From the NCBI GenBank assembly GCA_001544655.2, contig FCOD02000004.1:328796-392795 (forward strand): 64,000 nucleotides of DNA, read 5' to 3'. The notes below the pieces were generated by a model. It was not told the origin of the DNA, made no database searches, and saw nothing but the letters and a program-made list of their open reading frames with translations. A program made the translations under genes and the position numbers. Within the stretch, counting starts at the first letter, position 1; every line of letters starts with the position of its first letter. Below are positions 1 to 64,000 of the stretch, piece by piece. This DNA comes from Caballeronia turbans (GTDB lineage Bacteria; Pseudomonadota; Gammaproteobacteria; Burkholderiales; Burkholderiaceae).

Positions 1-788
1 TGGCCGTCGTCCAATTCGCGGGCGCGGCGGGCACGCTGGCATCGCTCGCAGACAACGGCTTCGCGGTGCAGAAGGCGCTCGCCGATGAGCTGAAGCTCGG
101 CGTGCCCGCGACGACCTGGCATGTCGCGCGCGATGGATTCGCCGAGGCCGTCAACCTGCTCGCGCTCGTCACCGGATCGCTCGGCAAGATCGCGATGGAC
201 ATCATGATCATGGCGTCGACGGAATTCGGGGAAGTGTACGAGCCCTTCGTCAAGGGACGCGGCGCGAGCAGCACCATGCCGCAAAAGCGTAATCCGATTT
301 CGAGCGAACTCATGCTTGCCGCGGCGAAAGCGGTGCGACAACACGCAGGGCTCATGGTCGACGCGATGATCCAGGACTTCGAGCGCGCCACCGGGCCGTG
401 GCATGCGGAATGGATCGCGATTCCCGAGAGCTTCATTCTCACGTCGGGCGCGTTGCATCAGGCGAAGTTCGCGCTAGGCGGCCTGATCGTCGATGAAGCG
501 CGCATGAAGCATAACCTCGGCATCAGCCGCGGCCTGATCGTGGCGGAAGCGGTGATGATGGGCATGGCGCCTTACACGGGACGCCAGCAGGCGCACGACA
601 TCGTGTACGACGCATGCCGCACGGTGAACGAACGAGGCGGCACGCTCGCGGAAGCGCTCGCTGCATTGCCCGAGGTGACGAAGCACTTCGACCGCGCCGC
701 GATCGATCGCATGACCGATCCCGCGAACTATCTCGGTCTCGCGCCGCAAATGGTGGATCGGGCCATTGCGCTGTCGAGAGACATCTGA
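1..788 (+). CDS. Lyase of the PcaB / fumarase-aspartase superfamily, 3' part
   Basis: Only the C-terminal part is present; the frame is open from base 3 and the start lies left of the window. The superfamily signature SSTMPQKRNP is intact, which identifies an argininosuccinate/adenylosuccinate lyase-type fold that cleaves C-N or C-O bonds to give fumarate-like products. The preceding QFAGAAGTLASLADNG-type stretch and the ending resemble 3-carboxy-cis,cis-muconate cycloisomerase (PcaB) more than housekeeping PurB or ArgH. No other pca gene is visible, so the substrate stays open. A dicarboxylate carrier follows 27 bases later on the same strand, which fits uptake and use of a dicarboxylate-type compound. 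Family assignment is secure; the PcaB function is an inference. Confidence 0.8.
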   Translation, partial: AVVQFAGAAGTLASLADNGFAVQKALADELKLGVPATTWHVARDGFAEAVNLLALVTGSLGKIAMDIMIMASTEFGEVYEPFVKGRGASSTMPQKRNPISSELMLAAAKAVRQHAGLMVDAMIQDFERATGPWHAEWIAIPESFILTSGALHQAKFALGGLIVDEARMKHNLGISRGLIVAEAVMMGMAPYTGRQQAHDIVYDACRTVNERGGTLAEALAALPEVTKHFDRAAIDRMTDPANYLGLAPQMVDRAIALSRDI

Positions 789-815
789 TTACCGAAGGTC
801 ATGGAGGAGCATGCG

Positions 816-2228
816 ATGCAAAACGAACACGCCTCACACGACGACACGACCGTCGCACCGCCGAAGAAGCTGCCGTGGTATCGCAAGCTCGGCATGCAAG
901 TGCTTTTATCGCTCGTGATCGGCATTGCGGTCGGTCTCGTCTTTCCGAAGTTCGGCGCGCAACTGAAGGTGCTCGGCGATATCTTTCTCGCGCTCATCAA
1001 GGCCGGCGTCGCGCCGCTCGTGTTTCTCACGATCGTGCACGGCATCGCTTCGGCGGGCGATGTGAAGAGCGCGGGGCGCGTCGGCTGGAGATCGATCGTC
1101 TACTTCGAAGTCGTGTCGACTATCGCGCTCGCGGTCGGCCTGCTCGCGGGCAATCTGCTGCAAACGGGCAAGGCGATGACATCCGTCACGGTCGGCGCCG
1201 TGCCTGTGACAGCCGCCAAGGCCGCGCCACAAGGCTTCACCGAGTTCGTGATGCATGTCGTGCCGGACAACTTCATCGGCGCGTTCGCGAAAGGCGAGCT
1301 GCTGCAAGTGGTCGTGCTCGCCGTGATGGTCGGTATCGGCATTCTCGCCATTCCCGAGCGCCGCCGCATGCGCATCAACGAAGGGCTGGATCTCGTTTCC
1401 GAAGTGCTGTTCTCATTCATCAACCTCGTGATGAAGCTCGCGCCGCTCGGCACGTTCGGCGCCGTCGCGTACTCGGTGGGCAGCAACGGCACGGCCGTGC
1501 TGGTCGCGCTCGCACAACTCGTTCTGAGCTTCTATGCGGTGGTGGTGCTGTTCATCGTCGTGGTCATGGGCATCATCGCCAGGCTCGCGGGCTTTAGCCT
1601 CTGGCGCTTCCTGCGCTATATCAAGGACGAGATCTTCATCGTGCTCGGCACGGCTTCTTCGGAAAGCGCATTGCCGCGTCTTCTGATCAAGCTCGAACGG
1701 CTCGGCTGCGCGAAGCAGACCGTCGGGCTCGTGCTGCCGACTGGCTATGCGTTCAATCTCGACGGCACGTCGATCTTCATGTCGATGGGTGTGATGTTCA
1801 TCGCGCATGCATATGGCGTGCCGATCACGCTCGAGCATCAGATCGGCATTCTGTTGCTGATGCTGCTGACGTCTAAGGGCGCGGCCACGGTCTCGGGCGG
1901 ATCGTTCGTGGTGTTCGCCGCGACCCTCACGTCGACGGGCATCCTTCCCGTCGAAGGTCTCGCGCTGATCTTCGGCGTATACCGCTTCATGTCGATGGCG
2001 ATCGCGACATGCAACACCATCGGCAACAGCCTTGCGACGGTCGTGATCGCGAAATGGTCACGCACGTTCGATGCCGCCATCAGCGAACGGCATCTCTATC
2101 CCGAGCGTTATCCGGAGATCGCGGAAGCGGACCAGCGGCTCGCGGACGGCAACCTTCTTCCGGAAGACATGAACGACGCGAATCCCCATCCGGACGGAAT
2201 CTCGCTGAGAAGCGCGGGAACGCGATAA
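816..2228 (+). CDS. DctA-type dicarboxylate/amino acid:cation symporter
   Basis: A 470-residue member of the DAACS family (DctA, GltP), which imports C4-dicarboxylates or acidic amino acids with H+ or Na+ across the inner membrane. The reentrant-loop serine motif (TASSESALPR, near residue 280), the NLDGTS motif near residue 312 and the following TSKGAATVSGGSF segment are all present, together with about eight hydrophobic segments. I chose the ATG at 816 over the in-frame ATG at 801 because GGAGGAG at 803-809 lies 6 bases before 816 and would overlap the earlier start. It follows the PcaB-like lyase and ends at a strong terminator, so the two probably share a transcript. The exact substrate cannot be read from sequence. 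Confidence 0.9.
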   Translation: MQNEHASHDDTTVAPPKKLPWYRKLGMQVLLSLVIGIAVGLVFPKFGAQLKVLGDIFLALIKAGVAPLVFLTIVHGIASAGDVKSAGRVGWRSIVYFEVVSTIALAVGLLAGNLLQTGKAMTSVTVGAVPVTAAKAAPQGFTEFVMHVVPDNFIGAFAKGELLQVVVLAVMVGIGILAIPERRRMRINEGLDLVSEVLFSFINLVMKLAPLGTFGAVAYSVGSNGTAVLVALAQLVLSFYAVVVLFIVVVMGIIARLAGFSLWRFLRYIKDEIFIVLGTASSESALPRLLIKLERLGCAKQTVGLVLPTGYAFNLDGTSIFMSMGVMFIAHAYGVPITLEHQIGILLLMLLTSKGAATVSGGSFVVFAATLTSTGILPVEGLALIFGVYRFMSMAIATCNTIGNSLATVVIAKWSRTFDAAISERHLYPERYPEIAEADQRLADGNLLPEDMNDANPHPDGISLRSAGTR

Positions 2229-2251
2229 ACCCGGCACGTCGTAATTTTCGC

Positions 2252-2275
2252 AGCGCGGCAATGCCGCGCTTTTTT
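2252..2275 (+). terminator. Rho-independent terminator after the symporter
   Basis: A perfect 8-bp stem, AGCGCGGC / GCCGCGCT, with a 3-base AAT loop runs straight into TTTTT. It lies 23 bases after the symporter stop and before the glucosidase gene, so it separates the two transcripts. Confidence 0.9.
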
Positions 2276-2341
2276 CACTTCGCTTATCATCGGAGAACCG
2301 CGCATCGAACCCATTGGATGGCTATCCGGACCGGAGATCGC

Positions 2342-5083
2342 ATGCCACCGCTACGCGCAATCCATCTCTTGCAAACCAAAGAAGGCGCTCGCCTGCATGG
2401 CGCCGAACTCGGCCAGTGGCGACGCTGGGGACCGTATCTGAGCGAGCGTCAATGGGGCACCGTTCGCGAGGATTACAGCGAATACGGAACCGCCTGGGAT
2501 TACTTTCCGCACGATCATGCGCGCAGCCGGATGTATCGCTGGGGCGAGGACGGCATCGCCGGATTCGGCAACGACCCGCTTGACTGGTGTGCGTCGCTCG
2601 CATTGTGGAACGGGCGTGACCCGATCATCAAGGAACGGCTCTTCGGCCTCACGAACGAGCAAGGCAATCATGGCGAGGATGTGAAGGAGCTGTACTTTTA
2701 TCTCGACGGCACGCCGACGCATTCGTACATGAAGATGCTGTACAAGTATCCGCACGACGCCTATCCGTATCAGCAGCTCATCGACGAGAACAGGCGGCGC
2801 GGCCCGGCGCTTCCCGAATACGAAGTGCTCGATACCGGTGTGTTCGATGGCGATCGTTACTTCGATGTCTGCGTCGAGTATGCGAAGCACACGCCCGATG
2901 ACATCGTGATGCGCGTAACCATCGAGAATCGCGCGAACGAGGCCGCGACGCTGCATGTGCTGCCGCAGTTCTGGGCGCGCAACCGATGGTCGTGGTCGAG
3001 CAAGTGGGGCAAGCCTTCGCTGACGTTCGAGCAGCACGCGCGGGAAGGGGCGCGCGTCGTCGCGCACAATCCTTCGTATGGCGCGATGCTGGTTACGGCC
3101 TCGGCAGAAGCGCCCATCGAATGGCTCTTTTGCGAAAACGAAACGAACGTTCGTCGCATCTTCGGCATCGAAGGCGCGGGATCATTCAAGGACGGCTTCA
3201 ACGACTATATCGTCGAAGGCGACGAGCACGCGATCCGGCGCGACCGCGGCACGCGCAGCGCCGCGCATGCGTGTCTGCAACTCGGTCCGCATGAGCGCTC
3301 GGCGATGTATCTGCGCTGGCGCCCGGCATCGGTTTCGAACGATCCGCCGCTCGACCTGGCGCAGCTTTTCGCGCGCCGCGAAGCGGAAGCCGACGAGTTC
3401 TACGCGACGCTGCAACACGACATCGACGATGCCGACGCGCGTCTCGTGCAGCGCCAGGCGCTCGCCGGCATGTTATGGACGAAGCAGTATTACCAGTTCG
3501 ACGTCACGCGCTGGCATGACGGCGATCCGGGCCAGCCCACGCCGCCCAGAGAACGTCGGCATGGCCGCAATGCGGACTGGCGGCACATGTGCAACGGCGA
3601 CGTCGTATCCATGCCCGACAAATGGGAGTACCCATGGTACGCGTCGTGGGATCTCGCGTTTCATGCGGTCGCGTTCGCGACGATCGATCCGGACTTCGCG
3701 AAGAAGCAATTAGCGCTGCTCGTGAAAGAGCGCTACATGCATCCGAACGGGCAATTGCCCGCGTACGAATGGGCCTTCGGCGATGCGAATCCGCCCGTTC
3801 ACGCATGGGCGACATGGCGCGTGTTCGAGCTCGATCGCGAGATGACCGGCATCGGCGATCACGCGTTTCTCGAAGTGATGTTTCACAAGCTGCTGCTCAA
3901 CTTCGCGTGGTGGGTCAACCGCAAGGACGCCGACGACCGCAACATTTTTCAGGGCGGTTTTCTCGGGCTCGACAACATCGGCATCTTCGACCGCTCGCAG
4001 CCGCTGCCGACGGGCGGACGCATCGATCAGGCAGACGGCACCGCATGGATGGCCTCGTATGCGCTCGACCTCATGCAGATCGGCCTCGAGCTCGCGATGA
4101 CCAACGAGTCGTATGTCGAGATCGCGGTGAAATTCTTCGAGCACTTCCTGTATATCGCGGAAGCAGTGAGTTGCGGCGAAGTCTGCAACACGGGCCTGTG
4201 GGACGGCAGCGACGAATTCTTCTATGACGTGCTGCATCTGCCAAATGGCACGCGCGTGCCGATGCGCATTCGATCCATCGTCGGGCTGATACCGCTTTTC
4301 GCGGTGCATGTGCTCGAAGAGCGCGTGTACGGCGATCTGCCGGGACTGCGCGAAAGGCTTGCGTGGTTTCTCGATCATCGGCCGAATCTCGCGAAACTCG
4401 TGTCGCGCTGGACCGAGCCCGGCAAGGGCAACACCACCCTGCTTTCGTTATTGCGCGGACATCGCATGAAAGCGCTTTTGCGGCGCACGCTCGATCCAGG
4501 CGAATTTCTTTCCGACTATGGCGTGCGCGCATTGTCGCGCGTGCATTGCGACAAGCCTTATGTCTTCGATCACGATGGCGTGAACGTCTGCATCCGGTAC
4601 GTGCCCGCGGAGTCGGATTCGCGCGTGTTCGGCGGCAATTCGAACTGGCGCGGACCGATCTGGATGCCGGTCAACTATCTACTGATCGAATCGCTCTACG
4701 AGTTTCATCGCTACTATGGGGATGAATTTCGCGTCGAGCATCCGACGGGATCGGGCAAGATGCATTCGCTGAATGAAATCGCCGACGATCTGTCGCGGCG
4801 CGTCAGCACGCTCTTCCTGAAAGATGCCGATGGCAAGCGGCCCGTGATGGCTGCATATCCGATGCTGCAAGCCGATCCGCGCTCGCAGGATCTCATTCTC
4901 TTTCACGAGTACTTTCACGGCGACAGCGGACGCGGCGTCGGCGCTTCGCATCAGACGGGTTGGAGCGGGCTCGTCGCGCTGCTGCTGCAACCGCGTCTGA
5001 TGAAGCTGTCGCACGTGGGGCCCGAAGCGCCCGTCATGACCGTGCGCCTGCATGAAGAGGCTGCGGCGGCGATGGGCCGCTAG
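2342..5083 (+). CDS. MGH1/GH63-like glycoside hydrolase ('glucosidase')
   Basis: A 913-residue cytosolic protein with no signal peptide. The aromatic-rich N-terminal region (REDYSEYGTAWDYFPHDHAR, then FGLTNEQGNHGEDVKELYFY) and the C-terminal (alpha/alpha)6-barrel part with WEYPWYASWDLAFHAV and NSNWRGPIWMPVNYLL motifs are typical of bacterial proteins annotated as MGH1-like glycoside hydrolase or glucosidase, related to GH63. Such enzymes hydrolyse alpha-glucosidic bonds, but the natural substrate is poorly known. The ATG at 2342 has GGAG 5 bases upstream; an in-frame ATG at 2318 lacks this. It stands alone between a terminator and the USP gene. Glycogen genes near 36-41 kb suggest a wider interest in alpha-glucans. 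Confidence 0.85.
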   Translation: MPPLRAIHLLQTKEGARLHGAELGQWRRWGPYLSERQWGTVREDYSEYGTAWDYFPHDHARSRMYRWGEDGIAGFGNDPLDWCASLALWNGRDPIIKERLFGLTNEQGNHGEDVKELYFYLDGTPTHSYMKMLYKYPHDAYPYQQLIDENRRRGPALPEYEVLDTGVFDGDRYFDVCVEYAKHTPDDIVMRVTIENRANEAATLHVLPQFWARNRWSWSSKWGKPSLTFEQHAREGARVVAHNPSYGAMLVTASAEAPIEWLFCENETNVRRIFGIEGAGSFKDGFNDYIVEGDEHAIRRDRGTRSAAHACLQLGPHERSAMYLRWRPASVSNDPPLDLAQLFARREAEADEFYATLQHDIDDADARLVQRQALAGMLWTKQYYQFDVTRWHDGDPGQPTPPRERRHGRNADWRHMCNGDVVSMPDKWEYPWYASWDLAFHAVAFATIDPDFAKKQLALLVKERYMHPNGQLPAYEWAFGDANPPVHAWATWRVFELDREMTGIGDHAFLEVMFHKLLLNFAWWVNRKDADDRNIFQGGFLGLDNIGIFDRSQPLPTGGRIDQADGTAWMASYALDLMQIGLELAMTNESYVEIAVKFFEHFLYIAEAVSCGEVCNTGLWDGSDEFFYDVLHLPNGTRVPMRIRSIVGLIPLFAVHVLEERVYGDLPGLRERLAWFLDHRPNLAKLVSRWTEPGKGNTTLLSLLRGHRMKALLRRTLDPGEFLSDYGVRALSRVHCDKPYVFDHDGVNVCIRYVPAESDSRVFGGNSNWRGPIWMPVNYLLIESLYEFHRYYGDEFRVEHPTGSGKMHSLNEIADDLSRRVSTLFLKDADGKRPVMAAYPMLQADPRSQDLILFHEYFHGDSGRGVGASHQTGWSGLVALLLQPRLMKLSHVGPEAPVMTVRLHEEAAAAMGR

Positions 5084-5152
5084 CATTCATCGCGTGCGCT
5101 GAAGGGAGCCTGGGCGGATGTGATTTTCGTGCAGGCTGCCCGGGCGCTCGCC

Positions 5153-5158
5153 TATACT
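5153..5158 (+). promoter_or_regulatory. Possible -10 box (TATACT) before the USP gene
   Basis: TATACT stands about 40 bases before the USP start in a 116-base intergenic gap. No convincing -35 element lies at the right distance, so this is a weak candidate or one needing an activator. Confidence 0.3.
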
Positions 5159-5199
5159 GGAATTTCCCTCATGTCCCCAGAGAACCGGAGGACGTCATC

Positions 5200-5646
5200 A
5201 TGTTCAACCATCTGCTGGTTCCCACGGACGGTTCCGCGCTATCGGAAGCGGCGGTGCGCATGGCGGTTGCGCTCGCCAAAGAGAACAACGCGCGCATTAC
5301 CGGTCTTTATATGGTGCGGCCGCTTCATACGACCGTGTACAGCGCCGAGATGGCCGGAGCGAATCAGGATGAGCTTCAGGTCGCCGATCAGGCGCGCGCC
5401 CGGCTCTACCTCGATAATCTCAGGAGCATCGCGGTGCAGGCGGGCGTGGAGTGCGACACGGAAACGCCTACGGGAACGCACCCGTATGAGGCGATCCTCG
5501 ATACGGCGAAGACGCGGCACTGCGATCTCATCGTCATGGCCTCACACGGTCACGGCGGCATTCGCGGGCTATTGCTCGGAAGCGAAACGCAAAAGGTGCT
5601 GACGCATAGTCATTTGCCGATTCTGGTGGTGAGGCCGCCGGAGTGA
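5200..5646 (+). CDS. Universal stress protein, UspA family
   Basis: A single-domain 148-residue USP, close to the usual family length. It starts MFNHLLVPTDGS with the conserved aspartate and carries the ATP-binding signature of the G-2x-G-9x-G(S/T) class near its end (ASHGHGGIRGLLLGS), followed by the typical THSHLPILVV strand. Members are cytoplasmic ATP-binding dimers induced by growth arrest, low oxygen or other stress. CGGAGGA sits 7 bases before the ATG. The gene is monocistronic and converges on the aldehyde dehydrogenase, with only 15 bases between the two stop codons. Confidence 0.92.
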   Translation: MFNHLLVPTDGSALSEAAVRMAVALAKENNARITGLYMVRPLHTTVYSAEMAGANQDELQVADQARARLYLDNLRSIAVQAGVECDTETPTGTHPYEAILDTAKTRHCDLIVMASHGHGGIRGLLLGSETQKVLTHSHLPILVVRPPE

Positions 5647-5661
5647 TGGCGGGTCGAAGCC

Positions 5662-7119
5662 CTACCGCTCCAGATTTCCGAAACAGACGTACTTCGCCTC
5701 CAGATACTCCTCGACGCCCGAGGACGCCCCCTCGCGTCCCATCCCGGACTCCTTGATGCCGCCGAACGGCGCGACTTCGTTGAAGACGAGGCTGTCGTTT
5801 ACGCCGACGACACCGCATTCGAGCGCTTCCATCACGCGAAACGCGCGGCTGATATCCGCCGTGTAGAAGTAAGCCGCGAGCCCGGTGCGCGTGTCGTTCG
5901 CGAACGTGATGACGTCGTCCTCGTCCCTGAACGGGAGCACGCTCGCGATCGGCCCGAGGACTTCGTCGCCGCACACGCTCATCGACGGATCGACGCCCGT
6001 CAGCACCGTCGGCCTGAAGAAATTCGATCCGGGCGCGACACGCGAACCGCCCGCCGCGACCGTCGCGCCGAGCCTGACCGCTTCATCGACGAGACTTTCG
6101 ATGCGCGTCACCGCCGCGTCGTCGATGAGCGGGCCGATCTGCGCGCCTTCGTCCAGCCCGTCGCTCACCTTGAGCAACGCGACCTTCGACACGAGCTTCG
6201 CGACGAAGGTCTCGCACACGTCTTCATGCACGAAGAAGCGATTCGCGCACATCGCCGCCTGGCCCGAGTGACGGAAACGCGCATCGAGCGCGCCTTTAAC
6301 GGCAAGGTCTATGTCCGCATCGTCGAACACGATGAAAGGACAGTTCGCGCCCAGTTCGAGCGACATCTTCTTCACGGTGGACGCGCACAGGCTCATCAGC
6401 CGCTTGCCTTCGTCGATGGAACCGGTGAACGACACTTTGCGCACATCCGGGCTCGCGAGCAGCGTGCTTCTGATCGGCTCGCCCTCGCCCGTGAGCACGG
6501 ACAGCACGCCGCGCGGCAAGCCTGCGTTCTCGCCGAGCGCGCACAGCGCGAGCGCCGAGTACGGCGTCTGCGGATCCGGATGATGAATGACCGTGCAGCC
6601 CGCCGCGAGCGCGGCGCCGACGCGTCGCGCGACCATCGACGAGGGAAACGTCCATGACGTGATCGCGCCACATACGCCGACCGGCTGATGCAGCACGCGG
6701 ATGCGCTGATTGCGGCGCGGCGCGGGAATGTTGTCGCCGTAGATGCGGCGCGCTTCCTCGGCGAACCAGTCCAGATAATTCGCGGCCTGCGTGATTTCGG
6801 AGCGCGCTTCGTGCAGCGGCTTGCCTTGCTCGCTGCACAGAATGATGGCGAGATCGTCGCGATGATGCTCGACGAGGCGTGCCCACTCCCTCAGCACCGA
6901 CGCGCGCTCGCGGCTGCTCCAGTTGCGCCAGTCCTGCAACGCCGCACTTGCGCACTCGATGGCATCGGTCACTTGCTCCGCCGTGACTTGCGGCACGGAG
7001 CCGATGATCTCGCCCGTGGAAGGATTCGTGACAGGCACGCGCGGCAGCGAAGTGTTGTCGACCCAGGCGCCGCCGATATAAGCCGACTGCTCGAAAAGAC
7101 TGGGGCACTGCAATTGCAT
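5662..7119 (-). CDS. SSADH-like aldehyde dehydrogenase lacking catalytic residues
   Basis: A full-length 485-residue member of the NAD(P)-dependent succinate-semialdehyde dehydrogenase (GabD) lineage. The overall fold is intact, including the VAPFGGIKESGMGREG ending and the general-base Glu255 (LELGAN). However, the catalytic cysteine of the GQTC motif is Ala289 (GQAAMC; codon 6253-6255), the oxyanion-hole Asn of PWNFP is Thr157 (SWTFP; codon 6649-6651) and the cofactor-phosphate Lys of LKP is His180 (HHP). Cys291, two residues on, remains. All were checked on the DNA. There is no frameshift or stop, so it is either a pseudoenzyme or an enzyme decaying without truncation. The ATG at 7119 has GGAG 7 bases upstream; open sequence further upstream has no ALDH similarity. 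Confidence 0.88.
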   Translation of the reverse strand: MQLQCPSLFEQSAYIGGAWVDNTSLPRVPVTNPSTGEIIGSVPQVTAEQVTDAIECASAALQDWRNWSSRERASVLREWARLVEHHRDDLAIILCSEQGKPLHEARSEITQAANYLDWFAEEARRIYGDNIPAPRRNQRIRVLHQPVGVCGAITSWTFPSSMVARRVGAALAAGCTVIHHPDPQTPYSALALCALGENAGLPRGVLSVLTGEGEPIRSTLLASPDVRKVSFTGSIDEGKRLMSLCASTVKKMSLELGANCPFIVFDDADIDLAVKGALDARFRHSGQAAMCANRFFVHEDVCETFVAKLVSKVALLKVSDGLDEGAQIGPLIDDAAVTRIESLVDEAVRLGATVAAGGSRVAPGSNFFRPTVLTGVDPSMSVCGDEVLGPIASVLPFRDEDDVITFANDTRTGLAAYFYTADISRAFRVMEALECGVVGVNDSLVFNEVAPFGGIKESGMGREGASSGVEEYLEAKYVCFGNLER

Positions 7120-7221
7120 GGCTCGCTCCAATGCGTAAGGCGCTTCCTGCACGGTTCCATCGAGCTTAACGCATTTTTTACTCGCCATTCGCGACGCGCG
7201 CGGCATCTCCGGTATACGAAT

Positions 7222-7251
7222 GCGGCGGCGCATCGGACAACGCGCCGCCGC
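7222..7251 (-). other. 10-bp GC hairpin after actP
   Basis: GCGGCGGCGC pairs perfectly with GCGCCGCCGC across a 10-base loop. It lies just past the actP stop codon and about 100 bases before the aldehyde dehydrogenase start on the same strand. No U-run follows, so it may be a weak or Rho-assisted terminator or an mRNA-stabilising end. Confidence 0.45.
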
Positions 7252-7258
7252 TGGGCGA

Positions 7259-8920
7259 TCAGTGGCTCGCGCCCTCGACCGCGCCGATGCCCGTTTCGGA
7301 ACGCACCGTCTGCGCTTCGAAGCCGGCCTTGTCGATGCGCGCACGCGCGGATTGGTCGGTCACCGAGAAGAGCCAGATGCCGATGAAGCCGATCGCCATC
7401 GAGAACAGCGCGGGCGATGCATACGGGAACGGCGCGCTCGCGTAGTGGAATACATCGACCCACACGGCTTTGGAGAGCACGGTCATCACGACCGCCGAGA
7501 GCAGGCCGAGGAAGCCGCCCACGGCCGCGCCGCGTGTCGTGCAGCCGCGCCACAGCACCGACATGAAGAGCACCGGGAAGTTGGCCGACGCCGCCACCGC
7601 GAACGCGAGCGACACCATGAACGCGATGTTCTGCTTCTCGAACACGATGCCGAGCACCACTGCGACGATGCCGAGCACGATCGTCGTCATGCGCGACACA
7701 CGCAGTTCGCTCGCGCTCGACGCCTTGCCCTTCTTGAACACGGTCGCATAGAGATCATGCGAAACCGCCGATGCGCCCGCAAGCGTGAGACCCGCGACGA
7801 CCGCGAGAATCGTTGCGAACGCAACCGCCGAGATGAAGCCGAGGAACACGTTGCCACCGACCGCGCTCGCCAGATGCACCGCCGCCATGTTCGTGCCGCC
7901 GAGCAGCTTGCCGCCCGCATCCTTGAAGATCGGGTTGGTGCTCACCAGCACGATCGCGCCGAAGCCGATGATGAACGTGAGGATGTAAAAGTAGCCGATC
8001 CACGTGGTCGCCCAGAACACGGACTTGCGCGCTTCCTTTGCGTTGGGCACGGTGAAGAAGCGCATCAGGATGTGCGGCAGGCCGGCCGTGCCGAACATCA
8101 GCGCAATGCCGAAGGAGATCGCCGAGATCGGGTCCTTGATGAAGTTGCCCGGCCCCATGATCGACGCCTTCTTCTCGTGCACATCGACGGCCTTCGCAAA
8201 GAGCGCTTCCGGACTGAAGTGGAATTGCCACAGCACCATGAACGCCATGAACGAAGCCCCCGCGAGCAGCAGGCATGCCTTGATGATCTGCACCCACGTC
8301 GTCGCGGTCATGCCGCCGAAGAGCACGTACACCATCATCAGCGCGCCGACGATCACCACCGCGATCCAGTATTCGAGGCCGAACAGCAACTTGATGAGTT
8401 GCCCCGCGCCGACCATCTGCGCAATCAGATAGAACGCCACGACGACGAGCGTGCCCGACGCCGCGAACGCGCGAATCGGCGTCTGCTTGAAGCGGTATGC
8501 GGCGACATCGGCGAAGGTGAAGCGGCCGAGATTGCGCAGACGCTCCGCCATCAGGAACGTGATGATCGGCCAGCCGACGAGAAAGCCGATCGAATAGATG
8601 AGGCCGTCATAGCCATTGCTGTAGACCGCCGCCGAGATGCCGAGAAACGACGCCGCCGACATGAAATCGCCCGCGATCGCGAGCCCGTTCTGAAAGCCGG
8701 TGATGCCGCCGCCCGCGGTGTAGAACTCGGCCGCCGAGCGTGTCTTTTTCGCGGCCCATTTGGTGATGAAGAGCGTCGCGATCACGAACGCGATGAACAT
8801 GGAGATCGCGGTCCAGTTGGTCGCCTGCTTCACCGCCTGACCGAGGTCGCCGCCCGCGGCGAAGGCGCCGGCGGAGGCCGCGAAGAGCGCGCCTGCTGCG
8901 AAGATACGTTGCGGCTTCAT
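7259..8920 (-). CDS. actP: Cation/acetate symporter ActP
   Basis: A 553-residue sodium:solute symporter (SSS family) with a cleavable-looking signal sequence ([21 protein letters not shown]) and about 13 further membrane segments. [23 protein letters not shown] is characteristic of ActP, which takes up acetate and other short monocarboxylates. Its start overlaps the stop of the DUF485 gene by 4 bases (ATGA, 8917-8920), so the two are translationally coupled, as in the yjcH-actP pair of enterobacteria. The region upstream of the pair is long and non-coding and probably holds the promoter. Confidence 0.93.
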
Positions 8921-9222
8921 GCGGCCTCCCGCTTGATCTGGTCCGTGAGTTCGTCATATGTGCTGTTGGCGTGGTGCACGTAGAGGCCCGTGATCACGAC
9001 CGTGAAGACGATCACGAACAGGCCGATCGGCATGCCCCAGGTCATCACGCCCGCGCCCATCTTCGCGGCGAGCAGATCCTTGTTGAACGCGATGAGCAAC
9101 ACGTAGCCGTAGTAGACGACCAGCACGAGCGCCGTCAGCGTCCATCCGAGCTTCGAGCGTTTTCGCACCAGTTCGCGGTAAGCGGCGCTCGACTTGATTT
9201 TTTCTACGACCTTGAGATCCAT
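8917..9222 (-). CDS. DUF485 small membrane protein (YjcH-like)
   Basis: A 101-residue inner-membrane protein with two hydrophobic segments ([20 protein letters not shown] and [19 protein letters not shown]), typical of the DUF485/YjcH family that is almost always encoded just before actP. Its molecular role is unknown; an accessory role in acetate transport is assumed from linkage. I start at the ATG at 9222 (MDLKVV) because AGGAG lies 6 bases upstream of it; an ATG five codons earlier (9237) has only a weak site. Confidence 0.88.
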
Positions 9223-9968
9223 TTCCGTCTCCTGCATGAAAGTCTCTTCTCTGCGTGCGACAACGCCCGCGTTCGGCGCGGCGCGCGAACGATCAGCGAT
9301 GCGTATGAGTAAGGAAATCCCCGGGGCGGGGACGTCAACCGATGCTCTCGCGCATACATTTCAGGCGAGTTCTGTTTTCGATGCGCTGGAGACTAAGGTA
9401 AAAGCGCGCGCTTACCCGTTTCTTACGCGAGGCACTTTCTTTTGACGGGGTTTACGCGAAGCATGGCGCCTGCTGCCGTAACGCGCAACAGACGATCGAG
9501 CGTTCGCTCCCACAGCGTCAGCGCACAATCGGTGCCGACGTTTCACATTGCGCCATACCCTTTCCGAAAGCGTGCGAGACAATCCTCGCCCTGCCAGTTG
9601 TTCAGTAATTGCTGCACATTCCGATCCACAGCGTTCAGTGGAAATGGCATTAAACGCTATGGCGTTTTCATCCGTATTCAGCTATTAGTAGACTCGTCAC
9701 GCACGTCACGCTACGCCGTGGCGAATCATGAGCATCTCTGGCTATAACTCGACCGTCAAAACCGGAGGCAGCTACGACACATCACAAGCATCAGGCTCGC
9801 GCTCGCTGACGTCGCCCAAGAGTCCTGTCCCGCGCGATTTCATCGCATGGCGAACGCATGCCTTCCGGGCACGCATTCGCTGAAACGCACACCGCGAGCA
9901 TGTCGTGGCGAGGCGCCTGCCGGCGCGCTCGCTCATCAACGATCGGCCATCCCAAGAGGGAGGCGCCT
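9223..9968. other. Long divergent intergenic region between DUF485-actP and the RND operon
   Basis: About 750 bases with no convincing gene. Open frames here (for example 9442-9747) have no recognisable protein features and lower GC than neighbouring genes. The region must hold promoters for two divergent operons. I see a 16-base palindrome at 9652-9667 and several AT-richer stretches near 9640-9700, but no regulator gene and no clear terminator. Confidence 0.6.
9652..9667. promoter_or_regulatory. Palindrome AAACGC-TATG-GCGTTT, possible operator
   Basis: A perfect 6+4+6 inverted repeat about 300 bases upstream of the RND adaptor start. It has the size of a TetR- or MarR-type operator half-pair. 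No such regulator is encoded in the window, so binding is speculative. Confidence 0.3.
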
Positions 9969-11249
9969 ATGGCGTTCGTGTCGGAACAGATGCTGGACTG
10001 CTGCTCGTTCGCTCAACCCTCGCGCCGGGTGCGCGCGCTGCGTCTCGTCGCGGCCGCCGCGCTCGCATCGCTCTCGCTCGTGGCGTGCAGGAAGCCGCCG
10101 CCCGAAGCGCCGAAGCCCGCCGTCGATGTCACCGTCGTGACCGTCGCCGCGCAAACGACGCCCGTCGATTTCGAATTCACCGCGCAGACGCAGAGCTCGC
10201 GTGAAGTCGAAATACGCGCGCGCGTCGACGGCTTCCTGGAAAAGCGCGTGTACACCGAAGGCGCGCTCGTTCAGGCGGGCCAGGTGATGTTCATCATGGA
10301 CAAGCGCCCCTTCGAAGCCGCGCTGCAGACCGCCAAGGGCTCGCTCGCGCAGCAGCAGGCGCGGCTGCTCGTCACGCAGCAGAATCTCTCGCGCGTGAAG
10401 CCGCTCGCCGCGATGAACGCGTTGAGCAAGAAGGATCTGGATGACGCCGTCGGCAACGAGAAGAGCGCCGAGGCCGCCGTCATCGCCGCGAAAGGCGAAG
10501 TGCAGACCGCTGAGCTCAACCTGAGCTACACGACGATCCGCTCGCCGCTCAAGGGCCTCTCCAGCTTCGCGCGCGTGCAGGAAGGCAGCTACGTGACGCC
10601 GACGCAATCGGGCCTGCTCACCTACGTCTATCAGCTCGACCCGATGTGGGTGAATTTCAGCATCTCGGAGAACGAGTTGCTGACTTATCGCGAGCAGATC
10701 AAGAAAGGCCAGTTGCGCTTTCCGTCCGACAACAAGTTCGATGTCACCGTCATCCAGGCCGACGGCTCGGTCTATCCGCAGACCGGCCGCATCGACTTCA
10801 CGAATCCGGCCTTCAGCACGGAGACGGGCACGTTTCTCGTGCGCGCGGTATTCGCGAATCCGCAAGGCACGCTGCGGCCCGGCCAGTTCGTGAAGGCGCG
10901 TGTCACGGGCGCGCTGCGGCCCAACGCCATTCTCGTGCCGCAACGCGCCGTGCTGCAGGGCGCGAAGAGCCACTTCGTGTGGGTGCTCGACGAGCAGTCG
11001 AAGCCGCATCAGCGTGTCATCGAAGTCGGCGAATGGCATGGCGACGACTGGTTCATCACGAGCGGCCTGAAGGCGGGCGAGCGCGTGATCGTCGATGGCG
11101 CGATCCGGGTCGGAGCGGATTCGCAGGTTCGCGTCGTCGCGGCACCCCCGGCACCCGCAGCGCCCGCCGCGGGCGGCGCGGCGGCGTCGGGCGCTCAGGA
11201 GGCGTCGCTCGGGCAGACGAAGAACGCAAGCGGCGGGACGGAAAAGTGA
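9969..11249 (+). CDS. RND efflux periplasmic adaptor (membrane fusion protein)
   Basis: A 426-residue AcrA/MexA-type adaptor. A long basic N-terminus leads to a lipoprotein signal with lipobox LVAC (Cys40), followed by the barrel-sandwich and alpha-hairpin region (EIRARVDGFLEKRVYTEGALVQAG, then a Gln/Ala-rich coiled coil) and a C-terminal Ala/Pro/Gly-rich tail. It links the inner-membrane pump to the outer-membrane channel. I chose ATG 9969 because GAGGGAGG lies 5 bases upstream; the frame is open further upstream (9858) without support. It is first gene of the operon, 44 bases before the pump gene. Confidence 0.92.
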   Translation: MAFVSEQMLDCCSFAQPSRRVRALRLVAAAALASLSLVACRKPPPEAPKPAVDVTVVTVAAQTTPVDFEFTAQTQSSREVEIRARVDGFLEKRVYTEGALVQAGQVMFIMDKRPFEAALQTAKGSLAQQQARLLVTQQNLSRVKPLAAMNALSKKDLDDAVGNEKSAEAAVIAAKGEVQTAELNLSYTTIRSPLKGLSSFARVQEGSYVTPTQSGLLTYVYQLDPMWVNFSISENELLTYREQIKKGQLRFPSDNKFDVTVIQADGSVYPQTGRIDFTNPAFSTETGTFLVRAVFANPQGTLRPGQFVKARVTGALRPNAILVPQRAVLQGAKSHFVWVLDEQSKPHQRVIEVGEWHGDDWFITSGLKAGERVIVDGAIRVGADSQVRVVAAPPAPAAPAAGGAAASGAQEASLGQTKNASGGTEK

Positions 11250-11293
11250 TTTGATCTGACCACTATCGAAAGCACGTCGCGCGGAAGAGGCCA

Positions 11294-14200
11294 ATGAACA
11301 TTTCACATTTCTGCATTGACCGTCCCATTTTCGCGTCGGTCATTTCGATCGTCATCACGCTGGGCGGCGCGCTGACCATGCTCGCGCTGCCCACGGCGCA
11401 GTATCCCGACATCACGCCGCCGCAGATCACGATCTCCGCGACCTATCCGGGCGCGAGCGCGGACGTGGTCGCCAACAACGTCGCCGCGCCGATCGAGCAG
11501 CAGGTCAACGGCGCGGACAACATGATCTACATGAGCTCGTCGAGTTCGTCGACGGGCAACCTGACCATCAACGCGTACTTCCAGATCGGCACGAACCCGG
11601 AGCTCGCGCAGGTCGACGTGCAGAACCGCGTGAACCTCGCTTTGCCGCAACTGCCGCAGTCAGTGACGGCGCAGGGCGTGCAGGTGCAGAAGAAGTCGCA
11701 GGCGTTCATGATGGTCATCGCGATCTATTCGCCCGACGAACGCTACGACGCGACGTATATCGCCAACTACGCGAACGTGTATGTCCTCGACGCGCTCAAG
11801 CGGATTCCCGGCGCGAATCAGTCGAGCATCTTCGGCACGCCCGATTACGCGATGCGCATCTGGCTCAAGCCCGACCGCATGGCGCAACTCGGCATCACCG
11901 CCGCCGACGTCCAGCGCGCCGTCGCCAACCAGAACCAGCAGTTCGCCGTGGGCCGCCTCGGGCAATCGCCGACGGGCGCGCCTGTCGAGCAGTCCTTCGC
12001 GGTGACGACGACCGGGCGGCTCACCGAGCCCGCCGAGTTCGAGAACATCATCATTCGCGCGCAATCGGGCGGCGCCGCGATCGTGCGTCTGAAGGACGTG
12101 GGCCGCGCCGAGCTCGGGCAGAAAGACTATTCGATCCGCAGCCGCTTCCAGGGCAAATCGGCGACGGTGCTGGCCGTCTATCAGCAGCCGGGCGCGAACG
12201 CGCTCGACGTGTCGAAGCAGGTGCGCGCGTCGCTCGCCGAGATGAAGAAGACGTTCCCGCAGGGCATCGACTACGAAATCGCGATGGACACGACGGAGTT
12301 CACGCGCGCCTCCATCTCCGACGTGGTGCATACGTTCTTCGAAGCGGTCGTGCTGGTCGTCATCGTCGTGTTCGTGTTCCTGCAAAGCCTGCGTGCCACA
12401 TTGATTCCGGTGCTCGCGGTGCCGGTGTCGATCGTCGGCACGTTCATGGGCATGGAGGCCCTCGGCTTTTCCATCAACATGCTGACGCTGTTCGGCATGG
12501 TGCTTGCAATCGGCATCGTCGTGGACGATGCGATCGTCGTGATCGAGAACGTCGAGCGCAACATGACGGTGCACAAGCTCGATCCGAAGACCGCCGCCAA
12601 GAAGGCGATGGACGAAGTGGCCGGGCCGGTCGTGGCCATCGTGCTCGTGCTCTGCGCGGTGTTCGTGCCGGTGGCGTTCCTGAGCGGCATCACGGGGCAG
12701 ATGTACAAGCAGTTCGCCATCACGATCGCGATCTCGGTGGTGATCTCGGGTCTCGTCGCGCTGACCTTGTCGCCCGCGCTCGCCTCGTTGCTGCTCAAGC
12801 CCGGGCATCACGAGAAAAAAGGCTTTTTCCGCTGGTTCGATGCCCAGTTCATGCGCATGACGCACGGCTACACGAGCGTCGTGCGGCTCGTCATCAAGCG
12901 CTTCGCGATCGCGCTGCTGCTCTTCGCCGGCATGATCGCGCTCGCCGTCGTCATGATGCGCGACATACCGACCGCGTTCCTGCCGCCCGAGGATCAGGGT
13001 TATCTGCTCGGCGCGGTGATCATGCCCGATGCCGCATCGCTCGACCGCACCGGCGCGGTATCGGACCGCGTCACCGAATACTTCATGAAGCAGCCGGCGG
13101 TCGGCAGCATCACGACCGTCGATGGCTTCAGCATTCTCGATAGCCAGAACAAGAACAACTCGTCGACGTTCTTCGTCGGCTTCAAGAGTTTCGAGGAGCG
13201 CTACAAGTCGGACAATATCCGCACGCAGAATGCGCGCGCGGTGCTCGTCGACGCGTACAGGCATCTGTCGCAGATCAAGGAGGGCATCGTCGTGCCGTTG
13301 AATCCGCCGTCGATTCCGGGCCTGGGCACGACGGGCGGCACCGAGATGTGGATTCAGAGCAAGGGCGACGCGACCATCGGGCAGTTCGCGGCCCTCGTCG
13401 ACGATTTCGTCGCCAAGGCCAAGGCGCGCCCGGAGCTGACGGGAGTCACCTCGACCTTCAACGCGTCGTCGCAACAGATGCTCGCCAATGTCGATCGCGA
13501 CAAGGCCGAAACGCTCGGCGTGCCCGTCGAGGATGTCTACAGCGCCATGCAGACGATGTTCGGCTCGCTCTACGTGTCGCAGTTCAACCGGTCGAGCCGG
13601 CTCTGGCAGGTCATTCTGCAAGCGGAGCCGCAATACCGCCTGAAGCCGGACGACCTCACGCAGATCTTCGTGAAGAGCAAGAGCGGCGAGATGGTGCCGC
13701 TCAAGTCCATGGTCACGACGCGCTATGTGACGGGGCCCGATCTCATCACGCGTTTCAACAACTTTCCGGCGGTGAAGATCACGGCGAACGCCGCGCCCGG
13801 TTACGCGTCCGGACAGGTCATGCAGGCGCTGGAAGATATCGCGCGGGACCTGCCGTCGGACTACGGCATCGGGTGGAGCGGCGAGGCGTACGAGGCGAAG
13901 CAGTCGGGCAGTTCGTCGGCGCTCGTCTTCGTGTTCGGCCTGATCATGGTCTTCCTGATTCTCGCCGCGCAGTACGAGAAGTGGAGTCTGCCGTTCGGCG
14001 TGCTGATGGCGGTGCCGTTCGCGATCTTCGGCGCGCTGCTCGCCATTCTTCTGCGCGGCCTCAACAACGACGTGTACTTCCAGATCGGCCTGACGATGCT
14101 CGTCGCGCTCGCCGCGAAGAACGCGATTCTCATCTTCGAGTTCGCCGTGCTGAACCGCGAAGCGGGCGCGTCCGTGTACGACGCGGCGATGACCGCCGCC

Positions 14201-14509
14201 GAAGAGCGCCTGCGCCCGATCGTGATGACCTCGCTCGCGTTCATTCTCGGCTGCGTGCCGCTCGCCATCGCGACGGGCGCGTCCGCGAACAGCCGGCATT
14301 CCATCGGCACGGGCGTGATCGGCGGGATGCTCGGCGCGACGGTCATCGCGGTGTTCTTCATTCCGATGTTCTTCTGGGGACTGGAAACGATGTCCTCGCG
14401 CTCCAAGAAAAAGAAAGGCGACGAAGCGCCCGCCGCCGATGCGAAGCCGCATAACGCACCGGGAAGCGGCTCGAATGCTTCGCCGTCCGCTCCGAACAAG
14501 GGAGACTGA
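11294..14509 (+). CDS. RND multidrug efflux pump, HAE1 family (AcrB/MexB-like)
   Basis: A full-length 1071-residue inner-membrane pump: two copies of six transmembrane segments, each with a large periplasmic loop. It starts MNISHFCIDRPIFASVISI as in AcrB relatives, and the proton-relay pair Asp411-Asp412 lies in GIVVDDAIVVIENVER. It exports drugs, solvents or biocides by proton antiport as a homotrimer with the adaptor before it and the NodT-type channel after it. Gap to the adaptor 44 bases, to the channel 1 base. The C-terminal 40 residues are a hydrophilic Lys/Ala/Pro/Asn tail. Substrates cannot be predicted from sequence. Confidence 0.95.
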   Translation: MNISHFCIDRPIFASVISIVITLGGALTMLALPTAQYPDITPPQITISATYPGASADVVANNVAAPIEQQVNGADNMIYMSSSSSSTGNLTINAYFQIGTNPELAQVDVQNRVNLALPQLPQSVTAQGVQVQKKSQAFMMVIAIYSPDERYDATYIANYANVYVLDALKRIPGANQSSIFGTPDYAMRIWLKPDRMAQLGITAADVQRAVANQNQQFAVGRLGQSPTGAPVEQSFAVTTTGRLTEPAEFENIIIRAQSGGAAIVRLKDVGRAELGQKDYSIRSRFQGKSATVLAVYQQPGANALDVSKQVRASLAEMKKTFPQGIDYEIAMDTTEFTRASISDVVHTFFEAVVLVVIVVFVFLQSLRATLIPVLAVPVSIVGTFMGMEALGFSINMLTLFGMVLAIGIVVDDAIVVIENVERNMTVHKLDPKTAAKKAMDEVAGPVVAIVLVLCAVFVPVAFLSGITGQMYKQFAITIAISVVISGLVALTLSPALASLLLKPGHHEKKGFFRWFDAQFMRMTHGYTSVVRLVIKRFAIALLLFAGMIALAVVMMRDIPTAFLPPEDQGYLLGAVIMPDAASLDRTGAVSDRVTEYFMKQPAVGSITTVDGFSILDSQNKNNSSTFFVGFKSFEERYKSDNIRTQNARAVLVDAYRHLSQIKEGIVVPLNPPSIPGLGTTGGTEMWIQSKGDATIGQFAALVDDFVAKAKARPELTGVTSTFNASSQQMLANVDRDKAETLGVPVEDVYSAMQTMFGSLYVSQFNRSSRLWQVILQAEPQYRLKPDDLTQIFVKSKSGEMVPLKSMVTTRYVTGPDLITRFNNFPAVKITANAAPGYASGQVMQALEDIARDLPSDYGIGWSGEAYEAKQSGSSSALVFVFGLIMVFLILAAQYEKWSLPFGVLMAVPFAIFGALLAILLRGLNNDVYFQIGLTMLVALAAKNAILIFEFAVLNREAGASVYDAAMTAAEERLRPIVMTSLAFILGCVPLAIATGASANSRHSIGTGVIGGMLGATVIAVFFIPMFFWGLETMSSRSKKKKGDEAPAADAKPHNAPGSGSNASPSAPNKGD

Positions 14510-14510
14510 C

Positions 14511-15986
14511 ATGCGGCGCACTCTCGTCAGCCTCGCCGCGGCACTATCGCTCAGCGGCTGCCTGCTCGGCCCGAACTACTCGCGCCAGCCGGTCGATACC
14601 CCGGCGACGTACCGCTTCGCCACGGCCGAAGTCGCCGACACCGCGAACACCGAATGGTGGAAGCAGTTCCAGGACCCGGTGCTCGATGAGCTGATCTCGA
14701 CGGCCCTCGCGAACAACAAGGACGTGAAGATTGCGGCGGCGCGCGTCGAACAGTTCATGGGCCAGTTCGTCACGACGCGCGCCGCGCTGTTCCCGCAGGT
14801 CTCGGCAGGCGCGGCGGCCGCGCGGCAGCGCACGTCGGCGGCGGGGCCGCAGCCGCTCAACGGCTTCGGGCCGGTCTACAACAGCTTCGAGGTATCGGTG
14901 TCGGCGGCGTGGGAACTCGATATTTTCGGCCGCAACCGGCGGCTCACCGAGGCGGCGCGCGCGAATCTGCTGTCGAGCGAGGAAGGCCGGCGCGCGACAA
15001 TTCTGTCGCTGGTGGCTTCGGTGGCGTCGGCGTATCTGAATCTGCGCAGCTTCGACAAGCAGCTCGAAATCGCCAAGGCGACGACGCAAAGCCGGGCCGA
15101 ATCGGTGCATGTGTTCACGTTGCGCTTCGAAGGCGGCGAAGTCTCGCAGATGGAGCTCGCGCAGAGCCAGTCCGAATACGAAGCATCGCTGGCGACGATT
15201 CCGCAGCTCGAAACGCAGATCGCTCAGCAGGAAGACGCGCTCTCGGTGCTGCTGGGCGCGAATCCCGGGCCGATCATGCGCGGCCGCGCGCTCGGCGAAC
15301 TCTCGACGCCCGTCATCCCGGCGGGCCTGCCCTCCGATCTGCTGGAGCGGCGCCCCGACCTGCTTCAGGCGGAACAGGATCTGGCCGCGGCCAACGCGCT
15401 CATCGGCGCGGCGCGCGCGCTCTACTTCCCGCAGATTTCGCTGACGGGGTTGCTCGGCACCGCGAGCGGCCAGTTCTCGTCGCTCTTCACGGGGCCGGCG
15501 CGCGTGTGGTCGTTCGCGGGTCAGATCACGCAGCCGATCTTCACGGCGGGCAATATCTCGGGCCAGGTGCAGTCCGCCGAAGCGCAGCAACAGGCGGCGC
15601 TGCTCACGTATCAGAAGTCGATCCAGGTCGCGTTCCAGGAAGTCGACGATGCGCTCATCGCGTCGCAGAAGCTGCACGAGCAACTCGAAGTGCAGGGCCG
15701 GCAGGTCGTCGCGCTCTCCACTTACTCGCGGCTCGCGCGGGCGCGCTACGAAGGCGGCTACACGAGTTATATCGAAGTGCTCGACGCCGAGCGCAGCCTC
15801 TTCAACGCCCAGCTTTCGCAGACCCAGACGCAGGCCGCCGCGCTCGTGTCGTTCGTCACGCTCTACAAGGTGATGGGCGGCGGCTGGGTCGTCGCGGCCG
15901 ACAAGATGACGACGCAGCAACAATCGGCGACGCCATCCGGCGATTCCGCCAAACCGGGCCAGCCCGCTTCGCAGACGGTGCAATGA
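14511..15986 (+). CDS. RND outer-membrane factor lipoprotein, NodT/OprM family
   Basis: A 491-residue TolC-like channel. The signal ends in lipobox LSGC (Cys17), followed by LGPNYSRQPVDTPATYR, the standard NodT/OprM start, and WWKQFQDPVLDELI. Two repeats of the outer-membrane efflux domain follow. A Gln/Ser/Pro-rich tail closes the protein. It begins directly after the pump stop, and its own TGA overlaps the pqiA start codon (ATGA). A trimer of this protein would complete the efflux tunnel. Confidence 0.94.
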   Translation: MRRTLVSLAAALSLSGCLLGPNYSRQPVDTPATYRFATAEVADTANTEWWKQFQDPVLDELISTALANNKDVKIAAARVEQFMGQFVTTRAALFPQVSAGAAAARQRTSAAGPQPLNGFGPVYNSFEVSVSAAWELDIFGRNRRLTEAARANLLSSEEGRRATILSLVASVASAYLNLRSFDKQLEIAKATTQSRAESVHVFTLRFEGGEVSQMELAQSQSEYEASLATIPQLETQIAQQEDALSVLLGANPGPIMRGRALGELSTPVIPAGLPSDLLERRPDLLQAEQDLAAANALIGAARALYFPQISLTGLLGTASGQFSSLFTGPARVWSFAGQITQPIFTAGNISGQVQSAEAQQQAALLTYQKSIQVAFQEVDDALIASQKLHEQLEVQGRQVVALSTYSRLARARYEGGYTSYIEVLDAERSLFNAQLSQTQTQAAALVSFVTLYKVMGGGWVVAADKMTTQQQSATPSGDSAKPGQPASQTVQ

Positions 15987-17278
15987 ACACGGTCACATCC
16001 GAAGATCGCGACCAACACGACGCGCGCCCGCTGATCGCGTGCCACGAATGCGATCTGATCCAGCGCGAAGGCAGCGTGCCGCCCGGCGGCGCCCTGCGCT
16101 GCTGCCGCTGCCGCGCCGTGCTCTATCGCCGTCGCGGACGCGGCTTCGACCGCGCGCTCGCCTTTGCGCTCGCCGCCTCCGTGCTGTGGCTGATCTCGAA
16201 TGCGTTTCCGATCGTCGGCCTCGCGGTGAACGGCGATCTCGTCGAAACGACGCTGATCGGCGCGGTGCGCGTGCTCTATCGCGACGGCATGTGGCCGCTC
16301 GCCGGCCTCATCTTCGTCACGACGATCCTGATGCCCGCGCTGCAGGCGCTCGGCACGGTGTGGCTCGTGCTGCCGCTGTATCTGAACCGCAGACCCTGGC
16401 ACGCCGACGCCGTGTTCCGTCTGCTGCGCGTCGCGCGCAACTGGGGCATGACCGAAGTGCTGATGCTCGGTCTCCTGGTCGCGGTCGTGAAGCTCGCGCA
16501 TATCGCGTCGGTGGTCACCGGGCCGGCGCTGTGGTCGCTCGCCGCGCTGATGCTGCTGCTCGTCGCGGCGACGTCCGCGTTCGACGAGCGCGCGATGTGG
16601 ATGCGCATCGAAGGCGCACCGCCCGGCATGCCCGCCGACACGCCGCTTCACGGGCGCACGGCGGCGGCGAGCGGCATCTGCGTCTGTCACGAATGCGGGC
16701 TCTCCACGCGCGGCACGCTGCGTCATGACCATCTGTGCTGCCCGCGCTGCGGCGCCCATCTGCATCTGCGCAAGCCCGCGAGCCTGTCGCGCACGTGGGC
16801 GTATCTCATCTCCGCGGCGGTTCTCTACGTGCCCGCGAACCTGCTGCCGGTCATGAACACGAGCTCGCTCTTCGGCGCGCAGAAGGACACGATCATGAGC
16901 GGCGTCGTGTACCTGTGGCATTCGGGATCGTGGCCGCTCGCGATCATCGTGTTCATTGCGAGCATCGCCGTGCCGATGCTCAAGATTCTCGCGATCGGCT
17001 ATCTCGCCGCCACCGCGAATCTGCGCATGACGCAGCGCAACGTGCAGCGCGCGCGCATCTACCGCATCGTCGAGCTGGTGGGCCGCTGGTCGATGCTCGA
17101 TATCTACGTGATCGCCGTGCTCGTCGCGCTCGTGCAGTTCAGCGCGATGGCGACGATCGAGGCCGGTCCGGCGGCGATCGCGTTCGGCGCGGTCGTCGTG
17201 CTGACGATGTTCGCGGCGATGTCGTTCGATCCGCGCCTCATTTGGGACAGCGCGCCGCCACGGGAAGAAAGGCGATGA
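15983..17278 (+). CDS. pqiA: Paraquat-inducible protein A family (PqiA)
   Basis: A 431-residue inner-membrane protein made of two homologous halves. Each half opens with a cytoplasmic zinc-ribbon-like cysteine set (Cys20/23 with 40/43; then CHECG...CCPRCG near 235-255) followed by about four membrane segments. PqiA is the membrane anchor of the PqiABC lipid-transport machine, which bridges inner and outer membranes. Its ATG overlaps the stop of the NodT-type channel by 4 bases, and its own stop overlaps pqiB in the same way, so translation is coupled across both junctions. The direct join to an RND operon is discussed as a finding. Confidence 0.93.
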   Translation: MNTVTSEDRDQHDARPLIACHECDLIQREGSVPPGGALRCCRCRAVLYRRRGRGFDRALAFALAASVLWLISNAFPIVGLAVNGDLVETTLIGAVRVLYRDGMWPLAGLIFVTTILMPALQALGTVWLVLPLYLNRRPWHADAVFRLLRVARNWGMTEVLMLGLLVAVVKLAHIASVVTGPALWSLAALMLLLVAATSAFDERAMWMRIEGAPPGMPADTPLHGRTAAASGICVCHECGLSTRGTLRHDHLCCPRCGAHLHLRKPASLSRTWAYLISAAVLYVPANLLPVMNTSSLFGAQKDTIMSGVVYLWHSGSWPLAIIVFIASIAVPMLKILAIGYLAATANLRMTQRNVQRARIYRIVELVGRWSMLDIYVIAVLVALVQFSAMATIEAGPAAIAFGAVVVLTMFAAMSFDPRLIWDSAPPREERR

Positions 17279-18876
17279 ACACACCCGGCGATATCCCCGA
17301 TGCGGAAGTTGCGCCGAAGAAGCGCTGGCGCATTCCGTGGGTCTGGGTCGTTCCGGCGGTCGCGGTGGTGATCGGCATCTGGCTCGCCGCGAAAACCGTG
17401 CTCGAACAGGGACCGACCGTCACGATCAGCTTCAAGACGGGCGAAGGCATCGAAGCCGGCAAGACGAAGATCAAGTTCAAGGACGTGGACATCGGCCTCG
17501 TGAAGTCGGTCGCGCTGTCGAAGGATTACAAGCGCGTGGTCGCCACGGCCGAGCTGACGCGCGACGCGACCAACATGCTCGTCGAGGACACGCGCTTCTG
17601 GGTCGTGCGGCCGCGCGTGGCGGGCGGCTCGGTGTCGGGCATCAGCACGTTGCTCTCGGGCGCCTATATCGGCATGGATATCGGGCGCGCGAAGCAGGAC
17701 CGGCGCGATTACACCGGCCTCGAAACGCCGCCGGTCTTCGCGAGCGACGTGCCCGGCCGGCAGTTCGTGCTGAAGGCGACGGATCTCGGCTCGGTCGATG
17801 TCGGCACGCCGATCTATTTCCGCCGCCTGCAGGTCGGCCAGGTGACGTCCTTCGAGCTCGACAAGGACGGCAGCGGCGTCACGCTGCACATATTCGTCAA
17901 CGCGCCCTACGACCGCTACGTCAACGCGGATTCGCGCTTCTGGCAGGCGGGCGGCATCGACCTCACGCTCGGCACCGACGGGCTCAAGGTCAACACGCAA
18001 TCGCTCGTCTCGATCCTCGTGGGCGGGCTCGCGTTCGAGACGCCCGCCGTGTCGCTCAGCTGGGCCGAGGCGCCGCCCAACACGACCTTCAATCTGTATC
18101 CGACACGGGCCGAGGCGCTGCGCGTGCAGGAGCGCATCGTCGATAACTATGTGTTCGACTTCTCGGGCTCGGTGCGCGGGCTCGCCGTGGGCGCGCCGGT
18201 GGAATTCCGCGGCATCCAGGTCGGCGAGGTGGCGGCCATCAACACGCGCTTCGACCCGGTCACGAAGCGCATCAGCATTCCGGTCGAGATCAGGCTGTAT
18301 CCGGAGCGCTTCACGTCGCGATTCGCCACGGGGCCGACGGGCGGCAGGGTGGCGACAGACCGGCGCGCGCTCGCGGACGTGCTCGTCTCGCGCGGCCTGC
18401 GCGGGCAGTTGCGCACGGGCAGCCTGCTCACCGGCCAGTTGTACGTCTCGCTCGATTTCTTCCCGGGCGCGAAGAAGGCGAGCATCGACTGGAACCGCAG
18501 TCCGCCCGAATTGCCGACGACGCCGAGCGGCCTCGAATCGATGCAGGATTCCATCAACCGCATCATGACGCGCATCGACAAGCTGCCGATCGAGGAACTG
18601 ACCGCGAGCGCGCGGCAGACGCTCAACAGCACGACCGCGCTGATGCAGGGCCTCAACACGCAAGTCGTGCCGCAAGCCGCGACCACGCTCGCCGCCGCCC
18701 GCGCCGCGCTCGATGCGGCGCATTCCACGCTCATGCCGGATTCGGGCCTGCAGCAGGACACGGCCGAAGCGGTCCGGGAACTGACGCGCACGGCGGCCTC
18801 GTTCCGCAGTCTCGCGGACTATCTGCAGCAGCATCCGGAAGCGTTGCTGCGCGGCAAGCCGGAGGACAAGAAGTGA
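17275..18876 (+). CDS. pqiB: PqiB, MCE-domain lipid transport protein
   Basis: A 533-residue periplasmic protein with one N-terminal membrane anchor (residues 20-38, WVWVVPAVAVVIGIWLA) and three MCE domains starting near residues 48, 163 and 294, each with the hallmark pattern of ...GIxxGTxVxFxGVxVG.... A C-terminal helical, coiled-coil-prone region (about 420-520) follows. In E. coli PqiB stacked MCE rings plus a helical needle form a hydrophobic channel between the membranes. Start and stop both overlap their neighbours. Confidence 0.94.
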   Translation: MNTPGDIPDAEVAPKKRWRIPWVWVVPAVAVVIGIWLAAKTVLEQGPTVTISFKTGEGIEAGKTKIKFKDVDIGLVKSVALSKDYKRVVATAELTRDATNMLVEDTRFWVVRPRVAGGSVSGISTLLSGAYIGMDIGRAKQDRRDYTGLETPPVFASDVPGRQFVLKATDLGSVDVGTPIYFRRLQVGQVTSFELDKDGSGVTLHIFVNAPYDRYVNADSRFWQAGGIDLTLGTDGLKVNTQSLVSILVGGLAFETPAVSLSWAEAPPNTTFNLYPTRAEALRVQERIVDNYVFDFSGSVRGLAVGAPVEFRGIQVGEVAAINTRFDPVTKRISIPVEIRLYPERFTSRFATGPTGGRVATDRRALADVLVSRGLRGQLRTGSLLTGQLYVSLDFFPGAKKASIDWNRSPPELPTTPSGLESMQDSINRIMTRIDKLPIEELTASARQTLNSTTALMQGLNTQVVPQAATTLAAARAALDAAHSTLMPDSGLQQDTAEAVRELTRTAASFRSLADYLQQHPEALLRGKPEDKK

Positions 18877-19457
18877 TGCGGTCCACTCTGCTCTCTCTCT
18901 TACTCGCCGTTCTGCTCGCCGGGTGCGGTTCGCCACCCGCGAGCTTCTACCGGCTGAGCACCGATCCCTCGCTCGCCGCGACGGCCGCGCGCACGAACTC
19001 GCGGCCGGTGATCGTCGGGCCGGTGACGGTGCCCGATCTCGTCGACCGGCCGCAGATCGTCACGCGCAACACGAACAACGAAGTCGCGCTCAACGAATAC
19101 GCGCGCTGGGGCGAGCCGCTCAACAGCAGCATCGCGAGCGCCATCGCAGGCGATCTCACGTTGCTGCTCGGGTCCGATCGCGTCGCGCCCGCCTCGCGCT
19201 CGCTCGCGGACCCGCAAGCATGGCGCGTGCGCGTCGATATCCAGCAGTTCGAATCCGTTCCCGGCGATACCGTCGCGATCGACGCGCACTGGTCCGTGCG
19301 CCGCTTCGGCGACGAAAACGGGCTGTCCGGCCGCTCGCTCGTGCGCGAGCCCGTCGCCGGCGCAGACTGGAATGCGCTCGTGGCCGCGCACAGCCGCGCG
19401 CTCGGGAGCGTGAGCCGCGACATCGCCAACGCGATCGCGCGCAGCGCCTCGCCCTGA
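18876..19457 (+). CDS. pqiC: PqiC-type lipoprotein (ABC transport auxiliary, DUF330)
   Basis: A 193-residue outer-membrane-type lipoprotein with lipobox LLAGC and the family opening PPASFYRLS, followed by a conserved VTVPDLVDRPQIV strand region and NEYARWGEPL. PqiC interacts with the tip of the PqiB channel at the outer membrane. The ATG at 18876 is used; a GTG one codon earlier (18873) is equally placed behind GGAGG at 18861-18865. This is the last gene of the six-gene run that begins with the RND adaptor. Confidence 0.9.
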   Translation: MRSTLLSLLLAVLLAGCGSPPASFYRLSTDPSLAATAARTNSRPVIVGPVTVPDLVDRPQIVTRNTNNEVALNEYARWGEPLNSSIASAIAGDLTLLLGSDRVAPASRSLADPQAWRVRVDIQQFESVPGDTVAIDAHWSVRRFGDENGLSGRSLVREPVAGADWNALVAAHSRALGSVSRDIANAIARSASP

Positions 19458-19466
19458 GCGACGCGG

Positions 19467-20483
19467 TTACAGGACCCAGTGTTCCGCGCCATCGAGCGCG
19501 GTGCCGGCGGGCGGCATGTCGCGCCGCGCGATCCGCACGAACTCGACCGCGCGCGTCTGCTGCGGCTGCATCGGCATGCGCGCGAGCTGGATGGTGACTT
19601 CCGCGCCGCATTCGTCGCTGCCCTCTTCCACGAGCAGGTTCATCTGATTGATGCACAGCGTGCGCGGCGTGACGCTGATGAGCGCCGCGGGCTCCGCGAG
19701 CAGATCGACGAGCGTGCGAAGCTGCACGTCGACGGCTTGCGCCCGCGAGCCGAGCGCGGCGAGCGCCGCTTCGTTCTCCGCGACGTCGCGTTGCAGGCGC
19801 GCCATGTCGCCCGATGTCCCGACAGACGAGACGAGACCGCCCATGCCCGTGCCGCGCCGGCCGAGCATCTGCATTCGCGCGCTGAGCAGTGCGCGCTCTT
19901 CGTTGAGCGCCTCGCGCCTCGCTTCCTGCGCGGTGAAACGCGCCATCGCCTCGAGCGTCAGTTGCTCGACCATGCGCAGCACGATGTCGCGCCTGAGCGC
20001 GTCGTCGGTTTCCGCGCAGATGCGCATGCGCTTGTCCTCGAAGCCGATCGTCGTGCGCGCGACGTCCGCGCGCATCACGCCGCCTTCGAGCGCGGAGCCG
20101 AGCACGCGCCGCTCGATCATCCGGCTGCTCAGCACGGCATGGACGTGGTCCGCGGTGAAATGCTCGTCGAACCAGCCGCGCACTTCGTTCGATTGCCCGA
20201 TGACGCTCACGATATCCTCGGGCGTCGCGAACATCGCGCGCAAATGCGGATCGCCCGCCCAAGCGCCGGGTGTCGCATCGCGCGGCGGCGGCAGCGCGCA
20301 GACGAGCTCGCGCGCGAACCCGAGCGTCTTGCCGATGACGGGCGCAAGCCGCGCTTCGAAGCGACTCGCGAGCCTCACCTGCGGCGCAATCGCGACGATG
20401 CGCTCGAGCGCCTGCCGCACGTCCTCGCGCGACGCCTGAGGCTCACTCGCCCTGCGATTGAAGAGCCGGTCGAAGAGTTTCAT
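19467..20483 (-). CDS. Conserved hypothetical protein coupled to fabI
   Basis: A 338-residue soluble protein that I do not recognise. It has no signal peptide or membrane segment. The middle (about 170-260) is strongly helical and Glu/Arg/Ala-rich with heptad character, suggesting a coiled coil; the ends look globular. Its ATG overlaps the fabI stop by 4 bases, making it the last gene of the DUF3141-pta-ackA-fabI operon. A role linked to acyl or acetyl metabolism or stress is inferred only from this coupling. It converges on pqiC with 9 bases between stops. Confidence 0.75.
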   Translation of the reverse strand: MKLFDRLFNRRASEPQASREDVRQALERIVAIAPQVRLASRFEARLAPVIGKTLGFARELVCALPPPRDATPGAWAGDPHLRAMFATPEDIVSVIGQSNEVRGWFDEHFTADHVHAVLSSRMIERRVLGSALEGGVMRADVARTTIGFEDKRMRICAETDDALRRDIVLRMVEQLTLEAMARFTAQEARREALNEERALLSARMQMLGRRGTGMGGLVSSVGTSGDMARLQRDVAENEAALAALGSRAQAVDVQLRTLVDLLAEPAALISVTPRTLCINQMNLLVEEGSDECGAEVTIQLARMPMQPQQTRAVEFVRIARRDMPPAGTALDGAEHWVL

Positions 20484-21262
20484 CCCATGATGTGCACGCC
20501 GCCGTCCACATAGAGCGTTTCGCCCGACAGCCGCCGCGCATAAGGCGTCGCGAGGAACGCGCATGTGAAGCCGACGTCCATGATGTCGACCAGTTCGCCG
20601 AGCGGCGCGCGTTCTTCGGCTTCGGTCAGCAACAGGTCGAAGTCCTTGAGCCCCGACGCCGCGCGCGTCTTGAGCGGGCCCGGAGAGATCGCATGCACGC
20701 GAATGCCCTGCGGACCGAGCTCGTAAGCGAGATAGCGCGCGCACGCTTCGAGCGCGGCCTTCACCGGGCCCATCACGTTGTAGTTGGGGACGACCTTGTT
20801 TGCGCCGTGATAGCTCATCGTGAACATCGCGCCGCCGTTTTTCATGAGCGGGGCCGCGAGCCGCGCCATGCGCACGAACGAATGGCAGGAGATGTCCATC
20901 GCCTTCGCGAAGCCTTGCGCCGAACAGTTCAACAGGCCGCCTTGCAGATCGCCCTTCGGCGCCCACGCGATCGAATGCACGAGGATATCGAGCCTCGCCC
21001 ACTCGCTCGCGATGCGCGCGAACACCGCGTCGGTCTCCTCCTCGCTCGATGCGTCGAGCGGCATGAAGATCGGCGCTTCGAGATCTTTCGCGATCGGCTC
21101 GACATACGGGCGCGCCTTTTCGTCCGCATAGGTGATGGCGAGATCGGCGCCCAGTTCGCGGAACGCCTTCGCGCAGCCATACGCGATCGAATGCTCGTTG
21201 GCGATGCCGGTGACGAGCGCCTTCGCGCCCTTCAACACGGGATGTGGCACGTTCAGCGTCAT
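20480..21262 (-). CDS. fabI: Enoyl-ACP reductase, FabI type
   Basis: A 260-residue short-chain dehydrogenase-type enoyl-[acyl carrier protein] reductase, which performs the last NAD(P)H-dependent step of fatty-acid elongation. The nucleotide-binding VTGIANEHSIAYG loop is characteristic, and the catalytic set Tyr151, Tyr161 and Lys168 sits in SYHGANKVVPNYNVMGPVKAAL. It overlaps ackA by 4 bases, and its stop overlaps the next gene. Its place in an acetate-kinase operon suggests it is an accessory rather than the housekeeping fabI; a second copy elsewhere would be expected. Confidence 0.92.
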   Translation of the reverse strand: MTLNVPHPVLKGAKALVTGIANEHSIAYGCAKAFRELGADLAITYADEKARPYVEPIAKDLEAPIFMPLDASSEEETDAVFARIASEWARLDILVHSIAWAPKGDLQGGLLNCSAQGFAKAMDISCHSFVRMARLAAPLMKNGGAMFTMSYHGANKVVPNYNVMGPVKAALEACARYLAYELGPQGIRVHAISPGPLKTRAASGLKDFDLLLTEAEERAPLGELVDIMDVGFTCAFLATPYARRLSGETLYVDGGVHIMG

Positions 21263-22449
21263 GCGCGCGCTCCTTCGATCAACGCGAGCGCATGACGCGC
21301 GATCATCAGTTCCTCGTTGGTCGGAATCGCCCAGGCGCTCACCTTGCTCGACGCGGTGCTGATGCGCGGGCCGCCGCTCTCGTTGGCTTTGGCATCGAGC
21401 TCGATGCCCCACCATGCCGCCTGCTCGCACACGCGCTGACGTATCTCTTTCGAATGCTCGCCGATGCCCGCCGTGAACACGACGGCATCGAGCCCTTGCA
21501 GCGCGGCGCTCATCGAGCCGAGCTCGCGGCCGATGCGATACACGTAAAGGTCGATGGCGAAGCGCGCGCGTTCGTCGCTGCTCGCGAGGAGCGCGCGCAT
21601 GTCCCCCGAGATGCCCGATACCCCGAGCAGGCCCGAGCGGCGATACAACAGGTCTTCGATCTCGCGCGCGTTCATGCCGAGCTCGTCGAGGAGATAAAGG
21701 ATCACGCCGGGATCGAGATTGCCGCAGCGTGTGCCCATCATGAGGCCATCGACGGCGGTGAAGCCCATCGTGCTCGCGACGCTCCTGCCCGCGTGTATCG
21801 CGCACAGGCTCGCGCCGTTGCCCAGATGCGCGACGACCGTGCGCCCGCGCGCCGCATCGGGCGCGATATCGGGCAGCGTACTCGCGATGTATTCGTACGA
21901 GAGGCCATGAAAGCCATAACGCCGCACGCCGTTCTTCGTGATCGATTCGGGCAGCGCGAACGCCTGCGCGAGCGGCGCCTGATCCGCATGAAAGGCCGTG
22001 TCGAAGCAGGCGATTTGCGGCAGGCCCGGATTGCGCTCGGCGATGATGCGGATCGGCTTGAGATTGTGCGGCTGATGCAGCGGCGCGAGCGGCGTGAGCT
22101 TGTCGAGCTCGTCGAGCACGTGCGCGTTCGTCAGCACGGGCTTCGTGAAATGCGCGCCGCCATGCACGACGCGATGCCCCACGCCGATCAGACGATGCCC
22201 CACGCCATGACCGCGCAGAAAAGCGCCCAGATATGCGATCGCATCGGCATGTTCGAGCCTTGCGCCCTCACCCCACGCATTTTCGCCGGTCTTCTCGCCT
22301 TGCGCATCGAACGCGACGAAATGCGGCGAGCTGAAGAGACCTTCCACTTGTCCGCGCGTGACGAGTTCGAGCGCTTTGCCTTCGACATCGAACGCGCTGA
22401 ACTTGATGCTCGACGAACCCGCGTTGAGAACCATGATGACGTCGGCCAT
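21259..22449 (-). CDS. ackA: Acetate/propionate family kinase
   Basis: A 396-residue acetokinase of the ASKHA fold. Both signature regions are present: VLNAGSSSIKFSAFD at the N-terminus and the mid-protein RRYGFHGLSYEYI. The ATP-binding LGNGASLCAIHAGRSVASTMG and the VFTAGIGEHS motif near the end are also intact. It interconverts acyl phosphate + ADP and carboxylate + ATP, giving substrate-level ATP under low oxygen. It lies 3 bases after the phosphotransacylase gene that makes its substrate and overlaps fabI by 4 bases. Confidence 0.95.
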   Translation of the reverse strand: MADVIMVLNAGSSSIKFSAFDVEGKALELVTRGQVEGLFSSPHFVAFDAQGEKTGENAWGEGARLEHADAIAYLGAFLRGHGVGHRLIGVGHRVVHGGAHFTKPVLTNAHVLDELDKLTPLAPLHQPHNLKPIRIIAERNPGLPQIACFDTAFHADQAPLAQAFALPESITKNGVRRYGFHGLSYEYIASTLPDIAPDAARGRTVVAHLGNGASLCAIHAGRSVASTMGFTAVDGLMMGTRCGNLDPGVILYLLDELGMNAREIEDLLYRRSGLLGVSGISGDMRALLASSDERARFAIDLYVYRIGRELGSMSAALQGLDAVVFTAGIGEHSKEIRQRVCEQAAWWGIELDAKANESGGPRISTASSKVSAWAIPTNEELMIARHALALIEGARA

Positions 22450-22452
22450 GGC

Positions 22453-23391
22453 TTACCCCGCCACTTGCGCTGCTTCGCGGCGCTTCGACGCCACGAGCGA
22501 CGCGATCGCGCACGACGCAAGCCGCGATTGCAGCGAATCGGCACGGCTCGTCAGGATGATCGGCACGCGCGCGCCGAGCACGATGCCCGCCGCATCCGCG
22601 CCCGCGAGAAACGACAGGCTCTTCGCGAGCATGTTGCCCGCTTCGAGATCCGGCACGATCAGCACGTTCGCGCGCCCCGCGACGGGCGAATCGATCTTCT
22701 TCGTCCTCGCGGCTTCGGGATCGATCGCGTTGTCGAGCGCGAGCGGGCCATCGACGAGCGCACCGGTGATCTGATGGCGATCGACCATCTTGCAGAGCGC
22801 TGCTGCCTCCAGCGTCGACGGCACTTTCGGGTTCACCGTTTCCATCGCGGAGAGGATCGCGACCCTGACCTCGTCCATCGGCAGCGCGTGGCAGAGATCG
22901 ATTGCGTTCTGCACGATATCGACCTTGTCGGCGAGCGTCGGCGCGATGTTGATCGCGGCGTCGCTGATGATGAGCACGTTCTCGTGGCCCGGCACATCCA
23001 TGATGAAGCAGTGCGACAGGCGCCGTTGCGTGCGCAAGCCGCGCTCGCGTTTCACGACGGCGGCCATGAGCTCGTCGGTGTGCAGGCTGCCTTTCATGAG
23101 CGCCTCGGCTTTCGCTTCGCGCACGAGTTCCACCGCCTTTTCCGCGGACGCATGACTGTGCGGCGCATCGACGACAGGAAAGCCCGCGATGTTCAGCCCG
23201 CATTCCTCCGCGACCTCGCGAATGCGCTCGCGCGGCCCGACGAGAATCGGCGCGATCAGGCCCATCTCATGCGCCTTGACCGCGCTTTCGAGCGATGTCC
23301 GGTCGCACGGATGCGCGACCGCCACCGCGAGCGGCGGCAGTGCCCTGCAAATCTCGATGAGCCGTTCATACTTCTCGTGCGTATGATTCAT
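22453..23391 (-). CDS. Phosphate acetyl/butyryltransferase family protein
   Basis: A 312-residue PTA/PTB-family phosphotransacylase, exchanging the CoA of an acyl-CoA for phosphate. Recognisable segments are LMKGSLHTDELM, HCFIMDVPGHENVLIISDAAINI and the C-terminal VPDLEAGNMLAKSLSFLAGAD. Related Burkholderiales proteins are often annotated as bifunctional enoyl-CoA hydratase/phosphate acetyltransferase, but this one contains only the transferase part; no MaoC-like domain precedes it. GGGAGG lies just before the ATG at 23391. With the next gene, acetate kinase, it forms an ATP-yielding pathway. Acyl-chain preference (acetyl or butyryl) is not clear. Confidence 0.9.
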   Translation of the reverse strand: MNHTHEKYERLIEICRALPPLAVAVAHPCDRTSLESAVKAHEMGLIAPILVGPRERIREVAEECGLNIAGFPVVDAPHSHASAEKAVELVREAKAEALMKGSLHTDELMAAVVKRERGLRTQRRLSHCFIMDVPGHENVLIISDAAINIAPTLADKVDIVQNAIDLCHALPMDEVRVAILSAMETVNPKVPSTLEAAALCKMVDRHQITGALVDGPLALDNAIDPEAARTKKIDSPVAGRANVLIVPDLEAGNMLAKSLSFLAGADAAGIVLGARVPIILTSRADSLQSRLASCAIASLVASKRREAAQVAG

Positions 23392-23429
23392 ACCGCCTCC
23401 CGTTGAACGTGAGATGCGCCGCCGATGCC

Positions 23430-25754
23430 TCAGTGCGCGGGCGCTGAACGTCTTGCCGCGCGCGCGGCCTTGACGGGCAGCGCCGCGCGAATGCGCGCGA
23501 GCATGTCGTGCTGCGCGGCCGTCGGCTCGAAGCCTTGCATGCGGCTGTCCGCGTGCAGCTTGTCGAAGAGCGTGATGAGCGTCTTGCGGTCGTCGTTGTC
23601 GTCGAGGAGATCGGGCAAGGTCGCGAGCGCCTGCTCCGGCTCGTAGCGCACGATGATTTCCTGCTCGCCGCGGATGCGCCGCCATTGGTCGGGCGGCATC
23701 TGCGGCAGATATTCCGCGTAGTCGGCCGCGAGCGCCTGCCGCAAGACCATGCGCGTGAGCGGCAGCGGCTCGTCGTGCCGCATCAGCAGGCACGCGACGC
23801 GCGCGACGGCCTCCGCATACCCACCGTGCCCGATCGATGCAAGCGCGTCCTGAACGAAAGGCAGATCGCGCGGATCGGCTACAGGCTCCGGCGCCTCCTG
23901 CCGTTGCGCCTGATGCGCGGAGAAGAGGTTGCCGTAGACGGAGAAGAACATTGCTTCCGTCGTGGCATCGCGCATCGCACGATAAAAGTCGAGGCTCGCG
24001 CTGATCATGTCGGAGCCGCAATGCTCCGCACGCCGCAGCACACTGGTTCCGGTGTCGGGCTTGCGCGCGGCCCTGACCGCATCCGCCGCGGGGCCGAGCC
24101 ATGCGAGCCACGGGTTGTAATCCGAGAACATCCAGCGTTGCGCGCGCAATGGATGAAACGCGCGCAGCATGCTCGCGGTGGTGTCGTTGGCCATCGCCTG
24201 CACGAAGGGCTGCGCGAAAAGTTCATAGGCGCGCTGATTGAAATCCGATACCTGCTTCACCGCTTCGAACGGCCGCTCGTCGACGCGCTCGAAACGATTG
24301 AAGCGTTCCTTCACCTCTTCCAGACGGCGCTCGCGAAAGCTCACGTCGTACTCGGTCTTGCCGCCCTCGCCCTTTCGTTCGGCGATCTCCATGCCGTACA
24401 GCCCCGGCGGAAACGATTCGATCGCCTCCAGCACCGATGCGATCTGCGTGTACTCCTTCTTCGCGACCTTGCCGCTCACGAAGATGCCGAGGTGGCCGAT
24501 GTTCTCATGCATCAATCCGACGATCACCTGGCCGCGCGCCTTGATCTCGTCCGTGCTGCCGTAGATGTCCGCGACCCAGTTGAACGCCTGCTGCGGCGGC
24601 GTGATGTTGTCGCCCATCGACGCGAAGAGGATGATCGGCGACTTGATCGCCCGCAGATCGAAGGACGCGCCCGACACGCCGCGCACTTCACCCGACCATA
24701 ACTTGTTGCCGACGAAAAGATTGCGCGTGATCCATTCGATCTCTTCGCGGTTCATCAGGTAATAGCCGCCCCACCAGCGTTCGAAGTCGAGAAAGCGCGG
24801 CGGTTCGGTGTCGATGTTGTCGAACAGCTTGTAGTACTTGTCCCAGAAACTGTTCGCGGGATTGAGGTTCTCGAAATTCTCGACGAGATACGCGCCGTCG
24901 AACTTGCCGTTGCCGAGGTCCGCCGTCAATGACGCGAGCCAGGTGCCGCCCAGCATGCCGCCGGAATAGCGCATGGGGTTGTCGCCCTCGCCTTCGCTCC
25001 ATGCGCCGCTCCAGTACGACATCGGCGCGCCGTTGATGACGAGCGGGCCGGTATCGTCGGGCTGCGAGCTCGCAAGCATCATCGCGGCCCAGCCGCCCTG
25101 GCAGTTGCCGACGATCGCGGGCTTCGCGCTGTCGGGATGCAGCTCCCGCACGTGCCTGACGAACTGCTGTTCGGCCGCGCATACATCGAGCAGCGTCTGA
25201 CCGGGTTGCGGGTCGCGGAAGAACGTGACGAAGTACACCGGATGACCCGCGCGCAACGCGACACCCACTTGCGAATCGTCCTTGAAACCGCCGATGCCGG
25301 GACCGTGCCCTGCACGCGGATCGATGATGAGATAAGGCCGTTTCAACGGATCGATGCTCACGCCCTCGGGCGGCACGATGCGCAGGAGCGCGTAGTTCAC
25401 GGGCCGCGCGAAGGTCCGGCCATCGAGCAGCATTTCATGCGCGAAGTGCAGCACCGGTTCGAGACCGCGCTTCGTCTGCTCGATGAAATTGTTGCCGCGC
25501 TGACGCAGCGTGTCCCAGAAGAGAATCGAACGCTGCACGAGATCGAGCGCATAGGTGTAGCCGTTCAACTGGCCCGCTGCGTTCGCGCCCGCATCGCTGA
25601 AACGATCCGCGTCGCCGTTGCCGAAAAGACGCGTGCCCGCATCGCGCGTGCGCTCGCTGAATTGCTGCTGCGCCAGTTCCGCGCGCTTCTCGAACACGCG
25701 CGCGACTTTTTCCGCGATTTCCTGGCTTCGCGCCAGTTGACCTGCATACGGCAT
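23430..25754 (-). CDS. DUF3141 alpha/beta hydrolase, PHA-synthase-like
   Basis: A 774-residue protein. The middle (about 110-400) is an alpha/beta-hydrolase domain resembling poly(3-hydroxyalkanoate) synthases, with a nucleophile elbow IVGNCQGGW in which Cys218 takes the nucleophile place, as in PhaC (GxCxG). A histidine in GLMHENIGHLGIF could complete the triad. The C-terminal 350 residues are the DUF3141-specific helical part. The function is not established; action on hydroxyacyl-CoA or a polymer is inferred. It heads the operon with pta, ackA and fabI, and an ANR/FNR-like site lies 87 bases upstream. Confidence 0.88.
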   Translation of the reverse strand: MPYAGQLARSQEIAEKVARVFEKRAELAQQQFSERTRDAGTRLFGNGDADRFSDAGANAAGQLNGYTYALDLVQRSILFWDTLRQRGNNFIEQTKRGLEPVLHFAHEMLLDGRTFARPVNYALLRIVPPEGVSIDPLKRPYLIIDPRAGHGPGIGGFKDDSQVGVALRAGHPVYFVTFFRDPQPGQTLLDVCAAEQQFVRHVRELHPDSAKPAIVGNCQGGWAAMMLASSQPDDTGPLVINGAPMSYWSGAWSEGEGDNPMRYSGGMLGGTWLASLTADLGNGKFDGAYLVENFENLNPANSFWDKYYKLFDNIDTEPPRFLDFERWWGGYYLMNREEIEWITRNLFVGNKLWSGEVRGVSGASFDLRAIKSPIILFASMGDNITPPQQAFNWVADIYGSTDEIKARGQVIVGLMHENIGHLGIFVSGKVAKKEYTQIASVLEAIESFPPGLYGMEIAERKGEGGKTEYDVSFRERRLEEVKERFNRFERVDERPFEAVKQVSDFNQRAYELFAQPFVQAMANDTTASMLRAFHPLRAQRWMFSDYNPWLAWLGPAADAVRAARKPDTGTSVLRRAEHCGSDMISASLDFYRAMRDATTEAMFFSVYGNLFSAHQAQRQEAPEPVADPRDLPFVQDALASIGHGGYAEAVARVACLLMRHDEPLPLTRMVLRQALAADYAEYLPQMPPDQWRRIRGEQEIIVRYEPEQALATLPDLLDDNDDRKTLITLFDKLHADSRMQGFEPTAAQHDMLARIRAALPVKAARAARRSAPAH

Positions 25755-25840
25755 GACGTGACCTCCGCGAAGAGAACGTGCAAGGGATGAGGCTCAAAGC
25801 AGATGTATCGGCCGGCGAGATGAACGCATGGACCGATGAA

Positions 25841-25854
25841 TTGAATACCATCAT
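25841..25854. promoter_or_regulatory. Candidate ANR/FNR box (TTGAA-TACC-ATCAT)
   Basis: The 14-base site matches the TTGAT-N4-ATCAA consensus at 8 of 10 positions with correct spacing. It lies in the 147-base gap upstream of the DUF3141 operon, in an AT-rich stretch. Low-oxygen control is plausible for this operon, but the match is imperfect and no binding has been shown. Confidence 0.35.
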
Positions 25855-25901
25855 TAAAATATATGCGCAATGTGCGACAGGGAAGTGGCAAATAAGGCAA
25901 C

Positions 25902-27596
25902 TCAGGTTCGCGCGGCGGTATCGCCGTCGGGCGAAACAATCTGCCGGTACTTCGTCACAACATGTTCGAGGTTGTAGAACATGCGCGATTCGCCGAGCGC
26001 TTCGCCGAGCGGCGAGCGCCGCACCGCCGCGAGCACGCCCGGATTCAGGCCCGCGAGCCAGAGCGTGGTGCCGTTCGCGGCGAGGCGGGCTTCCGCTTCG
26101 CTCATCATCTTGAGCGCGGTGTATTCGATATCGAAGACGCGGCTCAGGTCCAGCACGACGACCTTCGCGCCGGACTCGCGCACGAGCGGCCGGATCTTTT
26201 CGGCGACACGTTGCGCATTGGCGAAAAATATCCGTCCCTCGGGACGCAGCAGCAACAGGCCGGGAAACGATTCGTCATCGGGATGTCTCGACGAATCGCG
26301 GCGAAACACGTTCGTGCCCGGTATCCGCCTGAGCGCATAGACCGGCGGATCGGACACCTGATGCGCGAGCGCAAAAAGCGACACGACGATCGCGACGACG
26401 ATGCCCTCCAGCGTGCCCAGCAGCACGACGCCCGCGCATGCCGTCAGCGCCCAGACGAACTCGGTGCGGCGGATCTTCAGAATTGCGTCGAATTCGGCGG
26501 GGCTGAAAAGCCCGATGGAATAGAACACCACGACGGCGGCGAGTGTCGCGTGCGGCATCAGCGCCATCAGCGGCGCGAACAGCAGCATCACGGCGAGCGC
26601 GACGAGCGCCGTCATGAGGCTCGCGAGTTGCGTGCGCGCGCCCGCTTGCCGGTTCACGGCCGTCTGGCTCGTTCCGCCGCCCGCAACCATCGCGCCGAAC
26701 AATGCGCCGCCCGCGTTCGCAAGACCGGTCGCGAGCAGTTCGCGGTTCGCGTCGGGCACCGGCTCGTCGTTGCGCGCGAAGGCGCGGGCCGCCGCAATGC
26801 TTTCGGTGAAGCTCATCAATGCGATGCCCAGCGCGTCCGGCCACAGCTTCAAGGCAAGCGACAAATCCGGCTGCGTCCACGAGGGCAATCCCGCCGGCAC
26901 CGCGCCGACCGTTTCGACGCCGTGCGCGCGCAGATCGAAGGCGGCGACTGCAATGATCGCCGCCGCGACGACCAGCAACGGCGCCGGCGCGCGCGGCGTG
27001 AAGCGTTCGAGCAGCACGAGCGCGACGAGCGTGAGCATCGCGAGCGCGAGCGTGCTCGCCGAAAGATGCGGTAACCCCGCGACGAACGCGCCGACATTGT
27101 GGAAGAACGACCCTTTCGGATAGTGGATGCCGAACAGTTTCGGCAACTGATCCATGACAATGACGATCGCCACGCCCGCCTTGAAGCCCACGAGCACCGG
27201 CTCGGAAATGAAGTTGGCGACGAAGCCGAGGCGCAGGCACGCTGCCGCGACGAGCATCACGCCGACGAGCATCGTCAGCGTGGCATTGGCGATGGCGAGC
27301 GCGTGCGTGTCGTCGTTGCCGATCGTCGTACTCAATGCATTCGCGGCGAGAATCGCGAGCGTGGTCGTCGTGCTCACGGAGAGCGCGCGCGACGATCCCG
27401 TGAAGGCGTAGACGATCATCGGCACGCATGCCGTGTAAAGGCCGGCCTGAACGGGCAGGCCGGCGATCGTCGCGTAGGCGAGCGCCTTCGGAATCACGAC
27501 GGCCGCCGCCGTCAGACCCGCGATCGCATCGGCGCGCGCCCACTGTTTCTCATAATGAAACAGCCATTCGGGAGCGATGGGCGCGCGCGGCGGCAT
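25902..27596 (-). CDS. SulP family inorganic anion transporter with STAS domain
   Basis: A 564-residue SLC26/SulP protein: about 12-14 membrane segments (PKALAYATIAGLPVQAGLY near residue 35 is the family signature), then a cytoplasmic STAS domain (about 440-555) with LDLSRVFDIEYTALKMM at its phospho-loop position. Members carry sulfate, bicarbonate, or dicarboxylates. It follows the PPK2 gene by 27 bases, so both are probably cotranscribed. The substrate cannot be assigned from sequence. Confidence 0.92.
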   Translation of the reverse strand: MPPRAPIAPEWLFHYEKQWARADAIAGLTAAAVVIPKALAYATIAGLPVQAGLYTACVPMIVYAFTGSSRALSVSTTTTLAILAANALSTTIGNDDTHALAIANATLTMLVGVMLVAAACLRLGFVANFISEPVLVGFKAGVAIVIVMDQLPKLFGIHYPKGSFFHNVGAFVAGLPHLSASTLALAMLTLVALVLLERFTPRAPAPLLVVAAAIIAVAAFDLRAHGVETVGAVPAGLPSWTQPDLSLALKLWPDALGIALMSFTESIAAARAFARNDEPVPDANRELLATGLANAGGALFGAMVAGGGTSQTAVNRQAGARTQLASLMTALVALAVMLLFAPLMALMPHATLAAVVVFYSIGLFSPAEFDAILKIRRTEFVWALTACAGVVLLGTLEGIVVAIVVSLFALAHQVSDPPVYALRRIPGTNVFRRDSSRHPDDESFPGLLLLRPEGRIFFANAQRVAEKIRPLVRESGAKVVVLDLSRVFDIEYTALKMMSEAEARLAANGTTLWLAGLNPGVLAAVRRSPLGEALGESRMFYNLEHVVTKYRQIVSPDGDTAART

Positions 27597-27623
27597 GACG
27601 AAACCCGTGCGCCGGTGTCGCGC

Positions 27624-28457
27624 TCAGAAGCGCTCGGGCACGTAGCGCAGCGGCCGGTCGCTCTCGCGATAGCCCTCCGGCTTCTGGCGCTTGGGCAGCT
27701 TCACCTTTTCCCTCGGCACGGCCGTGTAGGGAATGTTCGTCAACAGATGGCTGATGAGATTCAGGCGCGCGCGGCGCTTGTCGTCGGAACGTACGACGTA
27801 CCACGGTGCGAGATCGGTGTCGGTTGCTTCGAACATGTCGTCGCGGGCGCGCGAATAGTCGTACCAGCGGCTGTACGAGCGCAGGTCCATCGGCGAGAGC
27901 TTCCAGATCTTGCGCTCGTCGTGGATGCGCTCTTCGAGGCGCCGCGTCTGTTCTTCCTGGCCGACTTCGAGCCAGTATTTGAGCAGGATGATGCCCGAAT
28001 CGATGATCGCGCGCTCCACGAGCGGCACGCCTTTCAGGAACGTTTTCGCCTGCTCCTCGGTGCAGAAGCCCATCACGCGTTCGACGCCCGCGCGGTTGTA
28101 CCAGCTCCGGTCGAAAAGCATGATTTCGCCCGCCGCCGGCAGATGCGGCAGATAACGCTGCACGTACATCTGCGTCTTCTCGCGCTCGGTGGGCGCGGGC
28201 AGCGCGACCACGCGGAAGATGCGCGGGCTCACGCGCTCGGTGATCGCCTTGATCGTGCCGCCCTTGCCCGCGCCGTCGCGCCCTTCGAATACGACGCAGA
28301 CCTTCGCCCCCGTGTGGACGGCCCATTCCTGGAGCTTCACGAGCTCGACATGCAGACGCGCAAGCTCCTTCTCATACTGCTTTCGGCTCAGGCGCTCATG
28401 CACAGCCGCGCCTTCGCGCACGCCCCTCGATTCGCCGACAGCCTTCTCTTCTTTCAT
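27624..28457 (-). CDS. ppk2: Polyphosphate kinase 2
   Basis: A 277-residue PPK2-family kinase with Walker A (FEGRDGAGKGGTIK, residues 57-70), Walker B/lid (LFDRSWYNRAGVE, Asp116) and the DLRSYSRWYDYSRARDDMF region typical of class I enzymes. It transfers phosphate between polyphosphate and nucleotides, usually regenerating GTP or ATP from diphosphates. The ATG at 28457 is preceded by GGGGAGA; the frame is open upstream but lacks similarity. Together with acetate kinase it would provide energy from stored polyphosphate or acyl phosphates when respiration is limited. Confidence 0.93.
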   Translation of the reverse strand: MKEEKAVGESRGVREGAAVHERLSRKQYEKELARLHVELVKLQEWAVHTGAKVCVVFEGRDGAGKGGTIKAITERVSPRIFRVVALPAPTEREKTQMYVQRYLPHLPAAGEIMLFDRSWYNRAGVERVMGFCTEEQAKTFLKGVPLVERAIIDSGIILLKYWLEVGQEEQTRRLEERIHDERKIWKLSPMDLRSYSRWYDYSRARDDMFEATDTDLAPWYVVRSDDKRRARLNLISHLLTNIPYTAVPREKVKLPKRQKPEGYRESDRPLRYVPERF

Positions 28458-28558
28458 CGCTGTCTCCCCATGTGGTTCGATGCAACCCGTGCGGCCGCCC
28501 CGCGGCCGCCGTCGAGACGATGCGCGCGGCACCGGGTCGCGGCCTCGTCATGACGCCA

Positions 28559-28816
28559 TCAGGTTTCGTTGCGCTCGGGCACAACCTGCACCATGAGCGT
28601 GCGATTTTTCCAGAACATGTTGTGAATGCGCGGCTGAAACGTGCGCAGCACGTGCGGCTCGACGTTATCGAAGCTCACGACGGCGGCCGGATGCTCTCCG
28701 GTGCCGGGCACGCGCTGAATCGAATCGTACGGAGGAAAGCCGTAATTGCAGAGGAACTGCCGGATTTCATCGTCGGTCGTGGACTCGTCTACATTGCCTA
28801 TCCAGAGATCACCCAT
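28559..28816 (-). CDS. Small RRM-type RNA-binding protein
   Basis: An 85-residue single-domain protein with the beta-alpha-beta-beta-alpha-beta pattern of an RNA recognition motif. LWIGNV near the N-terminus matches RNP2, and PAAVVSFD in the third strand takes the RNP1 place, although RNP1 aromatic residues are reduced. Short stand-alone RRM proteins occur in cyanobacteria and some proteobacteria; targets are mostly unknown. It lies about 100 bases upstream of PPK2 on the same strand and may share its control. Confidence 0.75.
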   Translation of the reverse strand: MGDLWIGNVDESTTDDEIRQFLCNYGFPPYDSIQRVPGTGEHPAAVVSFDNVEPHVLRTFQPRIHNMFWKNRTLMVQVVPERNET

Positions 28817-28880
28817 TGCGAAATTCTCCGTTGAGTTTCGTGTTGTTTCTGCTTCTATAGCCTAGTACACGAACGGCCGA

Positions 28881-29093
28881 TCAGGTCGATTCATCGCGCT
28901 TTCCCGATCTTCGTTGCGCGAGCGGATTCAACGCGACGACAAAGGTCACGATGCCGATGCCGAGCGCCCACATGCCGTAGCGGAATTCCGGCTTCACGTC
29001 ATACAGCAGACCATGAATCGTGAAGTAGAGGCCGCCGAGCCAGATGAAAACGCCGATCGAGGCAACCACCATGCGCGGCTCGTTCAATCTCAT
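28881..29093 (-). CDS. Small two-span membrane protein, unknown function
   Basis: A 70-residue protein with two hydrophobic helices (VVASIGVFIWLGGLYFTIHGLLY and YGMWALGIGIVTFVVALNP) and a basic C-terminal tail (RRSGKRDEST). AGGAGAG lies 5 bases before the ATG, supporting a real gene. I do not recognise a family. Confidence 0.7.
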   Translation of the reverse strand: MRLNEPRMVVASIGVFIWLGGLYFTIHGLLYDVKPEFRYGMWALGIGIVTFVVALNPLAQRRSGKRDEST

Positions 29094-29326
29094 CGTTCTC
29101 TCCTGATGTTGCGCGGAATAGATCCAGTTTAGGAAATCCTGGGTCGCCGTGTGAACGCTCTCGTATGCGTCGGGCTTGGCGCGCGCCGCCCGGTAGGCTA
29201 CATTTCCTGCGTGTGACCGTGGGATCGTTCAAGGGCTCCGCGCATGCGATGTGCATCGGCACATCGGCGGAGCAGCCGTTTGCAACGTACGACCAATCAG
29301 CCGTTCAACGTTCGAGCGCTGCGCAC

Positions 29327-30298
29327 ATGCGAAAGCCGATCCTTTCTTCGATCCGGTTGCGCATCTTTTCGATGCTCGTCCCGATCGCCCTCGCACCCGT
29401 CCTCGCGCACGCGCAGGCCGCGCCGGACCGCGCCGTCGTCGGGGCGAACGTCAAGAGCTACGCGAACGCCGTGCTCGCGATCATGTCGTACACCGCGGTG
29501 CCGGATGTCACGACGAGTTCGCTTTCCATCAACAGCGGCACCACCGGCAATCCGGGCTTCGGCCAGACGCAGCTCGGCGGCGGCTTTACCCTGAGCCGCT
29601 CGTTTCCGCTTTACCTCGAAGGGACTGTGGCGTACAGCCGGTACGACCCGACCTTCATCGCGACCGAAGGCAATCAGCAACGTCCGGTGCCGGCGAAATG
29701 GAACACCGCGAGCACGACCATCGGCATCGGCTGGGATTTCCCGATCACCGACGAGTTGCGCCTGCGGCCGATCCTGAACGGCATGATCGGCCGTGTGGCG
29801 AGCGATCTGCGCGTCGCTCAGACCGTGTTCAACCGTGTCGCCAACTCCAACCTCCAGTTCCTCGAAGACGGCGCGCTCAATGCGTACGGTCTCGGCGGCT
29901 CGCTGATGCTCGATCTGGAGCACTACCGCGAACACTACGAGATCGATCTCGAACTCCGCGCAACCGATATCTATTTACGCAGCTTCGGCAGTTCGTCGGA
30001 AGCCGTTCAGGGATCGGCGACGGCCCAGCAATTCAGCCTGTGGGCGCGCTGGCGTGCCCCCACAGGCCTTGCCGCGCTCGACCGCCCGGTGCGCTATGTG
30101 CTCGAAACCGCGTACTCGCATTACTTCGGCGACAGCGCCGGCGTACTCGGCTTCAACGACCTGACATCGCTCGGTGTCGGATTGGAGCTCGACAGCAGCC
30201 GGTATCCGGTCGTCATCACGCGCACACGCGCGATGGTGCGCTACGTGTTCGGCCACAACGTGCACGGCGTGTCGTTCGGCTTCGCCGTCAGCTTCTAG
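29327..30298 (+). CDS. Outer-membrane beta-barrel protein with signal peptide
   Basis: A 323-residue protein. The N-terminus is a signal peptide (basic start, then IFSMLVPIALAPVLAHAQA). The rest alternates polar and hydrophobic residues, carries an STTIGIGWDFPITDELRLRP strand pair and ends in aromatic Phe (GFAVSF), all typical of an outer-membrane barrel. It may belong with solitary autotransporter-type barrels, but I cannot confirm that. The start codon has no strong ribosome site; the upstream frame is open to 29165 but lacks signal features. Function unknown. Confidence 0.75.
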   Translation: MRKPILSSIRLRIFSMLVPIALAPVLAHAQAAPDRAVVGANVKSYANAVLAIMSYTAVPDVTTSSLSINSGTTGNPGFGQTQLGGGFTLSRSFPLYLEGTVAYSRYDPTFIATEGNQQRPVPAKWNTASTTIGIGWDFPITDELRLRPILNGMIGRVASDLRVAQTVFNRVANSNLQFLEDGALNAYGLGGSLMLDLEHYREHYEIDLELRATDIYLRSFGSSSEAVQGSATAQQFSLWARWRAPTGLAALDRPVRYVLETAYSHYFGDSAGVLGFNDLTSLGVGLELDSSRYPVVITRTRAMVRYVFGHNVHGVSFGFAVSF

Positions 30299-30370
30299 AT
30301 TTGCGCGCATGCCTTCATCGTTCCCGCGTCCTGAGAAAGTGCGCGGGTTCACGCCCATGTCAGGCGCCGT

Positions 30371-30883
30371 TCACAGCACGTTGCGCTGGCTGGGATCGTA
30401 TTTCGGGTCCGGCTGCTTCTGCGTTTGCCTGAGCACGCCCTGAGCGTCGAAATAGAAGTGAAAGAGCATATGGTCGATGTTGTTCTCTATATACCGATAC
30501 GACCACACCTCACGATCCATCCGCTTGAAATAGGCCGTCTCGAACGGACGGCCGAATGCGACCAGCACGTCGTTGCGCGTCCATTTGTTGATCTCGGCCC
30601 GATAGAACTCGTTTTCCTGAAGCACTTGCCGCACACTGACCGTGTTACCCGACGCGTCGAGATCGACGGCCGTGGTCGTCGATCCCATAGGCTGCGTGGG
30701 CCACATGAGACGCTTGCCGCCATTGGGCAGGTCGTAGGTTTCCTTCGGTGGCCCGAGCTTCGCGATGATCGCCTGCTGATCCATGCCGGGTTGCACGCGC
30801 TGCTCGGGCTGCGCGCAACCGGCGAGCGCGAGCGCGACGGCGCACGCGCCATGCGTCATCGCGAATGCGAAGCGTCTTTTCAT
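30371..30883 (-). CDS. BamE/SmpA-like lipoprotein with two repeats
   Basis: A 170-residue lipoprotein (lipobox LAGC, after a 20-residue signal). Two copies of a BamE/OmlA-like unit are visible: GMDQQAIIAKLGPPKETYDL and TRNDVLVAFGRPFETAYF, each followed by a Trp-containing strand. BamE assists outer-membrane protein assembly; this paralogue is longer and not in a bam context, so the role is only suggested. GGGGGAG lies just before the ATG. It converges on the beta-barrel gene. Confidence 0.8.
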   Translation of the reverse strand: MKRRFAFAMTHGACAVALALAGCAQPEQRVQPGMDQQAIIAKLGPPKETYDLPNGGKRLMWPTQPMGSTTTAVDLDASGNTVSVRQVLQENEFYRAEINKWTRNDVLVAFGRPFETAYFKRMDREVWSYRYIENNIDHMLFHFYFDAQGVLRQTQKQPDPKYDPSQRNVL

Positions 30884-30918
30884 GGTCTCCCCCGCGTTGC
30901 CGTGATGCTCGTTTACGC

Positions 30919-31506
30919 TTATTTCTTCGTGGCAGGCTCGACGGAGATCGCGAGCGCTTCCGTATAGACCGCTTTCACCTGATCGCCCTTTTTCACGCGC
31001 TTCAGGCGGTCCGGGTCCTGCACGCGCAGGTCCACGATTTCGCCGCGCGGCCCGCGCAACGTGACGATCTTCGCATGACGATCGACGCCGATCACATCCG
31101 CGATGACCGTCACTTCCCGGCCGAGTGCGCCGCCGGGCTTCGCACCGCGCGGCGCACGCTCGGCCGTGTCGTTCTCCGAGCGTGACGCCTGCGTTTTCTT
31201 CTCGATGAGACTCAGCGTCAACGATTCCCGATACCGCGCCGTGACGACATCGCCGAGCGCGAGCTGGTCGAAGTTGCGCGCCTCGTTGGTCACTTCCAGC
31301 TCGATCACCTTGCCCGCCTGCGTTTTCAACGTGACGGTGCGCGTCGCCGGATCGATGCCGACGATCGTCGCCGTGACCTTAGCGACGCCCTGCACCGTGG
31401 CGCCGTTCGCATCGCGCGTGACGCTCACGTCGTTTTCGGGCTCGGCGGACAATGCGCTTGCGGATATCGCAAGGCACGACAAGACAACGAGACTTACACG
31501 TTTCAT
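30919..31506 (-). CDS. Periplasmic protein with tandem OB-like repeats
   Basis: A 195-residue protein with a signal peptide (cleavage near ASALSA). Two similar halves are visible: VTATIVGIDPATRTVTLKTQ...GDVVTARYRESLTLSL and VIADVIGVDRHAKIVTLRGP...GDQVKAVYTEALAISV. Each looks like a small five-stranded barrel. A charged linker separates them. I know no assigned function. It lies 35 bases downstream-facing of the BamE-like gene on the same strand, with its own GGGAG ribosome site. Confidence 0.72.
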   Translation of the reverse strand: MKRVSLVVLSCLAISASALSAEPENDVSVTRDANGATVQGVAKVTATIVGIDPATRTVTLKTQAGKVIELEVTNEARNFDQLALGDVVTARYRESLTLSLIEKKTQASRSENDTAERAPRGAKPGGALGREVTVIADVIGVDRHAKIVTLRGPRGEIVDLRVQDPDRLKRVKKGDQVKAVYTEALAISVEPATKK

Positions 31507-31543
31507 GATCGTGCTCCCTGTTTATATCCGCGCCGCAACGAAG

Positions 31544-32017
31544 TTACTGGATCGAGTAGCCGCGTCCCTGCATGCAGGCTGCCCACGCGCGGTAGTACGT
31601 GGACATCGCGCCCTGGCTCTGCGCCTGCGTGTTGGCTTCCTGCGCGCGCTTGTTCTGCCGCGCGCGCATTCCGCCCGCCATCGTGCCGGTGGCCGCGCCG
31701 ATCGCCGCGCCCTTGCCCGCATCGCCCGCAATCGCGCCGATCACCGCGCCACCCGCCGCGCCGCGCGCCGCGCCGCCCACGCGCTCACCGCCGCCCACGG
31801 CCGGCCCGCCCTGCGGAGGCGGCGCCGCGGAAGCAGTCGCCGGGTCGATGCCCGTGTTGCTTTTTGCCCAGCTATAGCACGCGCCGTCGTCGCTTTGCTG
31901 TTGCTGCGCACTCTGACCTTTGGACGGGTAAGCGATCGGTTTGCTCTGTGCGACGGCATCGAGCGCCATCACGGCGATCACGATGGCGCAGCCCGCACGC
32001 AATCTCTTTGCATTCAT
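31544..32017 (-). CDS. Glycine-zipper envelope protein
   Basis: A 157-residue protein with a signal peptide (VIAVMALDAVAQ) and a central glycine zipper (GGAARGAAGGAVIGAIAGDAG, then GAAIGAATGTMAGG, about 85-115) of the YMGG-like class, which packs in or against membranes. Two cysteines flank it (ACYSWAK and WAACMQGRGYSIQ) and may form a disulfide. AAGGAG lies 5 bases before the ATG. Likely an outer-membrane or periplasmic structural protein; function unknown. Confidence 0.78.
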   Translation of the reverse strand: MNAKRLRAGCAIVIAVMALDAVAQSKPIAYPSKGQSAQQQQSDDGACYSWAKSNTGIDPATASAAPPPQGGPAVGGGERVGGAARGAAGGAVIGAIAGDAGKGAAIGAATGTMAGGMRARQNKRAQEANTQAQSQGAMSTYYRAWAACMQGRGYSIQ

Positions 32018-32750
32018 GGTGACTCCTTCCCTGAGTTCGATAATTCAAGCCATTCAAAATTTCGGCGCTTCCGCGAAATCCGCGCCCCGGTCTTCCTTCG
32101 AGGCTTCTGCAAGCGGGCCAGGACCGCCGCGATCCAAATTCCGTGCGCTTGCGCGGACGCACCGCAATCTTTTGATACACGACGCCGTTGCTATTCACAA
32201 CGAATGTCGTCGCGCCGTGCTGCGAGGGATACGCGGTCATCGCGAAGCCCGCCAGCATGCGCCCGTCGATGATATAGCCGGAGGCGCCGTCCTGGCGCAT
32301 ACTTTTCGCTATTTCGTGAGGATTCGAAAGTAATATCCTTGATAAGCGTCAACCGGGTTTCGATCCTTGAAATGATTCGACGATCCGGCCGATATCGGCG
32401 CTCATCTTTTTCATGACTTTCGCGCAATTGGGAAGCGCATTCAAGGCATCCGGCCACGCTTCGTTCACAGGCTGATTCGTCGCGATGGCGCGCGAGTAAA
32501 ACGCGACAAGAGGCACGCGGCGATATCCGGCTACACGGACCTCTCCAGACTCAGCAATCGGAGGCGTGGGAAAACCTGTGACCAAATCAGCGTCTTCGTA
32601 TTCTGTGTTGCCGTTTGTCGCTCGATGCCCGCTGACGTTTCATCCCCGCGGAAAAGGGCTCCCTCTGCAAGATATGCGAACCTTTCAGCGATTTCAAGAA
32701 TGGCAACGTAGGTGTTTATTCGCTCGTTCGGCGAACGCCCCCGGTTTTGG
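32018..32750. other. Gene-poor stretch holding the DUF2950 relic
   Basis: About 730 bases without an intact gene, lower in GC than its surroundings, especially 32300-32720. Apart from the relic at 32169-32395 I see no recognisable coding sequence; a 78-codon minus-strand frame at 32349-32585 overlaps the relic in another phase and has no family features. This looks like a site of gene decay or deletion. Confidence 0.6.
32169..32395 (-). pseudogene. DUF2950 gene remnant (C-terminal fragment, frameshifted)
   Basis: Two minus-strand pieces in different frames together match the C-terminal end of DUF2950 proteins. The first reads NHFKDRNPVDAYQGYYFRILTK and ends at a TAG (32309-32311). The second, from 32300 in another frame, reads SGYIIDGRMLAGFAMTAYP and then TTFVVNSNGVVYQK. 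The family pattern is GYYYRILTAQG...DYIVNGRMIGGFALVAYP...MTFIVNHDGVVYQKDLGP. The N-terminal two thirds of the gene and the usual C-terminal end are missing. So this is a truncated and frameshifted relic. Confidence 0.72.
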
Positions 32751-33422
32751 TTATCCGCCTAAGGCGATGATCGCCATCGTCAGGAGCACGCCCAGCGCCA
32801 TCATCGAAAGCCCCGCTTTCCAGCCCTTCCAGCCCGCATAGCGGCCCAGTGCAAAGCCGCAGAAGAACAACATCACGAGCGTCAGCACGCGCGAGATCAG
32901 CAACGCCGTCGGCACATGTTCGAAGATGACAAACGGCGCCGCGACGGGAAACGTCGACAGCACGATGATGATGAAGATGCCCAGCGCCGCGAGAAAGTCG
33001 TCGCGTACGAAATGCGCGCGCTCGGGCAGGCTGCCGCTTTCGGCGATGCGCCTGCGAATGGTCTCGAGATCGGCGTCGGTCACGAACGGATCGAGCGCCG
33101 TGGACACGCGCTCGCGCAATGCGCGCACGCCCGCCGCCGCGTCGCGCTCGCGTTGTATGGAGAGCGCGAGCGCATGCCTGCGCGCGCGGTCCGTGATCGT
33201 GCGCACGAGATACATGACGGCGTCCGCGAGACCCCACGCGAGATTGCAGCCCATGGCCGTGTAGAGCATCTTTCGCCCCGCGTCCTCGCCGCCCGTCGCC
33301 GCCGATACCGTGCCCACGAACGTCAGCGCCATGAAGAGGCCGAAGCACAGTTCCGACACGCGATCGACCGTGTCGAGCACGGGCTCGCGCGCGCGTTCCT
33401 TCGGCGGATTTCCGGGAGTCAT
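32751..33422 (-). CDS. VIT1/CCC1-like membrane protein
   Basis: A 223-residue inner-membrane protein with about five hydrophobic segments: two near residues 28-75 and three in the last 90 residues (AALGIFIIIVLSTFPVAAPF, then LGRYAGWKGWKAGLSMMALG). This arrangement with a soluble Arg/Glu-rich helical insert in the middle matches bacterial VIT1/CCC1-family proteins, related to iron/manganese exporters. Metal transport is not demonstrated by visible residues. It follows D-lactate dehydrogenase by 12 bases and has no clear ribosome site, so it may be coupled to it. Confidence 0.72.
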   Translation of the reverse strand: MTPGNPPKERAREPVLDTVDRVSELCFGLFMALTFVGTVSAATGGEDAGRKMLYTAMGCNLAWGLADAVMYLVRTITDRARRHALALSIQRERDAAAGVRALRERVSTALDPFVTDADLETIRRRIAESGSLPERAHFVRDDFLAALGIFIIIVLSTFPVAAPFVIFEHVPTALLISRVLTLVMLFFCGFALGRYAGWKGWKAGLSMMALGVLLTMAIIALGG

Positions 33423-33434
33423 CGGCGCGCGCCG

Positions 33435-34430
33435 CTATTTGGCCTTCACCTCGTTTTCCAGCGGCTGGTTCTTCTCGAAGGCCGTGATGCTTTGCAGCGT
33501 GGTCTCGCAGATCGTCGTCAATGCTTCACGGGTCAGATACGCCTGATGCCCCGTCACGATGACATTCGGAAACGAGACGAGCCGCTGGAAAATGTCGTCG
33601 GTGATGATTTCGCTCGACAGATCGCGGAAGAAAAGATCTGCCTCCTGTTCGTAGACATCGATCGCGAGACCGCCTAGCTGCCCGGTCTTCAACGCCTCGA
33701 TGACGGCCTCCGTATCGATCAGCGCGCCCCGGCTCGTGTTGACGAGCAACGCACCGGGCTTCGCGCGCTTGAGCGACTCTGCATTGATGATGTGATGCGT
33801 CTGCGGCGTCAGCGGACAAAACAGCGCGACGATGTCCGCCCGCTCGCCGATCTCTCCGGGCGTCGCATAGTGCAGGCCGAGCGCCTCGAATGCCTTCGAC
33901 GGATAAGGATCGTAGCCAATCACGTTGCAGCCGAAGCCCTGCATGATCTTCGCGAAGACGCAGCCGATCTTGCCCGTGCCGACCACGGCGACCGTCTTGC
34001 CGCACAGATCGAAGCCGATGAGCCCGTCGAGCGAAAAGTTCGAATCGCGCGTGCGGTTGTATGCGCGATGCACCTTGCGATTGATCGCGAGCAGAAGCGC
34101 AACCGCGTGCTCCGCCACCGAGTTCGGCGAATAGTTGACGACGCGCACGACCTTGATGCCGAGCTTCGCGGCGGCCGCGAGATCGACATTGTTGAAGCCC
34201 GTGCAGCGCAGTGCGACGAGACGCGTGCCGCCCTTGTGCAATGCTTCGAGCACTTCGGCATCGGCCTTGTCATTGACAAAGATGCAGACGGCGCCGTAGC
34301 CCGCCGCGAGCTCGACCGTATCCATATTGAGCGACATCTCGTGATACCTGAGCTTGTGCTTCTCGACCTTGTTCGCTTCGTCGAGATACTCGCGCTCGTA
34401 GGGCGTCGAGCTGAAGATCGCCACTTCCAT
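33435..34430 (-). CDS. ldhA: D-lactate dehydrogenase / 2-hydroxyacid dehydrogenase
   Basis: A 331-residue enzyme of the D-isomer-specific 2-hydroxyacid dehydrogenase family, of the fermentative LdhA type. The NAD-binding VGTGKIG lies at residues 150-156; catalytic Arg234 (NTSRGALID), Glu263 (YEQEADLFF) and His295 (VTGHQAYLT) are all present. It reduces pyruvate to D-lactate with NADH, recycling NAD under low oxygen. GGAGGAG lies 6 bases before the ATG at 34430. The exchanger gene upstream is 41 bases away. Confidence 0.93.
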   Translation of the reverse strand: MEVAIFSSTPYEREYLDEANKVEKHKLRYHEMSLNMDTVELAAGYGAVCIFVNDKADAEVLEALHKGGTRLVALRCTGFNNVDLAAAAKLGIKVVRVVNYSPNSVAEHAVALLLAINRKVHRAYNRTRDSNFSLDGLIGFDLCGKTVAVVGTGKIGCVFAKIMQGFGCNVIGYDPYPSKAFEALGLHYATPGEIGERADIVALFCPLTPQTHHIINAESLKRAKPGALLVNTSRGALIDTEAVIEALKTGQLGGLAIDVYEQEADLFFRDLSSEIITDDIFQRLVSFPNVIVTGHQAYLTREALTTICETTLQSITAFEKNQPLENEVKAK

Positions 34431-34471
34431 GATGTTCTCCTCCGAGATTTTGACGGCATGGTGACGCAAGG

Positions 34472-36061
34472 CTAACCCGCGGCAAGCGATATGGCGATCT
34501 GCACGAAAAGCACTTTGACGATGGTCATCGACGGGAAGATCATCGCGTACATGATGTCGGGCTGATCGGTCGGCGCGACGCGATTGGCGAATGCGAGGAT
34601 CGCCGGATTGCCGGTCGCGCCGCAGATCACGCCGACCGACGTATCGAAGGGAAGCCTGAAGATCCACAGGCAGCAGACTGCCGTCACACTCACGAGAACC
34701 AGCAGCGTGATCACGCCGTAAAGCAGCAGAAGCGGCCCGGCCGTGGCCACGGTCGCGACGAACTTGGGCCCGCAGGAAATGCCCACTTGCGCGAGGAAGA
34801 TCGTGAGGCCGAGGTTGCGCAGCACGAGATTCGCCGACAACGGCATCACCCAGACGAACGGCCCGTTGCGCCGCGCCTTGCCGAGACACAGCGCGACCAG
34901 CAGCAACGCGGCGAGCCCCAGGCTGAACGCGCCGAGGCCGGGAACCGGCAGCGGAATCGCACCGACGAGCAAGCCCAGGGCCGCGCCGATGCCGAGGCAG
35001 ATGAAGCTCAGATCGGCTGTGCCCTTGATCGAATCGCCGAAGAACGTGCGCATCGTCGCCTGATGCGCGCGATTGACGAGCAGGCCGACGCGGTCGCCCG
35101 CTTCGAGGATCAGATCGGGTGTCGAGAGCATGTCGGCGTCGCCGCGGCGCACGTGCGCGATCGCGCAGTTGACGCCATCGGGAAAGCGAATATCGCCGAG
35201 CGCCATGCCGACGACCGCCGGATTCGACGCGAACACCCGCATGTAGTCGAGGTCTTCGCGATGACTCGTCATCCGTCCCGGCTGCAACTCGCCGCACAGC
35301 GTGGCGGCTTCGTCGAGCAGGCGGCGGTCGGTGGCCGTGGCGAGGAGCACATCGTCGGCGCGCAGCGTGAAATCGGCCGTGGGCAACTGATTGTGATGCG
35401 CGCGCCGCACCGCGGCGATCGCCACGCCGGAAGGCAGACGACGAGTAAGCTCCGCCAGCTTCAGACCGACGAAGTTCGCGTTTCTCAGCGCGATCTCCGC
35501 CGATTCGATCAACTTCGCCGGCGGCTTCTGAATCTTTACTTTCAGCGCCACGCTGAGCAGATAGATGAACAGGATCGGACCGGCAACGCCGAACGGATAC
35601 GTGATGCTGTAGGCCACGGCTGCATCGTTGCTTTTCATCGATGCGATCGCGACCTGCAGGCTCGCCGTGCTGGTTCCGCTGCCGGCGAACATGCCGAGCG
35701 CATCGGCGAGCTTGATGCCGAAGTGTATGAAGGCGCAGGAAACGAGGCCCGAGACGACCACGCCGATGCACGCCGCCGCGTTCGCCTTCGCGCCCTCGCG
35801 GCTTGTCAGCCCGTGAAAGAACTGCGCGCCATACTGAATGCCGATGCCGTAGAGAAACAGCAGCAGCCCGAGCGTGCCGAGCAACGCCGGGGGCGCGGAC
35901 TTCGGCGCGAATGCACCGATCGCGAGCCCGACGAACAGAACCGCGCCGGAACCGAGCGCCACGCCTTTGATGTTGATCTCGCCGATCAGATAACCCAGCG
36001 CAATCGTCAGGAAGAGCGCGAACAGCGACTGATTCTCGAGGAAGGTCCTGACTGCATCCAT
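34472..36061 (-). CDS. AspT/YidE-type aspartate:alanine exchanger family protein
   Basis: A 529-residue inner-membrane protein with duplicated AspT/YidE/YbjL membrane halves (about residues 1-170 and 365-529) around two cytoplasmic RCK-C/TrkA-C-like domains (about 185-350). The AspT family includes aspartate:alanine exchangers that create proton motive force with an aspartate decarboxylase. No decarboxylase is seen here, so substrate is uncertain; co-location with D-lactate dehydrogenase would also allow export of a fermentation product. AGGAGG lies 4 bases before ATG 36061. Confidence 0.88.
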   Translation of the reverse strand: MDAVRTFLENQSLFALFLTIALGYLIGEINIKGVALGSGAVLFVGLAIGAFAPKSAPPALLGTLGLLLFLYGIGIQYGAQFFHGLTSREGAKANAAACIGVVVSGLVSCAFIHFGIKLADALGMFAGSGTSTASLQVAIASMKSNDAAVAYSITYPFGVAGPILFIYLLSVALKVKIQKPPAKLIESAEIALRNANFVGLKLAELTRRLPSGVAIAAVRRAHHNQLPTADFTLRADDVLLATATDRRLLDEAATLCGELQPGRMTSHREDLDYMRVFASNPAVVGMALGDIRFPDGVNCAIAHVRRGDADMLSTPDLILEAGDRVGLLVNRAHQATMRTFFGDSIKGTADLSFICLGIGAALGLLVGAIPLPVPGLGAFSLGLAALLLVALCLGKARRNGPFVWVMPLSANLVLRNLGLTIFLAQVGISCGPKFVATVATAGPLLLLYGVITLLVLVSVTAVCCLWIFRLPFDTSVGVICGATGNPAILAFANRVAPTDQPDIMYAMIFPSMTIVKVLFVQIAISLAAG

Positions 36062-36178
36062 GCCGCCTCCTGTGGGTAGACAAAGCAACTCAGCAGTACA
36101 CGAATATTAAAGGCGCTTTGCGCGGCGCAGTCCAGCATCACCGCGTAATCGACGCACGATCAACATGCAACCGATGCA

Positions 36179-38272
36179 TCAATCCGATTCGAGCACGACG
36201 ACGCTGCGTGCGCCGGCCCGGCACGCGCCGCGTTCGATCGCCGCCGTTTCGACATCCGGAACAATGTCCCTGGGCGATTCGGCCGACGTATCCACGATAC
36301 GCCGCCAGCTCCGGTTGTCGAGGACGGGCAGCGCGACATCACGCGGCTCGTCGTGCATGTTGAAGACGATGTGCAGCATCGGCTCGCCCGCCGCCTGTCC
36401 AGCGAGTGTGAACGCCACGAGGCGCGCGCCCGGGTCATGCCACGCGGGCGCGTCGAGCCGTTCGCCGTGCCATGCGACATCGGGCTGCGTTTGCCCGTTC
36501 GCGGGTTGTCCTGTCAGAAAGCGCCGGCGGCGCAGGCTCGCGTGACGCTTGCGCAGCGCGATCATCTCGCGCACGAAGCGCAGCATGGCGCGGGCGTTGT
36601 CGGAGAGCTCCCAGTCGATCCACGAGAGCGCGTTGTCCTGACAGAAGGCGTTGTTGTTGCCGCGCTGGCTGCGCAGGATTTCGTCGCCGGCGAGCAGCAT
36701 CGGCACGCCCTGGCTCAGAAGCAGGATCGCCATGAAGTTGCGCGCCTGTCGAAGCCGCAGGCCGATGATCGCCGGGTCGTCGGTCGCGCCTTCCGCGCCG
36801 CAGTTCCACGACAGATTGTCGTTGCTGCCGTCGCGGTTGTCCTCGCCGTTCGCCTCGTTGTGCTTGGCCTCGTAGCTCACGAGGTCGTTCAGCGTGAAGC
36901 CGTCGTGACAGGTCACGAAGTTGATGCTGTTCGCAGGCAGCCGGCCATCGCTCTGATAGAGGTCCGCGCTGCCCGCGATGCACGTGCACACCTCGCCGAC
37001 GATGCCCGGATCGCCACGCACGAAACGCCGGATCACATCGCGGTAGCGCCCGTTCCATTCGGTCCACGCCATGCCGGGAAACGAGCCGACGTGATAGAGG
37101 CCGCCCGCATCCCAAGCCTCGGCGATCAGGGGCACGCGCGCCAGCACCGGCGAAGCTTCCATCGCCCACGGTAAAGGCGGCGTGCCCAACAACTCGCCGT
37201 TCTCGCCGCGCACGAACACGCTCGCGAGATCGAAGCGGAAACCGTCGACGTCCAGTTCGCGAACCCAGTATTCGAGGCAGCGCAAGATGAAGGCCGATAC
37301 CAGCGGATGATTGCAGTTGAGCGTGTTGCCGCATCCGGTGTAGTCGCGGTAATGTCGCCCGTCGTTCGCATCTATCTGATAGAAGGTCTCGTTGGCGAAG
37401 ACCTTGAAATGAATCACCGGTCCGTTCTTGCCCGCCTCCGACGTGTGATTGAACACGACGTCGAGCAACACGCGGATGCCCGCCGCGTGAAGTGCGTCGA
37501 CGAACGCGCGGAACTCCTGCGGCGCGCACGCGGGCTCCACGCAATAGCGCGGATGCGGGCTGTAAAAGCTGTGCGTGCTGTAGCCCCAGTAGTTGCGCAG
37601 GCCACGCGCCGCGGCGGAAGCGGGAATGTCCTGTTCGTCGAAGGCCATCACCGGCAGCAGTTCGACGTGCGTGACGCCGAGCGCCTTCAAATAAGGAATT
37701 TTCTCGATGAGACCCGCGAACGTGCCGGGATGACGCACGCCGCTCGACGGATGCCGGGTAAACCCGCCGACGTGCAGCTCGTAGATGATCGCCTCGTCGA
37801 GCGTGCGAACCTCGACGTCGTCGTCAGGGCGGCCGAGCGGCTCCGTGACGATGCCCCGAAGGGACGCGTGCCCCGCCGCATGCGCGTCGGCGGCATGCTG
37901 ACGATCATAGAAGCGGTCGCTCACGCCGCGCGCCTGCGGATCGATCAGTTCCTTGCGGCTCGCGGCCTCGTCGCTCATCTGCGGCACGCCGAGGGGACCG
38001 TATGCGCGCCACGTATAACAACTGCGCAACGGAAGATCCTCGACGAACACATGCCAGAAGAGATACGTGCGGTTCGCGTCGCCCGACAGCGCGATGACCT
38101 GAAACGGCTCGGCACTTTCTTCCGATGCGTACAGCAGCAGCTCGACGCGCGTAGCGCGCCGGCAGAACGCGCAGAAGTTGACGCCGCCCGGCATGACCGT
38201 CGCGCCGATGGGAAAGCGCGAGCCGGGCTGCGTGCGATAGATCCTTTGCGCGTGCGCTTCAGGACTGAGCAA
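36179..38272 (-). CDS. glgX: Glycogen debranching enzyme GlgX (GH13)
   Basis: A 697-residue isoamylase-type enzyme. An N-terminal CBM48-like domain (GATVMPGGVNFCAFCR) precedes the GH13 barrel with VLLDVVFNHTSE, the nucleophile region DGFRFDLASV (Asp near 348), the acid region IAEAWDAGG (Glu near 385) and the third carboxylate in FVTCHDGFTLNDL. It hydrolyses alpha-1,6 branches of glycogen left by phosphorylase. The start is a TTG at 38272, with GAGG 7 bases upstream; no ATG precedes the conserved domain. The gene overlaps the glgP end by 14 bases, so translation is probably coupled. Confidence 0.93.
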   Translation of the reverse strand: MLSPEAHAQRIYRTQPGSRFPIGATVMPGGVNFCAFCRRATRVELLLYASEESAEPFQVIALSGDANRTYLFWHVFVEDLPLRSCYTWRAYGPLGVPQMSDEAASRKELIDPQARGVSDRFYDRQHAADAHAAGHASLRGIVTEPLGRPDDDVEVRTLDEAIIYELHVGGFTRHPSSGVRHPGTFAGLIEKIPYLKALGVTHVELLPVMAFDEQDIPASAAARGLRNYWGYSTHSFYSPHPRYCVEPACAPQEFRAFVDALHAAGIRVLLDVVFNHTSEAGKNGPVIHFKVFANETFYQIDANDGRHYRDYTGCGNTLNCNHPLVSAFILRCLEYWVRELDVDGFRFDLASVFVRGENGELLGTPPLPWAMEASPVLARVPLIAEAWDAGGLYHVGSFPGMAWTEWNGRYRDVIRRFVRGDPGIVGEVCTCIAGSADLYQSDGRLPANSINFVTCHDGFTLNDLVSYEAKHNEANGEDNRDGSNDNLSWNCGAEGATDDPAIIGLRLRQARNFMAILLLSQGVPMLLAGDEILRSQRGNNNAFCQDNALSWIDWELSDNARAMLRFVREMIALRKRHASLRRRRFLTGQPANGQTQPDVAWHGERLDAPAWHDPGARLVAFTLAGQAAGEPMLHIVFNMHDEPRDVALPVLDNRSWRRIVDTSAESPRDIVPDVETAAIERGACRAGARSVVVLESD

Positions 38273-40757
38273 GATCGATCCTCACCGGATGCGTCGTCCA
38301 GATGCGCTCGCAATATTCGCGGATCGCGCGGTCCGACGAGAACTTGCCCGAGCGTGCCGAATTCATGATCGACATGCGCGTCCATTGCCGCGCATCGCGC
38401 CATGCTTCGCTCACGCGGTCCTGACACGCGACGTAATCGGCGAAATCGGCGAGCACGAGGAAGGGATCGTGTTGCAGCAGGCTATCGACGAGCGGGCGGA
38501 ACATCTCCTTGTCCCCGCGCGAGAAGCGGCCTTGCGCGATCTCATCGAGCGCATCGCGCAAGTCATCGTTGCCCTGCGCGTAGTCCGCAGGCCGATACCC
38601 CGCGCGCTTCAGCTCGTCCACTTGCTGCGCGCTGAGGCCGAAGAGGAAAAAATTCTCCGCGCCCGCTTCCTCGCGAATCTCCACGTTCGCGCCATCCAGC
38701 GTGCCGATCGTCAATGCGCCGTTGATCATGAATTTCATGTTGCCCGTGCCGGACGCCTCCTTGCCCGCCGTCGAAATTTGCTCGGACAGGTCCGCGGCGG
38801 GATAGATCCAGTGCCCGTTCTTCACGTTGAAGTCGGGATAAAACACCACTTTCATCCGGCCTTTGAGGCTTGCATCGTTGTTCACGACTTCCGCAATGCC
38901 GTTGATCAGGCGGATGATGAGCTTCGCCATCGCATAACCCGGCGCGGCCTTTCCGCCGAAGATGAAGCAGCGCGGCGCCGTATCGAGATCGGGATTGCGG
39001 CACAGGCGCCGATAGAGACTGATGATGTAGAGCGCGTTCAGATGCTGACGCTTGTATTCGTGGATGCGCTTCACCTGGATGTCGAAGAGCGCGCCCGGAT
39101 CGACGTCGATGCCGGTCGTATTCCTGATGCGCGCCGCGAGCGCAGTCTTGTTGTCGCGCCGGATCGCGCGCCATGCGTCCTGGAAGGCGGTGTCGTCGGC
39201 GTGGGCCGCCAGCGCGTCGAGTCGTGCGAGATCGGTGCGCCAGCCGTCGCCGATCGTCTTATCGAGAAGGCGCGCGAGCCCCGGATTGCTCAGCATCAGA
39301 AAGCGGCGCGGCGTGACGCCGTTCGTCACGTTAAGGAAGTGCTCCGGGAACATCTCGGCGAAATCGCGCAGCACGGTCTGCTTCAACAGGTCCGAATGCA
39401 GCGCCGCCACGCCGTTGACCGCATGACTGCCGACGGTCGCGAGATTCGCCATGCGCACTTTCCTGTCGCCGGTTTCGTCGATGAGCGACATGCGCTTCAC
39501 GCGCTCTTCGTCGCCGGGATACTGGCGGCGCACGTCATCGAGGAAGCGGCGATTGATTTCGTAGATGATTTCGAGCGGGCGCGGCAACAGGCTCTGAAAG
39601 AGCGGCAGGCCCCATGTTTCGAGCGCCTCGGGCAAGAGCGTGTGATTCGTATAGGCGAAGGTGCGCCGCGTGATGTCCCACGCCGCATCCCATGAAAGCA
39701 GACGCTCGTCGATGAGCAGGCGCATCAGCTCCGCCACTGCGACCGAAGGATGCGTATCGTTGAGCTGCGCCGCGAAAAGGTCCGCGAACTGGTCGATCGA
39801 CGTGCCCTTCGCGTCCATCATGCGCAGCATGTCCTGAAGCGAGCAGGAAACGAAGAAATACTGCTGCGCGAGACGCAGTCGCTTGCCGGCCTCGGGTTCA
39901 TCGTTCGGATAGAGCACTTTCGAGAGCGTCTCCGAGACGACCTTTTCCTCGACGGCCTCGTAGTATTCGCCCGCGTTGAAGTCCTGAAAATCGAAAGACT
40001 CGACCGCCTCGCTTTTCCAAAGGCGCAGGATGTTGCACGTATCGACGCGATAACCCTGCATCGGCATGTCGCATGCGACGCCTTTCACCTGGCGCCGCGC
40101 AATCCAGCGCACGCGCAGCCTGCCATCCGCATCCGTTTCGCTTTGCGTGTGTCCGCCGAAAGACACGTATTGGCTGATATCGGGGCGGACGATTTCCCAC
40201 GGGTTGCCCTTTTGCAGCCACTTGTCGGTGGTTTCCACCTGCCAGCCGTCGCGGATCTCCTGATCGAAGATGCCGAACTCGTACCGTATGCCGTAACCCA
40301 TAGCCGGGATTTCCAGCGTCGCGAGCGAATCCAGATAGCACGCGGCGAGGCGCCCGAGGCCGCCGTTGCCGAGCCCCGGCTCTTCTTCGATGGCAAGCAG
40401 CTCGTCCAGATCGTGACCGAGCGCGTGCATCGCTTCGCGCGCTTCGGCTTCCATGTCGAGATTGAGCAGGTTATTGCCGAGCTGCGGGCCGATCAGGAAT
40501 TCGGCCGACAGATAGCAGGCGACCTTGACGTCCTTCGCCGCATAGACCTTCGTCGACGCGGCCCAGCGCGCGAGCATGCGATCCCGCACGCTGTACGCGA
40601 GCGCCATGTACCAGTCCTGCTGTGTCGCGATGTCGGGATAACGCGCCTGACGGCAGATGAGATTCCTCATGACGTCGTGCTGGAACGCATAGCCGGGCAC
40701 GTCGCTCGCGGCGGCTTTCGCGTTCGCGACTGCATCGGTTGCGGAAACATCGCTCAT
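38259..40757 (-). CDS. glgP: Glycogen/alpha-glucan phosphorylase
   Basis: An 832-residue GT35 phosphorylase, full length. The pyridoxal-phosphate lysine lies in EASGTGNMKFMINGALTIG near residue 672, and the N-terminal CYLSAEFLIGPQLGNNLLNL and EEEPGLGNGGLGRLAACY signatures are intact. It releases glucose-1-phosphate from glycogen. It is directly followed by glgX, so the pair makes a glycogen breakdown operon. A MalT-like regulator gene lies 140 bases upstream on the same strand and could control it. Confidence 0.95.
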   Translation of the reverse strand: MSDVSATDAVANAKAAASDVPGYAFQHDVMRNLICRQARYPDIATQQDWYMALAYSVRDRMLARWAASTKVYAAKDVKVACYLSAEFLIGPQLGNNLLNLDMEAEAREAMHALGHDLDELLAIEEEPGLGNGGLGRLAACYLDSLATLEIPAMGYGIRYEFGIFDQEIRDGWQVETTDKWLQKGNPWEIVRPDISQYVSFGGHTQSETDADGRLRVRWIARRQVKGVACDMPMQGYRVDTCNILRLWKSEAVESFDFQDFNAGEYYEAVEEKVVSETLSKVLYPNDEPEAGKRLRLAQQYFFVSCSLQDMLRMMDAKGTSIDQFADLFAAQLNDTHPSVAVAELMRLLIDERLLSWDAAWDITRRTFAYTNHTLLPEALETWGLPLFQSLLPRPLEIIYEINRRFLDDVRRQYPGDEERVKRMSLIDETGDRKVRMANLATVGSHAVNGVAALHSDLLKQTVLRDFAEMFPEHFLNVTNGVTPRRFLMLSNPGLARLLDKTIGDGWRTDLARLDALAAHADDTAFQDAWRAIRRDNKTALAARIRNTTGIDVDPGALFDIQVKRIHEYKRQHLNALYIISLYRRLCRNPDLDTAPRCFIFGGKAAPGYAMAKLIIRLINGIAEVVNNDASLKGRMKVVFYPDFNVKNGHWIYPAADLSEQISTAGKEASGTGNMKFMINGALTIGTLDGANVEIREEAGAENFFLFGLSAQQVDELKRAGYRPADYAQGNDDLRDALDEIAQGRFSRGDKEMFRPLVDSLLQHDPFLVLADFADYVACQDRVSEAWRDARQWTRMSIMNSARSGKFSSDRAIREYCERIWTTHPVRIDLAQS

Positions 40758-40898
40758 GGCCGTCCCCCGTTCGGTTCATCACACTGAGCAAGGATATGTT
40801 AGGCGGCGGGGATTACAAGCGGCACGCGCGTTGCATCCACGCGTGCCGACAGCTTCATTGTTTCGATTCGCGCAATCGGTACACCGGGCCGTGGAGCG

Positions 40899-43571
40899 CT
40901 ATTGCACGCCTTCGAGCAAGCCGAGCGCCATGGCGCGGCGCACCGCGTGCTTGCGCGAACTCGCGTCGAGCTTGCCGAAGAGATTCTTCAGATGCCACTT
41001 GACGGTGCCTTCGCCGACCGCCGCCGCGAGCGCAATTTCCTTGTTGCTCAGGTTGCGCGCGAGGAGTTCGAGAATCTCGCGCTCCTTCGGCGTGAGGATC
41101 ACGCTCGGCAACGCGCGCGGGCCGCCCTCGCCGGAACGCGGCGGCACGCGCACGACATGCGGCGGCACGACGGGCCGCTCGCCCGGATTCACGTCGCCGG
41201 CTTCGCTCAGGCGCCGCGCCCAGTCCGCGAGCGCCGGATGCGCGTCGATCAGCACGCGCCCGAGGTGATACGTGCGCGCGAGGTTCAACGCTTCGAGAAA
41301 CGGCGCGTGCCCTTCGCCGTTCGCCCGTTCCTGCGCGAACGCGCGCAAGGCCATCAGTTCGATGCGCTGGCGGCCGAGCTTCATCGTCGCGGCGAGCTGT
41401 TCCGCGTGCGCGAGCGGTTCGATGGCGGCCTGCCAGTCCTCCCGCGCGAGCGCCGCGCCGCCGTGCGCGGTCGACTGGAGCATGTGCATCGAGCGGCACC
41501 AGATCGGCCCGCGCGTCGCGCCGTGTTCATCGACGATCGCATCGATGCGCTCGACGAGCGCGTCGCAGGTCTGTGCGCGGTAACGGCCCGCGTGCGCCCG
41601 CACCTGCTCGGCAAGGCTCGTCGCGCAAAGACGCGGCAGGTTGCGCGCGACGCCCATCGCGTAAAGCATTTCGAGCAGATCGAGCGCGCGATGCTCGTCG
41701 CCGCGCACGGCCGCGATGCGCGCCGCCGTGCGGTAGGCGAGCATGACCGTTTCGGGCATCGCAGCGTGCTCGAGCACGTCGAGGCGATTGGCGAGCAGCG
41801 CGCCGGCCTCGTCGATGCGATCGTCCTCGTAGGCGATCGAAGCGCACGTCGCCGCGAACATGCACGTCAGCGGATGACGCCGCCCGAGATCGTCTTCGGC
41901 GCTCGCGAGCGCGGGCAGCAGCACGCTTTCGGCGAGCTTCACCTGTCCTTCCTGCAGCCACGTCAGGCCGACCATGTGATCGCCCCAGCGCACGACATAG
42001 CCGAGCCCCTTGCCGGTCTGCGCGCGCGTCACCGCCTGCTGGAGCCTGCGCGCCTGCGCGGGCTCGCCGAGCAGCATCGCGCGGGCGGCGAGGCGGTTCG
42101 CGTGCGCCTGCGCGAGCCATGAATCCTTCGGAGGCGGCGTCTGCGCCCACGGCTCGAAGAGCGCCAGGAAGCGGTCGGGATCGTCGGCGTACCATGCGGC
42201 CGCGCTCAGGATCAGCGCGCATTCGTAGCGCAGGGCGTCGTCGGCGCCCTGCGACGCCAGCACGCGCTCGACCTGACGCTGCGCCTCCTGATGACGTTCG
42301 CCCAGCGCGAGCGCCCAAGCGACGGCAAGGCACAGGCGCGGGCGTTTTTCCAGTTCGTCTTCCGGCAGGCGCTCCAGCCAGTCGAGCACGGTGCCGAGCT
42401 GGCCTTGCTTCACGGCATCGTGCAGCGACCGTTCCGCGAGTTCGTATGCGTGCTCGCGCTCGCCCGCCGCGTGCGCGTGACGCGCCGCCTGTTCGAGCAT
42501 GCCGCGCGCGCCGAGCCAGCGCGCCGCACGCCGATGCAGCGCCGCGCGTTCATCGTCCGGAAGTGCGGTGAGCCGCGCCTGCAGCACGTCGCGCGCGAGC
42601 GGATGCATGCGGCACCAGTCGCTTGCTTCCGCCGAGACGAAGACGGGCGTGTCGCGCACGAGGCGCGCGAGACGCTGCGGCGCGTCCGCGGCGCCGGTCA
42701 GGCCGGCGCACAAATCGGGATGCAGCACGTCCACCACGCTGATGTCGACGAGAAAGCGCTCGTCGTCGGATGAAAGCTCGCTGAGCAGCGCCGCGACGAG
42801 CGGCTCGCGCAGGCCGCGCGGCCCCGCCGCGAGATTGTCGAGCGCCGCGCGCGGGTCCTGGGCGCGCGCCATCGCGGTGAGCGCGAGTTGCAGGCCGAGC
42901 GGCCAGCCATCGGTGATTTCGAAAAGGCGCGCGGAAGCATCGGCGTCCACGCGCCCGCCGAAGCGCTGCGTGACGAGCGCGATGGTGTCATCAACGCGAA
43001 AACGCAGCGCCTCCGGGCCGATGAGCTCCGCCTGCCCGTACGCGAGCAATTCCGCCGCCGGCTTGTCGAGCCCCTGACGCCCCGCCGCCACGATGCGCAG
43101 ATTCTGCGGCGCGTTGTGCATCACGTAGTCGAGCATGTGTGCGCCCGAGGCGGGCAGCCGGTCGGCTTCATCGACGATCAGCACGACATCGAGCGATAAC
43201 TGCGCGAGTTCGGCGAGCCACGCGGTGGCGAGTTCGAACGCGCCGGGCGCGCCCGGACTTTCGGCGATGAACCGCCCGAAGCCCGGACGCGCGCAGCCCG
43301 TGCGGATGGCGTGGACGAGCGCGCGCAGAAAACGCTCGGCGTCGTCGCGCTCGTCGGCGAGCAGCCACGCGACGGCCGCGCCGCGCGCCAGAAACTCGCG
43401 CCGCCACTGCGCGAGCAACGAGGTCTTGCCGTATCCCGCGCCCGCCTGCACCAGCACGATCTGGCTGCGGGCGCTTTCCGCGTTCAGGCGCGCACGCGCG
43501 AGCAGGCCCGACGGCGCGCGCGGCGCCATCGTCTTCAATACGAGTTCCGTGGAGGGGGAGTCGGTGGTCAT
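40899..43571 (-). CDS. MalT-like LuxR-family ATP-dependent regulator
   Basis: An 890-residue STAND-type transcription factor. A P-loop (GAGYGKTS, residues 43-50) and a Walker B (VVLIVDEAD near 125-135) define the N-terminal NTPase; a long helical repeat region follows (about 350-800); the last 65 residues are a LuxR-type helix-turn-helix (LTPKEREILELLARNLSNKEIAL...GTVKWHLKNLF). MalT-type proteins use ATP and an inducer, such as maltotriose, to activate sugar genes. Placement just upstream of glgP-glgX supports a glycogen or maltodextrin signal, but the inducer is unknown. It is divergent from the USP-fusion gene. Confidence 0.9.
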   Translation of the reverse strand: MTTDSPSTELVLKTMAPRAPSGLLARARLNAESARSQIVLVQAGAGYGKTSLLAQWRREFLARGAAVAWLLADERDDAERFLRALVHAIRTGCARPGFGRFIAESPGAPGAFELATAWLAELAQLSLDVVLIVDEADRLPASGAHMLDYVMHNAPQNLRIVAAGRQGLDKPAAELLAYGQAELIGPEALRFRVDDTIALVTQRFGGRVDADASARLFEITDGWPLGLQLALTAMARAQDPRAALDNLAAGPRGLREPLVAALLSELSSDDERFLVDISVVDVLHPDLCAGLTGAADAPQRLARLVRDTPVFVSAEASDWCRMHPLARDVLQARLTALPDDERAALHRRAARWLGARGMLEQAARHAHAAGEREHAYELAERSLHDAVKQGQLGTVLDWLERLPEDELEKRPRLCLAVAWALALGERHQEAQRQVERVLASQGADDALRYECALILSAAAWYADDPDRFLALFEPWAQTPPPKDSWLAQAHANRLAARAMLLGEPAQARRLQQAVTRAQTGKGLGYVVRWGDHMVGLTWLQEGQVKLAESVLLPALASAEDDLGRRHPLTCMFAATCASIAYEDDRIDEAGALLANRLDVLEHAAMPETVMLAYRTAARIAAVRGDEHRALDLLEMLYAMGVARNLPRLCATSLAEQVRAHAGRYRAQTCDALVERIDAIVDEHGATRGPIWCRSMHMLQSTAHGGAALAREDWQAAIEPLAHAEQLAATMKLGRQRIELMALRAFAQERANGEGHAPFLEALNLARTYHLGRVLIDAHPALADWARRLSEAGDVNPGERPVVPPHVVRVPPRSGEGGPRALPSVILTPKEREILELLARNLSNKEIALAAAVGEGTVKWHLKNLFGKLDASSRKHAVRRAMALGLLEGVQ

Positions 43572-43709
43572 CGGTCGATTTTTGTAATGCGCCTAGCATG
43601 GTTCGGATGGCGCACACGCGTCAAGCCCCCTCCCGCCGCGAGAGGGGCGCGCACGCGATGCGCGCACTACGATGCCCTCATCCGTGAAACTGCAAGCCGA
43701 AGGACCACC

Positions 43710-44471
43710 ATGTACCGACATCTGCTCGTGCCCATCGAACGCAGCGACGCGTGCGTCGAGGCGATCGGCCATGCGGCCGAGCTCGCGCGATCGCTCGGCG
43801 CGCGCATAACGTTCTTGTGCCCGCAGGCGGGCGCGAGCGACGATGCAGCGCAGCATAGGCAGGCCGCGTCGCTATTGGCCCGCGCCGAAGCCGCGGCGCG
43901 CGCACAGGGCGTGCCCGCGTCGGTGCTGACATCGCATGGCAGGGCGGCGTTCGAAGGCATCGGCGGGCAGGCGGCGCGCGAGTACGACCTCGTGTGCATC
44001 GCGCACGGCGGGTCCGTGCCGCCCGTGCCGGGCGTCGCCGTGCTCGTGTGCCCGCGCGACGCCCGCCCGATGGTCGAAAAGGCGGTCGGCGCATTGCTCG
44101 CCGTGCATCGTGCGCGTTCGGATGCCTACGACGATGCGCTGCGCATGGCGCGCCCCGATGCCCGCACGATCGAGCGTCTTCGCGAAGCACATGGCGAAGA
44201 ACACGCGCTGACGATGGCGTTGCGCGAGCGGACATCGTCGCTCGATGCCGAACTCGACGAACTCGCGCGCCTCGCCGGGCGCGAAGCGGCCCTGCTCGCG
44301 CGCATCGCGGAATCGGTCACGCACGACGGGACCGCCGGCGACGACACATTGCATGCGTGCGCGCGCTTCGCGTGGGAACGCATGGGACGCATCGAAGGCG
44401 TCGTGCTGCCGGCCGCGCGCCGTTATTTGCGCGACGAAGACTGGAGCGCGCTTGCCGGCGCCCCGCGCTGA
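43710..44471 (+). CDS. Universal stress protein fused to a hemerythrin-like helical domain
   Basis: A 253-residue two-domain protein. Residues 1-125 are a USP fold (MYRHLLVPIERSDACVEAI...SLGARITFLCP), but the ATP-binding G-2x-G-9x-G(S/T) signature is missing. Residues about 130-253 form a helical bundle with spaced His and acidic residues and a VVLPAARRYLRDEDW ending like that of hemerythrin (HHE) domains, although some expected iron-ligand histidines are absent. AAGGA lies 6 bases before the ATG. It could be an oxygen- or redox-responsive stress protein; metal binding is uncertain. Confidence 0.75.
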   Translation: MYRHLLVPIERSDACVEAIGHAAELARSLGARITFLCPQAGASDDAAQHRQAASLLARAEAAARAQGVPASVLTSHGRAAFEGIGGQAAREYDLVCIAHGGSVPPVPGVAVLVCPRDARPMVEKAVGALLAVHRARSDAYDDALRMARPDARTIERLREAHGEEHALTMALRERTSSLDAELDELARLAGREAALLARIAESVTHDGTAGDDTLHACARFAWERMGRIEGVVLPAARRYLRDEDWSALAGAPR

Positions 44472-44501
44472 ACGTAACGAACGACACCGCAGACGAACAG
44501 A

Positions 44502-45090
44502 ATGGCCCGTGCGATCCGCTTTCACGAAACCGGCGGCCCTGAAGTCCTGCGCTGGGAAGCGGTCGGCGTCGGCCAGCCCGCACCGTTCGAGGTGCGTCCG
44601 CGTCATGAAGCCGTCGGACTCAACTTCGCGGACACCTGCTTCCGCTCGAGCCTCCATCCGCTGCCGCTGCCCTCGGGCATGGGCGTGGAGGCCGCGCGAA
44701 CGTCGCGCATCTGAAGGAAGGCGATCGCGTGACCTACACTGGATTCATCGACGCGAAGACGTCGCCGCGCGCGTGCGCGAACTGACCGACGGCAAAGGCG
44801 TGAACGCCGTTTTCGACAGCGTCGGCAAGACGGCCTTCGACGCATCGCTCGATTCGCTCGATTCGCTCGCGCGGCAAGGTCTGATGATGTGGGTCGGCAC
44901 GGCATCGGGGCCGGTTGCGCCCTTCGATCCGCAGCTGCTCGTGAAAAAAGGCCCGCTATATCTGACGCGTCCGGCGCTCGCCGATTACATCGCCGATCCG
45001 GCCGAGAAGAACGCGCTCGCCGATGCGCAGGACGCGCACCGCGATGTCGAAGCGCGCAAGACCACGGGTTCGTCCGTGTTCGTCGTCTGA
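44502..45090 (+). pseudogene. Quinone oxidoreductase (QOR/zinc-independent MDR) pseudogene
   Basis: Three pieces in three frames. 44502-44695 reads MARAIRFHETGGPEVLRWE...GMGVEA; 44696 to about 44753 reads VAHLKEGDRVTYTGF; about 44755-45090 reads REDVAARVREL...LTRPALADYIADPAEK...ARKTTGSSVFVV. These match the start, the early middle and the end of an approximately 325-residue NADPH:quinone reductase. About 110 codons, including the nucleotide-binding glycine motif, are deleted between pieces two and three. A second, in-frame loss of about 24 codons lies after ALADA near 45025-45030. The gene cannot make an active enzyme. Confidence 0.88.
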
Positions 45091-45099
45091 GGAGACAAC

Positions 45100-45948
45100 A
45101 TGCATATCGAGCAGCTCACTTGCGCAATCGGCGCGGAACTGACCGGCGTCAATCTCGCCGATGCCATTCACGACGACGCGCTCTTCGCCGGAATCCGCCG
45201 CGCGCTGCTCGCGCATCGCGTGCTCTTTCTGCGCGATCAGGAGATCACGCGCGCCGAGCATGTCGCGTTCGCGCGGCGCTTCGGCGAGCTGGAGGATCAT
45301 CCGGTCGCGGGCAGCGATCCCGAGCATCCGGGACTCGTGCGCATCTACAAGTCGCCCGATCAGCCGAACGACCGCTACGAGAACGCGTGGCACACGGACG
45401 CGACATGGCGCGTCGCGCCGCCTTTCGGCTGCGTGCTGCGCTGCGTGGAATGCCCGCCGGTCGGCGGCGACACGATCTGGGCGAACATGGTGCTCGCATA
45501 TGAGAATCTGCCCGCGCATGTGAAGGAGCAGATCGCGGATCTGCGCGCGCGGCACAGCATCGAGGCGAGCTTCGGCGCGGCCATGCCGATCGGAAAGCGT
45601 CTCGCGCTCAAGGCGCAGTTTCCCGATGCCGAGCATCCCGTCGTGCGCACGCATCCGGAAACCGGCGAGAAGGTGCTGTTCGTGAACGCGTTCACGACGC
45701 ATTTCACCAACTATCACACGCCCGCGCGCGTGCGCTTCGGGCAGGACGCGAATCCCGGCGCGGGGCAGTTGCTCGCCTATCTGCTGAGCCAGGCCTGCAT
45801 ACCGGAATATCAGGTGCGCTGGCGCTGGTCGAAGAACAGCATCGCGATCTGGGACAACCGCAGCACGCAGCACTACGCGGTGATGGACTATCCGCCATGT
45901 CATCGCAAGATGGAACGTGCGGGGATCATCGGCGACGTGCCTTTCTGA
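45100..45948 (+). CDS. TauD/TfdA family Fe(II)/2-oxoglutarate dioxygenase
   Basis: A 282-residue dioxygenase. The iron ligands are visible: His98 and Asp100 in AWHTDATW and the distal His in RSTQHYAVMDY; the 2-oxoglutarate-binding Arg lies in CHRKMERAGIIGD. Members hydroxylate taurine, alkyl sulfates, 2,4-D or similar substrates, releasing succinate. No sulfur-assimilation or aromatic genes adjoin it, so substrate is open. GGAGA lies 6 bases before the ATG. It starts 9 bases after the quinone oxidoreductase relic, which probably once was its operon partner. Confidence 0.92.
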   Translation: MHIEQLTCAIGAELTGVNLADAIHDDALFAGIRRALLAHRVLFLRDQEITRAEHVAFARRFGELEDHPVAGSDPEHPGLVRIYKSPDQPNDRYENAWHTDATWRVAPPFGCVLRCVECPPVGGDTIWANMVLAYENLPAHVKEQIADLRARHSIEASFGAAMPIGKRLALKAQFPDAEHPVVRTHPETGEKVLFVNAFTTHFTNYHTPARVRFGQDANPGAGQLLAYLLSQACIPEYQVRWRWSKNSIAIWDNRSTQHYAVMDYPPCHRKMERAGIIGDVPF

Positions 45949-45990
45949 CACTTCCGGCTGACATTCACTGACCGACAAGGAAATCACCGC

Positions 45991-46554
45991 ATGAACGCAT
46001 CACCGGACGCGCCGACGATCCTCATGGTTCCCGGCCTGCGCGATCACGTCGAAGACCACTGGCAGACGCATTTCGCCAAGGCCCATCCGAACGTGCGCAC
46101 CGTGCCGCCGCTGCAACGCGACAAGCTCGATCGCAGCGCGCGCGTCGCCGCGCTGGAGGCCGAGCTGTCGCACATCACCGGGCCGGTCGTGCTCGTCGCG
46201 CACAGCGCCGGCGTGATGATCACCGTGCACTGGGCGCGGCAGCACCGGCGCGAGATTCACGGTGCGCTCCTCGTCACGCCGCCCGATTTCGATGCGCCAC
46301 TGCCCGCAGGCTACCCGACGCCCGATGAGCTTCGCCTGAACGGATGGCTTCCCACTCCGCGCGAGCGCCTGCCGTTTGCGTGTGTCGTCGCGGCAAGCCG
46401 GAACGATCCGCTTGCGCGCTTCGAGCGCGTGGCCGGCATGGCAGATGACTGGGGCGCGCGGCTCGTCGATCTCGGCGAGGTCGGCCACATGAATCCGGCG
46501 TCGGGATTCGGCGTATGGCGCGAGGCGGAGCGGTTCATCGCGGAGATCGGCTGA
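45991..46554 (+). CDS. RBBP9/YdeN-type alpha/beta hydrolase
   Basis: A 187-residue compact serine hydrolase of the RBBP9/YdeN family. The triad is visible: Ser72 in VAHSAGV, Asp139 in ASRNDPLA and His166 in EVGHMNPASGFG. The last motif is diagnostic. The family's natural substrates are largely unknown. AAGGAAA lies 8 bases before the ATG. It follows the dioxygenase by 42 bases and converges on the M20 gene, overlapping its 3' end by 20 bases. Confidence 0.9.
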   Translation: MNASPDAPTILMVPGLRDHVEDHWQTHFAKAHPNVRTVPPLQRDKLDRSARVAALEAELSHITGPVVLVAHSAGVMITVHWARQHRREIHGALLVTPPDFDAPLPAGYPTPDELRLNGWLPTPRERLPFACVVAASRNDPLARFERVAGMADDWGARLVDLGEVGHMNPASGFGVWREAERFIAEIG

Positions 46555-47779
46555 CGAGGTCGCGCAGCATGTCCGCCGCCGCCCGCGCCGCCACTTCGCA
46601 ACCCAGCACGATATGCGCCTCGGCCGTATCTTCGATGAAGTCGTGACTGACGCCGCCGATGCTCGGCACGAACAGCATGCACGCCGGCACGTGATGCGCG
46701 ATGACCTGCGCATCGTGCGACGCGCCGCTCGGCATGCGCTCCCACTGACCCGGCGCGAGCGCTTCGGCCGCGTTCGCGAGATGCGCCTGCAACGCGGCAT
46801 CCATCGTCACGGGCTCTTCGGGCGGCTCGCTGTCCGTCATGGCGACGCTCGCACGGCCTTCGGCGTTGAAGTCGCAAATCAGTGAGGCGAGCGCGGCTTC
46901 CATCGCGCGCAGACGTGCGGCGCTGGCGTCGCGGAATTGCAGGTAAAGGTCCGCCGCGCCCGGCACCACGCTGAACGAGCCCGGATCGAGCTCGATGCGC
47001 CCGACCGTCCACACGGTATCGGCATCGGCGAGCTGGCGGAACGCTTCGTCCATGCGCGCGATGAACGCGACGAGCGCCGCGCCCGCGTCGCGGCGAATCG
47101 ACATCGGCGTGGTGCCGGCGTGATTGCGCTGACCCGTGAAATGCAGCTTCAATTCGCGAATGCCCACGATGGTCGTCACCACGCCGATCGACTTCCCGTG
47201 TGCTTCCAGCCGTCCGCCCTGCTCGATGTGCGGCTCCAGATACGCTTTGTGCCGTGTCTTGTCGATGCGCACGCGCGCGGCTTCGGCGAGTCCGGCCTGC
47301 TTCAGCGCATCGCCGAGCAGCACGCCTTCGCGATTGCGCGCGCCGCGCACGGCGTCATCGACATTTTCGCCGACGAAGCTGCGGCTGCCGAGAAAGCCCG
47401 AGAACGTGCCTTCTTCGTCGATCCACGATGCGACGTCGACCGCGAAATGACGCGTCTGCCCGCATTCGGCGAGCGCGCGTGCGATCTCCAGGCCGTAGAC
47501 GACGCCGAGCGCGCCGTCGAGCCAGCCGCCCGTCGGCTGCGTGTCGGTGTGCGAGCCGATCAGGAGCGCCGGCCCCGCGTTGCGCGAGCGGCCGAACACG
47601 GTGCCGACGCCGTCGATGGACGCGCTCAGGCCCGCGTCGTTCATGCGGCCGGCGAGCCAGCGGCGCGCGGCCATGTCGACCGGCGACAGCGACAGGCGCA
47701 CGACGCCCGGGCCGGTCGCGCCGAACGTGCGCAGATGCTTGAGGTCGCTCAGCAGGCGGTCGGGGTTTATGTTCGACAC
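46535..47779 (-). CDS. Zn-dependent M20 amidohydrolase (carbamoylase / allantoate hydrolase type)
   Basis: A 414-residue metallohydrolase of the N-carbamoyl-L-amino-acid hydrolase / allantoate amidohydrolase family. Metal-site motifs are complete: GSHTDTQPTGGWLDGALG (His77, Asp88), DEEGTFSGFLGSR (Glu122-123), EPHIEQGG and, near the end, SGASHDAQ. It would hydrolyse a carbamoyl or ureido group, as in pyrimidine, hydantoin or purine breakdown. I use the GTG at 47779 (VSNINPDRLL), with AAGGA 6 bases upstream; no ATG is closer to the family start. The adjacent GlxA-type regulator lies upstream. Confidence 0.9.
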   Translation of the reverse strand: MSNINPDRLLSDLKHLRTFGATGPGVVRLSLSPVDMAARRWLAGRMNDAGLSASIDGVGTVFGRSRNAGPALLIGSHTDTQPTGGWLDGALGVVYGLEIARALAECGQTRHFAVDVASWIDEEGTFSGFLGSRSFVGENVDDAVRGARNREGVLLGDALKQAGLAEAARVRIDKTRHKAYLEPHIEQGGRLEAHGKSIGVVTTIVGIRELKLHFTGQRNHAGTTPMSIRRDAGAALVAFIARMDEAFRQLADADTVWTVGRIELDPGSFSVVPGAADLYLQFRDASAARLRAMEAALASLICDFNAEGRASVAMTDSEPPEEPVTMDAALQAHLANAAEALAPGQWERMPSGASHDAQVIAHHVPACMLFVPSIGGVSHDFIEDTAEAHIVLGCEVAARAAADMLRDLVSRSPR

Positions 47780-47788
47780 AGCTTGTCC

Positions 47789-47810
47789 TTGACGTTGACG
47801 TTGACGTTGA
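47789..47810. repeat. TTGACG hexanucleotide microsatellite
   Basis: Three full and one partial tandem copies of TTGACG, lying 10 bases upstream of the GTG start of the M20 gene and within its leader. Six-base units keep frame if translated. Copy number could vary by slippage. Confidence 0.8.
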
Positions 47811-47829
47811 GTACGTGAAAAGCCGAGTA

Positions 47830-48777
47830 TCAGACCGACGCCCGCGCCTCGCGCCGCACTTCCTGCGGCGGCACGCCGAAGCCGCGCATGAACGCCTCGC
47901 GCATATGCCGCCGGTCCCGGAAACCCGTTTCCTGCGCAATCGTTTCGAGCGAATGACGGCTCTTTTCGATCATCAGGCGCGCCGCTTCCAGCCGCAAACC
48001 CTCGATGGCCTTCGCCGGCGATTGCCCCGTCTCCAGCGTGAACACGCGGCTGAACTGGCGCGGGCTCAGATGCGCCTCGCCCGCGAGCTCCTCGACCGTC
48101 AACGGCCGGTTCAGGTTCTTGCGCGCATAGTTCAGCGCGTTCTGGATGCGGTCCGACTTCGGCGCGAGATCCAGCATTTCCGAATGCTGCGACTGGCCGC
48201 CCGCGCGCCGCTGATGCATTACGAGCTTGTGCGCGACAGAGCGCGCGATCTCCGCGCCGAGATCCTTTTCCACCATCGCGAGCGCGAGATCGAGGCCGGC
48301 CGTCATGCCCGCCGACGTCCAGATCGGCCCATCGACGATGAAGATGCGGTCTTCCTCCACGCGCACATCTGGGAAACGCTGCTGCATCTCCCGCGCGTAG
48401 GCCCAGTGCGTAGTCGCGCGGCGGTTTGCGAGCAAGCCCGCTTCGGCCAGCACGAAACCGCCCGTGCAGATGCCCGCGATGCGCCGCGCGCGCTTGCCGG
48501 CGCGGCGCAGAAACGTCACGACGTCGGCGGGTGCCGGCGTCATGAGCGGCTCGTTGACGCCCGCCGCGATCCACGTGTCCACTGCGGTACGCGGGGTGAT
48601 CGGCCGCGTGTTCACCTTCATGCCGAGCGACGAGCGCACTTCGCCGCCCGCCGTCGAATGATTTTCGATGCTGTAGAACGCTTCGCCCGCGGTGATGTTC
48701 GCGTACTCGAACACCGATTGCGACGCGAGCGCCATCACCTGAAAGCCTTCGCTCAACAAATAGCCGACGCGATGCAT
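47830..48777 (-). CDS. GlxA family transcriptional regulator (DJ-1/PfpI + AraC)
   Basis: A 315-residue regulator. Residues 1-185 are a DJ-1/PfpI-like domain with the nucleophile-elbow-like RIAGICTGGFVLAEAG; residues about 215-310 are an AraC/XylS DNA-binding domain with two helix-turn-helix motifs (TVEELAGEAHLSPRQFSRVF and ETIAQETGFRDRRHMREAF). This architecture is typical of GlxA and GbdR-type amine or amidohydrolase regulators. Control of the adjacent M20 gene is a reasonable guess. It is divergent from the SDR gene over 115 bases. Confidence 0.92.
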   Translation of the reverse strand: MHRVGYLLSEGFQVMALASQSVFEYANITAGEAFYSIENHSTAGGEVRSSLGMKVNTRPITPRTAVDTWIAAGVNEPLMTPAPADVVTFLRRAGKRARRIAGICTGGFVLAEAGLLANRRATTHWAYAREMQQRFPDVRVEEDRIFIVDGPIWTSAGMTAGLDLALAMVEKDLGAEIARSVAHKLVMHQRRAGGQSQHSEMLDLAPKSDRIQNALNYARKNLNRPLTVEELAGEAHLSPRQFSRVFTLETGQSPAKAIEGLRLEAARLMIEKSRHSLETIAQETGFRDRRHMREAFMRGFGVPPQEVRREARASV

Positions 48778-48892
48778 GTCCGTTTATCCGCCTCGATGTC
48801 CTGAATCCGTACCTTATACGTCATTTGCGCCACCGTCAAACCGGCCCACAATTCACTCACGCAACCCCACCTTTTCCTGACGGAGTGAAATC

Positions 48893-49684
48893 ATGACGCA
48901 ACATCTCGGCACGGCGCTCGTCACGGGCGCGTCTTCCGGCATCGGCGCAGTCTATGCGGAACGTCTCGCGCGGCGCGGCTACGACCTCGTTCTCGTCGCC
49001 CGCAACCGCGACCGCCTCGCGACGCTCGCCGCGCGGATCACGAACGACACGCGCCGCAGCGTCGAGATTCTCGATGCCGACCTGAACGACCGCAATGCGC
49101 TCGCCGCCGTCGAAGCGAAACTGAAGGAAGACGCGAGCATTACGCTGCTCGTGAACAACGCCGGCGTCGGCACGCATACGCCCTTGCTCGACAGCGACGT
49201 CGACGCGATGACGCGCATGATCGACCTGAACGTGACCGCGCTCACGCGCCTCACTTACGCGGCGGTGCCCGGCTTCGTCGGGCGCGGCAACGGCGCGGTC
49301 ATCAATATCGCGTCGATCGTCGGCATCGCGCCGGAAATTCTCAACGGCGTGTACGGCGGCACCAAGGCCTTCGTGCTCGCGTTCAGCCAGTCGTTGCATC
49401 GGGAACTGGCGGACAAGGGCGTGCGCATTCAGGCCGTGCTGCCGGGCGCCACGGCCACCGACTTCTGGGAAACGGGCGGCCTGCCGCTCGAAAACCTCGA
49501 CAAGGCGATCGTCATGTCGGCGGGCGATCTGGTCGATGCGGCGCTCGTCGGCTTCGATCGCGGCGAGCTCGTGACGATTCCGTCGCTGCACGACGGCGCG
49601 AAGTGGGACGCGTATGAAGCCGCGCGGCAGGCGATGGCGCCCGAGCTTTCCACGGACACGCCGGCTGCGCGTTACGCGGCGTGA
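48893..49684 (+). CDS. SDR family NAD(P)-dependent oxidoreductase
   Basis: A 263-residue classical short-chain dehydrogenase. The cofactor motif TGASSGIG is at residues 11-18, NNAG appears in LLVNNAGVG, and the catalytic Ser...Tyr-x3-Lys lies in NIASIVGIAPEILNGVYGGTK. Arginine at the end of strand 2 (ARNRDR) suggests NADP preference. CGGAGTG lies about 7 bases before the ATG. Divergent from the GlxA-type gene, which may regulate it. Substrate unknown. Confidence 0.92.
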   Translation: MTQHLGTALVTGASSGIGAVYAERLARRGYDLVLVARNRDRLATLAARITNDTRRSVEILDADLNDRNALAAVEAKLKEDASITLLVNNAGVGTHTPLLDSDVDAMTRMIDLNVTALTRLTYAAVPGFVGRGNGAVINIASIVGIAPEILNGVYGGTKAFVLAFSQSLHRELADKGVRIQAVLPGATATDFWETGGLPLENLDKAIVMSAGDLVDAALVGFDRGELVTIPSLHDGAKWDAYEAARQAMAPELSTDTPAARYAA

Positions 49685-49932
49685 GGCGTGAATCCGCGCG
49701 CGGCGCGGGCGTGCACATGACGCGCGGCATCGCCACCGGTCTTTACGCCGGCGAACCGTGTCGCCGACGCGCCGCTCGCGAGATCGAACGGGTTCAATGC
49801 GGTGCCGCGCAGTGAAGGCGGCGCCCATGCAGCGGCCACGTTCGCAGGCGAGCGACGCGCGCGCACCGATCCGGGCGGTCGGTCCATGAAACGGGAGGAG
49901 GAACGCGCATACGGTATCTGCCCAGTCTCCCG

Positions 49933-53234
<3,302 letters not shown>

Positions 53235-53235
<1 letters not shown>

Positions 53236-53900
53236 CAGGCCAGTCCCATCCTCGCGGCATACCTGACGAGGTCTACGTGATTCTCCACATGCAGCTTGCG
53301 CATGGCGGAACGCTTCTGGGTGGCGACCGTCGGCACCGAACGGTTCAGCGTCCGTGCGATTTCAGTCACGGAAAGCCCCTGCGCGAACAGCCGCACGACT
53401 TCCAGCTCGCGCGGCGAAAGCGGCTGCTCGCGCGCGAGGTCCTTCGTCGTCGAGCCTTCGCGCGCGAGACGGAGCTGGATCTTCGGTGAGAAGATCGTCT
53501 CTTTCGTGGCGAGCGCGCGCAGGCTGATCCGCGCAAGCTCGCTCGGCGGCTCTTCCTTGCTGACGATAGCCGCGACGCCGAGCTTGCACAACTCATGGAA
53601 CATGCCGCCGCTTGCCATCATCGTGAGGACGACGAGCGGGACATCGGGATGCGAGCGGCGCAGCATGCTCACGAGCCGCAAGCCGTCGAGTTCGACTTCC
53701 TCGTCGCCCTGCATGACGAGATCGGTGATGACGAGATCGGCCGGCTCTTTATCGAGCACGCGGATCAACTCCGCGCCCGAGTTCACCGTAGCCGTGATGA
53801 CGAAGCCGGGAAGCTTCGAGAACTGGTCGGAGACGGCCATGAGAACGATGGGATGGTCATCCGCCAGCACGACGCGAACCGTGCCCGTGTGCGCACTCAT
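53235..53900 (-). CDS. RcsB-like NarL/FixJ response regulator
   Basis: A 221-residue regulator with a receiver (VVLADDHPIVLMAV, phospho-Asp60 in VITDLVMQGDEE) and a LuxR-type helix-turn-helix (LSPRELEVVRLFAQGLSVTEIA...SVPTVATQKRSAMRKL). The DHPIVL, LVITDL and TVATQKRSAM-x-KL-x-VEN wording is very close to enterobacterial RcsB. The ATG at 53900 begins the conserved domain but lacks a strong ribosome site; the frame is open to 54125 without similarity. Coupled to the hybrid kinase (TGATG), which would phosphorylate it through its Hpt domain. Confidence 0.9.
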
Positions 53901-54121
53901 GGACACACCGCTCGCGGCGTCTTCGATAATTGATTCAGAAGTCGAAACAGACGCGCTGCTCGACGCGATCGATGCAACAGACGAACGGAACAGTGCATTG
54001 ACGCGCCCCCCGACCCGGCTGGAATAGAATGAGTATGTCTTAGGATACCGGGATTCGAATTCAAAGACTAGCGCTGAGCCTCGCATGTGCGCGAGCCCGC
54101 CGGACTCCAGAGCCGCATGGT

Positions 54122-54547
54122 TCATTTCCGGCCTTCACAGTAAACGTTGCAGGTGAAACAGCCAAGGCGCAGGCGCTTGGCACTAGAGCGGCACAGGCTG
54201 CAATTCGGCTTTGCGCCTTTCCATGGCTCGCCGCACGCATCGGATGCATCGTCCGCTTGCTGCGTGGTTCGGGCGAAATGATGCAGCGGCATCGACATGA
54301 CACGGGAACTCGCGCGCTTTCTGGTTTCACTGCCTCCGGCGACGAGCATGCAGGTGATCACGAGCATCGATCCGATAACGATGGCCGCGATCAGCACCAA
54401 TATCATCCACTCCGACGTTTTCAGGCAGAGCGCGGCGACGATGACGAACGACATGCCGACGAACATCGAAATCAAGAGCGCCGATGCGAATCCCGCTGCT
54501 TCACTACACTTCCGGAAGGCGTGGCTGATCGAATCTAAAACGAGCAT
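54122..54547 (-). CDS. Small membrane protein with Cys-rich tail, unknown
   Basis: A 141-residue frame with two strong hydrophobic helices (ALLISMFVGMSFVIVAALCL and MILVLIAAIVIGSMLVITCML) and a basic tail holding six cysteines (SDACGEPW, CSLCRSS, CFTCNVYC). The CxxC pairs suggest a zinc- or disulfide-bound knuckle. AGGTG lies 6 bases before the ATG. I do not recognise a family; it could be a real orphan or chance. It sits upstream of the response regulator on the same strand. Confidence 0.5.
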   Translation of the reverse strand: MLVLDSISHAFRKCSEAAGFASALLISMFVGMSFVIVAALCLKTSEWMILVLIAAIVIGSMLVITCMLVAGGSETRKRASSRVMSMPLHHFARTTQQADDASDACGEPWKGAKPNCSLCRSSAKRLRLGCFTCNVYCEGRK

Positions 54548-54977
54548 AAGGGCACCTGGCTAGCAATGCGGCGTGCAAAGGATGACGCGACCGTCTCCCG
54601 ATCAGCGATGCATTGCGCGTCGAAGCGCAGCCGCCACCGGCATCGCGCACACGAGGCCTTGCGTCAACGCCTTGGTCTGGATCGCATCACTGTAGTCAAA
54701 CGCGACAGGACCATGTATCGAACAATGTCGATAACGTGCGGCACCGCGAGGCACACACCGTTTCGATCGTCGAAACCGTCCCGCTTTAAAAAAAAAACCG
54801 CCTGGATAAGGCGGCAATCTGGGCCGAAGCAAGGTCGGATGTCCTGACGGGGCGGCGCGCGAAAGGTTCGACACGCGACGCGCCTTTCCCGAGCTTTACC
54901 GCTTGCCTTCATTTTCAAACGTCGAGGACGCAGCAGCTATAGATGGAATTCGATTCGCGACGAACGCCATCGCGCGC
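54548..54977. other. Intergenic stretch at the left border of the glycosylation island
   Basis: About 430 bases with no convincing gene and lower GC than the flanks. It holds one terminator (54788-54814, minus strand) that ends the island operon. The remaining frames are short and lack ribosome sites. Confidence 0.6.
54788..54814 (-). terminator. Terminator of the TpsB-NGT operon
   Basis: On the minus strand a CCGCCT / AGGCGG stem with a 5-base loop is followed by an uninterrupted run of ten U. It lies 164 bases after the last gene of the operon (stop at 54978). Confidence 0.85.
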
Positions 54978-55298
54978 TCAGTTAAACCGCATGCCGAGCC
55001 ACAAGTGCGTCATCACGCCGAGCGCGAGCCCCATCAGACGGCCGACGAACATGGCGTCGAGGGCGGGCTCGCGATCATGGAAAGAGCGGCGCGGGTTCCT
55101 GCGCCCCGCCGTCAGCGCGGGCCGCGCGAATACGATGCACGTTGCCCCCGCTATGCCGATCAACGCGCGCTGCGGGGCCGTACACGCGCTGCACGCACGG
55201 TGAACGAAGTCGGCAAGCCAAAGCAGCACGCCCGTTGCAAGCATGAAGTTGCAGACGAAGCTCGCGAAAACGCGGCCGACAGAAACGCGTTCCTTCAT
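54978..55298 (-). CDS. Small membrane protein coupled to the glycosyltransferase fusion
   Basis: A 106-residue protein with two or three hydrophobic segments (VFASFVCNFMLATGVLLWLADFV, ALIGIAGATCIVFA and VGRLMGLALGVMTHLWLG). Its ATG overlaps the stop of the fusion gene by 4 bases (ATGA, 55295-55298), so it is translationally coupled and belongs to the island. Two cysteines sit between the first spans (CSAC). No family is recognised. It might anchor or assist the enzymes at the membrane, but this is only suggested by gene order. Confidence 0.72.
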   Translation of the reverse strand: MKERVSVGRVFASFVCNFMLATGVLLWLADFVHRACSACTAPQRALIGIAGATCIVFARPALTAGRRNPRRSFHDREPALDAMFVGRLMGLALGVMTHLWLGMRFN

Positions 55299-57061
55299 GC
55301 GGCCTCGCGCGATGCGTTCTCGTCCAGCAGACACCGCAAGTGTCCGCCGATGCGCGCGACGACTTCCGACCAGTCGCAACCGAAGCGGCGGCGGAACAGG
55401 CGCATCGTCGGATACCAGGGGCTGTCTTCACGCGTGTAGTGCCAGCGCCAGTCGCCATAGGACGGCAACATCAGCCACACCGGTTTGCCCATCGCGCCCG
55501 CGACGTGCGCAACCGACGTATCGACGGTCAGCACGAGATCGAGTGCCGCGATCACGCTCGCCGTTTCCGCCATCGTGTTGAGATGCGCGCCCACGTCGTG
55601 GAAGTTCCCGCGCTGCTCCGCGTACTCAGCGGCCTCGTCGGCGCCCGCGCCCTTCTGCAGGCTGAAGAATTCGATGCCGTCTACCTTGAAGAGATCGTTC
55701 AGCACGGCAAGCGACGGGAGCGAGCGGCTGGCGTCGTTCTCGTGCGTCGGGTTGCCCTTGAATACGATGCCGACCTTCAGCTTCCCGGGCGCGACCTCGG
55801 GCAGCTTCGATGCAACGGCTTCCGGCGCACGCAGATAAGGCACGGTCGGCGGCAGCGCATCGAGTTCGAGCGGCAGTTGCGCGGGAATCGCGTGCGGGAA
55901 CACCCAGTAATCGATTCCTGACAGGTTCGCCGCGTCCCGCACGTCTACGACATCGCCGGCATCGAGCGACGCTTCGTAAAGCTCGACGAGCGGCGCCTGA
56001 CACACGACGACCACGCGCTTCGCGCCGCAACGCTCGCGCATGATCTTCGCGAAGCGCAGAAAGAAGATCTCGTCGCCGAGGCCGAACTCGCTCCAGATGG
56101 CGATGGACTTGCCGCTCAACGATTCGCCCTTCCACTCCGGCACGTCGCGCGGAGGCTGCGTGGTGGTGCGGCGTTTCCATCCCAGCGGGCCCATCAGCGC
56201 TTCTCGGAGAGCGAAGCCTTCGTGCAGCTTGCCTCGCGCGATGAGGTGCAATGCTTCGTAAAGACGCGGCAAATGTTCGCCGGGCAGGCGCTCCACGCAC
56301 TGCTTCCATATCGCGTCGGCATGCTCGGGCGCATCCCAGCGCAGCAGCGCCAACATCGCCTGATGGTAGATGTCGAAGCGGTACGGATACTGGCGCACCG
56401 CTGCCTGCGCCGCGGCGATGGCATCGCGGGCGTTGCGCGCGTGCCCGATCGCGTGCTTCAGCGCTTGCGGCGTGGCCACTGCGCGCTTGCGCAGCACGAT
56501 TTCGATGACGCATTCGGCATGACTGTCGGCGGTCTGGTCGGCGTCGCGTCTGGCGGCATCGAAGTGGTCGCGCACGAGCGCGATACGTTCGCAATCCGCC
56601 ACGGGCGACATCGCCTGCACCATGTCGAGCACGTTCACCGATCGCGGCAGCATCTTCTCGGCCTTGTGGATCGTGAAGCTCGCCTTGTGCGCGCTGTTGA
56701 AGCGGTTCGGCCAGACGCCCTTGCCGTAGAGATCTTCGTCCGGCACGGTCACGATGACATGGCCGCCCGGCTTCACGAGTTCGAGCCAGCGCGCGAGCGC
56801 CTTGTGAGGATTCTGCTGCCCGGCCAGCACGTGACTGGCATGCAGGAAATCGAACGCCGCTTCGTCGGCTCCGCTCATCGACGACAGATCGCCCTTCGTG
56901 GCGGACCATGACGTCACGTTGCGCAAACGCGGAAAGACGTGTGCATGCGATGCGAGGGAATCATCGGCGCTGCAGATGTCGATGCCGTCGCCCACGAAAT
57001 AGTGCTGGATGAATGCCGGTTCGCGCGAACGGCGCAGACTTGCCTTGCTGGTTTCTTTCAT
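55295..57061 (-). CDS. Methyltransferase-TPR-glycosyltransferase fusion protein
   Basis: A 588-residue cytosolic protein of three parts. Residues about 20-195 look like a class I SAM methyltransferase (VGDGIDICSADD; LELVKPGGHVIVTVPDEDLYG), although the glycine motif is weak. Residues about 205-300 are TPR-like helices. Residues about 315-580 resemble the glycosyltransferase part of TPR/GT9-like proteins (IWSEFGLGDEIFFLRF; VGIVFKGNPTHEND; LVLTVDTSVAHVAGAMGKPVW). It lies 7 bases after the HMW1C-like gene and overlaps the next gene. A role in extending or capping the glycan added by HMW1C-like enzymes is an attractive inference. Confidence 0.82.
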   Translation of the reverse strand: MKETSKASLRRSREPAFIQHYFVGDGIDICSADDSLASHAHVFPRLRNVTSWSATKGDLSSMSGADEAAFDFLHASHVLAGQQNPHKALARWLELVKPGGHVIVTVPDEDLYGKGVWPNRFNSAHKASFTIHKAEKMLPRSVNVLDMVQAMSPVADCERIALVRDHFDAARRDADQTADSHAECVIEIVLRKRAVATPQALKHAIGHARNARDAIAAAQAAVRQYPYRFDIYHQAMLALLRWDAPEHADAIWKQCVERLPGEHLPRLYEALHLIARGKLHEGFALREALMGPLGWKRRTTTQPPRDVPEWKGESLSGKSIAIWSEFGLGDEIFFLRFAKIMRERCGAKRVVVVCQAPLVELYEASLDAGDVVDVRDAANLSGIDYWVFPHAIPAQLPLELDALPPTVPYLRAPEAVASKLPEVAPGKLKVGIVFKGNPTHENDASRSLPSLAVLNDLFKVDGIEFFSLQKGAGADEAAEYAEQRGNFHDVGAHLNTMAETASVIAALDLVLTVDTSVAHVAGAMGKPVWLMLPSYGDWRWHYTREDSPWYPTMRLFRRRFGCDWSEVVARIGGHLRCLLDENASREAA

Positions 57062-57068
57062 GTTTACC

Positions 57069-58937
57069 TCACTTCGCTTCGGTTACCGCAACGCGTGCCT
57101 GGGCACCATGCAGATTTTTCAACAGCGCCTGAATGCGCTCGCCGAGAATCTCGGGACGTCCCTTGAAAATCAGCTTCTCGATGGCTTTTTTGCCTGCGAG
57201 CGTCCGCGCGAGATCGCGCCGCTCGCTTTCGTTTTCGATGAGGCGCAGCGCCGCCGCCTTGTAGTCTTGCGTCGTGCCGGCGATGGTCCATTCCGGAAAG
57301 CCGAGACGGCGGAACATGCCTTCGTCGATGTGCTCGTGCACTTCGCGCCCCGTCTTGCATACGCCGACGAGCCCCGCCCACACCGTGTCCACGATGCCGT
57401 TCGTGTTGCCGAACGGGAACGGGTTCAGGAACATGTCGCAACCCGCGATCACCTTCATGTAGCTCGCGTAGTCCTGATGCTTGTGCACCACGGCCTTGTC
57501 GCCCATCAGGCGGTGCACGAGGTTGCGCACCTGCGGGAACGTGAGGCCCGTCGCCTGACCGACGAGAAAGTGAAACTCGACAGGCACCGGCGCTTCATTG
57601 GCGATCTCCGCGCACGTTTGCAGGAAGCCGGGATTGAGCTTGATGGTCGTGCCCGCGACAGCGATCTTCACGGGGTCGGCCTTGAGGCGCTTGCGCTTGG
57701 GCAGATCGAGTTCGAGCATCGCCGCAGGCGGACGATACGGCATGCCGTCCGAAGGCAGCTTGAGCAGCTTCTCGCTGAAGCACGCTTCGTCGCCTACGTA
57801 GTCTTCTTCGACGACCACGTAGTCCATCGCATGACCGTGCGTCGTCGCGGGATGACCGAGCGCCATCATCTGCAGGGGCGCGACGCGCAGGCACGCCAGC
57901 GCCATCGTGGTCGGGAACATGCCGACGCTCGGCATGTACATCGCCTGAGCCTGACGCGCTTCGCTCACTTCGCGCACCTGGCGCACGTGCTCCCACAGAT
58001 TGGCGCCCGCGAGCGGAATGAATTCGTCGAATACTTCGCGGCCTGTTTCGTCGACGCGGCCTTCATAGCCCATGCCGACGAGATGAAACTTGTCGCGCAT
58101 CGCCACCATCGTCTGCGAGTGCGTGCGATAGATCGAATGATTCTTCGAGAACCATTCGAGCACGACGAGCAGCACGGGCTTGTCGTCCCTGGCGGCCGGT
58201 TGCGCAGCGCGTTCGACATCGTGAATGCCGAGGTTCGCGAGCTTGCTGCGAATCAGCGTATTGATGGGCTTCTTGATGTCGTGCTTGCCCGGCAGGTCCG
58301 CATAGCTGCAATGCATGTACATGTCGTGCAGCACGCCGAACGGGAGCATGTCGATGCTCTCGATCTGGTCGAGCTTGCCGGGCAGCCAGCGCAGCAGCAT
58401 TTCGCGCTTCTGATGCGCGGCGGGCGTGCCGAGAAAGCGCGAGGACATGATGGTCGTCGCGAGACTCGCCGTGGCGATCTTGTCGTGATTCCAGAGAACG
58501 TCCCAGTCGAGCCGCACTTCGGACTCGGGCGTGTAGAACAACTGGAACTTGCGCATGTCGCCGGCGCGCAGTTGCACGGAGTGCCGCGCTTCTTCGTCGA
58601 GACCGAGCGTGCGGAGAATGTGATCGGCGTTGCGGAACGGACTCGCCGCGAAGAGGCCCGCGAGCCAGCGCTGAAACACCTGCGCCTGACGGATGCCGAC
58701 GTCGGACAGCTGAAAGTCCGGATCGCTCATCAGCGCCGTGATGGCCGACGTGATCCGCGTGAGCAGGTGGTCATCCATGATGTTCGCCGCTTCCGAGGAC
58801 TGCGCCCAGCTATCTACGTTCATGAGAAGGCCGTAGTTCTCGTCGATTCTCGCGAGCAACTTCAACAGCTCACGGCCAGCGGCTTCCTTTTCGCGGCGAT
58901 AGCAGAGGTACTCGAACTTGTTGATGCTGAATTGCAT
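57069..58937 (-). CDS. HMW1C-like cytoplasmic N-glycosyltransferase (copy 1)
   Basis: A 622-residue GT41-family enzyme, the usual length for HMW1C/ApNGT. An all-helical N-terminal domain precedes a GT-B fold. Residues equivalent to the UDP-hexose site of the Actinobacillus enzyme (recalled as Thr438, Lys441, His495, Asn521, Asp525) are seen in GTTIKLNPGF (near 428), KHQDYASYM (near 487) and FPFGNTNGIVD (near 510); CKTGREVHEHIDEG follows. Such enzymes attach hexoses to Asn in N-X-S/T sequons of adhesins in the cytoplasm before export. It follows the TpsB gene by 68 bases. The start is ATG 58937 (MQFSINKFEYLCYR); upstream frame is open but dissimilar. Confidence 0.92.
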   Translation of the reverse strand: MQFSINKFEYLCYRREKEAAGRELLKLLARIDENYGLLMNVDSWAQSSEAANIMDDHLLTRITSAITALMSDPDFQLSDVGIRQAQVFQRWLAGLFAASPFRNADHILRTLGLDEEARHSVQLRAGDMRKFQLFYTPESEVRLDWDVLWNHDKIATASLATTIMSSRFLGTPAAHQKREMLLRWLPGKLDQIESIDMLPFGVLHDMYMHCSYADLPGKHDIKKPINTLIRSKLANLGIHDVERAAQPAARDDKPVLLVVLEWFSKNHSIYRTHSQTMVAMRDKFHLVGMGYEGRVDETGREVFDEFIPLAGANLWEHVRQVREVSEARQAQAMYMPSVGMFPTTMALACLRVAPLQMMALGHPATTHGHAMDYVVVEEDYVGDEACFSEKLLKLPSDGMPYRPPAAMLELDLPKRKRLKADPVKIAVAGTTIKLNPGFLQTCAEIANEAPVPVEFHFLVGQATGLTFPQVRNLVHRLMGDKAVVHKHQDYASYMKVIAGCDMFLNPFPFGNTNGIVDTVWAGLVGVCKTGREVHEHIDEGMFRRLGFPEWTIAGTTQDYKAAALRLIENESERRDLARTLAGKKAIEKLIFKGRPEILGERIQALLKNLHGAQARVAVTEAK

Positions 58938-59005
58938 GATTCCGTTCCGGTTGTTACTGCACATGAGGTTCGCCCGCTGGCCTCGCGCCAGAGCGGACCG
59001 CGCGA

Positions 59006-60727
59006 TCAGTGGTTCCAGGTGACCGAGAGCCAGTACTGCGTCGGCTTCTTGCCGGGCTCCACCCATGAGGTCTCGGAGAAGCGATACGGTCGCGATACGG
59101 ACGCGGACACCGTCGCGCCGAAGGGCGTCAGCCAGTCGACGCTCACGCCGTAGCCGGCGAGCACGCGGTTGTTGGTCACGCCGTCCACGCCGGGATACGT
59201 GGTCTCCCATCCATCCCACGGCGAGTGATTCACGCGCCCATACGCGAAGTCGCTGAAGACGCCCAGCTGAATCTGATGGCCGGTTGCAACGGGGATGCGT
59301 TGATAGAGGCCGACGCTCGCGACGACACCTTCATCGGCGGAACCTTCGTCGGCGCGGTAGGCGCGTACGGCGTCGGGACCGGCAAGGCCGAGTTTCTCGC
59401 TCGCGTCCAGATTGCGGCTCGCGAGCTGACCGGTGACGCGGCCCGAAACAAAGGTGTTGCCGCTCTTCGAAAGCGCGAAGGTGCCGAAGTCCGTGGTGGT
59501 CAGTTTTGCGTAGTTGCCCGCGCGCTGCGTGATCGGGTCCGAGGGATCGTCGTTGCGTTGATGCCCGAACGTCAGCGCGATCTGCCCCGCCGCGAGATTG
59601 GTGCGCAGGGCGCGGGCGCGTTCGCCGTTATCCGCGGTCAGCGAGAGCTGCACCGAATCGAGCTTGCTGTGTGACGTTGCGCCGAAATCCTTGAAGTCCG
59701 TCGAGGTCTGACTGTGCAGCAGCGATGCGCCGCCCCACACGTTGGCGTCGAGGCCGCGCGCGAACGGATACTGCACGCCGGCCTGCCCCGTCGTCGCCAC
59801 GCCCTTGACCGGCGTTCCCGCGTTGATGAAATATTGCTGACGCGTGACGCCGCCGGTCATGCGCAGGCCGTCATCGAAGATCGGCGCGCTACCCGTCAGG
59901 GCGCCCGTCCACATTTTCTTGTCCGTGCTGGTGATCGTGAACGCATAGGCGTCGCCGGCGCCGAACAGATTGTTCGCCGATGCCGTCACGCCCATCCGGT
60001 ACGTCCCCGTCGATTCGACACCCTTGTTGTCGAGGATCAGATCGACCTGGGCGGGCTTGCCGTTCTGCGCGATGTTGAACACGACATCGACTTCGCCGGT
60101 GCTCGCGCCCCGCGAGAAACGCGGCGCGCCGTCGATCGCGACGCCGGGAACGTCCTGCAGCAGTTGCGTCGCACGCTCGAGCCGCGATGTGCGCAACAGG
60201 CACGCGCCCTCCACGCCGTCACTGCCGCATAGCGCATGCGTGATGAGCCGTTGCAGCCGCGCATCCGCGACGCGCGATTTGTTGTTGACGACGATGTGGC
60301 GGATACGCCCCGGAAACACCGTGAATTGCGCCTGGGCGCCCTTCTGTGCTGCGCGCCAGTCGGCATCCGTCATCAGCACCAGAGCGAGCGGAAAGCCGCT
60401 CTGACGCAATGACGCGGTGAGCACGTCCGACCAGCGATCGACTTCCTTCAACGTGCCCGGCGCATCGCCGAGCTTCCTGATATCCGCGGCGACCAGTTGC
60501 TTCACCAGCAGCGCATCGGCACCTTGCGCCGGCACCACCTTCACGCTCACGCCGCTTTCGCTCGCCGCCGTGTCTGCCTTGACGGGCATCGCCTTCTGAA
60601 CCACCGCTTCTGCATCGGTGACTTCCGATGCCATCACGCGCTCCGCACCCGCCATGCCAGCCAGCACCACCGATCCGACACACACCAGGCGGCGGGCCGC
60701 TTCCGCAATCTCGTTCATCTTCAACAT
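59006..60727 (-). CDS. TpsB/HMW1B-like two-partner secretion transporter
   Basis: A 573-residue outer-membrane transporter of the ShlB/FhaC/HecB family. A signal peptide (VCVGSVVLAGMAGAERVMA) leads to a short linker, POTRA-like domains (about 75-220) and a 16-stranded barrel. The conserved substrate-loop motif is present as GPDAVRAYRADEG near 455, and the protein ends WLSVTWNH. It exports a TpsA exoprotein through the outer membrane. ATG 60727 has AAGGA 8 bases upstream; GTG 60730 and ATG 60718 are alternatives. It lies between two HMW1C-like genes, unlike the hmwA-hmwB-hmwC order. Confidence 0.92.
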   Translation of the reverse strand: MLKMNEIAEAARRLVCVGSVVLAGMAGAERVMASEVTDAEAVVQKAMPVKADTAASESGVSVKVVPAQGADALLVKQLVAADIRKLGDAPGTLKEVDRWSDVLTASLRQSGFPLALVLMTDADWRAAQKGAQAQFTVFPGRIRHIVVNNKSRVADARLQRLITHALCGSDGVEGACLLRTSRLERATQLLQDVPGVAIDGAPRFSRGASTGEVDVVFNIAQNGKPAQVDLILDNKGVESTGTYRMGVTASANNLFGAGDAYAFTITSTDKKMWTGALTGSAPIFDDGLRMTGGVTRQQYFINAGTPVKGVATTGQAGVQYPFARGLDANVWGGASLLHSQTSTDFKDFGATSHSKLDSVQLSLTADNGERARALRTNLAAGQIALTFGHQRNDDPSDPITQRAGNYAKLTTTDFGTFALSKSGNTFVSGRVTGQLASRNLDASEKLGLAGPDAVRAYRADEGSADEGVVASVGLYQRIPVATGHQIQLGVFSDFAYGRVNHSPWDGWETTYPGVDGVTNNRVLAGYGVSVDWLTPFGATVSASVSRPYRFSETSWVEPGKKPTQYWLSVTWNH

Positions 60728-60927
60728 CACACGTATCCTTGCATTGAACCAAAACGCCTGAACGTCGCGTCTGGTTCATCAACCTTTGTCCGCGTATCGT
60801 TCTCAGAACAAAGGTTAAGGATTGAGGTGCTTTGATCGAATAGAACAAGTTCTAAAGTACCGTCCAGCAGGGCTGAAACGCTGCATTTCGATGCTGCTTT
60901 CACCCGCAGGCACGCTTCGAATGCAAA

Positions 60928-60951
60928 GAACCCGGCGCGATGGCCGGGTTC
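60928..60951 (-). terminator. Terminator after NGT copy 2
   Basis: A 9-bp perfect stem, GAACCCGGC / GCCGGGTTC, with a 6-base loop lies 31 bases after the glycosyltransferase stop. On the minus strand a short U-rich run (TTCTTTG) follows. It separates this gene from the TpsB operon. Confidence 0.7.
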
Positions 60952-60981
60952 CTGATTCCTCGATGCGACTGACGCGTTCGT

Positions 60982-62856
60982 TTATGCGAGCGCTTCGGCA
61001 CGCTCGGCTTGTTTGACGTTGCCGCTTCGCAGTTGCGCTTGCCAGAGCGCCTGCATGCGCTCGCCGAGAATCTCCGGCCGGCCCTTGAAAATGAGCTTTT
61101 CGATAGCCTGCGGTCCCGCGAGCTTCGCGGCCAGTTCATTGCGCTCGTCGGCGTTCCCGATCAGGCGCAACGCCGCAGCCTTGTACTCTTCGGTGGTCCT
61201 GGCGACCATCCATTCGGGAAAGCCCAGGCGGCGGAACATGCCTTCGTCGATGTGTTCGTGCACTTCGCGCCCCGTCTTGCACACACCGACGAGCCCCGCC
61301 CACACCGTGTCCACGATGCCGTTCGTGTTACCGAACGGGAACGGATTGAGGAACATGTCGCAGCCGGAGATCACCTTCATGTAGCTGCCGTAGTTCTGGT
61401 GCTTGTGAACCGTCGCCTTGTCGCCCATCAGGCGGCGCACGAGATTGCGCACCTGCGGATAAATGAGGCCGTTGGCCTGCCCCATGAGAAAGTGGAAATG
61501 CACCGGCACTTTCGACTCCCGCGCGATCTCCGCGCACGTGTTCAGGAAGCCGGGGTTCTGCTTGATGGTCGTGCCGGCCACGGCGATCTTCACGACGCCG
61601 TCCGGAGCCTGCTTCGGCGGCAATTCGAGTTTGAGCAGCGCCGCAGGCGCACGATACGGCATGCCGTCCGAGGGCAGCTTCAGCAGTTTTTCGCTGAAGC
61701 ACGCTTCGTCACCGACGTAATCTTCCTCGACGACGACATAGTCCATTGCATGACCGTGCGTCGTGGCCGGATGACCGAGGGCCATCATCTGCAGCGGTGC
61801 GACGCGCAAACATGCCAGCACCATCGTGATCGGGAACATGCCGACGCTCGGCATGTACATCATCTGGGCATTGCGCTCTTCGCTCGACTGGCGAACATGC
61901 TTGGCGACCTCCCAGAGGTTTGCGCCTTGCAGCGGGATGAACTCGTGGAACACTTCCTTGCCCGCATCATCGACACGGCCTTCATAGCCCATGCCGACGA
62001 GATGGAACTTGTCGCGCATCGCCACCATCGTCTGCGAATGCGTGCGATAGATCGAGTGATTCTTCGAGAACCATTCGAGCACGACGAGCAGCACGGGTTT
62101 TTCGCCCTGTTCGACCGCTTGCGCACGGCGTTCGACATCGTGGATGCCGAGGCTCGCGAGCTTGCGGCGAACCAGCGTATTGATGGGCTTCTTGATGTCG
62201 TGCTTGCCCGGCAGGTCGGCATAGCTGCAGTGCATGTACATGTCGTGGAAAACGCCCATCGGCAGCACGTCGACGCTTTCGACTTCGGCAAGACGCTCGG
62301 GCAGCCAGCTCAGCAGCATCTCACGCTTGGCGTGTGCGGAAGGCGTCGCGAGAAAGCGCGAGGACATGATCGTCGTGGCCATGCTGGCCGTCATCACCTT
62401 GTCGTGCTTCCAGAGCAGGTCCCAGTCGAGGCGAACTTCCGACTCCGGCAGATAAAAAAGCTGGAACTTGCGAAACTCATTGTTGCGCAGTTCGAGGGAA
62501 TTGCGCGATTCCTCGTTCGCGCTGAGCGAACGGAGGATGTGGTCCGCGTTGCGGAACGAGCTGGCGGCGAACAGCGCGGCGAGCCATCGCTGAAACAGCA
62601 TCAGTTTGCCGATGCCGTGGTCTGAAATAGTGAATTTCGGATCGGACGCCAGTGCCGTGATCGCGGAAGTGAGGCGCGTGAGCAGGTGGTCGTCCATGAT
62701 GTCGCGCGCTTCGGCGGATTGCGCCCACGTGTCGACGTCCATGAGAACACCGTAATTCTGGTCGATCTTGTTGAGCAGTTCGAGAAGCATGCGACTCGCC
62801 TTCTCGTATTCGCGGCGATAACAGAGGTGTTCAAACTTTGCGATGCTGAATTTCAT
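60982..62856 (-). CDS. HMW1C-like cytoplasmic N-glycosyltransferase (copy 2)
   Basis: A 624-residue paralogue of the gene at 57069-58937, collinear over its whole length. The sugar-nucleotide site motifs are intact (GTTIKQNPGF near 428; KHQNYGSYM; FPFGNTNGIVD near 510), so both copies look active. Differences are concentrated in the helical N-terminal domain and the last 20 residues. AGGAA lies 7 bases before ATG 62856. It sits between the exoprotein and TpsB genes with terminators on both sides, so it is probably its own transcription unit. Whether the two copies differ in sugar or acceptor choice is unknown. Confidence 0.92.
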   Translation of the reverse strand: MKFSIAKFEHLCYRREYEKASRMLLELLNKIDQNYGVLMDVDTWAQSAEARDIMDDHLLTRLTSAITALASDPKFTISDHGIGKLMLFQRWLAALFAASSFRNADHILRSLSANEESRNSLELRNNEFRKFQLFYLPESEVRLDWDLLWKHDKVMTASMATTIMSSRFLATPSAHAKREMLLSWLPERLAEVESVDVLPMGVFHDMYMHCSYADLPGKHDIKKPINTLVRRKLASLGIHDVERRAQAVEQGEKPVLLVVLEWFSKNHSIYRTHSQTMVAMRDKFHLVGMGYEGRVDDAGKEVFHEFIPLQGANLWEVAKHVRQSSEERNAQMMYMPSVGMFPITMVLACLRVAPLQMMALGHPATTHGHAMDYVVVEEDYVGDEACFSEKLLKLPSDGMPYRAPAALLKLELPPKQAPDGVVKIAVAGTTIKQNPGFLNTCAEIARESKVPVHFHFLMGQANGLIYPQVRNLVRRLMGDKATVHKHQNYGSYMKVISGCDMFLNPFPFGNTNGIVDTVWAGLVGVCKTGREVHEHIDEGMFRRLGFPEWMVARTTEEYKAAALRLIGNADERNELAAKLAGPQAIEKLIFKGRPEILGERMQALWQAQLRSGNVKQAERAEALA

Positions 62857-63015
62857 CTTTCGGTTCCTGGTCGTTTGTTCCGATGCGCCTCTGGCCGCTG
62901 TTTCGCTCGTGCCTCGCGACTGCCTGGCGCTGACAAGGAGAAGATTAAGGTTTCGACCGGACCTCACGAATAGAAGAAGTTCTAATTTCGCGGCGCGAAT
63001 GTCGCGAGCGGGCAC

Positions 63016-63042
63016 AAAAAAGCCCGGCGCAAAGGCCGGGCT
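63016..63042 (-). terminator. Terminator of the exoprotein gene
   Basis: On the minus strand AGCCCGGC / GCCGGGCT (8 bp, 6-base loop) is followed by TTTTTT. It lies about 100 bases after the exoprotein stop at 63144. Confidence 0.9.
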
Positions 63043-63143
63043 CGATACTGCGTAAAACGGGCGATGCATCGTTTCTCATGCAAGGAAACGCTGCCCCGCC
63101 CCGATTCACACGACGAGCGTGCTACTGCTCGTCGTGCGCATCA

Positions 63144-64000
63144 TCAGGCGCGTCCGCCCGCTTCGGCCACGGTGGAATGACCATGAACCGCCATGCCCGG
63201 CTTGAGCCAGCCATGCGACTTGACGACATACGGCTTGCCGTCCTTCACGCCGCTCTCCGTGTAGAAGTATTCGCGCGTGTTCATGTTCACCGACAGGTCC
63301 GCCTTGGTCTGCTTCTTGTCGTCTTCGAACGCGTAGTGCTTCACGCCGTCCGCGCCGTCACGATATTGCATGTGACGCGACAGTAGGCCCGCGCGGGTCA
63401 GCAGATCGACATCCGCCGTCTCGGTGGTCAGGTCGATCGAGACTTGCTCGACGGTTGCATCCGTCCAGAAAGCCGCGTCGCCCAGTTCCATCGTCAGCGG
63501 TTGCGCTTCGTCCAGATACATGTGCATCGCGCTTTCGTAGATCAGGTACGACAGACCCCCTGCCAGACCGACACCGCCGACAATGGCCGCCGCCGTGCCG
63601 CCCGCCGAACTGCCCGAGCCGCCGTGAGCATCGGTGTTGCCACCGTTGTCCGTGCCACCGCCGTTAGCGCCGCCGTTATCCCCACCATTCGTGCCGCCGT
63701 TGTTGCCACCGTTCGCGCCACCGTTGGTGCCACTGTCGGTGCCGCCGTTTTGGTTCTGGCCGCCGCTACCCGTATGCCTGATATCGCCGTTGTCGATCAC
63801 GTTCACCGTACCGTTGCCGTCGGTGTTGTACGTGCCGTTGTCGTCGATCACGCCCTGGCCGTTGGTCGAATTGCCCGAGATGTTCGTCGTGCCGTTGTCC
63901 GAGGTGTTGATCGTGCCATCGTTGATCACGCCCGTGCCGTTGGTCGAGTTACCCGAGATATTCGTCGTGCCGTTGTCGGTCGTGTTGATCGTCGCGTTCG
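63144..64000 (-). CDS. Large repetitive exoprotein (TpsA-like adhesin), C-terminal part
   Basis: The gene runs off the right edge; 285 codons are visible. The order is: Asn/Thr/Gly-rich repeats (NGTTNISGNSTNG units, period 26 residues), a Gly/Asn/Thr/Asp linker (GGTNGGDNGG-type, about 63600-63780), a hydrophobic Gly/Ala-rich segment (AAAIVGGVGLAGGLSYLIY) and a soluble C-terminal domain of about 130 residues ending AEAGGRA. Twelve N-X-S/T sequons lie in the first about 62 visible residues, none in the C-terminal domain. Location upstream of HMW1C- and HMW1B-like genes suggests a glycosylated TPS exoprotein. The N-terminal TPS domain, which would prove it, is outside. Confidence 0.8.
   Translation of the reverse strand, partial: NATINTTDNGTTNISGNSTNGTGVINDGTINTSDNGTTNISGNSTNGQGVIDDNGTYNTDGNGTVNVIDNGDIRHTGSGGQNQNGGTDSGTNGGANGGNNGGTNGGDNGGANGGGTDNGGNTDAHGGSGSSAGGTAAAIVGGVGLAGGLSYLIYESAMHMYLDEAQPLTMELGDAAFWTDATVEQVSIDLTTETADVDLLTRAGLLSRHMQYRDGADGVKHYAFEDDKKQTKADLSVNMNTREYFYTESGVKDGKPYVVKSHGWLKPGMAVHGHSTVAEAGGRA
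63858..64000. repeat. 78-bp coding tandem repeats in the exoprotein gene
   Basis: A 78-base unit starts at 63858 and again at 63936 (GCCGTTGGTCGA), nearly identical; the second copy is cut by the window edge. Each encodes 26 residues of the form TINTSDNGTTNISGNSTNG plus seven more. More copies probably lie to the right. Confidence 0.85.

Follow-up and report, generated by a model that had tools for sequence, protein, structure and literature searches.

Why should a two-partner secretion (TPS) locus carry two HMW1C-type N-glycosyltransferases, one of them set between tpsA and tpsB, together with a protein that fuses methyltransferase-like, TPR-like and glycosyltransferase parts? To our knowledge, no protein N-glycosylation machines simpler than the HMW1C enzymes are known, and these serve as tools; natural pairs of them, some copies of which are without the sequon-reading residue, would be natural tests of site choice. 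Such a pair lies in the window studied here, the whole analysed stretch of 64,000 nucleotides of Caballeronia turbans (contig FCOD02000004.1, positions 328,796 to 392,795), in a gene cluster for a very large surface protein, one that adds to an adhesin system already known and draws attention to a family of helper enzymes about which little is known.

Gene content and setting of the locus

Six genes, all on the minus strand, occupy window positions 54978–63998 in the order tpsA (3′ end), HMW1C_1, tpsB, HMW1C_2, fusion gene and small hydrophobic ORF, which confirms the preliminary description in its coordinates, strand and order. Whereas an hmwABC-type locus has a single HMW1C after tpsB, there are two here and the order is A-C-B-C-fusion. 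Window base 64000 is the end of the contig, so that the exoprotein gene is cut there. Downstream of these six genes the locus continues with a second small ORF and with genes for a response regulator and a hybrid kinase; upstream, two response-regulator genes lie on another contig, C93. The features are as follows.

63144–63998, minus: tpsA, 3′ part, 284 codons, truncated where the contig ends (64000); its 5′ part is on contig C93 (L063, 12172–13783)
63765–63998, minus: sequon-rich repeats of TpsA, 12 N-X-S/T in 78 residues
63192–63533, minus: conserved sequon-free C-terminal domain of TpsA, a predicted small beta barrel
63020–63043, minus: intrinsic-terminator-like hairpin after tpsA; a similar hairpin is present in 9 of 11 tpsA 3′ gaps examined
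62971–62985, minus: palindromic operator candidate before HMW1C_1, TTAGAACTTCTTCTA
60982–62856, minus: HMW1C_1, GT41 N-glycosyltransferase-like, 624 aa, between tpsA and tpsB
60928–60951, minus: terminator-like hairpin after HMW1C_1
60841–60855, minus: palindromic operator candidate before tpsB, TTAGAACTTGTTCTA
59006–60730, minus: tpsB, outer-membrane transporter of the ShlB/FhaC family, 574 aa
57069–58937, minus: HMW1C_2, GT41 N-glycosyltransferase-like, 622 aa, 78% identical to HMW1C_1
55295–57061, minus: fusion gene, class I methyltransferase-like (1–195), TPR-like helices (198–290), GT9 GT-B (318–580)
54978–55379, minus: small hydrophobic ORF, 133 aa, overlapping the 3′ end of the fusion gene
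54797–54815, minus: terminator-like hairpin that follows the 133-aa ORF and has a long run of T, also in 8Y and GAFFF1
54122–54547, minus: second small ORF, 141 aa
53235–54125, minus: LuxR-type response regulator, in the downstream part of the locus
49933–53235, minus: hybrid histidine kinase with HisKA, HATPase_c, receiver and Hpt

The adjacency of C93 and the window is supported by synteny, because in C. novacaledonica one contig carries the locus flanked by homologues of C93 and of the window at about 40.9–49.7 kb. The suggestion that the locus is an island finds no support in base composition (GC per bin of 0.60–0.64 in the locus versus 0.61–0.72 in the remaining window), and a genomic island defined by composition is rejected. 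Conservation of the neighbourhood, which the preliminary description had proposed to inspect, is borne out: the tpsA-tpsB-HMW1C-fusion core is met repeatedly in Burkholderiaceae, in most cases with a single HMW1C. Among 35 named near-type HMW1C loci, tpsA or tpsB is found in 28, and the fusion adjoins HMW1C (within 1.5 kb) in 24 and therefore belongs to the system. A search of the open-licence literature returned nothing on two HMW1Cs within one TPS locus.

An exoprotein packed with sequons

Does the cut gene encode a TPS exoprotein, as had been supposed? The domain whose absence would have told against the preliminary description is present: the 5′ part of tpsA ends contig C93 with a TPS domain (Pfam PF05860, 128 bits, cut-off 33.5) and an ESPR signal peptide region (37 bits, cut-off 25), followed by the same repeats as in the window, so that the domain is tied to the window by the common repeats as well as by synteny. 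TpsA is nonetheless discontinuous in the assembly: the contig breaks, and on C93 the TPS ORF and the repeat ORF lie in different reading frames, a shift that may be real or an assembly error.

The repeats carry 15–19 sequons per 100 residues. Shuffled sequences gave 4.7 ± 1.6 for the 12 in the window and 13.2 ± 2.6 for the 34 in 183 residues on C93, an excess to be read with the repeated units being non-independent observations. The TPS ORF is nearly sequon-free (2 in 354 residues), the C-terminus of TpsA has 0 in 206, and three other TPS proteins of the same genome have sequons at chance level. Among orthologues, 21 of the 23 ORFs listed reach a sequon z of at least 3.0, the count having taken in ORFs of at least 200 aa with at least 8 sequons, after smaller or poorer ones had been filtered out.

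The C-terminal domain is present in 20 of 299 family genomes, and an HMW1C match accompanies it in 18 of these 20 versus 32 of the 279 without it, an association that is partly circular, since it was HMW1C-anchored loci that supplied the sequences for the domain model. Pfam searches of the domain gave chance-level matches alone, each in one of 19 members, and an NCBIfam search of the 3′ part of the exoprotein gave no match. By structure, Foldseek placed lipocalins at the top (E 3e-4, TM 0.36) and VIA-align the fHbp/NHBA barrels.

Two N-glycosyltransferase-like enzymes of probably different descent

Both HMW1Cs match the AAD domains and the GT41 GT-B fold over their full length, with HMW1C_N and HMw1_D2 over the curated Pfam cut-offs (E 2.6e-22 to 1.6e-25) and Glyco_transf_41 at 29.4 and 25.5 bits (cut-off 25). 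The nearest solved structures in a PDB sequence search are the N-glycosyltransferases 8p0q, 3q3e and 8j30 (E 1e-164 to 1e-173). In AaNGT, R177 and D215 are described as acceptor residues and L368 and N520 as donor residues (PMC10507012); both window enzymes retain the Arg, His, Asp, Leu and Asn that match AaNGT R177, H214, D215, L368 and N520, five donor/acceptor residues conserved in 45 of 50 homologue rows. Their scores for the NCBIfam NGT equivalog NF049992 are 674.2 and 673.8 bits against a cut-off of 1000, and we class them from their sequences as family members that are not filed as NF049992 equivalogs.

It is possible, if somewhat short of an even prospect, that the two HMW1Cs share one specificity and that the second is a redundant duplicate, which adds dosage for an exceptionally sequon-rich substrate. 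The identity of the five key residues would suit this, as would a gene-conversion-like tract at residues 200–300, where 4-fold sites of the two genes are 0.92–0.96 identical versus 0.35–0.71 in the other 13 windows of the alignment, and which keeps the acceptor region alike. In the tree, however, HMW1C_1 pairs with a Paraburkholderia enzyme of a single-HMW1C locus and not with HMW1C_2 (98/99), and is therefore not a local tandem copy; a simple local duplication is rejected. Divergence would also suit the A-c-B copies, those lying between tpsA and tpsB, of C. cordobensis and P. piptadeniae, which have Asp-to-Ser at the sequon-reading position. The A-c-B copies do not form one clade: a common origin for all six is rejected (p-AU 7e-8), and a shared origin of the C. 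cordobensis and P. piptadeniae copies alone only weakly so (p-AU 0.022), in trees that gene conversion can mislead and of which the N-terminal-only one is poorly resolved.

A fusion protein that has probably given up methylation

Pfam finds Methyltransf_23, Methyltransf_11 and Glyco_transf_9 (23.8 bits, cut-off 22) over their cut-offs in the fusion, the last part of which has the GT9 match and the GT-B fold. SAM motif I is a glycine-rich GxG after an acidic residue. In the window fusion it reads IDICSADD, with both glycines replaced; GxG is absent from all 11 Caballeronia genomes with a TPS-type fusion that were read, and the 16 of 46 fusion rows that have it include no Caballeronia TPS-type row. 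The motif is intact in the P. rhynchosiae homologue. An active methyltransferase in this strain is rejected on this ground, although the N-terminal domain keeps the class I methyltransferase fold; that part has probably ceased to act as a methyltransferase here, and may be a pseudo-enzyme or use another cofactor. The earlier suggestion of a richer N-glycosylation system holds in part: it stands for the two HMW1C-like enzymes with their key residues and for the sequon-rich repeats, and finds no support for methylation.

A second glycosyltransferase for exported proteins is a more likely role for the fusion than methylation. But on which substrate? The GT9 part could extend the core hexose. Alternatively, it may glycosylate the exported protein directly, O-linked and TibC-like, independently of the HMW1C products, a serious possibility to which we give a little less than even weight. 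A fusion paralogue sits after flgK-flgL, and two loci (L111 and L116) have the fusion without a near-type HMW1C; these would suit direct action on protein as well. For the fusion, O-GlcNAc transferases head the Foldseek ranking (E 4.9e-8, TM 0.23) and GT9 that of VIA-align, and the fold score of the fusion is lower for TibC/BAHT than for WaaF/WaaC. A PDB sequence search gave weak methyltransferase matches and chance rows only, and an open-licence literature search nothing on an MT-TPR-GT9 fusion. Such a fusion would be a new kind of enzyme in protein glycosylation, and the paralogue beside the flagellar genes makes for a direct prediction.

Transport, candidate operators and terminator-like sites

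TpsB matches ShlB (PF03865, 51 bits, cut-off 22.7); no POTRA model was among its Pfam matches at E 0.1, and searches of PDB sequences and NCBIfam gave no match. Exact copies of the palindrome number two in 7.35 Mb and both lie in the locus, with 0 for the control; its sites occupy the same places in relatives. It probably also precedes tpsA, where the site has one mismatch and, taken by itself, is close to chance level (14 of 200 shuffles). Terminator-like sites across the 10-kb region number 7 versus 8.6 expected, which is no enrichment, and a promoter scan found 0 versus 1.7 expected. A locus-specific operator would give a handle on the timing of such coats in soil, insect- or plant-associated bacteria.

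How the system may work

We think it probable that this is a Caballeronia two-partner secretion locus and that its exoprotein undergoes N-glycosylation in the cytoplasm, ahead of export. TpsA would be a long chain of extended signal peptide, TPS domain, long sequon-packed repeats and small C-terminal domain. Both HMW1Cs would move hexose from a UDP-sugar onto the Asn of the repeats' N-X-S/T sites, so that the TPS and C-terminal domains stay bare, and the GT9 part of the fusion would then attach a second sugar, to the HMW1C hexose or to the protein itself. TpsA would cross the inner membrane via Sec and thread through TpsB. Expression would be set by the flanking response regulators and kinase, acting via the palindromic operator before HMW1C_1, tpsB and probably tpsA, while the terminators would split the units, such that TpsA and the enzymes are made in differing amounts.

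Might the locus instead be decaying in Caballeronia, the glycoprotein no longer being made in this strain? We consider this unlikely: the frame change on C93, the truncation, inversion, splitting or absence of tpsA in most of the 11 Caballeronia loci examined, the degenerate SAM motif and HMW1C remnants in G039, G050, G040, G005 and contig C23 of the genome itself point that way, but the frames of HMW1C_1, HMW1C_2, tpsB and the fusion gene remain open, with 82–93% identity to the relatives' copies, operators and terminators are kept, and short-read assembly across repeats can produce such breaks. Given that a single ORF runs from TPS to C-terminal domain in 3 of the 11 loci (C. cordobensis, G040 and G050), the locus may be decaying or phase-variable.

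A wider idea, which we hold tentatively and with some doubt, is that MT-TPR-GT9 fusions are a family of protein-directed glycosyltransferases forming a second cytoplasmic glycosylation layer for exported filamentous proteins, one branch serving HMW1C-modified TpsA and another flagellar junction or filament proteins. The coat of TpsA would then be mixed, the work of a GT9 together with a pair of NGTs. The additional NGT, encoded between tpsA and tpsB, would have been recruited repeatedly and, in some species, re-aimed through the Asp-to-Ser change at the sequon reader.

Relation to known systems

The locus looks like a real, enlarged variant of hmwABC/etpBAC, to go by gene content. As described in PMC3983070, Haemophilus influenzae hmw1ABC/hmw2ABC likewise encodes TpsA, TpsB and a cytoplasmic HMW1C N-glycosyltransferase together, with a sequon-bearing exoprotein whose TPS pro-piece is unglycosylated, the counterpart of our nearly sequon-free TPS ORF. 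Against that description, the window locus adds the second HMW1C between tpsA and tpsB, the fusion and the two-component genes, and whereas HMW1 is anchored through a C-terminal disulfide (PMC3983070), the C-terminus of this TpsA is without cysteine. ETEC etpBAC, in the account of PMC11100705, shares a heavily N-hexosylated repeat exoprotein and an HMW1C-like EtpC, but has one glycosyltransferase, a different gene order and no fusion. Predicted HMW1C-like glycosyltransferase genes beside TPS genes are described for Burkholderia spp. (PMC3983070, text and Fig. 2A legend; PMC11100705); these most likely are the same locus family with one HMW1C, compared by description, as the legend and text of PMC3983070 name the HMW1C-like glycosyltransferase only. 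In the operon of Actinobacillus pleuropneumoniae, as PMC12159676 presents it, an NGT also stands beside a second glycosyltransferase, the alpha-6-glucosyltransferase Agt, that lengthens the N-linked glucose, but Agt is GT4 rather than GT9, and tpsA and tpsB do not figure there. The protein O-heptosyltransferases TibC/BAHT resemble the fusion in having a GT9-like GT-B fold and in their substrate, which is secreted by a type V system, and are described in PMC4358343 without a methyltransferase or TPR part.

Small ORFs

NCBIfam searches of the small ORFs gave no match, nor did Pfam for the 133-aa ORF. By tblastn, the latter has homologues with 56–66% identity in five Caballeronia loci and 32% in P. 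piptadeniae, and none in the other loci examined. The second small ORF is 46–57% identical in several Caballeronia loci.

Gene content and layout

The locus at 54978-63998 is a real, larger form of an already known type of system, and the core claim of the preliminary description, a two-partner secretion locus with its own putative N-glycosylation enzymes, is borne out. Its six open reading frames were recovered where that description had placed them, all on the minus strand, and the protein families it had named are backed by Pfam. In locus order:

tpsA (3′ part), minus strand, repetitive exoprotein
HMW1C_1, minus strand, likely start 62856, N-glycosyltransferase-like enzyme (the A-c-B copy, between tpsA and tpsB)
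tpsB, minus strand, outer-membrane transporter
HMW1C_2, minus strand, likely start 58937, N-glycosyltransferase-like enzyme
fusion, minus strand, methyltransferase-TPR-GT9
small hydrophobic ORF, minus strand

Gaps of about 250-290 bases flank HMW1C_1 on both sides, whereas HMW1C_2 is separated from tpsB by 68 bases and from the fusion by 7. The accompanying proposals of glycan methylation and of an island did not hold up; extension by the GT9 part of the fusion is plausible.

Paralogues of the fusion occur elsewhere. One on contig C64 of the same genome (L110 4287-5948) lies immediately 3′ of flgK and flgL in the same orientation, as do others in stretches L112 and L122-L125, and these may be glycosyltransferases of flagellar proteins. 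In L129 (6346-10758), a stretch with no match to the window HMW1Cs, a 1471-aa protein that combines a methyltransferase region with multiple TPR and GT9 regions is encoded near a tpsB-like gene.

The exoprotein

First, the contig ends where the window ends, and the start of TpsA has to be sought elsewhere. The genome (7.35 Mb, 120 contigs) holds four TPS domains, none on the window's contig, C59; the search matched 0 of 14 control genomes. The TPS domain that the preliminary description expected of the exoprotein is present on contig C93, ahead of repeats that match those of the window at 77-91% and extend up to the contig end. Given these shared repeats and a single contig of C. novacaledonica, in which the locus is flanked by homologues of C93 1052-10300 and of about 40.9-49.7 kb of the window, we take C93 and C59 to be adjacent. 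On C93, the frame of the TPS ORF differs from that of the repeat ORF. One ORF spans TPS to C-terminal domain in only 3 of the 11 Caballeronia loci examined (C. cordobensis, G040 and G050); in the others, parts are inverted (GAFFF1), missing or truncated, or the contig breaks. As several genomes with a broken tpsA are in few contigs, not every break need be an assembly error.

Second, sequons (N-X-S/T) are concentrated in the repeats: 12 in 78 residues in the window and 34 in 183 on C93, against 2 in 354 in the TPS ORF and 0 in 206 in the C-terminal part. The genome's three other TPS proteins stay at the shuffled-composition level (z -0.7, -0.9 and 0.8). Among the orthologue ORFs listed, after removal of those below 200 aa or 8 sequons, z is at least 3.0 in 21 of 23 (exceptions L127, 1.5, and L119, 1.4), values inflated because repeat units are not independent.

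The two HMW1C-like glycosyltransferases

The closest solved structures to both enzymes are AaNGT, ApHMW1C and one more NGT. Passages of PMC10507012 describe AaNGT R177A and D215A as inactive and H214A as weakened, and a model in which L368 and N520 contact the donor sugar. Equivalents of all five residues are present in HMW1C_1 and HMW1C_2 and in 45 of 50 homologue rows, some genomes being counted twice from two collections. D215, the residue that recognises the sequon Ser/Thr, is replaced by Ser in three rows, all of them A-c-B copies and all from either C. cordobensis or P. piptadeniae; two distant-type rows lack equivalents of R177, H214 and D215 in an alignment that is unsure at 37% identity. 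Ser-for-Asp copies so placed were seen at L076 5988-7850 and L079 2862-4739.

The tree comprised 37 rows: the window pair and, after removal of duplicate and distant rows, 35 of the 50 from tblastn. In it, four A-c-B copies (window, 8Y, GAFFF1, G048) cluster with a single-copy Paraburkholderia C35 enzyme (98/99), and the two from C. cordobensis and P. piptadeniae lie close to the B-c copies of the same genomes. Gene position requires three changes on this tree. A single clade for all six A-c-B copies is rejected (p-AU 7e-8). Between HMW1C_1 and HMW1C_2, identity at 4-fold sites is 0.92-0.96 over residues 200-300 and 0.35-0.71 in other parts, which looks like gene conversion.

Distribution

The genus search found HMW1C matches in 30 of 58 genomes, near-type in 12, with two full-length near-type copies in 5. 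A named scan yielded 35 loci, with tpsA or tpsB at 28, a fusion (some fragmentary) within 1.5 kb at 24 and two full-length HMW1Cs at 5; absences here are lower bounds, since some contigs stop near the locus. These five show two gene orders:

A-C-B-C: Caballeronia GAFFF1, 8Y and C. cordobensis; P. piptadeniae
B-C-C: P. antibiotica

Distant-type loci (L060, L061, L062 and others), present in about 15 genomes of the genus, encode HMW1C-like proteins of 35-39% identity; the L060, L061 and L062 stretches contain no TPS genes like those of the window locus. Contig C23 of the same genome (32109-32827, L064) carries fragments of an additional HMW1C-like gene.

Candidate regulation

The palindrome TTAGAACTT[C/G]TTCTA lies 110-115 bases upstream of HMW1C_1 and of tpsB, and the genome has no other exact match to it (the control gave 0). 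A copy with one mismatch precedes tpsA on C93 and, alone, is near chance (14 of 200 shuffles). When up to two mismatches are allowed, the loci of relatives (1.08 Mb, partly redundant) contain 46 sites, counted without a shuffle control; 45 lie within 900 bases upstream of a system gene, mostly 105-270 bases upstream of tpsA, tpsB or HMW1C. No such site occurs at the one-HMW1C Paraburkholderia and Cupriavidus loci. The upstream response regulator is preceded by a weaker copy in four relatives, but not in the window genome. The regulators of the locus likely read the palindrome, given their RcsB-like similarity, which falls below equivalog cut-offs. Hairpin-T sites follow tpsA on its 3′ side in 9 of 11 loci and are not enriched over the region as a whole. 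Within the GAFFF1 locus (L043 and L065), the inverted tpsA piece carries the operator palindrome and may be an invertible segment or an assembly artefact.
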